DNA of 43,102 nucleotides, from the NCBI GenBank assembly GCA_018822365.1, contig JAHJKL010000064.1:1-43102 (forward strand). The letters are read 5' to 3'. Under the pieces are notes generated by a model, which had not been told where the DNA came from, did not search any database, and saw nothing but the letters and a program-made list of their open reading frames with translations. The position numbers were made by a program, and so were the translations under genes. Positions 1-43,102 of the stretch are shown in pieces. This DNA is from Candidatus Margulisiibacteriota bacterium (lineage in GTDB: Bacteria > Margulisbacteria > WOR-1 > O2-12-FULL-45-9 > XYB2-FULL-48-7). How positions within the stretch are numbered: the first letter of the stretch is position 1; each line of letters begins with the position of its first letter.

Positions 1-607
1 AAAGAATATCAGCGCCGATCGCCTCAAGGACAACCGCCGCCGCTTCCGGCGTGGTTCCGGAAACGGTCACTTCCCCTTCATCATAGGTCATACTGGCAAT
101 AACCGGCAAAGATGTTTCATTTTTGGCAGCCAGCACCCCCGCCCGCATTTCCTGCAGGTCGGAGATCGTTTCAAAACAGAGGAGATCAGCCCCCGCGTCG
201 GTCAGCGCGTTGGCCTGCTCGGCAAAGGTTTCGACCGCTTGATCGAAAGATAGCGACCCCATCGGTTCTAAAAGCTGGCCGATCGGCCCGATCGAACCGC
301 AGACAAAACCCTTTTCTCCGATCGCCCGGCGGGCCAGTCTGACTGCCGCTTCATTGATCTCTTTAACCTTATCAGCCAGGCCATACTCGCCCAGCTTGAT
401 CCGGTTGGCGCCAAAGGTGTTAGTTTCGAGGATGTCGGCCCCCGCCTCGGCGTAAGCCTTATGGACGGAGTAGACCGCTTCCGGGTTCTTTAGGTTTTGG
501 GCGTCAAAGCAGTCGTCCGGCCTGATCCCCCGGGCCATCAGTTCGGTCCCCATGGCGCCGTCAATCAACAGGATCCGGTCCTTTAATTCACTGATAAATT
601 TACTCAA
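1..607 (-). CDS. metH: Methionine synthase, homocysteine S-methyltransferase domain (5' part only)
   Basis: About 202 N-terminal residues are visible; the gene runs off the left edge. The reading includes LLIDGAMGTELMARG near the N-terminus and ETNTFGANRIKL around residue 55, signatures of the homocysteine-binding barrel of cobalamin-dependent methionine synthase. The family transfers a methyl group from methyl-tetrahydrofolate via cobalamin to homocysteine. The start is TTG at 607-605, supported by an AGGAGGA ribosome site six bases upstream, and it overlaps the rimI stop by 8 nt, so translation is probably coupled. Because only the first domain is seen, a stand-alone homocysteine methyltransferase (BhmT/MmuM type) or a MetH/MetF-type fusion cannot be excluded. 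Folate genes folP and folK in the same operon favour MetH. Confidence 0.8.
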   Translation of the reverse strand, partial: MSKFISELKDRILLIDGAMGTELMARGIRPDDCFDAQNLKNPEAVYSVHKAYAEAGADILETNTFGANRIKLGEYGLADKVKEINEAAVRLARRAIGEKGFVCGSIGPIGQLLEPMGSLSFDQAVETFAEQANALTDAGADLLCFETISDLQEMRAGVLAAKNETSLPVIASMTYDEGEVTVSGTTPEAAAVVLEAIGADIL

Positions 608-1013
608 AGGGGATCCTCCTCATCACCAGGGCGTCTTCGCCGTCCGGATAGTAAGCTTTCCTGGTGCTGATTATCTTAAACCCATATCGCTCATAAACTT
701 TTTTCGCCTGGTCGTTAGATGTCCGCACCTCAAGAAAAAAGACATCATCATCGTTTAAAACATGCTGCATCAACCGTTTGGCGATCCCCTTTCCCCGGTA
801 ATCCGGGTCGACCGCCATATTAATAATGTGGGTCTCGTCCAGGATCTTTTCAATCCCGATGTAACCGACAACCTTATTCCCTTCTCTGGCTACCAGATAC
901 TTATGTTCATCTTCGCGGAAGATCGACTCCGGTTTGGGAAAGCTGAAAGAGCGGCTTTCGATCTCCACGACCTGCTTAATATCCTTGTCTTTCAAGGGAA
1001 TGATCTCGATCAT
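600..1013 (-). CDS. rimI: Ribosomal-protein-alanine N-acetyltransferase-like GNAT protein
   Basis: This 137-residue protein is a single GNAT domain. The acetyl-CoA loop reads VDPDYRGKGIAKRLM around residues 67-82, and the C-terminal part has the usual N-x-x-A-K-x-x-Y-E-R-Y-G-F stretch. RimI acetylates the N-terminus of ribosomal protein S18. In many bacteria the gene sits beside tsaE and tsaB, exactly as here, which is the main reason for choosing RimI over a generic GNAT. The ATG at 1013 has no Shine-Dalgarno sequence but lies six bases after an extended -10 box, so a leaderless transcript is likely in addition to read-through from tsaB, whose stop is 21 nt upstream. Confidence 0.8.
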   Translation of the reverse strand: MIEIIPLKDKDIKQVVEIESRSFSFPKPESIFREDEHKYLVAREGNKVVGYIGIEKILDETHIINMAVDPDYRGKGIAKRLMQHVLNDDDVFFLEVRTSNDQAKKVYERYGFKIISTRKAYYPDGEDALVMRRIPFE

Positions 1014-1019
1014 GGGACG

Positions 1020-1028
1020 ATTATAACA
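1020..1028 (-). promoter_or_regulatory. Extended -10 promoter for rimI
   Basis: Reading the minus strand, TGTTATAAT ends six bases before the rimI ATG. This is a perfect -10 hexamer with the TG extension. The -35 region is poor, as is usual for extended -10 promoters. Transcription would begin at or within a base or two of the start codon, giving a leaderless message from inside the tsaB-rimI junction. Confidence 0.55.
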
Positions 1029-1034
1029 TAACTT

Positions 1035-1694
1035 TTAGTGAGGGTATTCACGGATATTAGGGCGGTGCGAGTATTGGGGGGCCAGGCTCAGCGGATCTTC
1101 CTGCTGGCCCGCTTTGATCCTGGCCAGACCGAGCCTGGCGACATTTATCCCGTAAGGGATTGAGTGCGTTTCATCAGCAAACAAGTAATTGCTTCCAGCC
1201 AAGTCTGCTCTCAACCCCTGGGTCGCGCCGACCAGGTGAAGCTCGCCGGTCACACCTTTTAGCTTCGCGACGATCTGAGCCTGCTTCATTACCAGATCAT
1301 CGGTTAAGCGTTGAAGTTTTCCCTCTTTGGCGCTGAAGAGGGCAAAATTATACTCGTCGGCTCTGGCCTCCAACATGACCGCCATCGTCCCATGAATATC
1401 AATTAAATTGAAAGCAATTGCTTCCAGCGTGTTCACGGAGGCAATCGGGACCTTTAACGCCTGGGCCAGCGTTTTCGCGGCGGTGACGCTCCCGCGCAAA
1501 CCAGAATAAGAACCGGGACCGATCGCTACGGCAACCGCGTCGATCTGTTCCGGTTCGATCCCCGCTTCTTTTACGTAGAAGATGATCCGCTCCGACTGAC
1601 TGCCGGCCACGGTCGTTTCGACCAAAACCCTGCTTTCATCGATCAGTCCGATGCTGACTACTTTAGTCGCGCTGCTAATCCCGAGGATACGCAT
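1035..1694 (-). CDS. tsaB: tRNA N6-threonylcarbamoyladenosine biosynthesis protein TsaB
   Basis: The 219-residue protein begins MRILGISSATKVVSIGLID and contains AIGPGSYSGLRGSVTAAK, close to the GPGSxTGLR signature of TsaB (YeaZ). It is an ASKHA-fold partner of TsaD in making t6A at position 37 of ANN-decoding tRNAs; it has no catalytic activity of its own. The length is normal for the family. The ATG at 1694 is preceded by AGAGGA at good spacing, and the gene overlaps the tsaE 3' end by 37 nt, so the two are translationally coupled. TsaC and TsaD are not in this window. Confidence 0.9.
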   Translation of the reverse strand: MRILGISSATKVVSIGLIDESRVLVETTVAGSQSERIIFYVKEAGIEPEQIDAVAVAIGPGSYSGLRGSVTAAKTLAQALKVPIASVNTLEAIAFNLIDIHGTMAVMLEARADEYNFALFSAKEGKLQRLTDDLVMKQAQIVAKLKGVTGELHLVGATQGLRADLAGSNYLFADETHSIPYGINVARLGLARIKAGQQEDPLSLAPQYSHRPNIREYPH

Positions 1695-2092
1695 ATTTTC
1701 CTCTCATTTTCGCCCTTCATTTCGATCTCGATCTTTTCCGCGGTCGCCGGAAGGAGCTTCCACATCCGCTCCGCCCACTCGATCAGGCAAACTCCTCCCC
1801 GGCTAAAATATTCCTCGATCCCCAGCTCTTCGATCTCATCAAGGTTTTCCAGTCGATAGAGGTCAATATGAAAAAAAGGGAGCCGGCCGGCATGTTCGTT
1901 TATAATAATAAAAGTCGGCGAGGTAACATAATCCTTGACCCCAACCCCGTGGGCGATCCCCTGGCACAAGGTCGTCTTCCCCGCCCCCAGATCACCGATC
2001 AAGGCGATCACCTCATTGGGGCGGAGCAAAGCACCGATTTTCCGGCCAAGCTCAATGGTCTCTTCGGCGCTTTTTGTAATGACCGTTTTCAA
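1658..2092 (-). CDS. tsaE: tRNA t6A biosynthesis ATPase TsaE
   Basis: This 144-residue protein has a P-loop GDLGAGKTT at residues 33-41 and the TSPTF and IDLYR motifs typical of TsaE (YjeE), the small ATPase that works with TsaB and TsaD. The frame stays open a further 34 codons upstream, but that stretch lies inside folK and looks non-coding. I therefore choose the TTG at 2092, one base after the folK stop, which gives the normal family length. No strong ribosome site is seen, so coupling to folK termination is likely. The end of the gene overlaps tsaB. Confidence 0.87.
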   Translation of the reverse strand: MKTVITKSAEETIELGRKIGALLRPNEVIALIGDLGAGKTTLCQGIAHGVGVKDYVTSPTFIIINEHAGRLPFFHIDLYRLENLDEIEELGIEEYFSRGGVCLIEWAERMWKLLPATAEKIEIEMKGENERKICVSSGLAARLK

Positions 2093-2093
2093 T

Positions 2094-2711
2094 TTACCAG
2101 CGTTCGAAATCGTCCAAAGTCGCCCCCTTGATCTCCTTGAACCCGGGGAGTTCGTCATCGTAGGTCTCGCCATGCTCCGCTTTCCGCTCGTCATAGATCG
2201 CTTCGATCGTTTTTTCCAGGACCGGGTGGATCATCCGCGGGGCGATCTCCTTTAACGGCTTCAGGACAAATAGCCTCTCGTGCATCAGCGGATGAGGGAC
2301 CTGGAGGGTGTCGTCTGAATAGATCAGATCGTCGTACAACAGGATATCGATATCCATTGTCCGCGGTCCCCATTCCAACTCTCTTTCCCGCCCAAGCGCC
2401 GCTTCGATCTCCTGGCAGAAGTCCAGAAGTTTTTGCGGCGCCAGCTTGGTCCTGATCTCGACCGCCGCGTTAATGAACTTTGGCTGTTCGCTCCCCCCTT
2501 CCGGGTCGGTCTCGTAATTGGCGGAGCGCTTCGTCACCTGGATGTTCGGGTTTTTCTCCAGCAGAAAGACCGCCTGTTCGACAAACTCTTCGCGGTCTCC
2601 CACATTAGAGCCAAGACCCAAATAAACGGTCACCAGTCCGCCTTTTTTAGCTGCCTTTTTCCCCTTCCCCTTTTTCGCCGGGGCGGCTTTCCTGACTTTT
2701 TTCTTTGCCAT
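2094..2711 (-). CDS. folK: 2-amino-4-hydroxy-6-hydroxymethyldihydropteridine pyrophosphokinase with basic N-terminal tail
   Basis: The 205-residue protein contains the HPPK core: LGLGSNVGDRE near the start, GPRTMDIDILLYDD in the middle and VPHPLMHER after it. The enzyme pyrophosphorylates hydroxymethyl-dihydropterin, the step before FolP. Two features are odd. The first 25 or so residues are almost entirely Lys and Ala (AKKKVRKAAPAKKGKGKKAA), absent from ordinary FolK. A C-terminal extension of about 40 residues, rich in acidic residues, follows the core. The ATG at 2711 is chosen because AGGAGG lies just upstream, overlapping the folP stop. The pair folP-folK is a normal folate operon. Confidence 0.9.
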   Translation of the reverse strand: MAKKKVRKAAPAKKGKGKKAAKKGGLVTVYLGLGSNVGDREEFVEQAVFLLEKNPNIQVTKRSANYETDPEGGSEQPKFINAAVEIRTKLAPQKLLDFCQEIEAALGRERELEWGPRTMDIDILLYDDLIYSDDTLQVPHPLMHERLFVLKPLKEIAPRMIHPVLEKTIEAIYDERKAEHGETYDDELPGFKEIKGATLDDFERW

Positions 2712-2712
2712 A

Positions 2713-3900
2713 TCATTTCCTCCTAACAATTGCGTCGGTCATCTTGATCACTTGTTTTATTTCTGCTACATCATGGACCCGGACTATATCCGCTCCGTTT
2801 TGGACCGCCAGCGCGACAGCGGCGGCCGTTCCGAAGAGACGCTCACCAGCCGGTTTGCCCAGAACCTGTCCGATCATCGATTTTCTTGAAGGGCCGACAA
2901 GAACCGGTCTGCCAAGGCTTCTCAATTCTCCAAGCCGCCTGACGATCTCCAAATTATGTTCGATCTTTTTGCCAAAACCCAGCCCGGGATCGATCACAAA
3001 TTTATCAGGCAGTATACCAGCATTTGTCCCGATTTCAAGGCTCTCTTCCAAAAATGAACAGATCTCCCCCATCAGATCGTTATACCGGGGAGATCTTTGC
3101 ATTGTAACCGGCCCCCCCTGGGCATGCATCACGCAAACCGGGACTTTGTACCTGGCGACCGTCGCCGCCATTTTCCGGTCGTAGCGCAATCCGCTGACGT
3201 CGTTGACCAGGTCAGCCCCAGCGTCCAGCGCTACCCGGGCAACATCCGCTTTCCTGGTATCGATCGACAGCAATAGTTTACCGGCCAGCTTCTTGATCAC
3301 CGGCAAGACCCGGGCGATTTCTTCCTTGGCCGGAACGGTCCGCGCTCCAGGCCTGGTCGATTCTCCGCCGATATCAATGATATCGGCCCCGTCGGCGTGG
3401 AGCTTGAGCGCCTGCCGGGCCGCCTCTTCAGGGGAGTAAAATTTACCGCCGTCAGAAAAAGAGTCGGGGGTAACATTGACGACCCCCATAATATATGTCC
3501 GACCACCAAAATGCCAGCTCTTTTTCCCGATCTTCAGAGAAGCCGGAGGAGCGCTGGTTTTGGCCAGGAGCGCTTCAACTTCGGTCCCAACCGCCGGCAG
3601 GCCAAACTGGTGAGCCTTGAGTTTTTTCGCGAGGGTCAGCAACTGGCGAATGGTCCCGCAAATGATCACGTCGGTCGCTTTGACCGAATGGTTGATCGAA
3701 CCGTACGCGGTCGCCGCTTCCGCGCCAAAGGAAAGGGCCTCCTGCTTTAAGATATTGGCGGCTACCGGCCGGAGTGCGGAGACCTTGAGAGAGCGGAAGC
3801 TCGCTTTGGGGGCCATCAGCCTGATCCCGGCCGGATCAACGCCGATCGCCGCTAACTCCCTGGCTGCTTCATTTGTATTGTTGATCTCAATGATTCTCAT
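2713..3900 (-). CDS. folP: Dihydropteroate synthase with N-terminal extension
   Basis: The DHPS barrel begins near residue 136 with IMGVVNVTPDSFSDGG, followed by DIGGESTRPGA, and the C-terminal part has RPVLVGPSRKSMIG and the final RVHDV. It condenses pterin pyrophosphate with p-aminobenzoate. At 395 residues it is longer than the usual 270-280. The first 130 residues form a separate mixed alpha/beta region (containing TDVIICGTIRQLLTLAKKL) that I do not recognise with certainty; similar long DHPS proteins occur in some Firmicutes and archaea. The ATG follows the tilS stop after 3 nt. Four nt of sequence at the 3' end also carry the folK ribosome site. Confidence 0.92.
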   Translation of the reverse strand: MRIIEINNTNEAARELAAIGVDPAGIRLMAPKASFRSLKVSALRPVAANILKQEALSFGAEAATAYGSINHSVKATDVIICGTIRQLLTLAKKLKAHQFGLPAVGTEVEALLAKTSAPPASLKIGKKSWHFGGRTYIMGVVNVTPDSFSDGGKFYSPEEAARQALKLHADGADIIDIGGESTRPGARTVPAKEEIARVLPVIKKLAGKLLLSIDTRKADVARVALDAGADLVNDVSGLRYDRKMAATVARYKVPVCVMHAQGGPVTMQRSPRYNDLMGEICSFLEESLEIGTNAGILPDKFVIDPGLGFGKKIEHNLEIVRRLGELRSLGRPVLVGPSRKSMIGQVLGKPAGERLFGTAAAVALAVQNGADIVRVHDVAEIKQVIKMTDAIVRRK

Positions 3901-3903
3901 AAT

Positions 3904-5283
3904 TTATTTAATTGGCAGGAGCTCAAATTTGACCACCCGCTTGGTTTGAGGGGTAACCTTGGAGCGGTCATCCAGGCGAAGCCCACCGAGCCAAATGACC
4001 CGGCCGGCGCTTTCAAAGACCGGAACAGCGTCCCGTTTTTCCTGCGGGATCTTTTCGTCAACGAAAAAATCCTGCAGTTTTTTTGTTCCGGAAAAACCGA
4101 GAGGGTGGAAACGGTCCCCCGGCAGTTTATTTCTGACGACAATATCCCGGCCCAGCGTTTCCTGGTCGACATAAGCGGTCTCCGGCCCCGCTTTATCCAG
4201 CTTCTCCCCTTCGGAAACCTTCACTTTCAAACCGATCTCCGGGATCGGGGTCTCCCCCGGCACCGCGACCGCGTAGCGGAACGGCTCGATCTTGACCGTT
4301 TTTAAGCGTTCCCGGCTGATCGTCAAAGCCGACCCGTCCCCAAAAACAAAGATCCCGTCTGGGAGATGGAGCTCCCACTTCTCTTTGGCCCCCAGCTGGT
4401 CGATAATGGAGCGGACATGGGCAAAGGCAAGCTGGTTCAGATCCCCTTTGACCTTTTCGATCGCCAAACGGAGCAGATGCCGCTTGATCGCCAGCGGATA
4501 CGTTTGAAGTTTTTTCAGGTCGAGCCTAACCTTCCCTGTCTGCTCCTCTAAAATAAGCTTCTCAAACACCTCTTCCGTCTCATTCTCCAGGTAATACCGG
4601 TCCTCATTGAGCATCAGGACCGTCTGAAGCAGAATATCCTTAATATTCATGTTGTAAAGCTTGAGCTGGGGGACCAGTTTCAGGCGAATGCTGTTCCGCA
4701 TATATTTTGATTCATAGTTAGTATAGTCGCGGCGGGGAATGATCTTTAACGCGCTGACGTAATCTTCAACTTCGCGACGCCAGACCTTGATCAGCGGCCT
4801 GACGATCCGCCCCCGCCGGGCCGGGATACTGCATAACCCTTTCAGGCCCGAGCCGCGCAGGAGCCGCATTAAAAACGTTTCGATGTTATCTTCGGCGGTA
4901 TGGCCGACCGCGATCTTTTGGGCGCCGATCGTATCAGCCAGCCTTTCAAAAAACTCGTAACGGGCGATCCTAGCCGCTTCTTCGATCCCACGCCGCTCGG
5001 CCGCCGCCAGCGCCGCCACATCGCGCGATTCAACGCTGATCGGCAGTCCCATTTTCTGGGCCAGCCCTTCTACAAAACGGAGGTCAAGTTCCGCGTCATT
5101 TTTCCGGAGCATGTGGTTAAGATGGGCGACATGCAGGGAGATCCCAAGCTTTTCTTTGTGGTCGTTGAGCAGGCTCAAGAGGGCGCAGGAATCCGGTCCG
5201 CCGGAAACGGCGACCAAAACCGTCTCCCCCGGTAAAAACATCTGGTATTCCGCGATCGCGTCAAGAAAACTATCTTTGATCAT
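3904..5283 (-). CDS. tilS: tRNA(Ile)-lysidine synthase
   Basis: The N-terminal PP-loop ATPase motif SGGPDS is at residues 27-32, followed by GHTAEDNIETFLMRLLRGSG, characteristic of TilS. At the C-terminus, LPGDRFHPLGFSGTKKLQDF matches the TilS substrate-binding domain. TilS converts C34 of tRNA-Ile(CAU) to lysidine so that it reads AUA. At 459 residues the length is normal. The ATG at 5283 has AAGGTGG upstream. It sits in the operon between a small membrane protein and folP. A tRNA gene with a CAT anticodon lies 345 bp upstream on the same strand, which may or may not be its substrate. Confidence 0.93.
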   Translation of the reverse strand: MIKDSFLDAIAEYQMFLPGETVLVAVSGGPDSCALLSLLNDHKEKLGISLHVAHLNHMLRKNDAELDLRFVEGLAQKMGLPISVESRDVAALAAAERRGIEEAARIARYEFFERLADTIGAQKIAVGHTAEDNIETFLMRLLRGSGLKGLCSIPARRGRIVRPLIKVWRREVEDYVSALKIIPRRDYTNYESKYMRNSIRLKLVPQLKLYNMNIKDILLQTVLMLNEDRYYLENETEEVFEKLILEEQTGKVRLDLKKLQTYPLAIKRHLLRLAIEKVKGDLNQLAFAHVRSIIDQLGAKEKWELHLPDGIFVFGDGSALTISRERLKTVKIEPFRYAVAVPGETPIPEIGLKVKVSEGEKLDKAGPETAYVDQETLGRDIVVRNKLPGDRFHPLGFSGTKKLQDFFVDEKIPQEKRDAVPVFESAGRVIWLGGLRLDDRSKVTPQTKRVVKFELLPIK

Positions 5284-5298
5284 TTCCCGCCACCTTAA

Positions 5299-5601
5299 TT
5301 AATGAGGTATGGAAAAAGGAATTCCCTGAAAACTGCGCCAGGCGCAGTACGCGGCATAGACAAATGAAGCGGTCCCGACCGAAAACTCGACCACTTCCAA
5401 ATGAGGGATGTAATTAACCGACCAGATCGCGTTGATCCCCAGCCTGACGGCAAAGAAAACAATAAAGATCATGGTCCAGAGCAACAGAGCCTGGCGGACA
5501 TGAAAGCTAAGATATTCATTGCGGCGGCCGTCCAGCAATCCCAAATAGATCGCCGGGATCCAGGTCAAATAACAAATTGCCGCCAATTTCTTTTCTCTCA
5601 T
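5299..5601 (-). CDS. Small membrane protein, DUF4870/Tic20-like
   Basis: A 100-residue protein with about three predicted membrane segments (roughly residues 5-24, 36-58 and 74-90). The stretch YLSFHVRQALLLW resembles the conserved motif of DUF4870-type small membrane proteins, in which an amphipathic helix carrying F/H-x-R-Q-A-L is typical. Its function is not known. It lies 15 nt upstream of tilS and 26 nt downstream of a tRNA gene, all on the same strand, so it may be cotranscribed with both. No ribosome site is visible before the ATG. Assignment to the family is by eye only. Confidence 0.65.
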   Translation of the reverse strand: MREKKLAAICYLTWIPAIYLGLLDGRRNEYLSFHVRQALLLWTMIFIVFFAVRLGINAIWSVNYIPHLEVVEFSVGTASFVYAAYCAWRSFQGIPFSIPH

Positions 5602-5627
5602 AGCTTAGAATCACTTGCCTATAAAAA

Positions 5628-5701
5628 TGCCGGGAGTCGGGATTGAACCGACGACCTAGGGCTTATGAGTCCCTCGCTCTAGCCAACTGAGCTATCCCGG
5701 C
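5628..5701 (-). tRNA. tRNA with CAT anticodon (elongator Met or Ile2)
   Basis: A full 74-nt cloverleaf can be drawn. The acceptor stem GCCGGGA pairs perfectly with TCCCGGC, the D stem is GCTC/GAGC, the loop is CTCATAA, and the T stem is GTCGG/CCGAC with TTCAATC in the loop. The discriminator is A and CCA is not encoded; a T-rich run follows. Pair 1-72 is G-C, so it is not a standard initiator. The anticodon stem has an A-G mismatch at 31-39. CAT anticodons serve elongator Met and lysidine-modified Ile2; sequence alone does not settle which, and tilS lies close by. Confidence 0.93.
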
Positions 5702-5706
5702 GTATT

Positions 5707-5829
5707 AACTTACAACCACCAACACGGTCCGACTGACGTCGAACCTACAACTAACAACTTTTATTTAATAAGATTCAGTTGTAAGTTGTAGCAAGTCCCG
5801 GGCCACCGGGACTTGCGCGTTGTTAGTTG
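5707..5829 (-). repeat. Nested inverted-repeat block between tRNA and response regulator
   Basis: Four related 10-12 bp motifs lie here: AACTTACAAC (5707-5716) and CAACTAACAAC (5748-5758) in one orientation, then GTTGTAAGTT (5778-5787) and GTTGTTAGTTG (5819-5829) in the other. Between the last two is a perfect 11-bp hairpin, arms 5791-5801 and 5806-5816 with loop GCCA. The motifs can pair outer-with-outer and inner-with-inner, or crosswise. There is no poly-T tail, so it is not a simple terminator. It may be a small non-autonomous mobile element or a structured RNA. Confidence 0.7.
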
Positions 5830-5863
5830 ATAGTTATTTTAGGATAACATAACCATATTTTTA

Positions 5864-5892
5864 TTGCAATCGGCCGGTTAGGGTGCTAAAAT
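5864..5892 (+). promoter_or_regulatory. Sigma70-type promoter for the receiver protein
   Basis: TTGCAA (5864-5869) and TAAAAT (5887-5892) are separated by 17 bp. Transcription would start near 5899, giving a leader of about 28 nt that holds the GGGAGGGG ribosome site for the gene beginning at 5927. Confidence 0.6.
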
Positions 5893-5926
5893 AACTTTCA
5901 GTAATCTCTGTAAGGGAGGGGCTATT

Positions 5927-6352
5927 TTGTCAGACAACGTCAAGATCATAGTTATAGACGATGAACCATCGGTTTTGGAATCGTTTAAAATGATCCTCAA
6001 GATCAAGGATTATGATGTTACGACCTTCCCTGACGGTCCAACCGCCCTGGCCGGGATTGAAAAGGGAAAATTCGACCTTGCCTTTGTCGATTACAAGCTC
6101 CCCGGCATGGATGGCCTGGAAGTTTTAAAAAAGATCAAAGAGCTTGACCCATCGATCGAGGTCATTATTGTCACCGCTTACGCGACCGAATCGTCGCACG
6201 CCAACGCCATTACCCTGGGAGCCCTGGAATACCTGCGCAAACCGTTCCTGATGGAAGAAATTTATGAACTGGTTGAACGTGGCCTCCGCCGCAAACGGAC
6301 TAAAGCAAGCCGCCGGGACGAAAACGGCCCATCGCTGACCGGGATCCACTAA
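5927..6352 (+). CDS. Single-domain response regulator (CheY-like receiver)
   Basis: This 141-residue protein is one receiver domain: acidic pair D11-D12, phosphoacceptor D55 in LAFVDYKLPGMDG, T83 in IIVTAY, and K105 in YLRKPF. A basic tail of about 25 residues follows and carries no recognisable output domain. It would be phosphorylated by a histidine kinase, but no kinase is in the window. The start is TTG at 5927, chosen because GGGAGGGG lies seven bases upstream and the first internal ATG would destroy the fold. It is flanked by minus-strand genes and has its own promoter. Confidence 0.9.
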   Translation: MSDNVKIIVIDDEPSVLESFKMILKIKDYDVTTFPDGPTALAGIEKGKFDLAFVDYKLPGMDGLEVLKKIKELDPSIEVIIVTAYATESSHANAITLGALEYLRKPFLMEEIYELVERGLRRKRTKASRRDENGPSLTGIH

Positions 6353-6405
6353 CTTTTTTCTAATAATTATTTGAAATCCATCAGCTTTTTTATCGATCAT
6401 TTTGT

Positions 6406-7014
6406 ATGATCGAGCATGTCCGGCACAAACCAATTGTCACCCTGATCCTGACCCACCCTTCCAACCGGGTACCGCTTGAACAGCCGGGAAACAGCCGGGT
6501 TTGCGTTGAAGCCTGGCAAAAGCCCCCGGTAAAATGCGATTACAAGCTCTGGCTGTATACGAAAAGCGGCTTTTTCCCCTACGGCCTCAAAATAGACCCT
6601 GCAGCGCAAGCTAAATTCTCCGATGGAGGGGGGGTGGATGAAAACGATACCACGATCCTTGAAGAGGGGTTTATCGCGCCGGGGCATAACTATTTTCTGC
6701 TTGGCGGAGGATTCCTTGACCTTTGTCTCTCCAACACCTTTGATTCGCTCGTCAGGATCGCCGCCAAACGGAGGGAAAGAGTGGTCGTCTCTTGCCCCCT
6801 CCCTCTTATCTACTCGGCCAGCCAGCTGGATCGGACCGACTATTTGACCAACCAAAATGCTTACACCTCTTTTCTGGCCAGATCACGTTACAATGGGGAC
6901 ATTTCAGGCTATCGCTATTATTTTGACGGAAAGCTTATTAAAAGTGAAGGGGAAAACCAGGTCTGCTTAAGCTGGTATTCCCGGCTCAATGGGCTCGCGC
7001 CGGCGGCGCGCTAA
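6406..7014 (+). CDS. Hypothetical protein, 202 aa
   Basis: I do not recognise this protein. It is read as coding because its composition is balanced (many Y, F, N, D residues), the frame stays open 600 bp, and the antisense frame over the same DNA has the Arg/Gly/Pro-rich look of a shadow. It has no signal peptide or membrane segment. Two stretches look structured: NYFLLGGGFLDLCLSNTFDS and RERVVVSCPLPLIYSA, each with a cysteine. The only ATG (6406) has no ribosome site and lies in the 3' arm of a 7-bp inverted repeat (6394-6412). It ends 2 nt before the converging nadA stop. Confidence 0.55.
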   Translation: MIEHVRHKPIVTLILTHPSNRVPLEQPGNSRVCVEAWQKPPVKCDYKLWLYTKSGFFPYGLKIDPAAQAKFSDGGGVDENDTTILEEGFIAPGHNYFLLGGGFLDLCLSNTFDSLVRIAAKRRERVVVSCPLPLIYSASQLDRTDYLTNQNAYTSFLARSRYNGDISGYRYYFDGKLIKSEGENQVCLSWYSRLNGLAPAAR

Positions 7015-7016
7015 AA

Positions 7017-7934
7017 TTATTCCTGCCGCCCGACCGCCAGCATCCGATCGATCGCTATTTTGGCCTTTCCCCTTGTCGCCTCATCCACCTGAACTACCGC
7101 CTTCATATCCTCCAGCGACCAGAGGACTTTTTCCAGGGTCGTCATTTTCATGTTCGGGCAGACCGCCAGGTCGGTCAGCGGATAAAAGTCTTTATCGGGA
7201 TTTTCTTTGTTCAGCCGGTGGATGATCCCGATCTCTGTCCCGATAATGAACCCTCGGTCGGGTGAGTTTTTTACGTACCGCAACATGCCGTCAGTCGATA
7301 ACGCGGCATCTGCCAAGGCGACCACATCGGGCCGACATTCCGGGTGGACCAAAACCTTGATCCCTTGATGCCTTCCCCGAGCTTGTACAATGTGTTGCGG
7401 CATAATTTTAGCGTGGGTCGGACAATAACCGTCAAAAAGATAGAGTTTTTTTTCGGGAACCGCTTTCTGCGTGTTTTGTCCCAGGAATTTATCCGGGACA
7501 AAAAGAATCTCTTTATCCGGCAGAGAGCGGACGACCGCGGCGGCGTTGGCCGAGGTGCAACAGATATTGGATTCGGCCTTGACCGCGGCACTGGAATTGA
7601 CGTAACAAACGACCGGTACGCCTGAATGTTCAGCTTTTAAGGCGCGTAATTTGGCCGCGTCGATCATGTTGGCCATGGGACAGCCGGCGTTGCTCTCCGG
7701 GACCAGGACAGTTTTGTCAGGCGAAAGTATCGCGGCGGTTTCGGCCATAAAGTCGACCCCGCAAAAAACGATCACTTTGGCGGCTGTCTTCGCCGCTTCG
7801 ATCGACAGGCCAAGCGAGTCACCGACGTAATCGGCAACATCCTGGACCTCCCCCGGCTGGTAGTTATGGGCCAAGAGCACCGCCTGGCGCAGCTCTTTCA
7901 ACTTATTTATCTTTTCGGCTAATGATCCCACCAC
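7017..7934 (-). CDS. nadA: Quinolinate synthase NadA
   Basis: A 305-residue NadA that makes quinolinate from iminoaspartate and dihydroxyacetone phosphate in NAD synthesis. LAHNYQPGEVQDVADYVGDS near the N-terminus is characteristic. The three [4Fe-4S] cysteines appear to be C85 (GCPMA), C171 (YCPTH) and C259 (VCPNMK), spaced as in the family. The start is GTG at 7934, or the adjacent GTG at 7931; GGAGGA lies eight bases before the first. It overlaps the mnmA 3' end by 32 nt, so the two are coupled. nadB and nadC are not in the window. The cluster is oxygen-labile, in keeping with an anaerobe. Confidence 0.94.
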   Translation of the reverse strand: MVGSLAEKINKLKELRQAVLLAHNYQPGEVQDVADYVGDSLGLSIEAAKTAAKVIVFCGVDFMAETAAILSPDKTVLVPESNAGCPMANMIDAAKLRALKAEHSGVPVVCYVNSSAAVKAESNICCTSANAAAVVRSLPDKEILFVPDKFLGQNTQKAVPEKKLYLFDGYCPTHAKIMPQHIVQARGRHQGIKVLVHPECRPDVVALADAALSTDGMLRYVKNSPDRGFIIGTEIGIIHRLNKENPDKDFYPLTDLAVCPNMKMTTLEKVLWSLEDMKAVVQVDEATRGKAKIAIDRMLAVGRQE

Positions 7935-9012
7935 CTAATACTTCCTCCCCTTTATAAAAAACGACCGATTGCCCCGGAGTGATCGCCAACTGCGGCTTTG
8001 CAAAAACAACCCTGGCCGCTCCTTCCTGATCCCTGGTCACCGTCGCTGCCGCTTCAACCGCATTATATCTAATTTTCGCGGTCACCGCTAACGGCCCGAC
8101 TGGCAGACGGCCGGAAATAAAAGAAAGATCTTCTGCGGTCAATTCTGTCCCGTAAGTCTCTTCCTTCGACCCGATAACTACCGCGTTCTTCGCATTATCA
8201 AGGCCAATAACATAACGCGGCTCCCGGTGCGCCCCCACCCCTTTCCGCTGGCCGATAGTGAAAAAAACAAGCCCTTCGTGCTCGCCCACTTTGTTCCCGT
8301 ACTTATCAATGATCGGGCCCGGCCTGACCACTTCAGGAACCTTTTCCCGCAGGAACCGCCCATAGTTGTCGTCTTCAATAAAACAGATCTCCTGGCTCTC
8401 CTTTTTCTCGGCTACCGGCAAACCAAGGGCCCTTGCCTTTAGCCTAACCTCTTCCTTGGTCAGCTCTCCTAACGGGAATAAAGTGTGGGCCAGCTGTCCC
8501 TGCGTCAACCGATAGAGAAAATACGACTGGTCTTTTTTGGGGTCCTTCCCTTTAAATAATATATAACTGGCTTTACCTTCATTTGTCATTTGAAATTGGT
8601 CATTGGCCATTATTCTTGCGTAGTGCCCCGTCGCCACAAATTCCGCCCCCATCTCCCGCGCTTTGCGCGGTAACAGGTCGAACTTCAAGAATTGATTACA
8701 GCGGACGCAGGGGTTAGGAGTGCGTCCAGCTTTGTATTCTTCAATAAAATTATGAATGACCGACCGCTGGAAGTCGTCCTTAAAATTGATCGTGTAGTGG
8801 GGAAAGCCGAGCCGGTCGGCAACCTTTTTGGCATCAGCTGCCGCCGAAGCCGAGCAGCAGCTCCTCTCCGAGGCGCTATTTGAACAATAAAGGGTCATGG
8901 TGACCCCGATCAGGTCATACTCCTGCTCTTTGAGCAAAGCGGCCGCTACCGAAGAATCAACCCCCCCGGACATGGCGATCAGGACTTTATTTTTTACCGA
9001 CAATTCCCCCAT
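7903..9012 (-). CDS. mnmA: tRNA-specific 2-thiouridylase MnmA
   Basis: The 369-residue protein has the PP-loop SGGVDSS at 15-21, cysteines C102 and C105 in NPCVRCNQFLKF, and the second catalytic cysteine C210 in SQEICFI. MnmA thiolates U34 of Lys, Glu and Gln tRNAs, taking sulfur from a cysteine desulfurase, possibly the NifS at 21504. KDQSYFLY is intact. Between GHYARI and this motif there are about ten extra residues (around 136-146) compared with E. coli and B. subtilis MnmA; they are encoded by a heptanucleotide repeat. The ATG at 9012 has no ribosome site and lies ten bases after a TGTTACAAT box. Confidence 0.93.
   Translation of the reverse strand: MGELSVKNKVLIAMSGGVDSSVAAALLKEQEYDLIGVTMTLYCSNSASERSCCSASAAADAKKVADRLGFPHYTINFKDDFQRSVIHNFIEEYKAGRTPNPCVRCNQFLKFDLLPRKAREMGAEFVATGHYARIMANDQFQMTNEGKASYILFKGKDPKKDQSYFLYRLTQGQLAHTLFPLGELTKEEVRLKARALGLPVAEKKESQEICFIEDDNYGRFLREKVPEVVRPGPIIDKYGNKVGEHEGLVFFTIGQRKGVGAHREPRYVIGLDNAKNAVVIGSKEETYGTELTAEDLSFISGRLPVGPLAVTAKIRYNAVEAAATVTRDQEGAARVVFAKPQLAITPGQSVVFYKGEEVLGGGIISRKDK
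8581..8615 (-). repeat. Degenerate heptanucleotide tandem repeat inside mnmA
   Basis: On the plus strand five 7-nt units follow one another: ATTTGTC, ATTTGAA, ATTGGTC, ATTGGCC, ATTATTC. They encode part of an extra loop in MnmA (NDQFQMTN). Three units equal 21 nt, so the frame is kept only when units are gained or lost in threes. Confidence 0.75.
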
Positions 9013-9022
9013 GGTTATTCCA

Positions 9023-9031
9023 ATTGTAACA
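9023..9031 (-). promoter_or_regulatory. Extended -10 box for mnmA-nadA
   Basis: On the minus strand TGTTACAAT ends ten bases before the mnmA ATG. The hexamer matches TATAAT in five of six positions and has the TG extension. The -35 region is weak. It would give a very short leader of about three to four bases. Confidence 0.4.
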
Positions 9032-9054
9032 TTTTATGACCACAGGGAAAAAGT

Positions 9055-10581
9055 TTATTCTTCCATCTCGCTCGCCGGCGGGATCAAGAGATACTTCCCG
9101 GAACTCAAAACATTGGGGTTCTCAATATTATTAACCTCCGCCAGCTTCCTGGCATAGTCGGCCCGGCCATAATACTTTATGGCTATTTTGCTCAAGGTAT
9201 CGCTCTTCGAGACAAAATGAAAAAGTCTTTTCTCCGCGCCCCCTGCTTCCGGAGTGGTCGATGGAGTGGCTTCCGGCACCGGCGGCGGAACAGGCTCCTC
9301 CGCTTTTCTGTTTTTCTCCCGGAGTTTTAGTAATTCCTCGGTCGGCGCGATGTAAACATATTTTACTCCGCGCGGGATCTTGTCTTTCGACACAAGCTTA
9401 ATATTATTATATTCGGCCAGCTCCGGATACAGGTCAGGTACATCATAATACCGGTTGGCAATATAGCTAAAGGTTTCACCCCGGGAAATATAATGGAAGA
9501 TCCGCTTGGTAATGATCTTTGGGGCCTTCTCAGTTGGCCTGGGCGGCGGAGCGACAACCTCTGGGGTCAGAACTACAACTGGTGGAGGAGGCGTTACAAC
9601 CGGCGGCGGGGGCGGAACCGATTTGACCAGCACCTGCGGTTTAGGCAGGTCCTCGGTCGCGTAACTCAACGAGAAATAGTGGGTCAAAGTCCCGCTGTCG
9701 CCGTGGTATGCATGATAGGCATAGTCAAAGGTAAATGGGCCGATCCTGATCCCGCTCCCAAAGGTCGGGTCTGTGCTGACCTGGCCTGGATTATAGGTTT
9801 GGTCCAACCCGCAGCGCAATTTTAAATATTCGTTTATCTTCCATTCGGCGCCTCCATGGAGCCGCGATTGGTAGCCCTGCCGGGTGGTAAAGTCTCCGTC
9901 CAGAGCCAAAAGGACATTTTCCCGCCAGGCGGTGCTCGCTATCCCTAGCCGGCCGATCAGCGGGATCCCCTGCTGGTCCCCGTTCCCCCAATTTATCCTC
10001 CCCCCCATACCGATCGGCAAAGTATTTTGCAGGATAAAGCCGACATTGGTCTTTGGCCAGGGAGAAAGAAGCATTCCCAGGTCAAGGTCAAAACCTTTAC
10101 CGGCATAGTTCTGGCTGCCGGTAAAACCCTGGTCAAATGATTTCAAACGGAGGCCGTAAATGACATTATCTTTTTTCAGGGCGTACGAAAGAGCGAGAAC
10201 ATCATTGTGATAATCAAAATAATCAAAGCCGGTTTGACTGGTAGTTATTATTGAGCCGACATTTGCCCCGGCATAGCCGACCCCAACGCTCCCCGGCCCC
10301 AAAGGCCAGTTCGCTCCCAGGACCAGATAGTTAACATCGCCAAGCAGGGTCGCCGACATTGAAAATATCCGGAGCTCCTGCCCGTACATCCCGGCCGGGT
10401 TATTGAACATGTTGCTCGACCCGTCAACCACCGCTGTATAGCCCCCTCCCATCCCCATCGCTCTGGCTCCAATGCTGATCTTGAGCGGATCTTCTGTGTT
10501 ACCAATTACCTCCGCCCAGGCCGAACCGATCCCTAACAATAAAAACAATAACAGCCAGATCAATCCTTTCAGGTTTTTCAT
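9055..10581 (-). CDS. PorV/PorQ-like outer-membrane barrel fused to two LysM domains
   Basis: This 508-residue protein has a signal peptide (about residues 1-23, cut after AWA). IGARAMGMGGGYTAVVDGSS and NNPAGM follow at 37-65, the hallmark of the PorV/PorQ family of outer-membrane barrels; the barrel appears to extend to about 310. A proline-rich linker (323-347) leads to LysM 1 (about 361-412), a second linker (429-440) and LysM 2 (about 453-501). LysM domains bind peptidoglycan or chitin-type glycans, so the protein could link the outer membrane to the wall. The start overlaps the upstream gene by 4 nt (ATGA). PorV proteins act as shuttles in type IX secretion; no other T9SS gene is seen here. 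Confidence 0.85.
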   Translation of the reverse strand: MKNLKGLIWLLLFLLLGIGSAWAEVIGNTEDPLKISIGARAMGMGGGYTAVVDGSSNMFNNPAGMYGQELRIFSMSATLLGDVNYLVLGANWPLGPGSVGVGYAGANVGSIITTSQTGFDYFDYHNDVLALSYALKKDNVIYGLRLKSFDQGFTGSQNYAGKGFDLDLGMLLSPWPKTNVGFILQNTLPIGMGGRINWGNGDQQGIPLIGRLGIASTAWRENVLLALDGDFTTRQGYQSRLHGGAEWKINEYLKLRCGLDQTYNPGQVSTDPTFGSGIRIGPFTFDYAYHAYHGDSGTLTHYFSLSYATEDLPKPQVLVKSVPPPPPVVTPPPPVVVLTPEVVAPPPRPTEKAPKIITKRIFHYISRGETFSYIANRYYDVPDLYPELAEYNNIKLVSKDKIPRGVKYVYIAPTEELLKLREKNRKAEEPVPPPVPEATPSTTPEAGGAEKRLFHFVSKSDTLSKIAIKYYGRADYARKLAEVNNIENPNVLSSGKYLLIPPASEMEE

Positions 10582-11408
10582 CTTCTGATCACCGCGACCT
10601 TGCCGCGAGCCAAGGTCTTCCCGCTTGATTTGTCGATCACATGGACCAGATAGACCCCGTTGGAAGCCATTTCGCCGAAATCGGAAATACCGTTCCAGAC
10701 CAGGCTGTTGTCGCCGGAACGGCCGCCGTTGGTCCCAGCCAGGTAATCCCGCCGCCAGAGCCGGTCAGCGGTCATGCTGAAAATAACGGCCGTGACATTG
10801 GCATCACTATTAAGTTTATACATAATAGTGGTCGATTCCCTCGCCGGATCAAAGGGATTTGGCGAATTAAGGATCAGAGCGATATCGTAAGCAAAGCTCT
10901 TGACCTCAAAACCATCGGGGAGGATCCCCACCAACCCATTGATGTCGGCAACTTCAACGGTCCACAGCCCGGTCAGAGCGCCGGCAATGTTAAAGTCGCA
11001 ATAGATCTCGGAAGCGCCGATCGTCATGTTGGTCCCCGGGATATCGGACTGGCCGGGGTGAGTAAGCCTGACAGTGGTGCTGGAAAGAAAATTGGCGCCG
11101 GAGATCTTGACCCTGATCGGGGCGATATTGTAGCCGGATGCCGGCTCCAGGGTCAGGAGCCAGGGGGCAAACGACCAGACCGAGGCAAACGGCCCCGAAG
11201 CCATCAAATAACTGCCGCCAGACATTGGCCGGGTCTGATAATAATCGCCAACCGACGACGAGACCAGCCCGCCGCCGCTGGGAGCTCCGCCATAGTAATT
11301 GGTCCCTCCACCCAGGAGGTAACCGGTCCCGCTTAAAGTGTCCGCCAAACCAAGGCCGGTCAGACCTAGTACAACCAGAATAATTGCCAACCATTTTATT
11401 ACTCTCAA
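10578..11408 (-). CDS. Exported protein with TIG/IPT and FlgD-Ig/T9SS-sorting-like C-terminal domain
   Basis: The 276-residue protein has a signal peptide (1-22). A middle Ig-like domain (about 90-175) has LEPASGYNIAPIRVKISGANF, typical of IPT/TIG folds. The C-terminal 85 residues run from SPNPFDPARESTTIMYKL to SNGVYLVHVIDKSSGKTL, the pattern of FlgD-Ig domains and of type IX secretion sorting domains (N-P-F, hydrophobic strands, W-N/D-G, ASGVY). The start is TTG at 11408, with AGGGAGGA five bases upstream. The stop overlaps the PorV-like start. I infer a surface protein carried or anchored by the downstream barrel; this is not shown. Confidence 0.75.
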   Translation of the reverse strand: MRVIKWLAIILVVLGLTGLGLADTLSGTGYLLGGGTNYYGGAPSGGGLVSSSVGDYYQTRPMSGGSYLMASGPFASVWSFAPWLLTLEPASGYNIAPIRVKISGANFLSSTTVRLTHPGQSDIPGTNMTIGASEIYCDFNIAGALTGLWTVEVADINGLVGILPDGFEVKSFAYDIALILNSPNPFDPARESTTIMYKLNSDANVTAVIFSMTADRLWRRDYLAGTNGGRSGDNSLVWNGISDFGEMASNGVYLVHVIDKSSGKTLARGKVAVIRR

Positions 11409-11420
11409 AGGCTTCCTCCC

Positions 11421-12098
11421 TTATATTATTAGTGATTTGCCGCCGCTGCCAAGAAATATCAGGTCCTGCGAGAACTCGATCCAGGGGGATTTGGATGTAT
11501 CGGTATCGGTTTCATTCTCCGGCAGGTCGGTCGCTCCAAGATCGCCGTACATATCGTACATCGCGCAGGCGGCGGGCCCGGTCTTGTAATAGCCGATCTC
11601 GATCGACAATCGCTCCCCGTAAGCAAAAGTTTGGTTTACCGTATAACCCGGTTTGGGACACCCCCGATTGGTATAAGAATTGGTCAAATCCAAGCTGGTC
11701 GCGTATACCCCAAAAAAGTAACTTCTTAGGAGTGTGCCATCGTTTGACCACCGCTTAAGCAGGACAAACCGTTTCGCGGTTGCCGCGCTCTTTTTCCCCA
11801 GAAGATATCCTTTGATCGAACAACTAATCGTCTGAGCGGCTAAGGGATCGGAAATGTACATGCGGTTGACAATATAAACCCCGCTAGCGCTATAGCTTCC
11901 TGTCGATTTACCAAGCATTGCGGTCCCTGATTTGCTTGTCACCATTCTGACCCGATCCGCATTGGTCGAGCTATACCAGGAGTCAAATGCCGGAGAAACT
12001 GGGGACGCGCCGGAAGATGGCAGATAAAACCGGGTCGCCGCCATTACTGGCCCGGCCGCAGTCACGATCAAAAATATTATCAACAACTTCTTCAACAT
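11421..12098 (-). CDS. Exported hypothetical protein, 225 aa
   Basis: A signal peptide occupies residues 1-20 (hydrophobic core LLIIFLIVTAAGPVMA, cut before ATR). The rest is Ser/Thr/Tyr-rich and beta-strand-like, with three cysteines near the middle and C-terminus. I know no family for it. Composition and position suggest a component of the same surface assembly as its neighbours. It begins 4 nt after the stop of the 2015-residue protein and ends 12 nt before the next gene, so it is operonic. The ATG at 12098 has only a weak AAGAG upstream. Confidence 0.75.
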   Translation of the reverse strand: MLKKLLIIFLIVTAAGPVMAATRFYLPSSGASPVSPAFDSWYSSTNADRVRMVTSKSGTAMLGKSTGSYSASGVYIVNRMYISDPLAAQTISCSIKGYLLGKKSAATAKRFVLLKRWSNDGTLLRSYFFGVYATSLDLTNSYTNRGCPKPGYTVNQTFAYGERLSIEIGYYKTGPAACAMYDMYGDLGATDLPENETDTDTSKSPWIEFSQDLIFLGSGGKSLII

Positions 12099-12102
12099 TT
12101 AT

Positions 12103-15100
12103 TTAGCTCTTGGTGTAATAAACCGTAATGCTCGCGCTGGTCACCCCGCCGGTCACCCCGGCAATATAGAAACGCAAGGTATTGCCGCTCGTGTAGGCAG
12201 TATTATTGAGCGTCGCGTCATTTCCCCAGATCCCCGGTGTTGCGGTGGCGGTCCCGACCTCCGAACCGTTATTGTAAAAGACCCCGGTCACATTGGTCCC
12301 CCCTTCGCAAAAGACATAAACCCCGGTGATCGTCGCGTTAAACGGCAAGCGGATATTGGCTGAATTTCCTACCCCGGGCTGGATAAAGACCCCTGATTTG
12401 CTGTCGCTAAATGTTTCCCAGGATGGAGCGCTGCTTCGAACAACCATGAGCTGACCGGTCGACCCGACCGCCCTTTTTGCCAGAGTAGTTGTCCCGGTCG
12501 CGTAGAGGATATCCCCGGTCGCGTAAGAGCTTTGTCCTGTCCCGCCATAGTTAGCGGCAACAGTATTTCCGTTCCAGGTAGAACCGGTCGACATTGTTTT
12601 ATTGGTCAGGGTTTGTGAATCAGAGTCACCAACAATCGTCCCGGTCGGCACAGTTTTACCCGAACTCTCCAGTGCTGTTCCGCCGCTGTTCATCCGGACC
12701 AGTTGGCTGGCGGTAAAGCTGGTCGCGTTGGTCCCCCCTCTGGCGATCGCCAAAGTCCCGGAACTGATATTGCCGGCATTGAGCGCTGATAAATTAGCAC
12801 CGTTGCCGCTGAAAGCGGTCGCCGTCACTGTGCCGGTAATGTTGATCCCGGCATTGGCATTGATCGCTCCATTGGCAGTCAAAGTGGTAAAGGTTCCGGC
12901 CGCCGGAGCAGAGCCGCCGATTATCGCGTTATTGATCGTCCCGCCGCTAATTGTCGCGGTGTTGATCGTCGGCGAGGTCAGGGTCTTGTTGGTTAATGTT
13001 TGAATATCGGTCGTTCCAACAAAAGCGCCGGTTGGGGCAGTCCCAGCCGAATCGTATTGTGTCCCGCCGCTGTTCATCTTGATAACCTGGTTCCCGGCAA
13101 TTCCGCCAGCCCCACGAGCCGAGCCGCCGTAAGCAACCGGCAAGATACCAGAACTAATATTGCCGGCATTAAGGCTGGTCAAATTAGCGCCGTTACCGCT
13201 AAAAGCTGTCGCCGTCACTGTGCCGGTAATGTTGATCCCGGCATTGGCATTGATCGCTCCATTGGCAGTCAAAGTGGTAAAGGTTCCGGCCGCCGGAGCA
13301 GAGCCGCCAATTATCGCGTTATTGATCGTAGATCCGCTTATTGTTCCCCCGCTAATCGTCGCGGTGTTAATGGTCGGCGAGGTCAGGGTCTTGTTGGTCA
13401 GTGTTTGCGATTTAGTAGTAAAACAAAGCGTGCCAATTCCATACGAGGCGCTCCCGTCATAAATATTATCCGCGTACAATGTCCGCCAATGCCCGCCCGG
13501 GTCTGTCCCCAGGTCATAGATCGCCGAGCTCGGCCGCAAGTGCGTATTGATCGCCGTAGTCGTTAAATTGGACAGGGCAAGATTAGCCCCGGCATTATTG
13601 TCGACATACCATTTGTTCACCGCGTCACTGCCAGCGACTGGAGTGCTTACGTTTGTAATAACAGCATTTGACATATTAAGCCCGGAAACCGTCAGCGCCC
13701 CCAAAGTCGAAGTCCAGGTCAGAAGGCCCGAACCATTGGTGGCCAAGACATTTTTATTGGCTCCATCCGCGCTCGGCAGGGTATAAGTAGTTGAGCCGGC
13801 CGCCGCCGCCGGGGCAAGACCGACATAACCGGAAGCCGCGCCAGATAACCGGATCGCCCCTTTGACATCTAACGGCGCGCCGGGAGAGTCGGTGGCTATT
13901 CCAACATACCCGCCGGAGCTGATCTTGACCAGATCGGTCCCGGCATTATTCTGCACCTTTAAGAGATCGGCAGTCTGCCCTGAAGCCCCTTTGATCTTTA
14001 CCCCTTCCTTGGCGGCAGTATTGCCAACCACCTCAAAAAGAGCGGTCGGAACCGGCGTACTGGTATAAATATTATCGGTTATCGTCGTGTAATCTGAATT
14101 AAATTGGAGCCGATCGAACGGCGCGTCCGATCCATAGGTCCCCCCCATGAAGGTGGCGTAATTTTCACTGGTCCCGCTCTTGATCTGGAAATACGCGGTC
14201 TGCTGATTGTCGCTCCAGGCGCTGTTATTGGAAACAATGCGCAATTGTCCATTGGTCCCGCCGCCATATCCGGCCAGGATCAAACCGGCCCCATCGTTTG
14301 GATTAGCAATGGTTATATTAGAAGCCGAACCATTTAAGCTAAGCAAAGGACTGGGAGAGGCGGTCGTATTTACGTTAACCACGCTGGTTGAACCGTCCGC
14401 CCGCCTGACCTGAAAACCAGTCGAAGAGTCGGCCGCCGGGTAAACATATCCGCTCTTGACCGACCCAAAAGTTCCCAGTCCGCTCGTCGATAATTGCTGA
14501 GCCCCCAGATTGACAGTCGAGGTCGCGCCGGTGTAAGGGACCGCCAGGGTCCCGATAGAAACAAAGCTCGCGTTCCCTCCCCCGTCTTTAGCTAAAACAT
14601 TGTTAGTGGACGCTCCAGACACATCGGTCAAAGCATTGATCGCGTTTTGGCGCGTGGTTTGGCCTGTTCCACCGTTTACTATTGCTACGGTCCCGGTAAC
14701 ATTGGACGAAGTTCCAGTCGTGTTTTGGTTTAAAGTTGGGATATCGGAAGCAACCAAAGCCCTGAATTCCGGAGTGCCGCTGCTGCTGACCGGAGCGGCC
14801 AGCACATAGTGGGCTGTCTGGCTCTGCCAGGAGCCAATGATCGTCCCGCTGCTCGTAACTGGCGAACCAACAACATTAAACTGCGATGGAAGAGAGAGTC
14901 CGACTGAACTTACCGTCCCGGCCGCTGCCGAATCCCACTTGACCCCGGTCGGCTCGCTGGAATCGGCCTTGAGGACTTGTCCGTTGGTCCCCACCAATAA
15001 TCTATCAGGCGTTCCATTCCCGTTATACACGATCAGGTCCCCTTTAGTCGTGCCAAGCGATTTGGGGATCTGCGCTTCATTGGAAACATTCCCCAGGCCG

Positions 15101-18100
15101 ACCTGGGCCGGAGTATAGTCTCCCGGCTGGGCGGTGATTGGCCCGGTCCGGCCAAACACGCTCGCTACGGTATTGGTCGATTGGATCCTCTGCCAGGTGC
15201 TCCCGTTATAGATCGCCCAGTCATTAACCGCCCAGGTGGTAATACCACCAAGCTCGGTGCTCCCGGCAACATTGACCACATAATAATTTCCCGCTTCTCC
15301 GGTACTGCTAAGCAAAGTTGGAGTATTAGCATCAGCATTCCAGGTATCCTTATATTTAAGCGCCCCAAGCAGGTCGCCAAACAAGTCGCTCTTGGAGATC
15401 CTTTTCTGGGATGAACCGGTATAAAGAGGGATATAATCATTCAAATATGAGCTATTCACAATAGGGAGATCACTTATATCCATGGAAACCGCCACAGAAC
15501 CAACCCCATTGGAAATAACAATGCCATCTCCGGGATTAAGATTGGCAATCGTATAACCTGTCCCGTTGCCGATCAGCAGCTGCCCCCCGGCCGGCGCGGC
15601 AGTCAGACCGGTCCCCCCGTGCGCTATTCCCAAAGTCCCGGCCATATTGCTCAAAGTTAGATTGGCTTCATTGACCTCAAGGCTAATGTGATCGGTATTG
15701 ACCAGACCGATCGTTAGTTTGTTCGAGGCGGAATTTATTTTATAGAACTCAAGGTCGGCCCCGGTCTTCTGTTTATAAAGCCCAACCCCGGCCGAGCCGA
15801 CATTGGAAGCGGTATTCGCCTGCCCTGGTATCCCGGTCAAGCGTGATCCGTCGATCGCCGGAAGTTTGGCTTCCGCGTCAAGAGTAACCAGCTGGCCGGC
15901 CGCAAAACCGATCGGCAGGTTGGCTGAAGGAACAACCCCCGCGTCACCAGGAATATTGGCAAAACTCGTTAACGCGCTCCCGTCAACTTTCCCGGCGGTA
16001 GTGATCGCCGCCAGTTTGGAATCGGGGATCGATCCGGCCAGCTTTTCGGTCGTCACCGCGTCGGTCGCGATCTTGGTCTCCGTGATCGAATAATCGGGGA
16101 CATTGGTCGCGGTCACGTTGGTTAAATTTGAAGCGTCGATCGTCGGTAATTGGCCCAAATCGTTCAGGGTGACTAATTGGTTCGCGCCAGTCCCAATATT
16201 CAAATTAGCATTTGGAATTGTTCCAGCTCCAGCCGGAATGTTCCCCAAAAAGCTAAGTGAAGCGCCGCTCACCTTCCCCGCCGCGGTGATCGCGTTTAAT
16301 TTGTCTTCTGTTATGCCGCCGGCCAGTTTTACATTTGTCACCTGGCTGTCTCCAATATCGATCGTTTGAATGGTTTCGTCCAGGATCTTGGCCGAAGTAA
16401 CCGATTCGTCGCTGATCTTCGAAGTAGAGACCGCGTTATCGGCTATGTCGGTCGCGACCACATTGGCCAGTTGAGAGCCGTCGCCGACAAAAGCGGTGGC
16501 GGTGGCGACCCCGGTCAGGGTCAGGTTGGAAAATGTCAGGTCGGCCGCCAGTTTTTCCGACGTGACCGCCGCGGTCGCGATCTTGCTGGTGGTCACCGCG
16601 TAATCGGCGATCCCGGTCGCTAACACACCTGACAACTGGGAGCCATCGCCAATAAAGGTCACAGCCGAGATCGTCCCGGTCGTAGTAATAATAGTATCGC
16701 CGCCGATCGTTCCAGTAGTAATCGCGTTTCCGGAAACCAGGCCGGGGGCTTCGAGAGTCGCAAGATTCGCGTTCGGGAGATAACCTTTAACCTGGGAAGT
16801 TAGATCGACTTTGTTCGCTTCGTCCGGAGTGGTAATCGTGCTCCAAAGCTGGGTCCCGGTATGATTTGTCCGGCTAAGATAGTAACTCCCCGGCTCTCCT
16901 TCAAGGGAAGCGGCATTATTAGCGGTCAAACCGGTCAGGTTGGAGCCATCGCCATAAAAACTTGTCGCGGTAATATTGCCGGTCGTATCTATTACAGTAT
17001 CGCCGCCAATCGTCCCGGTGGTGATCGCGTTGCCCGAAACCTTCCCCGCCGTCGTGATCGTCGCCAGGTTGGCGTTGGGGAGAAGCCCGGTTACTTGAGA
17101 AGTCAGATCAACTTTGTTGGTCGCCGTGTCGATCGTATTCCAATCTTGCGTTCCGGTATGATTTGTCCGGCTAAGATAGTAACTCCCCGGCTCTCCTTCA
17201 AGGGAAGCGGCATTATTAGCGGTCAAACCGGTCAAGTTGGAGCCGTCGCCAAAATAGCTTGCCGCGGTAATATTGCCGGTTGTATTTATTACAGTATCAC
17301 CGCCAATGGTTCCCGTTGTTATCGCGTTTCCGGAAACTTTTCCAGCTGTGGTGATCGTCGCCAGGTTAGCGTTGGGGAGAAGGCCGGTCACCTTAGCGGT
17401 CAGGTCGATCGTCCCATTGGCGATCTTATCGTTGGAGATCCCAAAGTCTTTGACCTCCAAAGAGCTGGTCACAATATTCCGGCCAATCGTCACATTATCG
17501 ATCGGCACGTTCCCAACCGCGGTTGGGGCCCAGGTCATCGCCGAACCATTCCACGATAAAACATCACCGTTGCTAGGTGAAGAAATTGTATCCAGCTTTT
17601 CACTTTTGATCCCGCCATCGGTTACTTCCAGTTCGCCATTGTTATTTGTGGTAATTGTCCCGCCATCGGTTACCACTTCAATCGTCGCGGTTCCGGTCCC
17701 GTTGCTCTGGCTGGTCGTGACACTGATATTAGAACCTGGGAAAAGCGCATGAACAACATTGTCGGCAAAAGAGGCGCGGTAAGCATAAGGGACACTGACC
17801 AGTCGGAGCCTTGGAGTCAGGATCGTCCCTTCAACATTAATTTCCAGATATGCTTCGGTCCCGGCAAAAACCGCCTGGGGGACCGGGTCGCTTTGCGAAC
17901 CAAGTAAAATACTAAAAGTTCCGCCCGAATCTGGGGAGGTCGGATAATTTCCTGAAGTCCAGAGAGTGTTCCCGTATGTCTCCGCGTCATAGATCTTGAA
18001 CTGAAGTGTTTTAGCTTCCAGGATCGGCCGCCCTGCCGGGTCGGTCAATCGGCCGGTATAGCTTAATAAGCGGGGAACCTCCGCCTGCACTATCATTGAA

Positions 18101-18150
18101 AATTGAAATAAACAAAGTATTAATAAAATCAATTTCAAACCACGCTTCAT
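12103..18150 (-). CDS. Giant exported tail-fibre-like repeat protein, 2015 aa
   Basis: A signal peptide (1-23) is followed by a module at 24-130 ([20 protein letters not shown] to VPYAYRA) shared with the gene at 18374. Residues 200-930 repeat [41 protein letters not shown] and [11 protein letters not shown] motifs. Around 930-1025, [33 protein letters not shown] and AQVGLGNV match phage long-tail-fibre sequences. Later parts repeat [20 protein letters not shown] and end with a beta-rich tip. The composition is dominated by G, T, S, N, A and I, with little charge and almost no cysteine. AGGAGG supports the ATG. No phage structural genes are nearby. Likely a secreted surface fibre or adhesin. 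Confidence 0.85.
   Translation of the reverse strand: [2015 protein letters not shown]
12818..12918 (-). repeat. 101-bp perfect direct repeat, copy 1, inside the giant fibre gene
   Basis: Identical to 13208-13308 at every base; the flanking 50-100 bp are also similar but diverged. The two copies are 390 bp apart, equal to 130 codons, so the repeat unit is in frame. Confidence 0.95.
13208..13308 (-). repeat. 101-bp perfect direct repeat, copy 2
   Basis: Partner of 12818-12918. Identity at third codon positions points to recent duplication or gene conversion rather than protein-level constraint alone. Confidence 0.95.
16856..16937 (-). repeat. 82-bp perfect direct repeat, copy 1, inside the giant fibre gene
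   Basis: Identical to 17153-17234, 297 bp (99 codons) away. It encodes the [26 protein letters not shown] segment. Confidence 0.95.
17153..17234 (-). repeat. 82-bp perfect direct repeat, copy 2
   Basis: Partner of 16856-16937; the spacing keeps the reading frame, marking a 99-residue unit of the fibre. Confidence 0.95.
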
Positions 18151-18166
18151 ATTTTCCTCCTAATAA

Positions 18167-18242
18167 ATTCCCACACCAAAACCCCGCCCGAGCATACAAA
18201 GTAATCTGTGCCGCAAGCGACGGAATGTTTTGGTGTGGGAAT
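18167..18242 (-). repeat. 16-bp perfect inverted repeat enclosing 44 nt, in the leader of the giant fibre gene
   Basis: Arms at 18167-18182 and 18227-18242 are perfectly complementary (ATTCCCACACCAAAAC and its reverse complement). The 44-nt centre is GC-rich and can form a small CCG/CGG hairpin. On the minus strand the element starts right at the poly-T of the upstream terminator and ends about seven bases before the AGGAGG site of the 2015-residue gene. It is either a cis-acting leader structure or a small palindromic insertion element. I see no match to a riboswitch class I know. Confidence 0.85.
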
Positions 18243-18271
18243 AAAAAAGGCAAGGGGTAACCCCTTGCCTT
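18243..18271 (-). terminator. Rho-independent terminator after the 659-aa fibre gene
   Basis: On the minus strand an 11-bp stem (AAGGCAAGGGG with its complement, loop TTA) is followed by TTTTTT. It lies about 100 bp after the stop of the gene at 18374 and so separates the two fibre genes into distinct transcripts, or attenuates read-through. Confidence 0.88.
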
Positions 18272-18373
18272 GGCAAACCAACTGGCTCACATTTTATTAA
18301 ACAACTGGCCATATCCTGCACAGTATGGAGTGCTTTGTCCATATATGTCAAGATGCGTTTATTCCCCTAAATA

Positions 18374-20353
18374 TCAATTGAAATGGAGCAATACCTTGCC
18401 TAAATATGGTGAACCGGAAACTGTCTCCAGTGCATGCCCAACCTCCTGCCAGTGTGCAACGGTCGAGGGCGGGACAAGTTGATCGCCATCCGCCCGGCCG
18501 GCGGTTACATTTGAAGTATAAACAAAATTCCCGTGGACCGGCAGCTTGGTCGTTTCGTATAATACATCGCCAATCCCGGCAACTACGACATAGCACTGTT
18601 GCCCATTGGCTACGCCATTATCGTAAACCGCTCCAATGCAATCCAGGGAAGAAACACTGCAAAGAACAAAACTATTATCGGCAGTCGGGCTACTTCTTAC
18701 CAATGTTCCTTTGACCGAAGCTCCGCCGGTATTATTGGTCAGCTTGACGGCGTAACCCCCTTCTGGAGTGATCTTAAATTTAGGCCCCATCACTGAAGCG
18801 GAGCCGGCAACCTCGATCGTCCCGGCAACGGTCAGCTTTGAAGTTGGATTGGTCGTCCCAATGCCAACCAGATGAGAAACCGGGTCAAGCCTCATCAGCG
18901 CGCTCCCCAACGAACCATTATATTCCTTAAAATCCAGGTAGTAAGAATCGGCAATGCACTCTATCTGCCAGCCGTAATTTCCTGTCGCATGATCTATAAA
19001 CTGCAGGTTCATATTGGTGTTCGAATCCAATCGGAGCGAGGCGTTCGTCCCTTCAATCGTCAACCGGCCGGTCATCGTGTCACCCGTTTTAAGGATTTTG
19101 GTATTATCATCAGCGGAAATCCCTGTCAATTTCGAACCATCCCCATAGAACCGGCCGGTCGCCGCTTCAATTGACGCCCCGGCAGAACCGACCTTTATGT
19201 TCCCCGCGACTTCCAGCGAAGCGGAAGGATTTGCCGTACCGATCCCGACATTGCCCCCAGTCGTGATCCTCATCCTCTCGGCTTGGTAGGTAAAGAAAAC
19301 TATCGGGGTATTGCTCCAGGTAGCGACAACACACTGGTTGGTCGATCCCGTAAAATGAACCCCATCAACGCCAAACAGGCCTCGGACCGCCTCGTCATTG
19401 GTCCGGCAGTCCAGATACGCGCTCTCCCCTGCCGTCAACGCTTTCAATCCAAGCGCTGGGCCGTCGCTGTGCACGGTCAGCATAGAGTTTGACAGTGCCG
19501 GCCCGCCAATATTTACTTGTGTCGCAAAACTTCCCGTCCCATTCACCGTTAGGGTCTTGGCTGTTTCGGTTGTCCCGATCCCGACATTAACTAACGTCGT
19601 TACTTTTCCGCTCCCATCCAACCATGAGCTTGTCCCCGCTTCTCCCGTCGGACCCTGCGGACCGATGGCTCCAGCTTCTCCCGTCGGTCCTTGTGGACCA
19701 ATGGTCCCTGCTTCACCGGTCGGCCCCTGCGGACCGATCGCGCCAGCTTCTCCTGTCGGCCCCTGTGGCCCAGCCTCTCCGGTTGGCCCTTGAGTCCCTG
19801 TTCCCGAGATGGATATCGTCACTTGCCCCGTTCCGTTATTTTCATCAGCCGATATGGCAACATTGGTCCCGGCAATTATGCTTTTTACAAAGCTATCTTT
19901 GGCTACTTTTCCCCTGGTAACCGCTTCGTTGGATATTTTTTGCGTGGTAATCGAGGAGTCAGCCACCGAATCAGCGGTCAATGATTTATACGCGAACGGA
20001 ACACTGGCCAAACGAAGCCGGGGAGTTAGAACATTCCCTTCAATAATGATCTCCAGATAGGCTGTAACACCGAAAAAAACGGTTTCACCGATCGGGTCGC
20101 CATTGCTCCCAAGCAAGACGCTAAAAACCCCGCCCGCGTCCGGAATAGTCGAATAATCGGCCGAGGTCCAAAGAGGGGTTCCGCCGCTCTCCGCGTCATA
20201 GATTTTGAATTGGACCGTTTTTGCGGTCAGGATCGGGCGACCCAGTGAGTCGGTCAACCGCCCGGTATAGCTTAATATTTGAGGAACATCGGCAAAAACC
20301 ATTGGGGCACTTAATAAAACAAGGAGAATTATCAGTCCTCTTCTTAGGCTCAT
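18374..20353 (-). CDS. Exported collagen-like/tail-fibre-like protein, 659 aa
   Basis: After a signal peptide (1-21) comes the same N-terminal module as the giant protein (about 23-125: [20 protein letters not shown] to SVPFAYK). Residues 185-240 are collagen-like, with repeated [10 protein letters not shown] units. Then follow [26 protein letters not shown] and [11 protein letters not shown] tail-fibre-type repeats. The last 120 residues (from [15 protein letters not shown]) resemble, by eye, phage head-decoration/DUF2190-type beta domains, with G-x-x-V-K-G and G-R-A-D-G-D. The ATG at 20353 has GGAGGGG upstream and a good promoter. Presumably a surface fibre; the phage-like parts are inferred from repeat style. 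Confidence 0.85.
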
Positions 20354-20382
20354 TTGGCCCCTCCAGATAATTAAACGAAGTT

Positions 20383-20411
20383 ATTATCTATTTATTGCCT
20401 AGGAATGTCAA
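20383..20411 (-). promoter_or_regulatory. Sigma70-type promoter of the fibre locus
   Basis: On the minus strand TTGACA (20411-20406) and GATAAT (20388-20383) are 17 bp apart. The start site would be near 20376, about 23 nt before the ATG at 20353, with GGAGGGG in the leader. Confidence 0.7.
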
Positions 20412-20489
20412 TAAGTTGATATATTAAACCTAAAATATCTCCAGCTCTTCCCTGAAATTTCCGCCAATAATCTTGGAAATACCTTTAAG

Positions 20490-21014
20490 ATGATCGGAAA
20501 GATAAGCAAGTCCAAACCACCTTCAATGCCAGTTAAAAGCAGGCCTCAAAGGGATAGGGAGAAAATCAAGCTGATCAATAACTGTCTGGATAAAGATCAG
20601 GTGGTCAGCGCTCTCCGCCTTTCCCGGCAGATCGAGGATCCTTCGTTGCGTTATAAAACGCAAATGGAAAAACTGGTCGATCCCTTTTTGTATAATGACA
20701 ACGCCGGGATCGCGTCTGAACTATTAAGCGACGATTGCGTGGTTTTCGCCAGGAGCCGGCCGCGAGCGGAGCGCCTCACCTTATTGGCCCGGATCGCTTT
20801 TAAATTATCCAAGATCAATGGAAATACCGAAGAGTTGACCGCGCAGATCCACGCGACCCTCCTGCAAATGGCGGTAGTTTTTACCGAAGATTACAAAGAA
20901 TTAACCGAACAAAAAGTTGACGCACTGGTCGGCCAGATCTCCCTGGAATGGGGAAATTTTTCCCTGACCAAATATCACGATCGGCTGGTCCGACTCCTCA
21001 AAACCTACCGTTAA
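20490..21014 (+). CDS. Hypothetical protein, 174 aa
   Basis: I do not recognise it. The first 30 residues are basic and probably disordered (SKSKPPSMPVKSRPQRDREK). The rest is predicted helical, with heptad-like leucines (VVSALRLSRQIED, LTLLARIAFKLSKING, LVRLLKTYR), reminiscent of small helical-repeat proteins. No signal peptide or membrane segment. M13 (20526) is an alternative start; neither has a strong ribosome site. It is the only plus-strand gene between the fibre locus and nifU, and its stop overlaps the nifU stop tail-to-tail (shared TTAA). Confidence 0.65.
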   Translation: MIGKISKSKPPSMPVKSRPQRDREKIKLINNCLDKDQVVSALRLSRQIEDPSLRYKTQMEKLVDPFLYNDNAGIASELLSDDCVVFARSRPRAERLTLLARIAFKLSKINGNTEELTAQIHATLLQMAVVFTEDYKELTEQKVDALVGQISLEWGNFSLTKYHDRLVRLLKTYR

Positions 21015-21439
21015 TGGCCGCAGATCGGTTCTTCTGACGGTTTAAAACCGGGGAGCCCTTTACCGGTCGTTTTTTTAAGATAGTCGTCGATCGCCGCTTT
21101 GACCGCTTCTTCCGCCAGGACCGAGCAGTGCATTTTAACCGGCGGCAGGCCACCCAGAGCTTCAGCAACCGCCCGGTTACTAAGCTTGAGCGCTTCTTCG
21201 ATCGTCTTTCCTTTGATCATCTCGGTTGACATCGATGAGGTCGCAATCGCCGCCCCGCATCCGAAAGTCTTAAACTTAACATCAGTAATAATATTATCTT
21301 TAACTTTGATGTACATTTCCATGATATCGCCGCAGGTCGGGTTACCAACCTTACCGATGCCATCAGGGTTTTCCATCTCCCCCACATTGCGCGGATTCTT
21401 GAAATGTTCCATTACTTTTTCACTATAATTACTCGCCAT
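21011..21439 (-). CDS. nifU: Fe-S cluster scaffold, NifU/IscU type
   Basis: This 142-residue IscU-fold protein has the three cluster-ligand cysteines C36 (NPTCGD), C61 (FGCGAAIA) and C105 (KMHCSVLAE), and the conserved D38. It assembles [2Fe-2S] clusters from sulfur supplied by the desulfurase encoded just upstream. It lacks the NifU C-terminal thioredoxin-like domain; a short tail with an extra CGH ends the protein. The ATG at 21439 has AGGAGG seven bases upstream. The 64-bp gap from nifS contains two GC-rich palindromes. Confidence 0.93.
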   Translation of the reverse strand: MASNYSEKVMEHFKNPRNVGEMENPDGIGKVGNPTCGDIMEMYIKVKDNIITDVKFKTFGCGAAIATSSMSTEMIKGKTIEEALKLSNRAVAEALGGLPPVKMHCSVLAEEAVKAAIDDYLKKTTGKGLPGFKPSEEPICGH

Positions 21440-21460
21440 GCTATTCCTCCTATTCTTCTT

Positions 21461-21513
21461 CCGCGACTAAACGTCGCGGCTAAATCGTCAATAACCGCGG
21501 CGTTCAGCCGCGG
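21461..21513. repeat. Pair of GC-rich palindromes (REP/BIME-like) at the nifS-nifU junction
   Basis: Two 19-bp elements lie 15 bp apart in opposite orientation: 21461-21479 (arms CCGCGAC/GTCGCGG, loop TAAAC) and 21495-21513 (arms CCGCGGC/GCCGCGG, loop GTTCA, i.e. TGAAC on the other strand). The first recurs identically at 40554-40572. The second contains the nifS stop codon. Confidence 0.85.
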
Positions 21514-22682
21514 GTTGTTTTTCCCTCTTCGTATAGCGGTGACATTTTACGCAGGCGTTCAACAATCTTCGGAAAAACCTCCAATACTCGATCAATTTCC
21601 TGTTCGGTCGTCTGTTTTCCAAGCGAAAACCTGATCGACCCGTGAGCCAGCTCGTGCGGCAGGCCGATCGCCAGCAAAACATGCGACGGCTCGAGCGAGC
21701 CGGAACTGCAGGCCGAGCCGGTTGACGCGGCAATCCCTTCCATATCCAGGCTCAAGAGCATCGATTCTCCTTCGATATATTTTATGGTTATGTTCAGGTT
21801 GTTTGGCAGGCGCTCGGTCGGATGTCCGTTAAGCTGTGATTCAGGGATCTTGGCGAGCAGTCCGGTCTTTAACCTGTCGCGCAATTTAGCGACCCGAACG
21901 TTCTCTTCCCCCATTTCGTTCGCCGCCAGCTCAGCCGCCGCCCCAAAACCGACGATCCCCGGAACATTTTCGGTCGACCCCCGCTTTCCCCCTTCCTGTG
22001 CGCCGCCGTGCAGCAAGCTGGTCAGCCTGGTCCCTTTCCTGACGTACAAACAGCCTACCCCTTTTGGGCCGTAGAGTTTATGCGCGGAGATCGAAAGCAG
22101 GTCAACGCCTAGCTGTTCGACCCCGATCGGCAGATGCCCGGCAGTCTGGACCGCGTCGGTATGTAAATAGACTCCTTTGGCTTTGACCGCTTTGGATATC
22201 TCGGCGATCGGCTGGACCGTCCCGATCTCGTTGTTGGCGTGCATCACCGAAACTAAGATCGTTTTGGCTTCGATAGCTTTGGCCACATCGGCTGGATCGA
22301 CCATGCCGTATTTATCTACCGGCACAACCGTAACACGCAAATCCCGCTTCTTTAAAAAATCGGCGCATTCGGTGATCGCGTGGTGCTCGACACCGGAAAT
22401 AACCAAGTGGTCACCTTTCTTTTCGTTGGCAAACGCAACCCCCATTAAAGCCTGGTTATCGGCCTCGGTCCCGCCGGAAGTAAAAACGATCTCCCGCGGC
22501 TGGGCCAAGATCAATTTCGCGACCTGCTCTCTTGCTTTTTCAACGGCGCTTCTGGTCTCCTGGCCAAACCCGTGGATCGATGAGGGGTTGCCAAATTTCT
22601 CCGTAAAGTATGGGGCCATCGCGACAACGGCCCGGGGATCGCACGGAGTAGTCGCGGCGTAATCAAGATAGATCCGGTTCAT
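21504..22682 (-). CDS. nifS: Cysteine desulfurase, NifS/IscS family
   Basis: A 392-residue PLP enzyme that removes sulfur from cysteine for Fe-S clusters and thio-modification of tRNA. YLDYAATTPCDP opens the protein. The PLP lysine is K202 in SISAHKLYGPKG, and the catalytic cysteine is C325 in TGSACSSGSLEPSHV, the long-loop class I type. It overlaps the larE 3' end by 20 nt and precedes nifU, giving a complete sulfur-delivery operon. The last residues (T-T-R-G) and the TGA stop are written by a palindromic repeat, so the natural C-terminus may once have been different. Confidence 0.94.
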   Translation of the reverse strand: MNRIYLDYAATTPCDPRAVVAMAPYFTEKFGNPSSIHGFGQETRSAVEKAREQVAKLILAQPREIVFTSGGTEADNQALMGVAFANEKKGDHLVISGVEHHAITECADFLKKRDLRVTVVPVDKYGMVDPADVAKAIEAKTILVSVMHANNEIGTVQPIAEISKAVKAKGVYLHTDAVQTAGHLPIGVEQLGVDLLSISAHKLYGPKGVGCLYVRKGTRLTSLLHGGAQEGGKRGSTENVPGIVGFGAAAELAANEMGEENVRVAKLRDRLKTGLLAKIPESQLNGHPTERLPNNLNITIKYIEGESMLLSLDMEGIAASTGSACSSGSLEPSHVLLAIGLPHELAHGSIRFSLGKQTTEQEIDRVLEVFPKIVERLRKMSPLYEEGKTTRG

Positions 22683-23484
22683 TTGTTCCCTCCTCGTTCA
22701 GGCTTCCGGTCCGGTACCCTTTCAGGTCAATGGTAACATAATAATAGCCAAGCTCTTCAAAATATTTGGTGATCTCCGGCATCATCCCCTCTTCCATGAT
22801 CCGAGGGATATGATCCTGCTCCAGTTCAATCCTGGCAATAGAGCCATGATGGCGGACCCTGACCTGATCAAACCCTTTTTGCCTTAAATATTGTTCGCCA
22901 CGGCCGATCTGGCCCAAGATCTCAAGAGTGATCCTGGTCCCGTACGGGATCCGCGATGATAGGCAAGCCAAAGATGGTTTTTCCCAGGTTGGCAGGCCGG
23001 CTTGCCGCGACGCTTTGCGGATCTCTTCCTTGGTCAACCCTGCTTCCTGCAGAGGACTATGGACGCCAAATTCAACCCTGGCCCGGCTGCCGGGACGAAA
23101 ATCATTCAAATCGTCATGATTGGACCCGTCAGCCAGATGGTCTATCTCTTTTTCCTGGGCAAGCTGCTTAAGCCGGGCAAAGAGCTCTTTTTTACAGAAA
23201 TAACAGCGCTCCCTGGAATTGCGGAGAAAGTTTTCGTCGCCGAATTCCTCGGTTTTGATCTGCCGGCATTCGGCCCCAAGTTTATCAGCCAAAACTATCG
23301 CTTCTGAAATTTCTTCCCGGGGATAAGTCGGCGATTCGGCAATGACCGCCAGAACATTTCCCTTTCCTAAGACCTGAAGCGCCTGGTAAAGCAGAAAGGT
23401 GCTGTCTACCCCACCGGAAAAAGCGATCGCTATCCGGCCAAAGCCGGACAAGCGCTCCTTTAAAGTGGTCAATTTACTATCCAT
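22663..23484 (-). CDS. larE: ATP-dependent sacrificial sulfur transferase LarE family
   Basis: The 273-residue protein has the PP-loop SGGVDS at 23-28, C94/C97 in ERCYFCKKELF, and C174 in SLACLSSRIPYG, equivalent to the sulfur-donating cysteine of Lactobacillus LarE. LarE proteins thiolate a pyridinium carboxylate during nickel-pincer cofactor synthesis. larB, larC and larA are not in the window, so the true substrate is uncertain; the family is broader than lactate racemase maturation. It leads the larE-nifS-nifU operon. The ATG has no ribosome site and lies seven bases after a -10 box, so the transcript is probably leaderless. Confidence 0.85.
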   Translation of the reverse strand: MDSKLTTLKERLSGFGRIAIAFSGGVDSTFLLYQALQVLGKGNVLAVIAESPTYPREEISEAIVLADKLGAECRQIKTEEFGDENFLRNSRERCYFCKKELFARLKQLAQEKEIDHLADGSNHDDLNDFRPGSRARVEFGVHSPLQEAGLTKEEIRKASRQAGLPTWEKPSLACLSSRIPYGTRITLEILGQIGRGEQYLRQKGFDQVRVRHHGSIARIELEQDHIPRIMEEGMMPEITKYFEELGYYYVTIDLKGYRTGSLNEEGTNEPDLS

Positions 23485-23491
23485 TATGATA

Positions 23492-23520
23492 ATCTTAACT
23501 TATTTATTCCGATCAGGCAA
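23492..23520 (-). promoter_or_regulatory. Leaderless promoter of larE-nifS-nifU
   Basis: On the minus strand TTGCCT (23520-23515) and TAAGAT (23497-23492) are 17 bp apart, and the larE ATG follows after only seven bases (TATCATA). The expected start site coincides with the ATG. No Shine-Dalgarno sequence is present. Confidence 0.6.
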
Positions 23521-23554
23521 TAAAAAAGCCCTCCGGGATTCCCGGAGGGCTTTT
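23521..23554 (-). terminator. Rho-independent terminator of the 3D-domain gene
   Basis: A 14-bp stem with 3-nt loop (arms 23524-23537 and 23541-23554, core GCCCTCCGGG) is followed on the minus strand by TTTTTTA. It sits 22 bp after the stop at 23576 and just before the larE promoter. On the plus strand the tail is TTTTA, so weak bidirectional action is possible. Confidence 0.92.
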
Positions 23555-23575
23555 AATAAAAAGCTTAAACGATAC

Positions 23576-24028
23576 TTACGATTTAACTATATAGAAATCA
23601 ATGTCCCTTTTGCCGTAATTAACCGCTTCACTATACCCTCTAAACCAGACATCGATCCGGTCGCTAAAGCGGGTATGCATCCGGTCTTCAACCACAAAGA
23701 TCCTCTTGCCAAAGCCTTTTATCATCACTTTGGTCCCCAATGGTAAGAAATTAGAGGCAACTACCCCCTCCCTACACCTGGTCCCCATAGCGGTAATCCA
23801 GGGGGTATCATCGGTCTGGTTAGGCAGAGAGTTATAAGCGGTTGAAGTGACCGTTCCACCATAAAATACATTATATTTATGCGCAAATACCATTGCCTGC
23901 AGGTTACTCTCATTCCCGGACGATTTAACTACTGAAAATGAAACAACCAATAACAGAAGCAATACTATTTTAATAATTGCTTGATTATTATTTACTATTT
24001 TATTAACCTTTTTTATCAATTTATTCAT
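23576..24028 (-). CDS. 3D-domain (double-psi beta-barrel) cell-wall protein
   Basis: This 150-residue protein has one N-terminal membrane anchor or signal segment (about 18-35, IIKIVLLLLLVVSFSVV). From residue 58 it shows the 3D domain: VTSTAYN, then A-M-G-T-R-x-x-E-G-V-V-A, PLGTKVMI and VVEDRMHTRFSDRIDVWF, with the three conserved aspartates (E-D, S-D-R-I-D) that give the domain its name. The fold is related to MltA/RlpA and plant expansin-type barrels, and members cut or bind peptidoglycan. Its length suggests a single-domain enzyme. The ATG is preceded by AGGAGG, and it is a monocistronic unit with its own terminator. Confidence 0.88.
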   Translation of the reverse strand: MNKLIKKVNKIVNNNQAIIKIVLLLLLVVSFSVVKSSGNESNLQAMVFAHKYNVFYGGTVTSTAYNSLPNQTDDTPWITAMGTRCREGVVASNFLPLGTKVMIKGFGKRIFVVEDRMHTRFSDRIDVWFRGYSEAVNYGKRDIDFYIVKS

Positions 24029-24310
24029 TTATTCCTCCTAAGTTTTTATCTAGAAAATGAATGGAATGTAAGCTGGAGATCAGCAGCAGATTAAAACAAA
24101 AACAAATTTTGAGCCGATGTTGTTATCCATACACATACTTATCGTTATATTAGGTGGGAAAATTGCATTGAATTTGAGCTATTTAGGGGCATTTTGACTG
24201 TTTATGGCGCTATAATGCCAAATAATATCATTGTGCCCATATTATAAGCATATTTAATCCATAAGCTAGATTGAAGGCAGACCGATCAATTATTAACTTT
24301 TTAGCTATTA
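24029..24310. other. AT-rich intergenic region between copA and the 3D gene
   Basis: I see no gene or RNA in these 282 bp. It is clearly more AT-rich than the surroundings. On the minus strand a TATAAT lies at 24246-24241, about 210 nt before the 3D gene, with no good -35; the 3D ribosome site AGGAGG is at its right-hand end. No terminator-like hairpin follows copA. Confidence 0.5.
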
Positions 24311-26515
24311 CTATGCTTTAAATCTTCTCATTAGCAGGGAATTAGAAACAACCGATATTGAACTTAATGCCATCGCTGCACCAGCAATTACCGGGTTAAG
24401 CAAAAAGCCACTAATCGGGTACAATAAACCTGCGGCAATAGGTATCCCCAGGGAATTGTAGAAAAAGGCCCAAAAAAGGTTTTGCCTGATCTTCCTCATA
24501 ACATATTTACTTAATTTAATAGCAGTTACCACCTCTTTGAGGTCGTTCTTAACTAGAACGATCGAACCGGTTTCGATCGCAATATCAGTCCCTGATCCGA
24601 TCGCTATTCCTAGATCGGCCTGGGCCAATGCTGGAGCATCATTGATCCCATCACCAACCATTGCTACTTTTTCGCCTTTTTTCTGCATATTTTTAATATA
24701 TTCAGCTTTTTCCTGAGGAAGGACCTCGGCAACAACCTCTTTAACGCCAGCCTCCATACCGATAGCCTCCGCAGTCTGTTTATTATCTCCAGTGATCATA
24801 ATCACTTTTATTCCCATTTTTATTAATGTGGCTACAGTTTCACGGGCTTCCCCCTTGATCTGATCGGAGATCCCTAAGGCACCGGTCAAACTCCCATTTC
24901 TGCCGAGCAGAATAACCGTCCGACCGTTCTGTTCCAGTTCTTTTATTGGGGGCTCCAATCCTCCCAGTGCGATCTTTCTTTGCGCAAACAGCTTCCGGTT
25001 GCCAAGCAGGATCGTTTCTCCCTTATAAACCACCTCAACCCCTAACCCCGAGAAAGAAGTAAATTTATCCGGGTCAGGAATGTCTCCGGATTCTGCCCCC
25101 TTCTTCAATACAGCTTCCGCTAAAGGGTGTTCAGACCTCTTCTCAGCAATCGCCGCAAAAAGCAATGTTTGCTTATCCCCTAATATATCGGTAACTTCAG
25201 GTTTCCCTTTGGTCAATGTCCCGGTCTTGTCAAAAATTACGGTATTGACCTGTGAAGCGATCTGCAGGGCGGCCGCGTCTTTGACCAAGATTCCCCGCTC
25301 CGCTCCCAAACCGGTCCCAACCATAACGGCGGTCGGCGTCGCCAACCCCAGGGCGCAGGGACAGGCAATTATCAGCACGGCGATAAAAGCGGTCAGCGCA
25401 AAAAGAATGCTCTGTCCAACCAGCAGCCAAACAATAAAAGTTATTATGCCGGTCAACAAAACTGCGGGGACAAAATAGGCGGAAATAACATCGGCTAGCG
25501 CCTGGATCGGAGCCTTGCTCCCCTGCGCTTCTTCAACCAGTTTAATTACCTGGGAGAGAAAAGTCTCGCTGCCGATCTTTTCCGCTATGAACCTGAACGC
25601 GCCGGTCCCATTGACGGTCGCGCCGGTCACTTTGTCGCCTGTTTTTTTCTCAACCGGCAGACTCTCTCCGCTGACCATTGATTCATCAACCACTGAATGG
25701 CCGTCAATGACCGTTCCATCGACCGGGACCTTCCCGCCCGGTTTAACGACAATAACATCCCCAACCGCCACTTCGCTGATCGGAATTTCAACCTCTTTTC
25801 CCTCTCTCACAATGATCGCGGTTATGGCCCGCAGGCCGATCAGTTTTTTAATTGCTTCCGAAGTGCGCCCTTTGGCCAGCGCTTCAAAATATTTACCGAG
25901 CAGGATAAAAGTGATCAATAAAGCAGAGACCTCATAATAAAGCCCCCCCATCCCTAAAGGGGCCCATCCCAACCATTGGCCGATCGTCCCCGCCAAACTA
26001 TAAAAGAAAGCGGCAGCTACTCCGATAGAAACCAACGTATCCATATTGGCAGTCCGCGTTATTGCCAGTGAAGCGATCCCCCGGCTGAAGAAAATACCGC
26101 CAAAAAATAGCACCGGCAAAACAAGGAGCAGTTCGATCGAAGCCGCGTAGTCAATTAACTTATGGGGAAGAGGCCAGGCGAACAGCTCATGAAACATGTA
26201 ATATAGAAGAGGCAAACTAAAGATCAGGGCGCCAATAAAGCGGCTCCGTAAATTTATGATCTCGCCATCGTGCTCGTTCTTTTCACGGTCAAATGTTCTG
26301 ACAACTTTATACCCGGTCGCTTCAATCAATTTTTCAATAGCGGAAATATCAGTTACAAGCGGATCATATTCAACGGTCGCTTTTTCCGAAGCAAAATTGA
26401 CATTGGCGGAAACAACTCCACTAAAACTACTAAGGGCGTTTTCAATAGTGGAAACACAGGAGGCGCAACTGATCCCGGAAATGGCTATAATAAGCTTCTT
26501 GCTTTTATGGGGCAA
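24311..26515 (-). CDS. copA: Copper-exporting P1B-type ATPase
   Basis: A 734-residue P1B-1 ATPase. One N-terminal HMA domain has GISCASC (C17, C20). The phosphatase loop SGES is at 282-285, the transport motif CPC at 385-387, phosphorylated D429 in DKTGT, SEHP at 461-464 and GDGIND at 621-626. About eight membrane helices are expected, and [14 protein letters not shown] in the last helix is typical of Cu(I) pumps. It would export Cu(I) from the cytoplasm. The start is TTG at 26515, supported by GGAGAG eight bases upstream; the ferritin-like gene ends 15 nt before. It is in one operon with rubrerythrin, suggesting a metal/oxidative stress response. Confidence 0.94.
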
Positions 26516-26530
26516 AAAACACTCTCCTTG

Positions 26531-26983
26531 TTACCGGGAAAGTATCCGACAAATGTGGGTTACGGTTTTAGCGTGCTGGCTCTCTTCCTGGGCCAGGTCA
26601 AGGAAGATCTTTTTGGTCTCTTCGTCAGTCGCCTTCTCCGCTGAGTTCACATAAAAAGCATGTGCCGCCTGCTCATCGGCCAGCGCGACCTGGCAGACTT
26701 CCAGGTCGCTCGCTTCTTTGTCCGGAATGTGCTCTTCGGTCAAGGCGGAAATGGCCGCTCCCACCCCTTCTATTTCGGCAGCGCCCGGTTCATGCCCGGC
26801 TAGTTTTTTGAATTTTTTAACCAGTTCCCGGCAATGCCTCTCTTCCTGGGCTTTGATCTTATTCAGGGCATCTTTTCCCTGTTGGTTGACCACTCTTTTG
26901 GCGGCCCGGGAATAATACTCGATCGCCTTTTTTTCGGCGTTTATGGCGATCAGCAAAGGCTTTAGGTTGTTTTCGGTTTCCAT
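26531..26983 (-). CDS. Ferritin-like diiron protein (rubrerythrin core without rubredoxin)
   Basis: The 150-residue helical bundle has two halves with diiron ligands: E17, then E47-x-x-H50 in QEERH, and E104, then E134-x-x-H137 in EESQH. This is the erythrin/ferritin-like pattern. There is no C-terminal CxxC pair, so no rubredoxin domain. It may act as a peroxidase or iron store partnered by the full rubrerythrin upstream. The ATG follows the rubrerythrin TAA with no gap, so translation is coupled. Three genes, rubrerythrin, this one and copA, form one unit. Confidence 0.85.
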   Translation of the reverse strand: METENNLKPLLIAINAEKKAIEYYSRAAKRVVNQQGKDALNKIKAQEERHCRELVKKFKKLAGHEPGAAEIEGVGAAISALTEEHIPDKEASDLEVCQVALADEQAAHAFYVNSAEKATDEETKKIFLDLAQEESQHAKTVTHICRILSR

Positions 26984-27559
26984 TTAGTAATTCTCCGCCA
27001 GCAGCTCATAGTACGCTTTGGGATGGGCGCAGGCGGGACAAACCTCCGGAGCTTCTTTCCCTTCGTGGACATAACCGCAGTTGCGGCAATGCCATTTGAC
27101 CGGCTGGTCCTTTTTGAATACTTTTCCTTCCCTGATGTTCCTGAGCAGGGCGCGATACCGTTTTTCGTGCTGTTCCTCAACCTCGCTGATCTCTTTAAAC
27201 ACCCTGGCGATCTCATCAAAGCCTTCTTCCTTCGCGATCTTAGCCGCGTCAACATACAACTTGGTCCATTCCATCTTTTCCCCGTCCGCCGCTTCCTCCA
27301 GGTTCTTGGCGGTGTCGCCGATCACTCCGGCCGGGTAAGAGGCGGTAATCTCAACGTCCCCCCCCTCAAGAAACTTGAAAAACCGCTTGGCATGTTCTTT
27401 TTCATTTTCGGCGGTCTCCAAAAATATCGCCGCGATCTGCTGGTAGTTATCTTTGACCGCCTGGGAGGCGAAATAAGTGTAGCGATTCCTCGCCTGTGAT
27501 TCACCGGCAAATGAAGCCAGCAAGTTCTTTTCGGTCTTGGTCCCTTTTAAACTTTTCAT
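26984..27559 (-). CDS. rbr: Rubrerythrin
   Basis: This 191-residue protein has the complete architecture: diiron four-helix domain with E20, E53-x-x-H56 and E128-x-x-H131, then a rubredoxin domain with C158-x-x-C161 and C174-x-x-C177. Rubrerythrin reduces hydrogen peroxide with electrons from NAD(P)H via rubredoxin-type centres, mostly in anaerobes. It heads the operon with the ferritin-like protein and copA. An AGGAGAG site precedes the ATG. The AT-rich upstream region holds TAAAAT and TATTATA sequences, but no -35 I would defend, and no clear PerR box. Confidence 0.94.
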   Translation of the reverse strand: MKSLKGTKTEKNLLASFAGESQARNRYTYFASQAVKDNYQQIAAIFLETAENEKEHAKRFFKFLEGGDVEITASYPAGVIGDTAKNLEEAADGEKMEWTKLYVDAAKIAKEEGFDEIARVFKEISEVEEQHEKRYRALLRNIREGKVFKKDQPVKWHCRNCGYVHEGKEAPEVCPACAHPKAYYELLAENY

Positions 27560-27649
27560 AATAATACTCTCCTTTTCTATATAATATGCATTTTACTATA
27601 ATTCCCTGGGATTTGAAAGCGCGCCGGCTGCTCTAGGCAGTCTAGGCGA

Positions 27650-28186
27650 TCAAGGTTGGAACAACGAGTCGGGGAGGAACCTGACCGTCTTTACTCCCGG
27701 AAACTGCCTGGCGGTCTTTTCGATCTGTTCCGCCAGCAACTCAACCCGGGTCGCCCCGCCGGTCGTAAAGCCGGGAACATCGGTAAATTCCAGGGTTAAA
27801 ACCCCTTTTTCCAGATCGGCCCTCACCAGGTTAAACCCGGCATGAGGGAACTCGGTCGTATAACCGGCCGCCTTTTCTTCGCTGGTCAAATCCCCTTTGA
27901 TCAGCAGGCGGACCGCCGCTTGCAGCGGCCCATTGGTCTCCTGAATGATCCTCTCGACCGGCAGAATTGCGTCCGAATTTTCATTGTAATAATATAGTTT
28001 GATCGCGATCCCGGAAGTTTGGTCGACCGAAACAGGCCTGGTAATAAGGGTCTGCCTTGTGGTCAGCTCCCCCACCAGCCAAAAACTGAGTAAAACGATC
28101 AAAATAAAAAGTAAAAAAGCCGCCCCCCACCATACTTTACGCCAATCAAAACGGATAGCTCTTTTTTTAACTTTTTTCTTTCTCAC
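27650..28186 (-). CDS. GerMN-domain membrane-anchored protein
   Basis: The 178-residue protein begins with a basic stretch (RKKKVKKRAIRFDWRKVWW), then one membrane segment (AAFLLFILIVLLSFWLV). The extracytoplasmic part from about residue 60 is a GerMN domain: KLYYYNENSDAILPVER, GPLQAAVRLLIKG and GVLTLEF. GerMN domains occur in spore germination and envelope proteins; nothing else here suggests sporulation. The frame is open to a TTG at 28225, but that TTG is part of a good -35 box, so I choose GTG at 28186, ten bases after the -10 box. No ribosome site is present. Confidence 0.8.
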   Translation of the reverse strand: MRKKKVKKRAIRFDWRKVWWGAAFLLFILIVLLSFWLVGELTTRQTLITRPVSVDQTSGIAIKLYYYNENSDAILPVERIIQETNGPLQAAVRLLIKGDLTSEEKAAGYTTEFPHAGFNLVRADLEKGVLTLEFTDVPGFTTGGATRVELLAEQIEKTARQFPGVKTVRFLPDSLFQP

Positions 28187-28196
28187 AAGCGGGTTG

Positions 28197-28225
28197 ATTA
28201 TACCTGAAGAAAAACCGAGAGGCAA
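28197..28225 (-). promoter_or_regulatory. Promoter of the GerMN gene
   Basis: On the minus strand TTGCCT (28225-28220) and a perfect TATAAT (28202-28197) are 17 bp apart. The start site would be near 28190, leaving a leader of only about four bases before the GTG at 28186. This also argues against the upstream TTG as start codon. Confidence 0.72.
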
Positions 28226-28255
28226 TTAGTTATTTTTTCCAGAAAAACAAAGGCT

Positions 28256-28819
28256 TTAACGGCGGTTAGCCCGAAGAATGATCATCAGACACCAGATCAA
28301 ACCGGCCGCCAGGCAAAGATCGGCCAAACCAAAAAGCAGTCCACCCAGGAAAGGGTTCCCCCAAAACAACCGGTCGTTAAAGCCTTCCATCGGAAAAACC
28401 GGGTCGGAACCAAAGAACACGATATAAGAGATCCCTTTGTAAAGCAACAGCGCGGCTGCGGCCAGTCCCCCGCCGGCATACAAATAAAACCCGCGACGGA
28501 GAGAGCCAACCTCCCGGTCAACCAGCTCTTTTCTGCAGGTCCGGACAAAAAAGGCAAGCATGGAAGGAATGATCCCCCCTAAAACAAACAACAGACCATA
28601 CGCTGTTCTTAATAATAGAGGGGCCAGTTGCTGATAATCCAGAGGGGTCGCCCGGAGCGTCAGATCAACCAGCCATTCGGAGGCCAAACAAGACAACAAA
28701 ACGGCCAGGATCGAAACGATCGAAACATTGATCAGCATCGCAACCAGGTCATCCGCGGTGGTCCGTCGGAAAATACTTTCTTGCTGAATGATGAAATTAC
28801 TGCCTGAGCGGCGCTTCAT
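28256..28819 (-). CDS. Hypothetical polytopic membrane protein, 187 aa
   Basis: Four to five hydrophobic segments are seen (about residues 25-47, 66-90, 109-127, 152-182). The first 22 residues are polar and basic. No motif or family is recognised. It lies 70 bp upstream of the GerMN gene's start, with that gene's own promoter in between, so the two may be separate units. Its own ATG at 28819 is seven bases after a -10 box and has no ribosome site. The -35 box overlaps the stop codon of the preceding gene. Confidence 0.75.
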   Translation of the reverse strand: MKRRSGSNFIIQQESIFRRTTADDLVAMLINVSIVSILAVLLSCLASEWLVDLTLRATPLDYQQLAPLLLRTAYGLLFVLGGIIPSMLAFFVRTCRKELVDREVGSLRRGFYLYAGGGLAAAALLLYKGISYIVFFGSDPVFPMEGFNDRLFWGNPFLGGLLFGLADLCLAAGLIWCLMIILRANRR

Positions 28820-28826
28820 ATTGTGT

Positions 28827-28856
28827 AGAATAAATCATTGAAGGGAAGCTTGTCAA
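28827..28856 (-). promoter_or_regulatory. Leaderless promoter of the membrane-protein gene
   Basis: On the minus strand a consensus TTGACA (28856-28851) and TATTCT (28832-28827) are 18 bp apart, and the ATG follows after seven bases (ACACAAT). The TTGACA includes the TGA stop of the gene at 28853. Confidence 0.6.
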
Positions 28857-29359
28857 GAAAGAGAGTGGCAGGTCACAAACAATTCGGTGGCCACAACCTG
28901 GCGAGTAAATACTTTTGTCTCTCCAGGCAAATGAGGGATCAGAGAAATAAAAAGAGGAGAATGATCGGGAAGCATCTCGCCAAGCCTTTCTAAAAAAGCG
29001 ATCTCCGCCCGGTAGTGCAGGGTCGTTTTAAGGTCTCCCCGGGAAGTAACGATCTTGCCTTTCCTGCCGATCGCCAAAATAATATTCAGTATCCGCCAAA
29101 GACCGACTTTTTGACGGTCAGCTGTCCCTCTGGCCCTCTGGACCAAACGCCTGGCCGCCGCTTCTCCGCTCATGGCAAGCGCCAGTCCGATCAGCTTTGG
29201 ATTTGATGTCCTCATTAAATCGTCAAAATGGAGCCGGCCTGATCTGATGTAATAAACAATAGCCGTCAACTGACGGTCATGGCGCAAGGCATTATAGAGC
29301 GGGTTGGGCAGGGCTATTTCCCGATTGGTTATAAAACGTTTATTTATCTTTATTAACAT
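28853..29359 (-). CDS. Hypothetical protein, 168 aa
   Basis: I do not recognise it. It has no signal peptide or membrane helix except possibly WRILNIILAIG. It is mostly helical and basic (KFI, RRLVQRARG), with a Thr/Val-rich C-terminus. The ATG at 29359 is preferred over an in-frame TTG six bases earlier because GGAGGG is eight bases upstream of the ATG. It follows uppP by 67 bp, and that gap carries a pair of perfect 12-bp direct repeats, so it may have its own regulated promoter. Confidence 0.65.
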   Translation of the reverse strand: MLIKINKRFITNREIALPNPLYNALRHDRQLTAIVYYIRSGRLHFDDLMRTSNPKLIGLALAMSGEAAARRLVQRARGTADRQKVGLWRILNIILAIGRKGKIVTSRGDLKTTLHYRAEIAFLERLGEMLPDHSPLFISLIPHLPGETKVFTRQVVATELFVTCHSLS

Positions 29360-29393
29360 GAACAATTCCCTCCGAACAATGCTTTGTCGCTAT

Positions 29394-29426
29394 ATTTAAA
29401 GATAAATTTCAGGCATTTAAAGATAA
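29394..29426. repeat. Two 12-bp direct repeats, possible operator, upstream of the 168-aa gene
   Basis: ATTTAAAGATAA occurs at 29394-29405 and again at 29415-29426, 21 bp start-to-start (two helical turns). The second copy abuts the uppP stop codon. The spacing suits a regulator bound twice on one DNA face; no regulator gene is nearby. Confidence 0.65.
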
Positions 29427-30182
29427 TTAGCGGAGGAAAAACATGACCGCGATCCCGACCGCGAAACAATAATAGGCAAAGGCCCGGATCGAGGTTCGGC
29501 GGACCAACTCCATAAAGAACCTGATCGCCAGGAGGCCGGAAACAAAGGCGGCCAGAAAACCGATCAGCAAAGGACCAAATCCAATCCCGATCTCCCCCGC
29601 CTTGATAATCGCCTTTGACTGGAGAAGGCCGGCCCCCAATATCGCCGGGATCGCCAGCAGAAAGGAAAAGCGGGCGGCCGCTTCCCGCTCAAAATCACGG
29701 CCAAGCGAGGCGGAGATCGTCGTTCCGGAGCGGGAAATCCCGGGAAGGATCGCCACCCCCTGGGCTAAGCCGATAAAAACGGCGTCTCGCCAGGTCATAC
29801 CGGAGAGTTTGCGCCGGCCGCGGCCAAACCATTCACCGAGCATAATGAAGATCCCGGTCGCCAGCAGGAAAAAGCCGACAGCCTGGACAGAGCTAAAAAG
29901 GCTCTCAAAAAAATCCTTACCGGCAAAACCGATCACCCCGGTAATCGCGGTCGCCAGGAGCAGCAGCCCCAACAGCCTCCAATTTTCCTTTTTCAGCAGG
30001 CTCCAGAGGTCATACCAAAAATAGATGATCAGCGCCAGAGCGGTCGCCAGGTGCAGAACGGTGTCAAAGGCGACATTCTCTCCTACTCCCAGCAAGGATT
30101 GAACGATCACCAAATGACCGGAAGACGAGACCGGCAGGAACTCCGTTATTCCCTGCAGGATGCCAAGCAGAAGATAGTTCAT
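29427..30182 (-). CDS. uppP: Undecaprenyl-diphosphatase UppP/BacA
   Basis: The 251-residue integral membrane protein has both family signatures: QGITEFLPVSSSGHL at 10-24 and ILPGISRSGTT at 145-155, which hold the catalytic Glu, Ser and Arg residues. It recycles undecaprenyl pyrophosphate to the monophosphate for cell-wall and glycan synthesis, and is linked with bacitracin resistance. About eight membrane helices are expected. Its ATG overlaps the secF stop by 4 nt, so it is expressed with secDF. Length is normal. Confidence 0.95.
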   Translation of the reverse strand: MNYLLLGILQGITEFLPVSSSGHLVIVQSLLGVGENVAFDTVLHLATALALIIYFWYDLWSLLKKENWRLLGLLLLATAITGVIGFAGKDFFESLFSSVQAVGFFLLATGIFIMLGEWFGRGRRKLSGMTWRDAVFIGLAQGVAILPGISRSGTTISASLGRDFEREAAARFSFLLAIPAILGAGLLQSKAIIKAGEIGIGFGPLLIGFLAAFVSGLLAIRFFMELVRRTSIRAFAYYCFAVGIAVMFFLR

Positions 30183-31057
30183 TTTTTGGATTCAGCTTGA
30201 TGCCAGAGAGCCAGAAGCGGCGGGGCGACAAAGATCGAAGAGTAAGCGCCAAGCGAAAATCCGATCAACAGGGTCAGTGAAAATTCGCGCAGCGGCTCTC
30301 CGCCAAAGATCAAAAGACAAGCAACCATAAATAGGACGGTCAACACCGTATTGATCGAACGGGCCATTGTTTCCCAAATAGAAATATTGACCACTTCGCT
30401 GAACTTCTTCTTGGCCAGGTTTGGCTTTTTAAGGTTCTCGCGGATCCGGTCAAAAATGACGATCGTATCGTTGATCGAATACCCCATGATCGTCAGGATC
30501 GCCGCGACAAAAGTAACATCGACCGACCGCCATAACAGGGCGATAATACCGGTAGTGATGATCGCGTCATGGTATAAAGCGATCAGCGCCGCCATGGCGT
30601 ATTTGAACTCAAAACGGAACGAGACGTAAATGATAATGCCGAGCGACGCCAGGATCAGGGCCCAGATCGCCTGTTTCCCCAGCTCCCGCCCGACCGTCGG
30701 GCCAATGACGTCGGCCTCCAATATCTCGGCCGGACTGATCTTGGAATTTAAATCGGCCAGAATATTGGCACGGACATCGTTATCAAGCGGCTTGGTCCGG
30801 ATCAGGATGTCGTTGCCGCCGGATTTCTGAATGACGCTTTCACCCAGGCCGTAACCGTCTAAAACCTGGCGGACAGCTCCAACCGAAACAGTTTTGGCAA
30901 AACGGAGGCTCAGCATCGTCCCGCCGGTAAAATCGATCCCGAAGTTAAGCGGTTTGGCATGGACCATAAAATTAAAAAGCATCGCGGCCAGAGCCAGGAC
31001 AACCAACGCACCGGAAATGGTCAGCCACAAACGCGATTTTTTTATTATATCGAACAT
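30179..31057 (-). CDS. secF: Protein translocase subunit SecF
   Basis: This 292-residue protein has one N-terminal helix, a short periplasmic region (NFGIDFTGGTMLSLRF), and five C-terminal helices, including GYSINDTIVIFDRIREN, the conserved SecF segment in helix 4-5. With SecD it uses the proton gradient to pull exported proteins through SecYEG; the many signal-peptide proteins in this window are its likely customers. GAGGAAG precedes the ATG, and the gene lies 7 nt after secD. Length is normal for the family. Confidence 0.95.
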   Translation of the reverse strand: MFDIIKKSRLWLTISGALVVLALAAMLFNFMVHAKPLNFGIDFTGGTMLSLRFAKTVSVGAVRQVLDGYGLGESVIQKSGGNDILIRTKPLDNDVRANILADLNSKISPAEILEADVIGPTVGRELGKQAIWALILASLGIIIYVSFRFEFKYAMAALIALYHDAIITTGIIALLWRSVDVTFVAAILTIMGYSINDTIVIFDRIRENLKKPNLAKKKFSEVVNISIWETMARSINTVLTVLFMVACLLIFGGEPLREFSLTLLIGFSLGAYSSIFVAPPLLALWHQAESKK

Positions 31058-31064
31058 ATCTTCC

Positions 31065-32399
31065 TCATTTATAAAGCAGTTTAGAATTTGGATCGGTCAC
31101 GATCCTGGCATCAACCATCAAATTAAGCATCATGCGGGTCAGGGTCAGAGCGGTCAGCATTGAAACCAAAATACCGATCGTCAGGGTAACGGCAAAGCCG
31201 CGGATCGTCCCTGTCCCGACAAAAAAGAGGGTGACCGCGCCGATGATCGTGGTAACGTTTGAGTCAATGATGGCGGTATACGCGCGGTCAAACGCGGCGG
31301 CAAAAGAGGCTTTAATCGTTTTACCAAGCCGGAGCTCTTCTTTCAACCGTTCAAAAATGATCACGTTCGCGTCAACCGCCATACCTATGGAAAGGAGAAA
31401 ACCGGCGATACCCGGCAGAGTCAGCGTCGTATGGAAAATAGCCAGGATCGATAAGGTCAAGGGAATATATATCCCCAATGAAATGATCGAAATAAAACCG
31501 GGAAGCCGGTAATAAATGATCATAAAAATAATTATGAAAGCAAATCCGATGATCCCGGCGATCTTGCTCCGATCGATCGAATCTCTCCCCAAAGAAGGGC
31601 CAACGATCCTGGTCTCCACCATATTCACCGGGATTGGCAGCGATCCGGCCTTGAGCTTGATCACCATATCACGGACGTCTTCGGCTTTAAAACTTCCGGA
31701 GATCTGGGCCCGGCCGGAAGGGATCGGTTCGCGGACATTCGGCGCGGAAATTATCCGTTTGTCCAAAATGATCGCCAGCGGTTTGTTGACCGATCGGCCG
31801 GTCACTTCGGCAAAGAGCTGCGCTCCTTTATCATTAAATTCAATGTCGACCACCGGGTTGCCGTACTGGTCAAAGCTAGGATAAGCCCCCTTGAGGTCTG
31901 CCCCGGTCAGGACGGTCTTTTTCAAGACGATCGGCCGCTCGCTCTCCACCCTGCCGTCGCGCATATCTTTGACCGAATCGATCCTGGCTTCGGCCCCGTA
32001 AAACTCCCTGACCTTTTCGGGCGAAGCGCCGCGGGCATCCCCGGGAAGCCATTCCGCCTCGACAAATTCCAGCAGAGCGGTGTCGCCGATCAGGGCGATC
32101 GCCCTTTCGGGGTCCTTGATCCCCGGGAGCTCGACAATGACCTGGTTCTGCCCTTTGCGCTGGATGGTCGGCTCGGAGACCCCAAGCCCATCGATCCTGT
32201 TGCGAATGACCGCTACAACTCCGGACATTGAGTCGTCGTTAACTTTGACCTTGTCGGTATCCTCACCTTCATAAACAAGACGGGTCCCGCCTTGCAGGTC
32301 AAGGCCAAGATTGATCGGAAATCTTATTAAAACGTAAACGGCAGCGACGATAATTCCCAGGATCAACAAAATTCGCAATTGGTTGATATTTTTGGACAT
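31065..32399 (-). CDS. secD: Protein translocase subunit SecD
   Basis: The 444-residue SecD has GLDLQGGTRLVYE after the first helix, the periplasmic P1 domain, and the C-terminal helices with GMAVDANVIIFERLKEE. The frame is open 14 codons upstream, but the ATG at 32399 gives the usual N-terminus (MSKNINQLRILL) and lies eight bases after an extended -10 box, so I choose it. No ribosome site is seen; the message is probably leaderless. It leads the secD-secF-uppP operon. Confidence 0.94.
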   Translation of the reverse strand: MSKNINQLRILLILGIIVAAVYVLIRFPINLGLDLQGGTRLVYEGEDTDKVKVNDDSMSGVVAVIRNRIDGLGVSEPTIQRKGQNQVIVELPGIKDPERAIALIGDTALLEFVEAEWLPGDARGASPEKVREFYGAEARIDSVKDMRDGRVESERPIVLKKTVLTGADLKGAYPSFDQYGNPVVDIEFNDKGAQLFAEVTGRSVNKPLAIILDKRIISAPNVREPIPSGRAQISGSFKAEDVRDMVIKLKAGSLPIPVNMVETRIVGPSLGRDSIDRSKIAGIIGFAFIIIFMIIYYRLPGFISIISLGIYIPLTLSILAIFHTTLTLPGIAGFLLSIGMAVDANVIIFERLKEELRLGKTIKASFAAAFDRAYTAIIDSNVTTIIGAVTLFFVGTGTIRGFAVTLTIGILVSMLTALTLTRMMLNLMVDARIVTDPNSKLLYK

Positions 32400-32407
32400 C
32401 GGTTGTA

Positions 32408-32437
32408 AATATATCATAAAAAAGTAATGACAAGCAA
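32408..32437 (-). promoter_or_regulatory. Leaderless promoter of secD-secF-uppP
   Basis: On the minus strand TTGCTT (32437-32432) and TATATT (32413-32408) are 18 bp apart; the -10 carries a TG extension (TGATATATT). The secD ATG follows after eight bases. Confidence 0.58.
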
Positions 32438-32442
32438 GCATT

Positions 32443-32472
32443 TTTAACCGCGGACTTAAGTCCGCGGTTAAA
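32443..32472. repeat. 30-bp perfect palindrome at the 3' end of the metallo-hydrolase gene
   Basis: The sequence is identical on both strands over 30 bp, built as TTTAA-CCGCGG-ACTTAAGT-CCGCGG-TTAAA. It includes the TAA stop of the gene at 32468. It shares the CCGCGG-type arms of the palindromes at 21461-21513 and 40554-40572. No poly-T run follows in the minus direction, so it is not a standard terminator, although it could protect the 3' end. Confidence 0.85.
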
Positions 32473-33223
32473 GCTCAAACTTCATCCCATCTTCCGCGGC
32501 GATCACTTTGGCATTCAGCTCCCGGCTCAGCTGTTCCGCGACCAGCCACGGCTTGGCCCCGACCATCCACATCCCAAAATGGGTCATGATCGTTATTTTC
32601 GGCTTGATCCCGCGGACCAGCTTTTTCAGGTCTTCAACACAAAGGTGCTCCAGATGCGACGGTTCGGGCCGCAAAACGCCAACGACTAATACATCGGCTT
32701 TATAGGCCCTGATCAGTCCGGGAAAATATTTGGTATCGGAAATATATGAAAGTGTTACCTTTTCCCCTCTAAATTTAAAGCCATATGTCTCGGTGTTATG
32801 ATGAATATGTTTGATCGGGGTCGTAAATGACAAACTGCCAACCTTATACTTTTGCTTCTCTTTGAGGATCTCAAGCCGTTCCGGATACTTGCGAACATAT
32901 TTCAGAATGACCGGGTCGTTCCGGTATGCTTCCGCCGGAGCGAAAACCACCCCCCGCTTTTTAAAAGTCCCGGCGGTCATCGCCTCGATCATCGCGTTAA
33001 CGTCACCGGAATGGTCAAGATGCTTATGAGAAATGAGGATTCCATCCAAAGTGGTCGGATCAAGTTTAGGCCGGGAAGCCAGGGCTTTAACTAAAGCTCC
33101 CGGTCCCGGATCGATCGATAAGTTCGTCCCGTCAAGCGAGAGCCAGATGCCGCCGGAAGCGCGCAACTGCCTGGAAACCACCACTCGAGCCCCGGCAGTC
33201 CCAAGAAATTTGATAAAGTCCAA
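32468..33223 (-). CDS. Metallo-beta-lactamase fold hydrolase (RNase Z/PhnP-like)
   Basis: The 251-residue protein has the metal motif HKHLDH at 66-71, an SDT motif (YISDTKYFP) and a C-terminal MTHFGMW. It is a metallo-hydrolase of the tRNase Z/PhnP-like branch; I cannot name its substrate. The start is TTG at 33223, with AAGGGGA about six bases upstream, directly after the exchanger gene stop. Codon use is like its neighbours. The 3' end lies in a long palindrome. Confidence 0.8.
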   Translation of the reverse strand: MDFIKFLGTAGARVVVSRQLRASGGIWLSLDGTNLSIDPGPGALVKALASRPKLDPTTLDGILISHKHLDHSGDVNAMIEAMTAGTFKKRGVVFAPAEAYRNDPVILKYVRKYPERLEILKEKQKYKVGSLSFTTPIKHIHHNTETYGFKFRGEKVTLSYISDTKYFPGLIRAYKADVLVVGVLRPEPSHLEHLCVEDLKKLVRGIKPKITIMTHFGMWMVGAKPWLVAEQLSRELNAKVIAAEDGMKFEL

Positions 33224-33226
33224 TTT

Positions 33227-34189
33227 TTATCCCCTTTGGATCAAGTAAAGGATATAAATAACGTAAAAAAGAATGAAAGCCCCTCCCTGCCAGCGCTGGA
33301 GCATATGTTTTTTGCCGACAAACATCGCCGCAAACAAGATCAAGGTAACGGCTAAACAAAATAAAATATCAATGTAGGCGGCATCCCCTATCGGAATTGG
33401 TTTTATAACGCAAGTAACGCCCAGTATGTAAAATATGTTAAATATATTCGACCCAACAACGTTGCCGATAGCGATGTCCGACTCGCCTTTTAGCGCGGCA
33501 ATCAGCGAGGTCGCCATTTCCGGAAGCGATGTTCCCACCGCCACGATAGTCAATCCGATCAAAATCTCCGACAATCCGGCTAATTTGGCCAGAATAACCG
33601 CCTGGCTGACCAGCAATTGGCCGCCAAAAAATAAAAACAATAATCCTCCCAAAATCAACAAAAAAGCAATGGGAGTGGAATATGTTTTGATCTCTTCCCC
33701 TGGTTCTTCAACATTTTTCCTGCGAAACATGTCAAAAGCATAATACATAAAAGCCGCGAAGAAACCGAGCAGAACCAAGCCATCGATCCTGGTCAAAACA
33801 TTCTCCCGGTTCAGGTCAAATAATTTGTCGCTTGCCAGGACAAAAAGAGCGACTACCGCTAAGATCGCGAACGGGATCTCTTTCCAGGTGGTATTCCTGC
33901 TGACCTTCAGGTCAACAATTAGAGCGGAAATCCCCAAAATCAAGAGAATGTTGGCGATATTACTGCCGATAATATTCCCCACCGCGATATCCGTGGTCCC
34001 TTTAAACGCGGATATAAGGTTAACGATCAGTTCGGGGGCGGAGGTCCCAAAGGCAACAATGGTCAAACCAATGACGATCGGCTGGATCCCCGCTCTTTTG
34101 GAAACAGACGAAGCCCCCCTGACCAATATTTCCGCCCCGCTGACCAGTATAATCAACCCAATAATTAGCAGAAAAATAGTTAAAAGCAT
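33227..34189 (-). CDS. Calcium/cation antiporter (CaCA family, YrbG-like)
   Basis: A 320-residue protein with about ten helices and the two inverted alpha repeats of the family: GTSAPELIVNLISAFKG with GNIIGSNIANI, and GTSLPEMATSLIAALKG with GNVVGSNIFNI. The conserved glutamates of G-T-S-x-P-E bind the cation. It exchanges Na+ or H+ for Ca2+ across the inner membrane. The open frame extends into the tRNA-Arg gene, so I choose the ATG at 34189, which starts at the first helix. It lies ten bases after the tRNA 3' end with no ribosome site. Confidence 0.9.
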   Translation of the reverse strand: MLLTIFLLIIGLIILVSGAEILVRGASSVSKRAGIQPIVIGLTIVAFGTSAPELIVNLISAFKGTTDIAVGNIIGSNIANILLILGISALIVDLKVSRNTTWKEIPFAILAVVALFVLASDKLFDLNRENVLTRIDGLVLLGFFAAFMYYAFDMFRRKNVEEPGEEIKTYSTPIAFLLILGGLLFLFFGGQLLVSQAVILAKLAGLSEILIGLTIVAVGTSLPEMATSLIAALKGESDIAIGNVVGSNIFNIFYILGVTCVIKPIPIGDAAYIDILFCLAVTLILFAAMFVGKKHMLQRWQGGAFILFYVIYILYLIQRG

Positions 34190-34199
34190 ATTTAAGAAA

Positions 34200-34273
34200 T
34201 GGGCCCGGCGAGATTCGAACTCGCAACCTTCGCCTTCGGAGGGCGACACGCTATCCAGTTACGCCACGGGCCC
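34200..34273 (-). tRNA. tRNA-Arg (anticodon CCG)
   Basis: A 74-nt cloverleaf: acceptor GGGCCCG/CGGGCCC, D stem GCGT/GCGT with two G-U pairs, anticodon stem TCGCC/GGCGA with loop CTCCGAA, T stem GCGAG/CTCGC with TTCGAAT. The anticodon CCG reads CGG (Arg). Discriminator A; CCA is not encoded. It lies 11 nt after the peptidase stop and 10 nt before the exchanger ATG, so it is embedded in an operon. Confidence 0.96.
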
Positions 34274-34284
34274 TATCAGATCAA

Positions 34285-34923
34285 TTACAATTTTACCACA
34301 ATTATTGCTTTCGTACCCAGGCCAATGTTTTTCTTCTCTCCCGTCCAGTCGTGGATCGCTTGAAAGAGGGACTTATATTTATAAGTATAATTAGCTCCCC
34401 GGCGGGTCCCCGGATCATTAGTAATAAATACCCCTGTGGCTTCATCGTACCCTTTGATCAATATATAATGATAGTAAGGACCCGGGGGGGTAAAATACGG
34501 GTTGCCCAGTTCCCGGCCGGCCATAGGAGCAATGACCAGGCTCCCTTCGGCCAACGCCGCTTTTATCTCTTTTTCTGAAACCACCTGCAAGACCTCAACC
34601 AGATCATATTTATAATAATCTCGGATCAACCTAGCGGACTCCTCTGCGGTCAGGTCATAATGCCCGCCCCAATTTTTTATCTGCCAATCAACCAAAGCCA
34701 AGATCTTCTTTTTTCCTATGCCCCTAGTCAGCTTCTCTCCCTTTACCCACCCCATTGCCATAACGATCGCCGCTTCTTCGCACGCGTCCTGCCACGGCTG
34801 GCGCCAGTCGCCAAAAGGGGCCTGGCATAAAAATGGGACCTGATGATCAATTTTAATGACCGCCCCAACCGCGCTAACAAATATCACCCAGATCGTCACG
34901 AATACAATAAATGGCCTTTTCAT
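34285..34923 (-). CDS. Exported C39-like cysteine peptidase
   Basis: The 212-residue protein has an N-terminal signal/anchor (about 1-22), then a C39_2-type papain fold: C48 in WQDACEEAAIVMA, H152 in YYHYILIKGYD and D170 in ITNDPGTRRG form the probable triad. Such peptidases are exported, unlike bacteriocin-transporter C39 domains. The frame is open for 34 codons upstream, but the ATG at 34923 gives a proper signal peptide and lies six bases after a TATATT box. No ribosome site is present. tRNA-Arg follows after 11 nt. Confidence 0.85.
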   Translation of the reverse strand: MKRPFIVFVTIWVIFVSAVGAVIKIDHQVPFLCQAPFGDWRQPWQDACEEAAIVMAMGWVKGEKLTRGIGKKKILALVDWQIKNWGGHYDLTAEESARLIRDYYKYDLVEVLQVVSEKEIKAALAEGSLVIAPMAGRELGNPYFTPPGPYYHYILIKGYDEATGVFITNDPGTRRGANYTYKYKSLFQAIHDWTGEKKNIGLGTKAIIVVKL

Positions 34924-34929
34924 GCTAAA

Positions 34930-34961
34930 AATATAATGACATTCTATCCCAGAAAATGCAA
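34930..34961 (-). promoter_or_regulatory. Probable leaderless promoter of the C39-like peptidase
   Basis: On the minus strand TATATT (34935-34930) lies six bases before the ATG. The best -35 match, TTGCAT (34961-34956), is 20 bp away, longer than ideal, so the promoter is less certain than the others in this group. Confidence 0.4.
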
Positions 34962-35008
34962 GTTTTACCCCGATCGGTACGAATAATATGTGTAGGGGGG
35001 AACAATAA

Positions 35009-35215
35009 ATGACATCAATCGCCACGATCCGTTATGATTCGTCCTATCATTTGCACATAATTAAACCGCAGGACCAGGATGATAGCGGCATAAAAACCCA
35101 AGAACTAGCCAGTCAGCATCGAACCACAGTTACTGAACTGGAAAGATTAAACCCAGCATTGGCCCAGCTAAAAGAAGGAGATCTGTTGGTCACTCCTATT
35201 CTTAGGGGCGTTTAA
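35009..35215 (+). CDS. Small stand-alone LysM-like protein, 68 aa
   Basis: Almost the whole protein is one LysM-like motif: an initial strand (YHLHIIKPQ), then LASQHRTTVTELERLNP and LKEGDLLVTP, the usual LysM helices and closing strand. It has no signal peptide, so it may stay in the cytoplasm or be a remnant of a larger protein. A purine-rich AGGGGGGA lies seven bases before the ATG. It diverges from the peptidase gene, and its TAA overlaps the converging FAH-family stop in a shared TTAA. Confidence 0.7.
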   Translation: MTSIATIRYDSSYHLHIIKPQDQDDSGIKTQELASQHRTTVTELERLNPALAQLKEGDLLVTPILRGV

Positions 35216-35823
35216 GCCGCCACGACCCGATTTTTCAGGCGCCCGATCTTCTCTATCTCTACCTCCACCACATCCCCAACCCGCATCGGACCGATCCCGG
35301 GGGGGGTTCCGGTCAAAATAATATCGTTTTGCTCCAGGGTCATCACGCTGGAAATAAAAGAAACCAGCTCTTCTACTTTAAAGACCATGTTGCCGGTATT
35401 GGATGACTGCTTGAGTTCGCCATTAAGATAGCATTTGATCGCTAGATTATTGGGATCGATACCAGAAACGACCTTCGGACCGACCGGACAAAAAGTATCA
35501 AACGATTTGGCCCTGGCCCACTGGCCATCCTGCAGTTGCAGGTCCCGCGCGCTCACATCATTGGAGCAGGTAAAGCCGGCAATATGCTGAAGCGCTTCTT
35601 TGCTGGAAATATTTTTGGTCCGATCCCTGATGACGATCGCCAGCTCCGCTTCATAGTGGAGTTCCTTGGTCTGGGAAGGATAGACGATCTCTCCTCCGTC
35701 GCCGATCAAAGCGGAAGGAGCCTTAAAAAAGAGGAGCGGCACTTTAGGCCGCTCCATCTTCATCTCATTTATATGCTCAATATAATTTAAGCCGACCGCA
35801 ACGATCTTTGACGGCTTAAGCAA
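35212..35823 (-). CDS. Fumarylacetoacetate hydrolase (FAH) family protein
   Basis: The 203-residue protein is the catalytic FAH domain without the N-terminal extension: VGLNYIEHI, LHYEAELAIVI (metal-binding E-x-E), TCSNDVSARDLQ, and K-S-F-D-T-F-C-P-V-G-P. Members cleave or isomerise C-C bonds in acylpyruvates and oxo-dioates (YcgM, HpcE) or decarboxylate oxaloacetate; the substrate here is unknown. The start is TTG at 35823, three bases after the stop of the exported barrel-like protein and with an in-frame stop just before it, so no other start is possible nearby. No ribosome site is seen. Confidence 0.88.
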   Translation of the reverse strand: MLKPSKIVAVGLNYIEHINEMKMERPKVPLLFFKAPSALIGDGGEIVYPSQTKELHYEAELAIVIRDRTKNISSKEALQHIAGFTCSNDVSARDLQLQDGQWARAKSFDTFCPVGPKVVSGIDPNNLAIKCYLNGELKQSSNTGNMVFKVEELVSFISSVMTLEQNDIILTGTPPGIGPMRVGDVVEVEIEKIGRLKNRVVAA

Positions 35824-35826
35824 AAT

Positions 35827-36477
35827 TTAAAAGAACGCCAACCGGACACCGGCCGCCAAAATATAGCCATCCAGCGGCAATTCAACATTGTTGGTGTCTT
35901 TAATACTGGTCCGCTGGTATCCGACCTCGGCATAGCCGCCGGTGTTCGGGCCAAAAGCCAGTTCGACCCCTACTCCGGCATTACCACCCAACCCCGCAAA
36001 GCTTGAGGGATTGGTCGCCAAAGGCGTTCCATCTGAAACCTTGTTCCCGGTATAGTAATCGATCTCGGCACTGATATAAAGGTTAAAGAATCCGTGAGAG
36101 CTGCCGTATTCGCCCCAATACATAGTGTAGATCCTTGCTCCATAGCCAAATTTGACCAAAGTATAGGTCGCGTCAACGCTGCTGCCAAGCTGCAGTTTTT
36201 TATTCAAGATGAGGCCAAAACGTGGTCCGGTATCTAGGTTCTCGTTCAGCTTCGCGTCAAATTCAAGCCCCAGATCAAATGTTGAGTCTTTGCTGACATT
36301 AACGTTATCTGTTGGAGAAAGCAGGCAACCCCTGATCCCCAAACGATAGGTTTTCCTCTGCGCCAGGTTATAAAGGTCCTTGGCGGCGATCGTCGCGGTT
36401 CCTTCGATCGCCAATATTTCTCCGGCGAAGAGCAAAGACAAACCAACCACCATCAAACTAACGATCACTTTTTTCAT
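35827..36477 (-). CDS. Exported outer-membrane barrel-like protein, 216 aa
   Basis: A clear signal peptide (about 1-23, VIVSLMVVGLSLLFAGEILA) is followed by alternating polar/hydrophobic strands ending in an aromatic (LAAGVRLAFF), the usual end of an outer-membrane beta-barrel. Short turns rich in N, D and G fit eight to ten strands. Function unknown; small barrels of this kind include OmpA-like and PagP-like proteins. GGGAGG precedes the ATG, and a near-consensus promoter lies upstream. The FAH gene follows after 3 nt. Confidence 0.78.
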   Translation of the reverse strand: MKKVIVSLMVVGLSLLFAGEILAIEGTATIAAKDLYNLAQRKTYRLGIRGCLLSPTDNVNVSKDSTFDLGLEFDAKLNENLDTGPRFGLILNKKLQLGSSVDATYTLVKFGYGARIYTMYWGEYGSSHGFFNLYISAEIDYYTGNKVSDGTPLATNPSSFAGLGGNAGVGVELAFGPNTGGYAEVGYQRTSIKDTNNVELPLDGYILAAGVRLAFF

Positions 36478-36514
36478 GAACTATTACCTCCCGGCAAATA
36501 TTGAGACTGGAGAA

Positions 36515-36542
36515 ATTATATCGTTGATAATCCCCCTGTCAA
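36515..36542 (-). promoter_or_regulatory. Near-consensus sigma70 promoter for the barrel-like gene
   Basis: On the minus strand TTGACA (36542-36537) and TATAAT (36520-36515) are 16 bp apart. The leader would be about 30 nt and contains a GGGAGG ribosome site. This is the strongest promoter in the window by consensus match. Confidence 0.8.
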
Positions 36543-36550
36543 GCCATTAA

Positions 36551-37417
36551 CTACTTTTGGCAGCTCGGACAATATGACGAGGTCCGCCCTCCGATCTTTT
36601 GCCGCCTGATCTCTCCCCCGCACCTCAGGCATTTCTGCCCATACCGCTGGTAGACCTTGAGCTTTTTGGTATACCCCCCGGCCTCTCCATGGGCATTAAC
36701 ATAGTTGCTGAAAGTCGTCCCCTGAACGGCAATGGCGGCGGCCAGTATCTTTTTTATCCCTTGAAAGACCTTTTTGATATCGGCCGGGCTAAGGCTTTTG
36801 GCCGGTCGGTCAGGCCTGAGTCCCGCGAAATAACACACCTCATCGGCATAAATGTTGCCGACCCCCACCACATTTCTCGCGTCCATAATGAACTGCTTGA
36901 TCCGGCTGTTGGGCCGGCGGCGCAGGCCTTGGGTAAATCGTTCAAGGGTGAATTCAGCGGCCAGAGGCTCGGGTCCCAGCTCCATTTTGGCAAAAAGGGT
37001 GGCAAGCTCTGCCTGTTCATATAACCGGAGCCAGCCAAATTTGCGGATATCATTATAGTAAAGCCTGCTCTGGTCCGAAAAAGTAAACGTCGCGTGGGTA
37101 AATTTATTCGGCAGGGTTTCGCAGCTTTTATCAATAGTATGTCCACCGATCAAGCATTTACGCTTATCGCGAAAAACCAGCTGGCCGGTCATTTTCAAAT
37201 GGATCAAAAATCTCCATCTTCCGGTCAGTTCGATAACGATCATCTTGGCCCGACGTTTGACGTCCGCGATCTTCAATCCTTTGATAGCCGTTTGATACTT
37301 TTTTAGCGGGAAGTTGATCATTTTCGGGGTATCGCAGTCAAAAGAAGCGATCTTTTTGCCAATTATCGCTTTGGCCAGCCCTCTTCTGACCGTCTCAACT
37401 TCGGGAAGTTCAGGCAT
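36551..37417 (-). CDS. mutM: Formamidopyrimidine-DNA glycosylase MutM/Fpg
   Basis: The 288-residue protein starts PELPEVETVRRGL after Met, giving the catalytic Pro2 and Glu3. DARNVVGVGNIYADE is the helix-two-turn-helix segment, and the C-terminal zinc finger has C263-x-x-C266 and C283-x-x-C286. It removes 8-oxoguanine and related bases. The ATG follows the AI-2E transporter TAG by three bases (an extra in-frame TAA lies between), and no strong ribosome site is present. Length is normal. Confidence 0.95.
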   Translation of the reverse strand: MPELPEVETVRRGLAKAIIGKKIASFDCDTPKMINFPLKKYQTAIKGLKIADVKRRAKMIVIELTGRWRFLIHLKMTGQLVFRDKRKCLIGGHTIDKSCETLPNKFTHATFTFSDQSRLYYNDIRKFGWLRLYEQAELATLFAKMELGPEPLAAEFTLERFTQGLRRRPNSRIKQFIMDARNVVGVGNIYADEVCYFAGLRPDRPAKSLSPADIKKVFQGIKKILAAAIAVQGTTFSNYVNAHGEAGGYTKKLKVYQRYGQKCLRCGGEIRRQKIGGRTSSYCPSCQK

Positions 37418-37420
37418 TTA

Positions 37421-38461
37421 CTACAACGCTTCCTTGAATATCTCAATAACCACATCAAAAATAGTAAGAATCAGGGGGCCAATGATGATCCCGGCAACGC
37501 CAAATAACTGGATCCCGCCGATAATGCCAAAGAGGACGATCAGCGGATGGACGTTGGAATTGTCGCCAACGATCTTTGGTTTCAAAATATTATCGATCAA
37601 ACTGATCACAAAGACCCCGTACAACAGCAAAAGGATCGCCGGCAAATAGTTGCCGGTCATCGCCCCGACCAGAAAAAGATAGATATCGATCGGCCCCCAG
37701 ACCAGGGCGGCGCCAAAAAGCGGGATCATGGAAATTATCGCCGTTAAACTTCCCCAGAGGATCGGACTGGGGACCCCGAGGATAAAAAAGCCCAGCCAGG
37801 CCAGAAAACCCTGGATAATGCCGACAAAGACCTGTCCGATGATCACCCCTCTGCTCAAGCTGTCAAACCGGTCAATGATCTCTTTGTAGCGTTTTTCCGA
37901 GATCGGGAAAAGGTCGGCAAAAAACTTGTAAAGGTCGGTCCCATGGACCAGGAAATAATAGATCGAAAAAATGGTAATAAAGATGTGGAGCAATATGTTG
38001 GGAATAACTTTCAGGATATCCTGCAGCACGCCAAAAAGCTGTCCGACAATATCAGCCGCTCCGCTTTTCAAATGCGGCAGTATCTGCCCTATCTGGGTAA
38101 AGACCGGCGGCAAATTTTCCAGCTGGAATTGGGGGGCCGAAATGACCGTTTGAATAAAGCGATAGACGCTCTTGACCTCGCTGGAAAGCAATACGCCGAT
38201 AAAGATCGACGGAATAAGGACCACCGATAAAATTATCAAACAGGTCAGAAGGGACGCCGCCTTTTTTCCAAACGGCATAAAGCCAAGCGATCTGGCCAAG
38301 AACCTATATAACGGATAAAAAATAAAAGCGAGCGCGGCGGCCGACATCAGCGAGACCAGAAAAGGACGAACGATCAAAAACGACAGGATCAGGACAATAA
38401 CGACCAGTGAGATCGCCGCGGTCCGGCGATAGCTTTCGATCCTTTCTTTTTCTCTGCTCAT
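37421..38461 (-). CDS. AI-2E family (PerM-like) transporter
   Basis: A 346-residue protein with about seven helices and the family regions SPILWGSLTAIISMIPLFG and DNILKPKIVGDNSNVHPL in the second half. Members include autoinducer-2 exporters and Na+/H+ antiporters, so the substrate cannot be named. The ATG at 38461 is seven bases after a perfect TATAAT, with no ribosome site. The promoter is back-to-back with that of the potassium transporter. mutM follows in the same operon. Confidence 0.88.
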   Translation of the reverse strand: MSREKERIESYRRTAAISLVVIVLILSFLIVRPFLVSLMSAAALAFIFYPLYRFLARSLGFMPFGKKAASLLTCLIILSVVLIPSIFIGVLLSSEVKSVYRFIQTVISAPQFQLENLPPVFTQIGQILPHLKSGAADIVGQLFGVLQDILKVIPNILLHIFITIFSIYYFLVHGTDLYKFFADLFPISEKRYKEIIDRFDSLSRGVIIGQVFVGIIQGFLAWLGFFILGVPSPILWGSLTAIISMIPLFGAALVWGPIDIYLFLVGAMTGNYLPAILLLLYGVFVISLIDNILKPKIVGDNSNVHPLIVLFGIIGGIQLFGVAGIIIGPLILTIFDVVIEIFKEAL

Positions 38462-38468
38462 GCCGGTT

Positions 38469-38498
38469 ATTATATATCATTATTATTTGACTTGCCAA
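38469..38498 (-). promoter_or_regulatory. Leaderless promoter of the AI-2E transporter-mutM operon
   Basis: On the minus strand TTGGCA (38498-38493) and TATAAT (38474-38469) are 18 bp apart. The ATG comes after seven bases (AACCGGC). The -35 directly abuts that of the divergent promoter. Confidence 0.7.
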
Positions 38499-38515
38499 CT
38501 GAATTGTACTAAGAT
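38487..38515 (+). promoter_or_regulatory. Leaderless promoter of trkH-trkA
   Basis: TTGACT (38487-38492) and TAAGAT (38510-38515) are 17 bp apart; the GTG start codon follows after eight bases. The two divergent -35 boxes touch end to end, so the two promoters may compete for polymerase. Confidence 0.6.
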
Positions 38516-38523
38516 TTCTGCTC

Positions 38524-39837
38524 GTGTTAAGAATACGCGCCAGCGCGCTGATCGCCGTCAGTTTTCTTTCCGTAATCCTGGTCGGGGGGGTACTGTTATC
38601 CCTGCCGATCGCTTCGGCGCAAAACACCCCGACCAGTTTCCTGGACGCCTATTTTACCGCCAACTCCGCGACCTGTGTTACCGGACTGACCACCCTCGAC
38701 ACCGGCACGCATTTCTCCCTTTTTGGCTTGCTGGTCATTTTGGCCCTGATCCAGATCGGCGGTCTGGGCTACATGACCTTTTCCACCTTCATGGTCCTGG
38801 TCTTTCGGCAGAAACTTTTTATCTCCCAAAAGCTGGCGGTCCAGGAAGCGCTTAATGTTTATTCGACCAAAGATGTTATTTCCGTTCTTAAAAAGGTCTT
38901 CGGCATTGTTTTTATCCTGGAAGGGATCGGCACCCTGATCCTTTTTTTCCGGTGGTTGCCCGAAATGGGGATCGATCGGGCTTTGCTGTACGCGGTATTC
39001 CATTCTATTTCGGCTTTTAATAACGCCGGCTTTTCTTTGGTCGGCAACTATGCCAACCTGCTCCCCTACGCTACTGACTGGGTCGTTAATTTTACCATCA
39101 CCTCCCTGATCATTATTGGCGGGATCGGTTTTATCGTTATTGCCGATATCATTGAAAGGCGGCGGCTGGCTCTCCATTCCAAGGTTGTTTTGTTGGTCAG
39201 CTTTTTATTGATCGCACTGGGGACGATCCTGATCCTGGCCCTTGAATATAACAACCCGAACACCCTTGGCCCGCTTACCCTCCCGCATAAAATGCTTGCT
39301 TCTTACTTCCAGGCGGTCACCCCCAGGACCGCGGGATTCAACACTTTAGATATCGGCCAATTGACCCAGCCAACACTGCTATTCATCATGTTCCTGATGT
39401 TCATTGGGGCCAGCCCGGGAGGAACGGGCGGCGGCATCAAGACGACCACCTTTGCCGTGATCATTGGCACCATCGGCGCGACCCTGAAAGGACTGCGCAA
39501 CACGATCATGTTCAACCGGCGCGTCCCGGTAGAGACTGTCCGCCGGGCGATCACCATAACTTTTCTTGCCCTGACGGTCGTCGGCTTTGCTATTTTTATT
39601 CTTGATAATATTGAATCGTTTGGCTTAATGCCGGTCGCTTTTGAGGTTTTTTCCGCTTTTGGCACGGTCGGCCTGTCGATGGGGATCACCCCCAGCCTTT
39701 CCCCTTTGGGTAAAATGATCGTTATGCTGGTCATGTTCATCGGCCGGGTCGGGCCATTGACCATGTTGATCGGCTTAACATTAAATCAAAAGGAGAATAA
39801 AATTGAACCGCCAAAAGAAGGATTATCTATCGGATAA
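38524..39837 (+). CDS. Potassium uptake protein, TrkH/KtrB family
   Basis: The 437-residue membrane protein has the four pore-loop glycines of the superfamily: TCVTGL at 50-55, FNNAGFS around 165, PRTAGFN around 270 and FGTVGLSMG near 385. It forms the ion-conducting subunit, controlled by the RCK protein encoded next. Length fits KtrB/TrkG better than full TrkH. The start is GTG at 38524, eight bases after a -10 box and without a ribosome site. trkA follows after 18 nt. Confidence 0.93.
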   Translation: MLRIRASALIAVSFLSVILVGGVLLSLPIASAQNTPTSFLDAYFTANSATCVTGLTTLDTGTHFSLFGLLVILALIQIGGLGYMTFSTFMVLVFRQKLFISQKLAVQEALNVYSTKDVISVLKKVFGIVFILEGIGTLILFFRWLPEMGIDRALLYAVFHSISAFNNAGFSLVGNYANLLPYATDWVVNFTITSLIIIGGIGFIVIADIIERRRLALHSKVVLLVSFLLIALGTILILALEYNNPNTLGPLTLPHKMLASYFQAVTPRTAGFNTLDIGQLTQPTLLFIMFLMFIGASPGGTGGGIKTTTFAVIIGTIGATLKGLRNTIMFNRRVPVETVRRAITITFLALTVVGFAIFILDNIESFGLMPVAFEVFSAFGTVGLSMGITPSLSPLGKMIVMLVMFIGRVGPLTMLIGLTLNQKENKIEPPKEGLSIG

Positions 39838-39855
39838 AATCGGGAGGGAACCATT

Positions 39856-40524
39856 ATGAAAAAAAGACAATTTGCGGTTCTAGGGTTGGGTCGTTTTGGG
39901 AGTAAGGTAGCCAGGGAGCTTTTTTACAAAGGACAGGAAGTTATTGCCATTGATAAAGACGAGGTCAAGATCCAAAATATTAAAGATGAGGTAACCCACG
40001 CTTACGTCGGCGATATAACCGACGAAGGGGCGCTCAAAGAAGCAGGGGTCGCCGATTGCGACACGGTGGTCGTGGCGGAGAGCACCCACATGGAAAGCAA
40101 CATTATCGCCACCCAGATCTGCAAAAGCCTGAAGATCCCTCAGGTGATCTGCAAAGCGAACAACACGATCCACGGGCAGATCCTGCAAAAACTTGGCGCC
40201 GACCAGATCATTTTCCCGGAACAAGACACCGCCATTAAACTGATCAATGTATTAACCAGCCAAGGGGTATTAGATTATTTTGATCTTGGTGAAAAGGTTA
40301 AAATAGTCGGGACCAAAGCGCTCCCCCAGTGGGCGGGCAAAGGGCTGTCAGAACTTGACCTGCGGAACAAATACGCGATCACCGTGCTGGCGATCCGCCG
40401 GGGAAAAGAAAGCCTTCTTATCCCCTCCTGGAGTACCCCGATCCAAAAAGAGGATGTCCTGATCCTGTTTGGCGAAGAAGAGTCGCTCAAGAAGCTCGAC
40501 ATGGACATTTCGCATAAGACATAG
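39856..40524 (+). CDS. trkA: Potassium uptake regulatory protein, TrkA/KtrA family
   Basis: The 222-residue protein has one RCK_N Rossmann domain with G-L-G-R-F-G at 10-15 and acidic D33 after the second strand (IAIDKDE), and one RCK_C domain at the end. A single RCK pair is the KtrA layout; E. coli TrkA has two. It gates the potassium channel by binding nucleotide. GGGAGGG lies upstream of the ATG. The pair is a complete potassium-uptake system. Confidence 0.93.
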   Translation: MKKRQFAVLGLGRFGSKVARELFYKGQEVIAIDKDEVKIQNIKDEVTHAYVGDITDEGALKEAGVADCDTVVVAESTHMESNIIATQICKSLKIPQVICKANNTIHGQILQKLGADQIIFPEQDTAIKLINVLTSQGVLDYFDLGEKVKIVGTKALPQWAGKGLSELDLRNKYAITVLAIRRGKESLLIPSWSTPIQKEDVLILFGEEESLKKLDMDISHKT

Positions 40525-40553
40525 TGTATGACAAGGGCCTGTCATTTGCCTCC

Positions 40554-40572
40554 CCGCGACTAAACGTCGCGG
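40554..40572. repeat. GC-rich palindrome (REP-like), identical to 21461-21479
   Basis: Arms CCGCGAC/GTCGCGG with loop TAAAC, base for base the same as the copy 19 kb away. The TAG stop and last three codons of cutA lie inside it. Confidence 0.9.
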
Positions 40573-40901
40573 TTAGAAGGAACCTCATTATCTATCCACT
40601 TTAGAAAATCCGGGTTCCCTTCGTTAATCGGCAAACTGACAATACATGGTGTTTTGTAACTATGCAGACTTTTGACCATTTCGATCAAAGCCGTTACTAC
40701 CGGCTCATTAGTTTTAGCGATCAGCAGGGCTTCCGCGTTATTCCTGATTTTTCCTTCCCACCAGTAAATTGAATCGATCTTTTCAATAATATTGACCCCG
40801 GCTGCTAAACGGCTTTTGACCAGTTGCAGTCCAATCTCTTTCGCTTCGTCTTTATCCTTGGTCGTAATATAAACCAGATAATGTTTATTAATAACCCTCA
40901 C
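40560..40901 (-). CDS. cutA: Divalent-cation tolerance protein CutA
   Basis: The core VYITTKDKDEAKEIG, AAGVNIIEKIDSIYWWEGKI and ALLIAKT is the CutA1 signature; CutA forms very stable trimers with a PII-like fold and is linked with copper tolerance. The frame is open a further 53 codons, but that part crosses the start of the plus-strand hydrolase. I choose GTG at 40901, giving 113 residues, with GGGAGAGG about seven bases upstream. That site belongs to a CTCTCCC/GGGAGAG repeat, and the last codons (N-R-D-V) and stop come from a palindrome, so both ends of the gene are written by repeats. Confidence 0.85.
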   Translation of the reverse strand: MRVINKHYLVYITTKDKDEAKEIGLQLVKSRLAAGVNIIEKIDSIYWWEGKIRNNAEALLIAKTNEPVVTALIEMVKSLHSYKTPCIVSLPINEGNPDFLKWIDNEVPSNRDV

Positions 40902-40927
40902 CCCCAACACCTCTCCCAGAGGGAGAG
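40895..40927. repeat. CTCTCCC/GGGAGAG hairpin repeat at the cutA start
   Basis: Arms 40911-40917 and 40921-40927 pair perfectly around AGA, and the flank reads CCCTCACCCCCAACAC. I know this type of sequence as a common dispersed intergenic repeat in many bacteria. On the minus strand it supplies the probable ribosome site and GTG of cutA. Confidence 0.7.
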
Positions 40928-40937
40928 AGAAAAAATC

Positions 40938-40946
40938 TGCTATAAT
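40938..40946 (+). promoter_or_regulatory. Extended -10, leaderless promoter of the glyoxalase II-like gene
   Basis: TGCTATAAT ends six bases (TAAACC) before the ATG at 40953. Perfect hexamer with TG extension; no clear -35. Confidence 0.6.
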
Positions 40947-40952
40947 TAAACC

Positions 40953-41537
40953 ATGAATTTCGAGGTTCTTAAAGTCGGGCCGATCGCTACCAACTGTTAT
41001 ATTGCCTGGGATGAGCCAACCAAAGAAGCCATGGTCATTGATCCGGGCGGCCAGGTCCATCAGATCATGCGGGTCGTTAAAGAGAATGGCTTAACGGTCA
41101 AAATGATCATTAATACTCATGGACATTTCGACCATGTCAGCCGGAACGGGACCCTGAAAAAAGAGACCGGAGCCAAATTATTGCGCCACGATCTCGATTC
41201 GCCAATGGCGGAGCTGACCGACCCCACCCCGGCCGACGAACCACTCCGGGATGGAGAGCTCATCATTTTGGGCCAGACCACCCAATTGACAGTCATTCAC
41301 ACACCGGGCCACAGCCCGGGAGGGGTCTGCTTATATAATGAAAAAGAGAAAGTCCTCTTTAGCGGTGACACCCTTTTTCAGGGAACTTACGGCCGGGTCG
41401 ACCTCCCTAACTCCTCCGAATCGGCAATGGCCAACTCACTGGAAAAGCTTTTCAATCTCCCTCCGGAGACCGCCGTTTACCCCGGCCACGGCCAACCTAC
41501 CACCATCGGAGAAGCAAAGGAGGAGATCACACTGTGA
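40953..41537 (+). CDS. Metallo-beta-lactamase fold hydrolase, glyoxalase II-like
   Basis: The 194-residue protein has HGHFDH at 56-61, a following HTPGHSPGG, LFSGDTLF and YPGHG, all metal ligands of the glyoxalase II-type fold. It is shorter than true GloB and lacks its C-terminal helical domain, matching the YcbL-like group of small hydrolases. The N-terminus (VLKVGPIATNCYIA) is typical. The ATG is leaderless. It overlaps the HAD gene by 4 nt (GTGA), so the two are cotranslated. Confidence 0.92.
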   Translation: MNFEVLKVGPIATNCYIAWDEPTKEAMVIDPGGQVHQIMRVVKENGLTVKMIINTHGHFDHVSRNGTLKKETGAKLLRHDLDSPMAELTDPTPADEPLRDGELIILGQTTQLTVIHTPGHSPGGVCLYNEKEKVLFSGDTLFQGTYGRVDLPNSSESAMANSLEKLFNLPPETAVYPGHGQPTTIGEAKEEITL

Positions 41538-42178
41538 AACTGCCGATCGACCTCCTCCTTTTTGATTTTGACGGGACTCTGACCAACTCTCTTCCAACTG
41601 CGGTTAAAGCGATCCAATTGATGCTCAAAGAGCTAAACCTTCCTGATAAAACCATTGAAGAGATCAACCCTCATATTGGCTTTGGGGAAACCGCCCTGGT
41701 TTCCGGCTCGATCGGCAGCCGCGATCCGGCCCTGGTTGAAAAAGCCAAGGAATCGTACTTCCGCCACGCCAGGGAATTGGCCGAAGAGATCTCCCTCTAC
41801 CCTCACATCCGGGATGTCCTGGAATTTTTTAAGGACAAAAAGATGATAATTGTTTCCAATAAACGGGATATGTTGATCCACCATATCCTCCGCCTTCAAA
41901 ACCTGGCCCATTACTTCAGTTCGGTCCTGGGGGGAGACAGTGCTTCCTGCCTAAAACCCGACCCCTGCGCTATTCTTGAAAAACTTGGCAAATACCAGGT
42001 CGAAAAGTCAAAAGCGATACTGGTCGGCGACATGACCATTGACGTGGAAACCGGGAAGAACGCGGGGATCCACACCTGCGCGGTAACCTACGGTTTTGAT
42101 AACAAAGCCAAACTGGTGGCGGCTAAACCCGACCTGCTAATCGACGACCTGTTGGAGCTGAAAGAGCTTATCTTTTAA
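41534..42178 (+). CDS. HAD-superfamily phosphatase, phosphoglycolate phosphatase/PpaX-like
   Basis: The 214-residue protein has motif I LFDFDGTLTNS (nucleophile D11, D13), motif II VSNK, motif III K-P and motif IV VGDMTIDVETGKNAG, with a helical cap between I and II. This is the Gph/PpaX layout; the substrate may be phosphoglycolate or pyrophosphate-related, and cannot be told from sequence. The start is GTG at 41534, overlapping the hydrolase stop. No terminator is obvious after it. Confidence 0.9.
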   Translation: MKLPIDLLLFDFDGTLTNSLPTAVKAIQLMLKELNLPDKTIEEINPHIGFGETALVSGSIGSRDPALVEKAKESYFRHARELAEEISLYPHIRDVLEFFKDKKMIIVSNKRDMLIHHILRLQNLAHYFSSVLGGDSASCLKPDPCAILEKLGKYQVEKSKAILVGDMTIDVETGKNAGIHTCAVTYGFDNKAKLVAAKPDLLIDDLLELKELIF

Positions 42179-42207
42179 TACGAAAATAATTGCTTTTTTT
42201 GATTGAA

Positions 42208-42216
42208 TGATATAAT
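42208..42216 (+). promoter_or_regulatory. Extended -10, leaderless promoter of the last gene
   Basis: TGATATAAT ends eight bases (TAAGTTGG) before the ATG at 42225. Perfect hexamer with TG extension; T-rich DNA upstream but no good -35. Confidence 0.5.
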
Positions 42217-42224
42217 TAAGTTGG

Positions 42225-43102
42225 ATGTTTTACTGGTTAGTTCTATTTATTTCCATTCTAACCCTGGTTCTTTATAATTGGGTTTACCCTTTCACAATAC
42301 TTTTTCACTACATCCTCGGCCCGTTCGCTTACGGGGTCAGTCGTTTCAAGCTAACCTTTATGTTATTATTTTACGCTGTTTCCTCGGTTATTATGCTGTT
42401 ACCCGAAAGGCCGCTCTTCGTCGGGGCTCGAATATTTCTTCCAGCGGCTTTTTTTCTTTCGACCGGTCTGGGATTACTGGCCGGACTGGCCAGCTATCTC
42501 TCCCTCGCGCAAAGACTTGCTCTGCCGCTGGGAAAATATTCTTATCATTTCAAGGACGGCCTGCTCTCGGCCAATTATCTTTTTCACATCCATACCAGCA
42601 AGTTGCCTCTCTATTATTTCTGCCGCCTGACCGGACTTGAGCGCCTGGTCAGGGGCAATTTCGACAACGGTTCGGTTTTCGCTGAACAGGTCGCCCCATG
42701 GCTAGTCATGGTCATCGGGTTCTCCGCTCTGACTGCCTTAATCGTCGCGCTGTTGCTTTTAAAACCAACTATCATGAAATGGCCAAAAAATAACCGACCG
42801 CTTATCTTGATAATTTTCATCTTTGCCGCCGCCCATACCATTAAAACAATCATCGATGGCGGCATTTTCTCCTATGACCTCTGGCCTTCTTTGATCATCC
42901 TCCATCTGCTCCTTGTTTCCAGCGACCCACTGGTTTTAGGTGAGAGCTTTCGGCGCTGGCGCGCCGGCTATTTTGCTCTTTTGGCGGGCTATCTGCTGGT
43001 AGTTTCATATTATTCATTCAATGAAGCATTTTTACAAATTCCAATCGGGGTAACCTTTATAATTTCGGTTTTTACTTTACTATTTTCCCCGCTATTTAAC
43101 CC
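42225..43102 (+). CDS. Polytopic membrane protein, 3' end missing
   Basis: The frame is open from the ATG to the right edge, 292 residues, without a stop. It starts M-F-Y-W-L-V-L-F-I-S-I-L and shows about nine hydrophobic segments (near 1-20, 24-40, 44-60, 68-95, 155-180, 190-205, 213-235, 247-262, 270-290). Between the fourth and fifth is a polar loop of about 60 residues (GKYSYHFKDGLL to NGSVFAEQ). I recognise no family. Its ATG is leaderless by promoter spacing, with a weak AGTTGG before it. Confidence 0.75.
   Translation, partial: MFYWLVLFISILTLVLYNWVYPFTILFHYILGPFAYGVSRFKLTFMLLFYAVSSVIMLLPERPLFVGARIFLPAAFFLSTGLGLLAGLASYLSLAQRLALPLGKYSYHFKDGLLSANYLFHIHTSKLPLYYFCRLTGLERLVRGNFDNGSVFAEQVAPWLVMVIGFSALTALIVALLLLKPTIMKWPKNNRPLILIIFIFAAAHTIKTIIDGGIFSYDLWPSLIILHLLLVSSDPLVLGESFRRWRAGYFALLAGYLLVVSYYSFNEAFLQIPIGVTFIISVFTLLFSPLFN

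Follow-up and report, generated by a model that had tools for sequence, protein, structure and literature searches.

The locus at positions 9055 to 20353 of the window (the whole stretch of 43,102 nucleotides analyzed here) is, on balance, best read as a cassette for mosaic adhesive trimer (MAT)-type surface fibres, which would be displayed at the outer membrane and held there by a wall-tethered PorV-type barrel. MAT fibres, which combine a conserved base with mosaic tips, are known from the predatory Bdellovibrio bacteriovorus, which recognizes its prey with them; the surface element that holds the conserved base was called unidentified by their discoverers (PMC10769870). The N-terminal module that both large proteins of the locus possess is itself not new, but its linkage to barrel and FlgD-Ig genes is. 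This recurrent linkage provides a concrete and testable candidate for the MAT anchor, which is not to be taken for an identification. It further extends the occurrence of MAT-type fibres to a second lineage of small genomes, in which they are mixed with collagen, YadA, and phage-fibre modules.

Organization of the locus

Mechanical ORF calling confirmed five open reading frames between positions 9055 and 20353, all on the minus strand (Table 1). In the 5' to 3' direction, they encode the 659-aa fibre, the 2015-aa fibre, a 225-aa protein, a 276-aa protein, and the 508-aa barrel. The original prediction of five genes on one strand, all with Sec signals, was borne out by the ORF positions and by the N-termini, which are basic and strongly hydrophobic in all five proteins and contain no lipobox. 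The exact cleavage motifs were read by eye; a crude script placed three of them poorly. The sequence suggests that the locus is probably transcribed as two units. One of them would be the 659-aa gene alone, which is provided with its own promoter-like and terminator-like sites. The genes of the 2015-, 225-, 276-, and 508-aa proteins are separated by 4, 12, and −4 bases, and mnmA follows 42 bases after the last of them.

The neighbouring genes that could be assigned have housekeeping functions and are mnmA, nadA, iscU, iscS, tilS, folP, secDF, and a gene for a metal P-type ATPase; others are unassigned. Among the 20 neighbouring ORFs scanned, no gene for phage morphogenesis, no other phage gene, and no lysis or integrase gene was seen, in agreement with what had been predicted. 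On its two sides, the locus is bordered by iscU and mnmA. Several relatives have these two genes side by side or with a single gene between them and lack the cassette, which is thus accessory at this site. In a congener (G001), mnmA is followed by one unrelated gene and then by a 174-aa gene.

Table 1. Features of the fibre locus (positions refer to the window)
Feature	Position	Strand	Description
659-aa exported fibre	18374-20353	-	MAT N-domain ~23-123, collagen-like repeats 185-241, C-terminal beta-rich tip
2015-aa exported fibre	12103-18150	-	MAT N-domain ~25-126, long fibre-like repeats, C-terminal tip
225-aa exported accessory protein, phage-fibre type	11421-12098	-	signal peptide, then ATRFYLP
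276-aa exported protein, TTG start	10578-11408	-	C-terminal FlgD-Ig / T9SS CTD-like domain ~166-276; proposed adaptor
508-aa PorV-type outer-membrane barrel	9055-10581	-	barrel ~30-310, proline-rich linker, C-terminal LysM; proposed anchor
Promoter-like site 5' of 659-aa gene	20383-20411	-	11/12 consensus matches; consensus match only
Terminator-like hairpin 3' of 659-aa gene	18247-18271	-	11 pairs + T run

Relationship of the shared module to MAT fibres

As predicted, the 659-aa and 2015-aa proteins have an N-terminal module in common (58-65% identity; 58% between the two N-domains) and diverge afterwards. The supposed novelty of this module did not hold. Profile comparisons identify it as the N-domain of the published Bdellovibrio MAT fibres, at the level of the superfamily and not of the Bdellovibrio subfamily. 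The N-domain of the 659-aa protein matches the NCBIfam model NF053851 (Bdello_MAT_N) at 1.4e-6. All 16 of 16 diverse members taken from the window and its relatives match this model, and none of them matches a second NCBIfam family; the best match is at 1.6e-10. The scores lie below the curated cut-off (e.g., 28 bits vs. 60 bits), which counts against the preferred reading. A search of the organism's own genome with NF053851 returned both copies of the window and two more, with no match above the cut-off, and a sequence search found the same four. A profile built from the relatives recovered all six MAT proteins on the fetched Bdellovibrio loci (2e-11 to 9e-8), which are a small set, and the profile-profile alignment of MAT-N with the Bdellovibrio model in hhalign reached a probability of 96.9% (E 1.6e-10). 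The bait with which the Bdellovibrio loci were fetched was a MAT N-domain sequence; the conclusions rest on the fetched loci and not on the bait.

The proteins further resemble the Bdellovibrio MAT fibres in their architecture, in which a signal peptide is followed immediately by a homologous beta-rich N-domain and then by a shaft and an exchangeable tip, with or without S74. As is typical of the MAT family, whose conserved N-domain comprises about 130 aa, the domain stands directly after the signal peptide, and a hydrophobic N-terminus was found in 74 of the 80 MAT ORFs, which speaks for the preferred reading. They differ in that the N-domain of the window family is about 25 residues shorter and scores under the NF053851 cut-off, and in their shafts and tips (collagen, YadA). 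No credible solved-structure relative of MAT-N was found: the match to 9rce_H (E 0.13) was judged to be due to chance, and the best Foldseek match (E 0.008) was to an unrelated protein and was obtained with a model of modest confidence.

Linkage of MAT, FlgD-Ig, and barrel genes in related genomes

The MAT-N module is present in 39 of 57 genomes, the organism's own included. Its gene neighbourhood was analyzed by ORFs and profile hits in 62 MAT loci and, as controls, in 20 stretches, each about 20 kb long and drawn from these genomes. Among 80 MAT ORFs of the 57 related genomes, 37 have a PorV-type barrel gene on the same strand within 3 kb and 2 have one on the opposite strand; such a barrel gene lies within 3 kb of 5 out of 346 control ORFs. 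By chance, about 3 of 80 would be expected, a figure built on an estimate of about 12.5 barrels per 1.6 Mb, and the corresponding binomial tail is about 1e-31 if relatedness is ignored. Each of the 37 barrel-linked MAT genes also has a gene for an exported FlgD-Ig protein within 4 kb, and the gene gaps in these linked sets are short or overlapping. The three genes recur in three orders (MAT-Ig-PorV, Ig-PorV-MAT, and PorV-Ig-MAT), a variability that speaks for a functional set and against a single inherited block. Of the 80 MAT genes, 31, some of which lie at contig ends, have no barrel gene and no FlgD-Ig gene within 3 kb; this counts against the preferred reading.

In a tree of 61 barrels, the label of MAT linkage requires 10 changes, compared with 20.5 for shuffled labels, and none of 500 shuffles was as low. 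The barrel of the window falls into a clade of 14 members (support 99), nine of which are MAT-linked. This count is conservative because two members scored as unlinked (L139 and L145) adjoin fibre-like genes that are cut at the contig end.

The recurrent set consists of three parts only, namely the MAT fibre, the FlgD-Ig protein, and the PorV-type barrel. The idea that all five genes form one fixed unit was rejected: the 225-aa gene occurs in one other of the 57 genomes (G002), the 659-aa gene is likely its own transcription unit, and the whole set is accessory at its site.

The barrel and its FlgD-Ig partner

The 508-aa protein matches PorV_fam at 1.9e-20, below the 90-bit cut-off of that model. 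The predicted PorV-like barrel thus held up, and so did one of the two LysM domains assigned to it (3.1e-9, residues 457-501); the second (residues ~363-412) is recognizable by eye only. The profile of the barrel family matches the solved T9SS protein PorV (6h3i, 4.2e-7), and its tail matches solved SLH domains. The SLH part of the relatives matches the 8bym group of solved SLH-domain proteins, which we take to be OmpM. The combination of an outer-membrane barrel with a peptidoglycan-binding domain is shared with OmpM-type tethers, whereas the barrel described here is PorV/FadL-like, its wall-binding domain is C-terminal, and the copy of the window carries LysM. Fusions of PorV-type barrels with SLH or LysM may represent membrane-wall tethers. 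In the literature searched, no paper was found on such fusions, on PorV or OmpM in Margulisbacteria, or on PorV combined with S-layer homology.

Roughly two in three of the scanned barrels end in a wall-binding tail, which is mostly SLH. It was recognized in 15 of 30 MAT-linked barrels (13 SLH, 2 LysM) and in 17 of 20 barrels located away from MAT (15 SLH, 2 LysM). Half of the MAT-linked barrels contain no recognized wall-binding domain, which weighs against the preferred reading. The original prediction of a surface-fibre system survives in the form of a set of fibres accompanied by a barrel with the potential to connect the outer membrane and the wall, as judged from these tails and from the lack of phage genes around the locus.

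The 276-aa protein had been described as a TIG/FlgD-Ig protein. The FlgD-Ig part received a sub-threshold match (FlgD_ig, 0.048), and TIG found no support in Pfam at E 0.1. The C-terminus also gives weak matches to the T9SS sortase C-terminus (5.6e-5) and to TIGR04183 (0.017), both below cut-off, and homologues of the protein are encoded beside MAT and PorV genes. The pair of barrel and FlgD-Ig genes is widespread without MAT, which is a further point against the preferred reading. Of the 20 barrel loci distant from MAT genes, 14 encode a FlgD-Ig protein directly upstream of the barrel; these proteins often have 600-3000 aa. Since the pair is general in these genomes, MAT therefore joins a pre-existing pair in a subset of loci.

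According to the preferred reading, all five proteins would be exported by Sec. The barrel would insert into the outer membrane and provide a docking site, its LysM tail (SLH elsewhere) binding the wall. The FlgD-Ig protein may bind the barrel, in the way in which PorV receives the C-terminal domains of the T9SS, and join it to the MAT base, which would be held by one or both of them. The two fibres, with the same type of base and with different shafts and tips, would pass the outer membrane and project outward as putatively trimeric shafts, whose swappable tips may bind a target surface and thus serve in adhesion.

The main rival is that MAT merely accompanies an export or display pair. The barrel and the FlgD-Ig protein would then form a T9SS-like but SprA-free unit, in which the barrel captures proteins that end in a FlgD-Ig domain, with MAT as one of many passengers, and the barrel would export or sort proteins rather than anchor them. 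We regard this as possible but rather unlikely. It accords with the large FlgD-Ig proteins encoded upstream of barrels in most of the loci away from MAT and with the likeness of the 276-aa C-terminus to T9SS sorting domains and of the barrel to PorV. Like PorV and PorQ of the T9SS, the barrel belongs to PorV_fam and is paired with CTD-like Ig-domain proteins; unlike them, it occurs with SLH or LysM tails, and a single genome may contain up to 19 copies. Of the components of a full T9SS, the SprA translocon was found in 0 of 30 and the C25 peptidase (sortase) in 0 of 20 genomes, in searches run without a positive control. However, the MAT proteins contain no FlgD-Ig domain, the wall-binding tails are more easily reconciled with a fixed tether than with a shuttle, and the link to MAT is kept within several barrel clades.

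A tentative extension of the anchor reading, to which we also give a rather low probability, is that the wall-tailed PorV barrels of the phylum, a large family, and their FlgD-Ig partners constitute a general SprA-free surface-display platform for which MAT is one plug-in cargo, that this pair is the missing MAT anchor, and that the corresponding barrels of Bdellovibrio are encoded elsewhere. The linkage of MAT to a PorV-type barrel and a FlgD-Ig protein was not seen in two Bdellovibrio drafts. In these drafts, 14 MAT genes and weak PorV-like barrels lie on different contigs, which counts against the anchor reading, and no PorV barrel gene was found beside the MATs. Bdellovibrio barrels related to the PorV type do exist and could act from elsewhere in the genome.

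It is unlikely that the locus is only part of a general surface-gene neighbourhood, in which genes of exported proteins cluster and no direct function connects those of MAT, FlgD-Ig, and barrel proteins. All parts are indeed exported and variable, the gene order varies by locus, and the cassette is accessory at its site, as would be expected of such a neighbourhood; the strand bias (37 vs. 2), the short or overlapping gaps, and the clustering in the barrel tree exceed what a loose neighbourhood would give.

Fibre shafts, tips, and the 225-aa protein

The predicted collagen-like repeats were recovered in the 659-aa protein (Pfam Collagen, 1.3e-8). The 65 MAT C-termini analyzed include S74 (5), K1-lyase_C (6), and YadA head (3) domains, and others such as glycine-rich, collagen, and depolymerase-C types; many share an ending like FxYLIIN. 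The tips are thus mosaic, with S74 among them, as in MAT, which supports the assignment to MAT fibres. The two tips of the window have no domain assignment in this count. The C-terminal tip of the 2015-aa protein resembles, by eye, that of a relative (L040).

With phage tail fibres and virion proteins, the locus shares fibre repeats, the collagen, S74, and depolymerase-like modules of the relatives, and the homology of the 225-aa protein to viral proteins. Differences are the Sec signal peptides, the absence of a phage gene context, and the absence of MAT-N from phages. A phage origin of MAT-N was rejected, since searches of phage records, plasmids, and viral contigs gave no match to it, and a phage origin of the tips of the 659-aa and 2015-aa proteins was rejected for lack of any match in phage records. 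A prophage or tailocin remnant with leftover fibre genes, as the tail-fibre-like repeats, the PHROG tail-fibre hits (mostly on the collagen-like repeat), and the viral relatives of the 225-aa protein might suggest, is largely excluded and very improbable in view of the Sec signal on every protein, the surroundings without a visible phage gene, and these negative searches.

The 225-aa protein is a phage-fibre-type accessory that has gained an export signal. Its viral relatives are 33-37% identical, and that of phage Wakanda 24%. The relatives on viral contigs start with MATRFY or similar and have no signal peptide, and the signal peptide of the 225-aa protein ends where their start sequence begins. 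One member of its alignment matches a PHROG virion structural protein, and its predicted fold (pLDDT 69) finds its best matches among phage proteins, some of the fibre type (BFVD, 2.3e-10). In the window, the gene stands between the MAT and FlgD-Ig genes; in the one other genome that contains it, it occupies the same position and adjoins a MAT gene whose product has a C-terminus resembling that of the 2015-aa fibre.

Insertion site of the cassette

The cassette of exported-protein genes sits between mnmA and iscU; in relatives, iscS, iscU, mnmA and nadA are contiguous or nearly so, without a cassette at that site. The 174-aa protein had no Pfam match, and its gene is kept beside mnmA in the congener G001 (L166). 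Compared with loci L159-L164, the 225-aa protein of the cassette consists of a signal peptide followed by what corresponds to a protein of viral type (MATRFYLP...), and it is classed as a domesticated phage structural type adapted for export.

Positions of features in the window
Feature	Position	Strand	Remark
Cassette	9055-20353	-	
225-aa protein	11421-12098	-	
174-aa protein	20490-21014	+	convergent with iscU

Related genes outside the cassette

The genome has two further genes with the conserved N-domain of mosaic adhesive trimer (MAT) fibres (contigs C82, L038, and C70, L039), each beside a FlgD-Ig protein gene and without a barrel; both have counterparts in the congener (L048, L069). Many MAT proteins of relatives share an FxYLIIN-like tip motif as their ending (L052, L053, L064, L066, L067, L071, L072, L077 and others). 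No Pfam family was seen for these tips, which possibly represent an undescribed family.

PorV-type barrels are hugely expanded across 57 relatives, reaching 19 copies in a genome of approximately 1.7 Mb. Among those scanned away from MAT genes (L139-L158), most carry SLH or LysM tails and most adjoin a FlgD-Ig protein.
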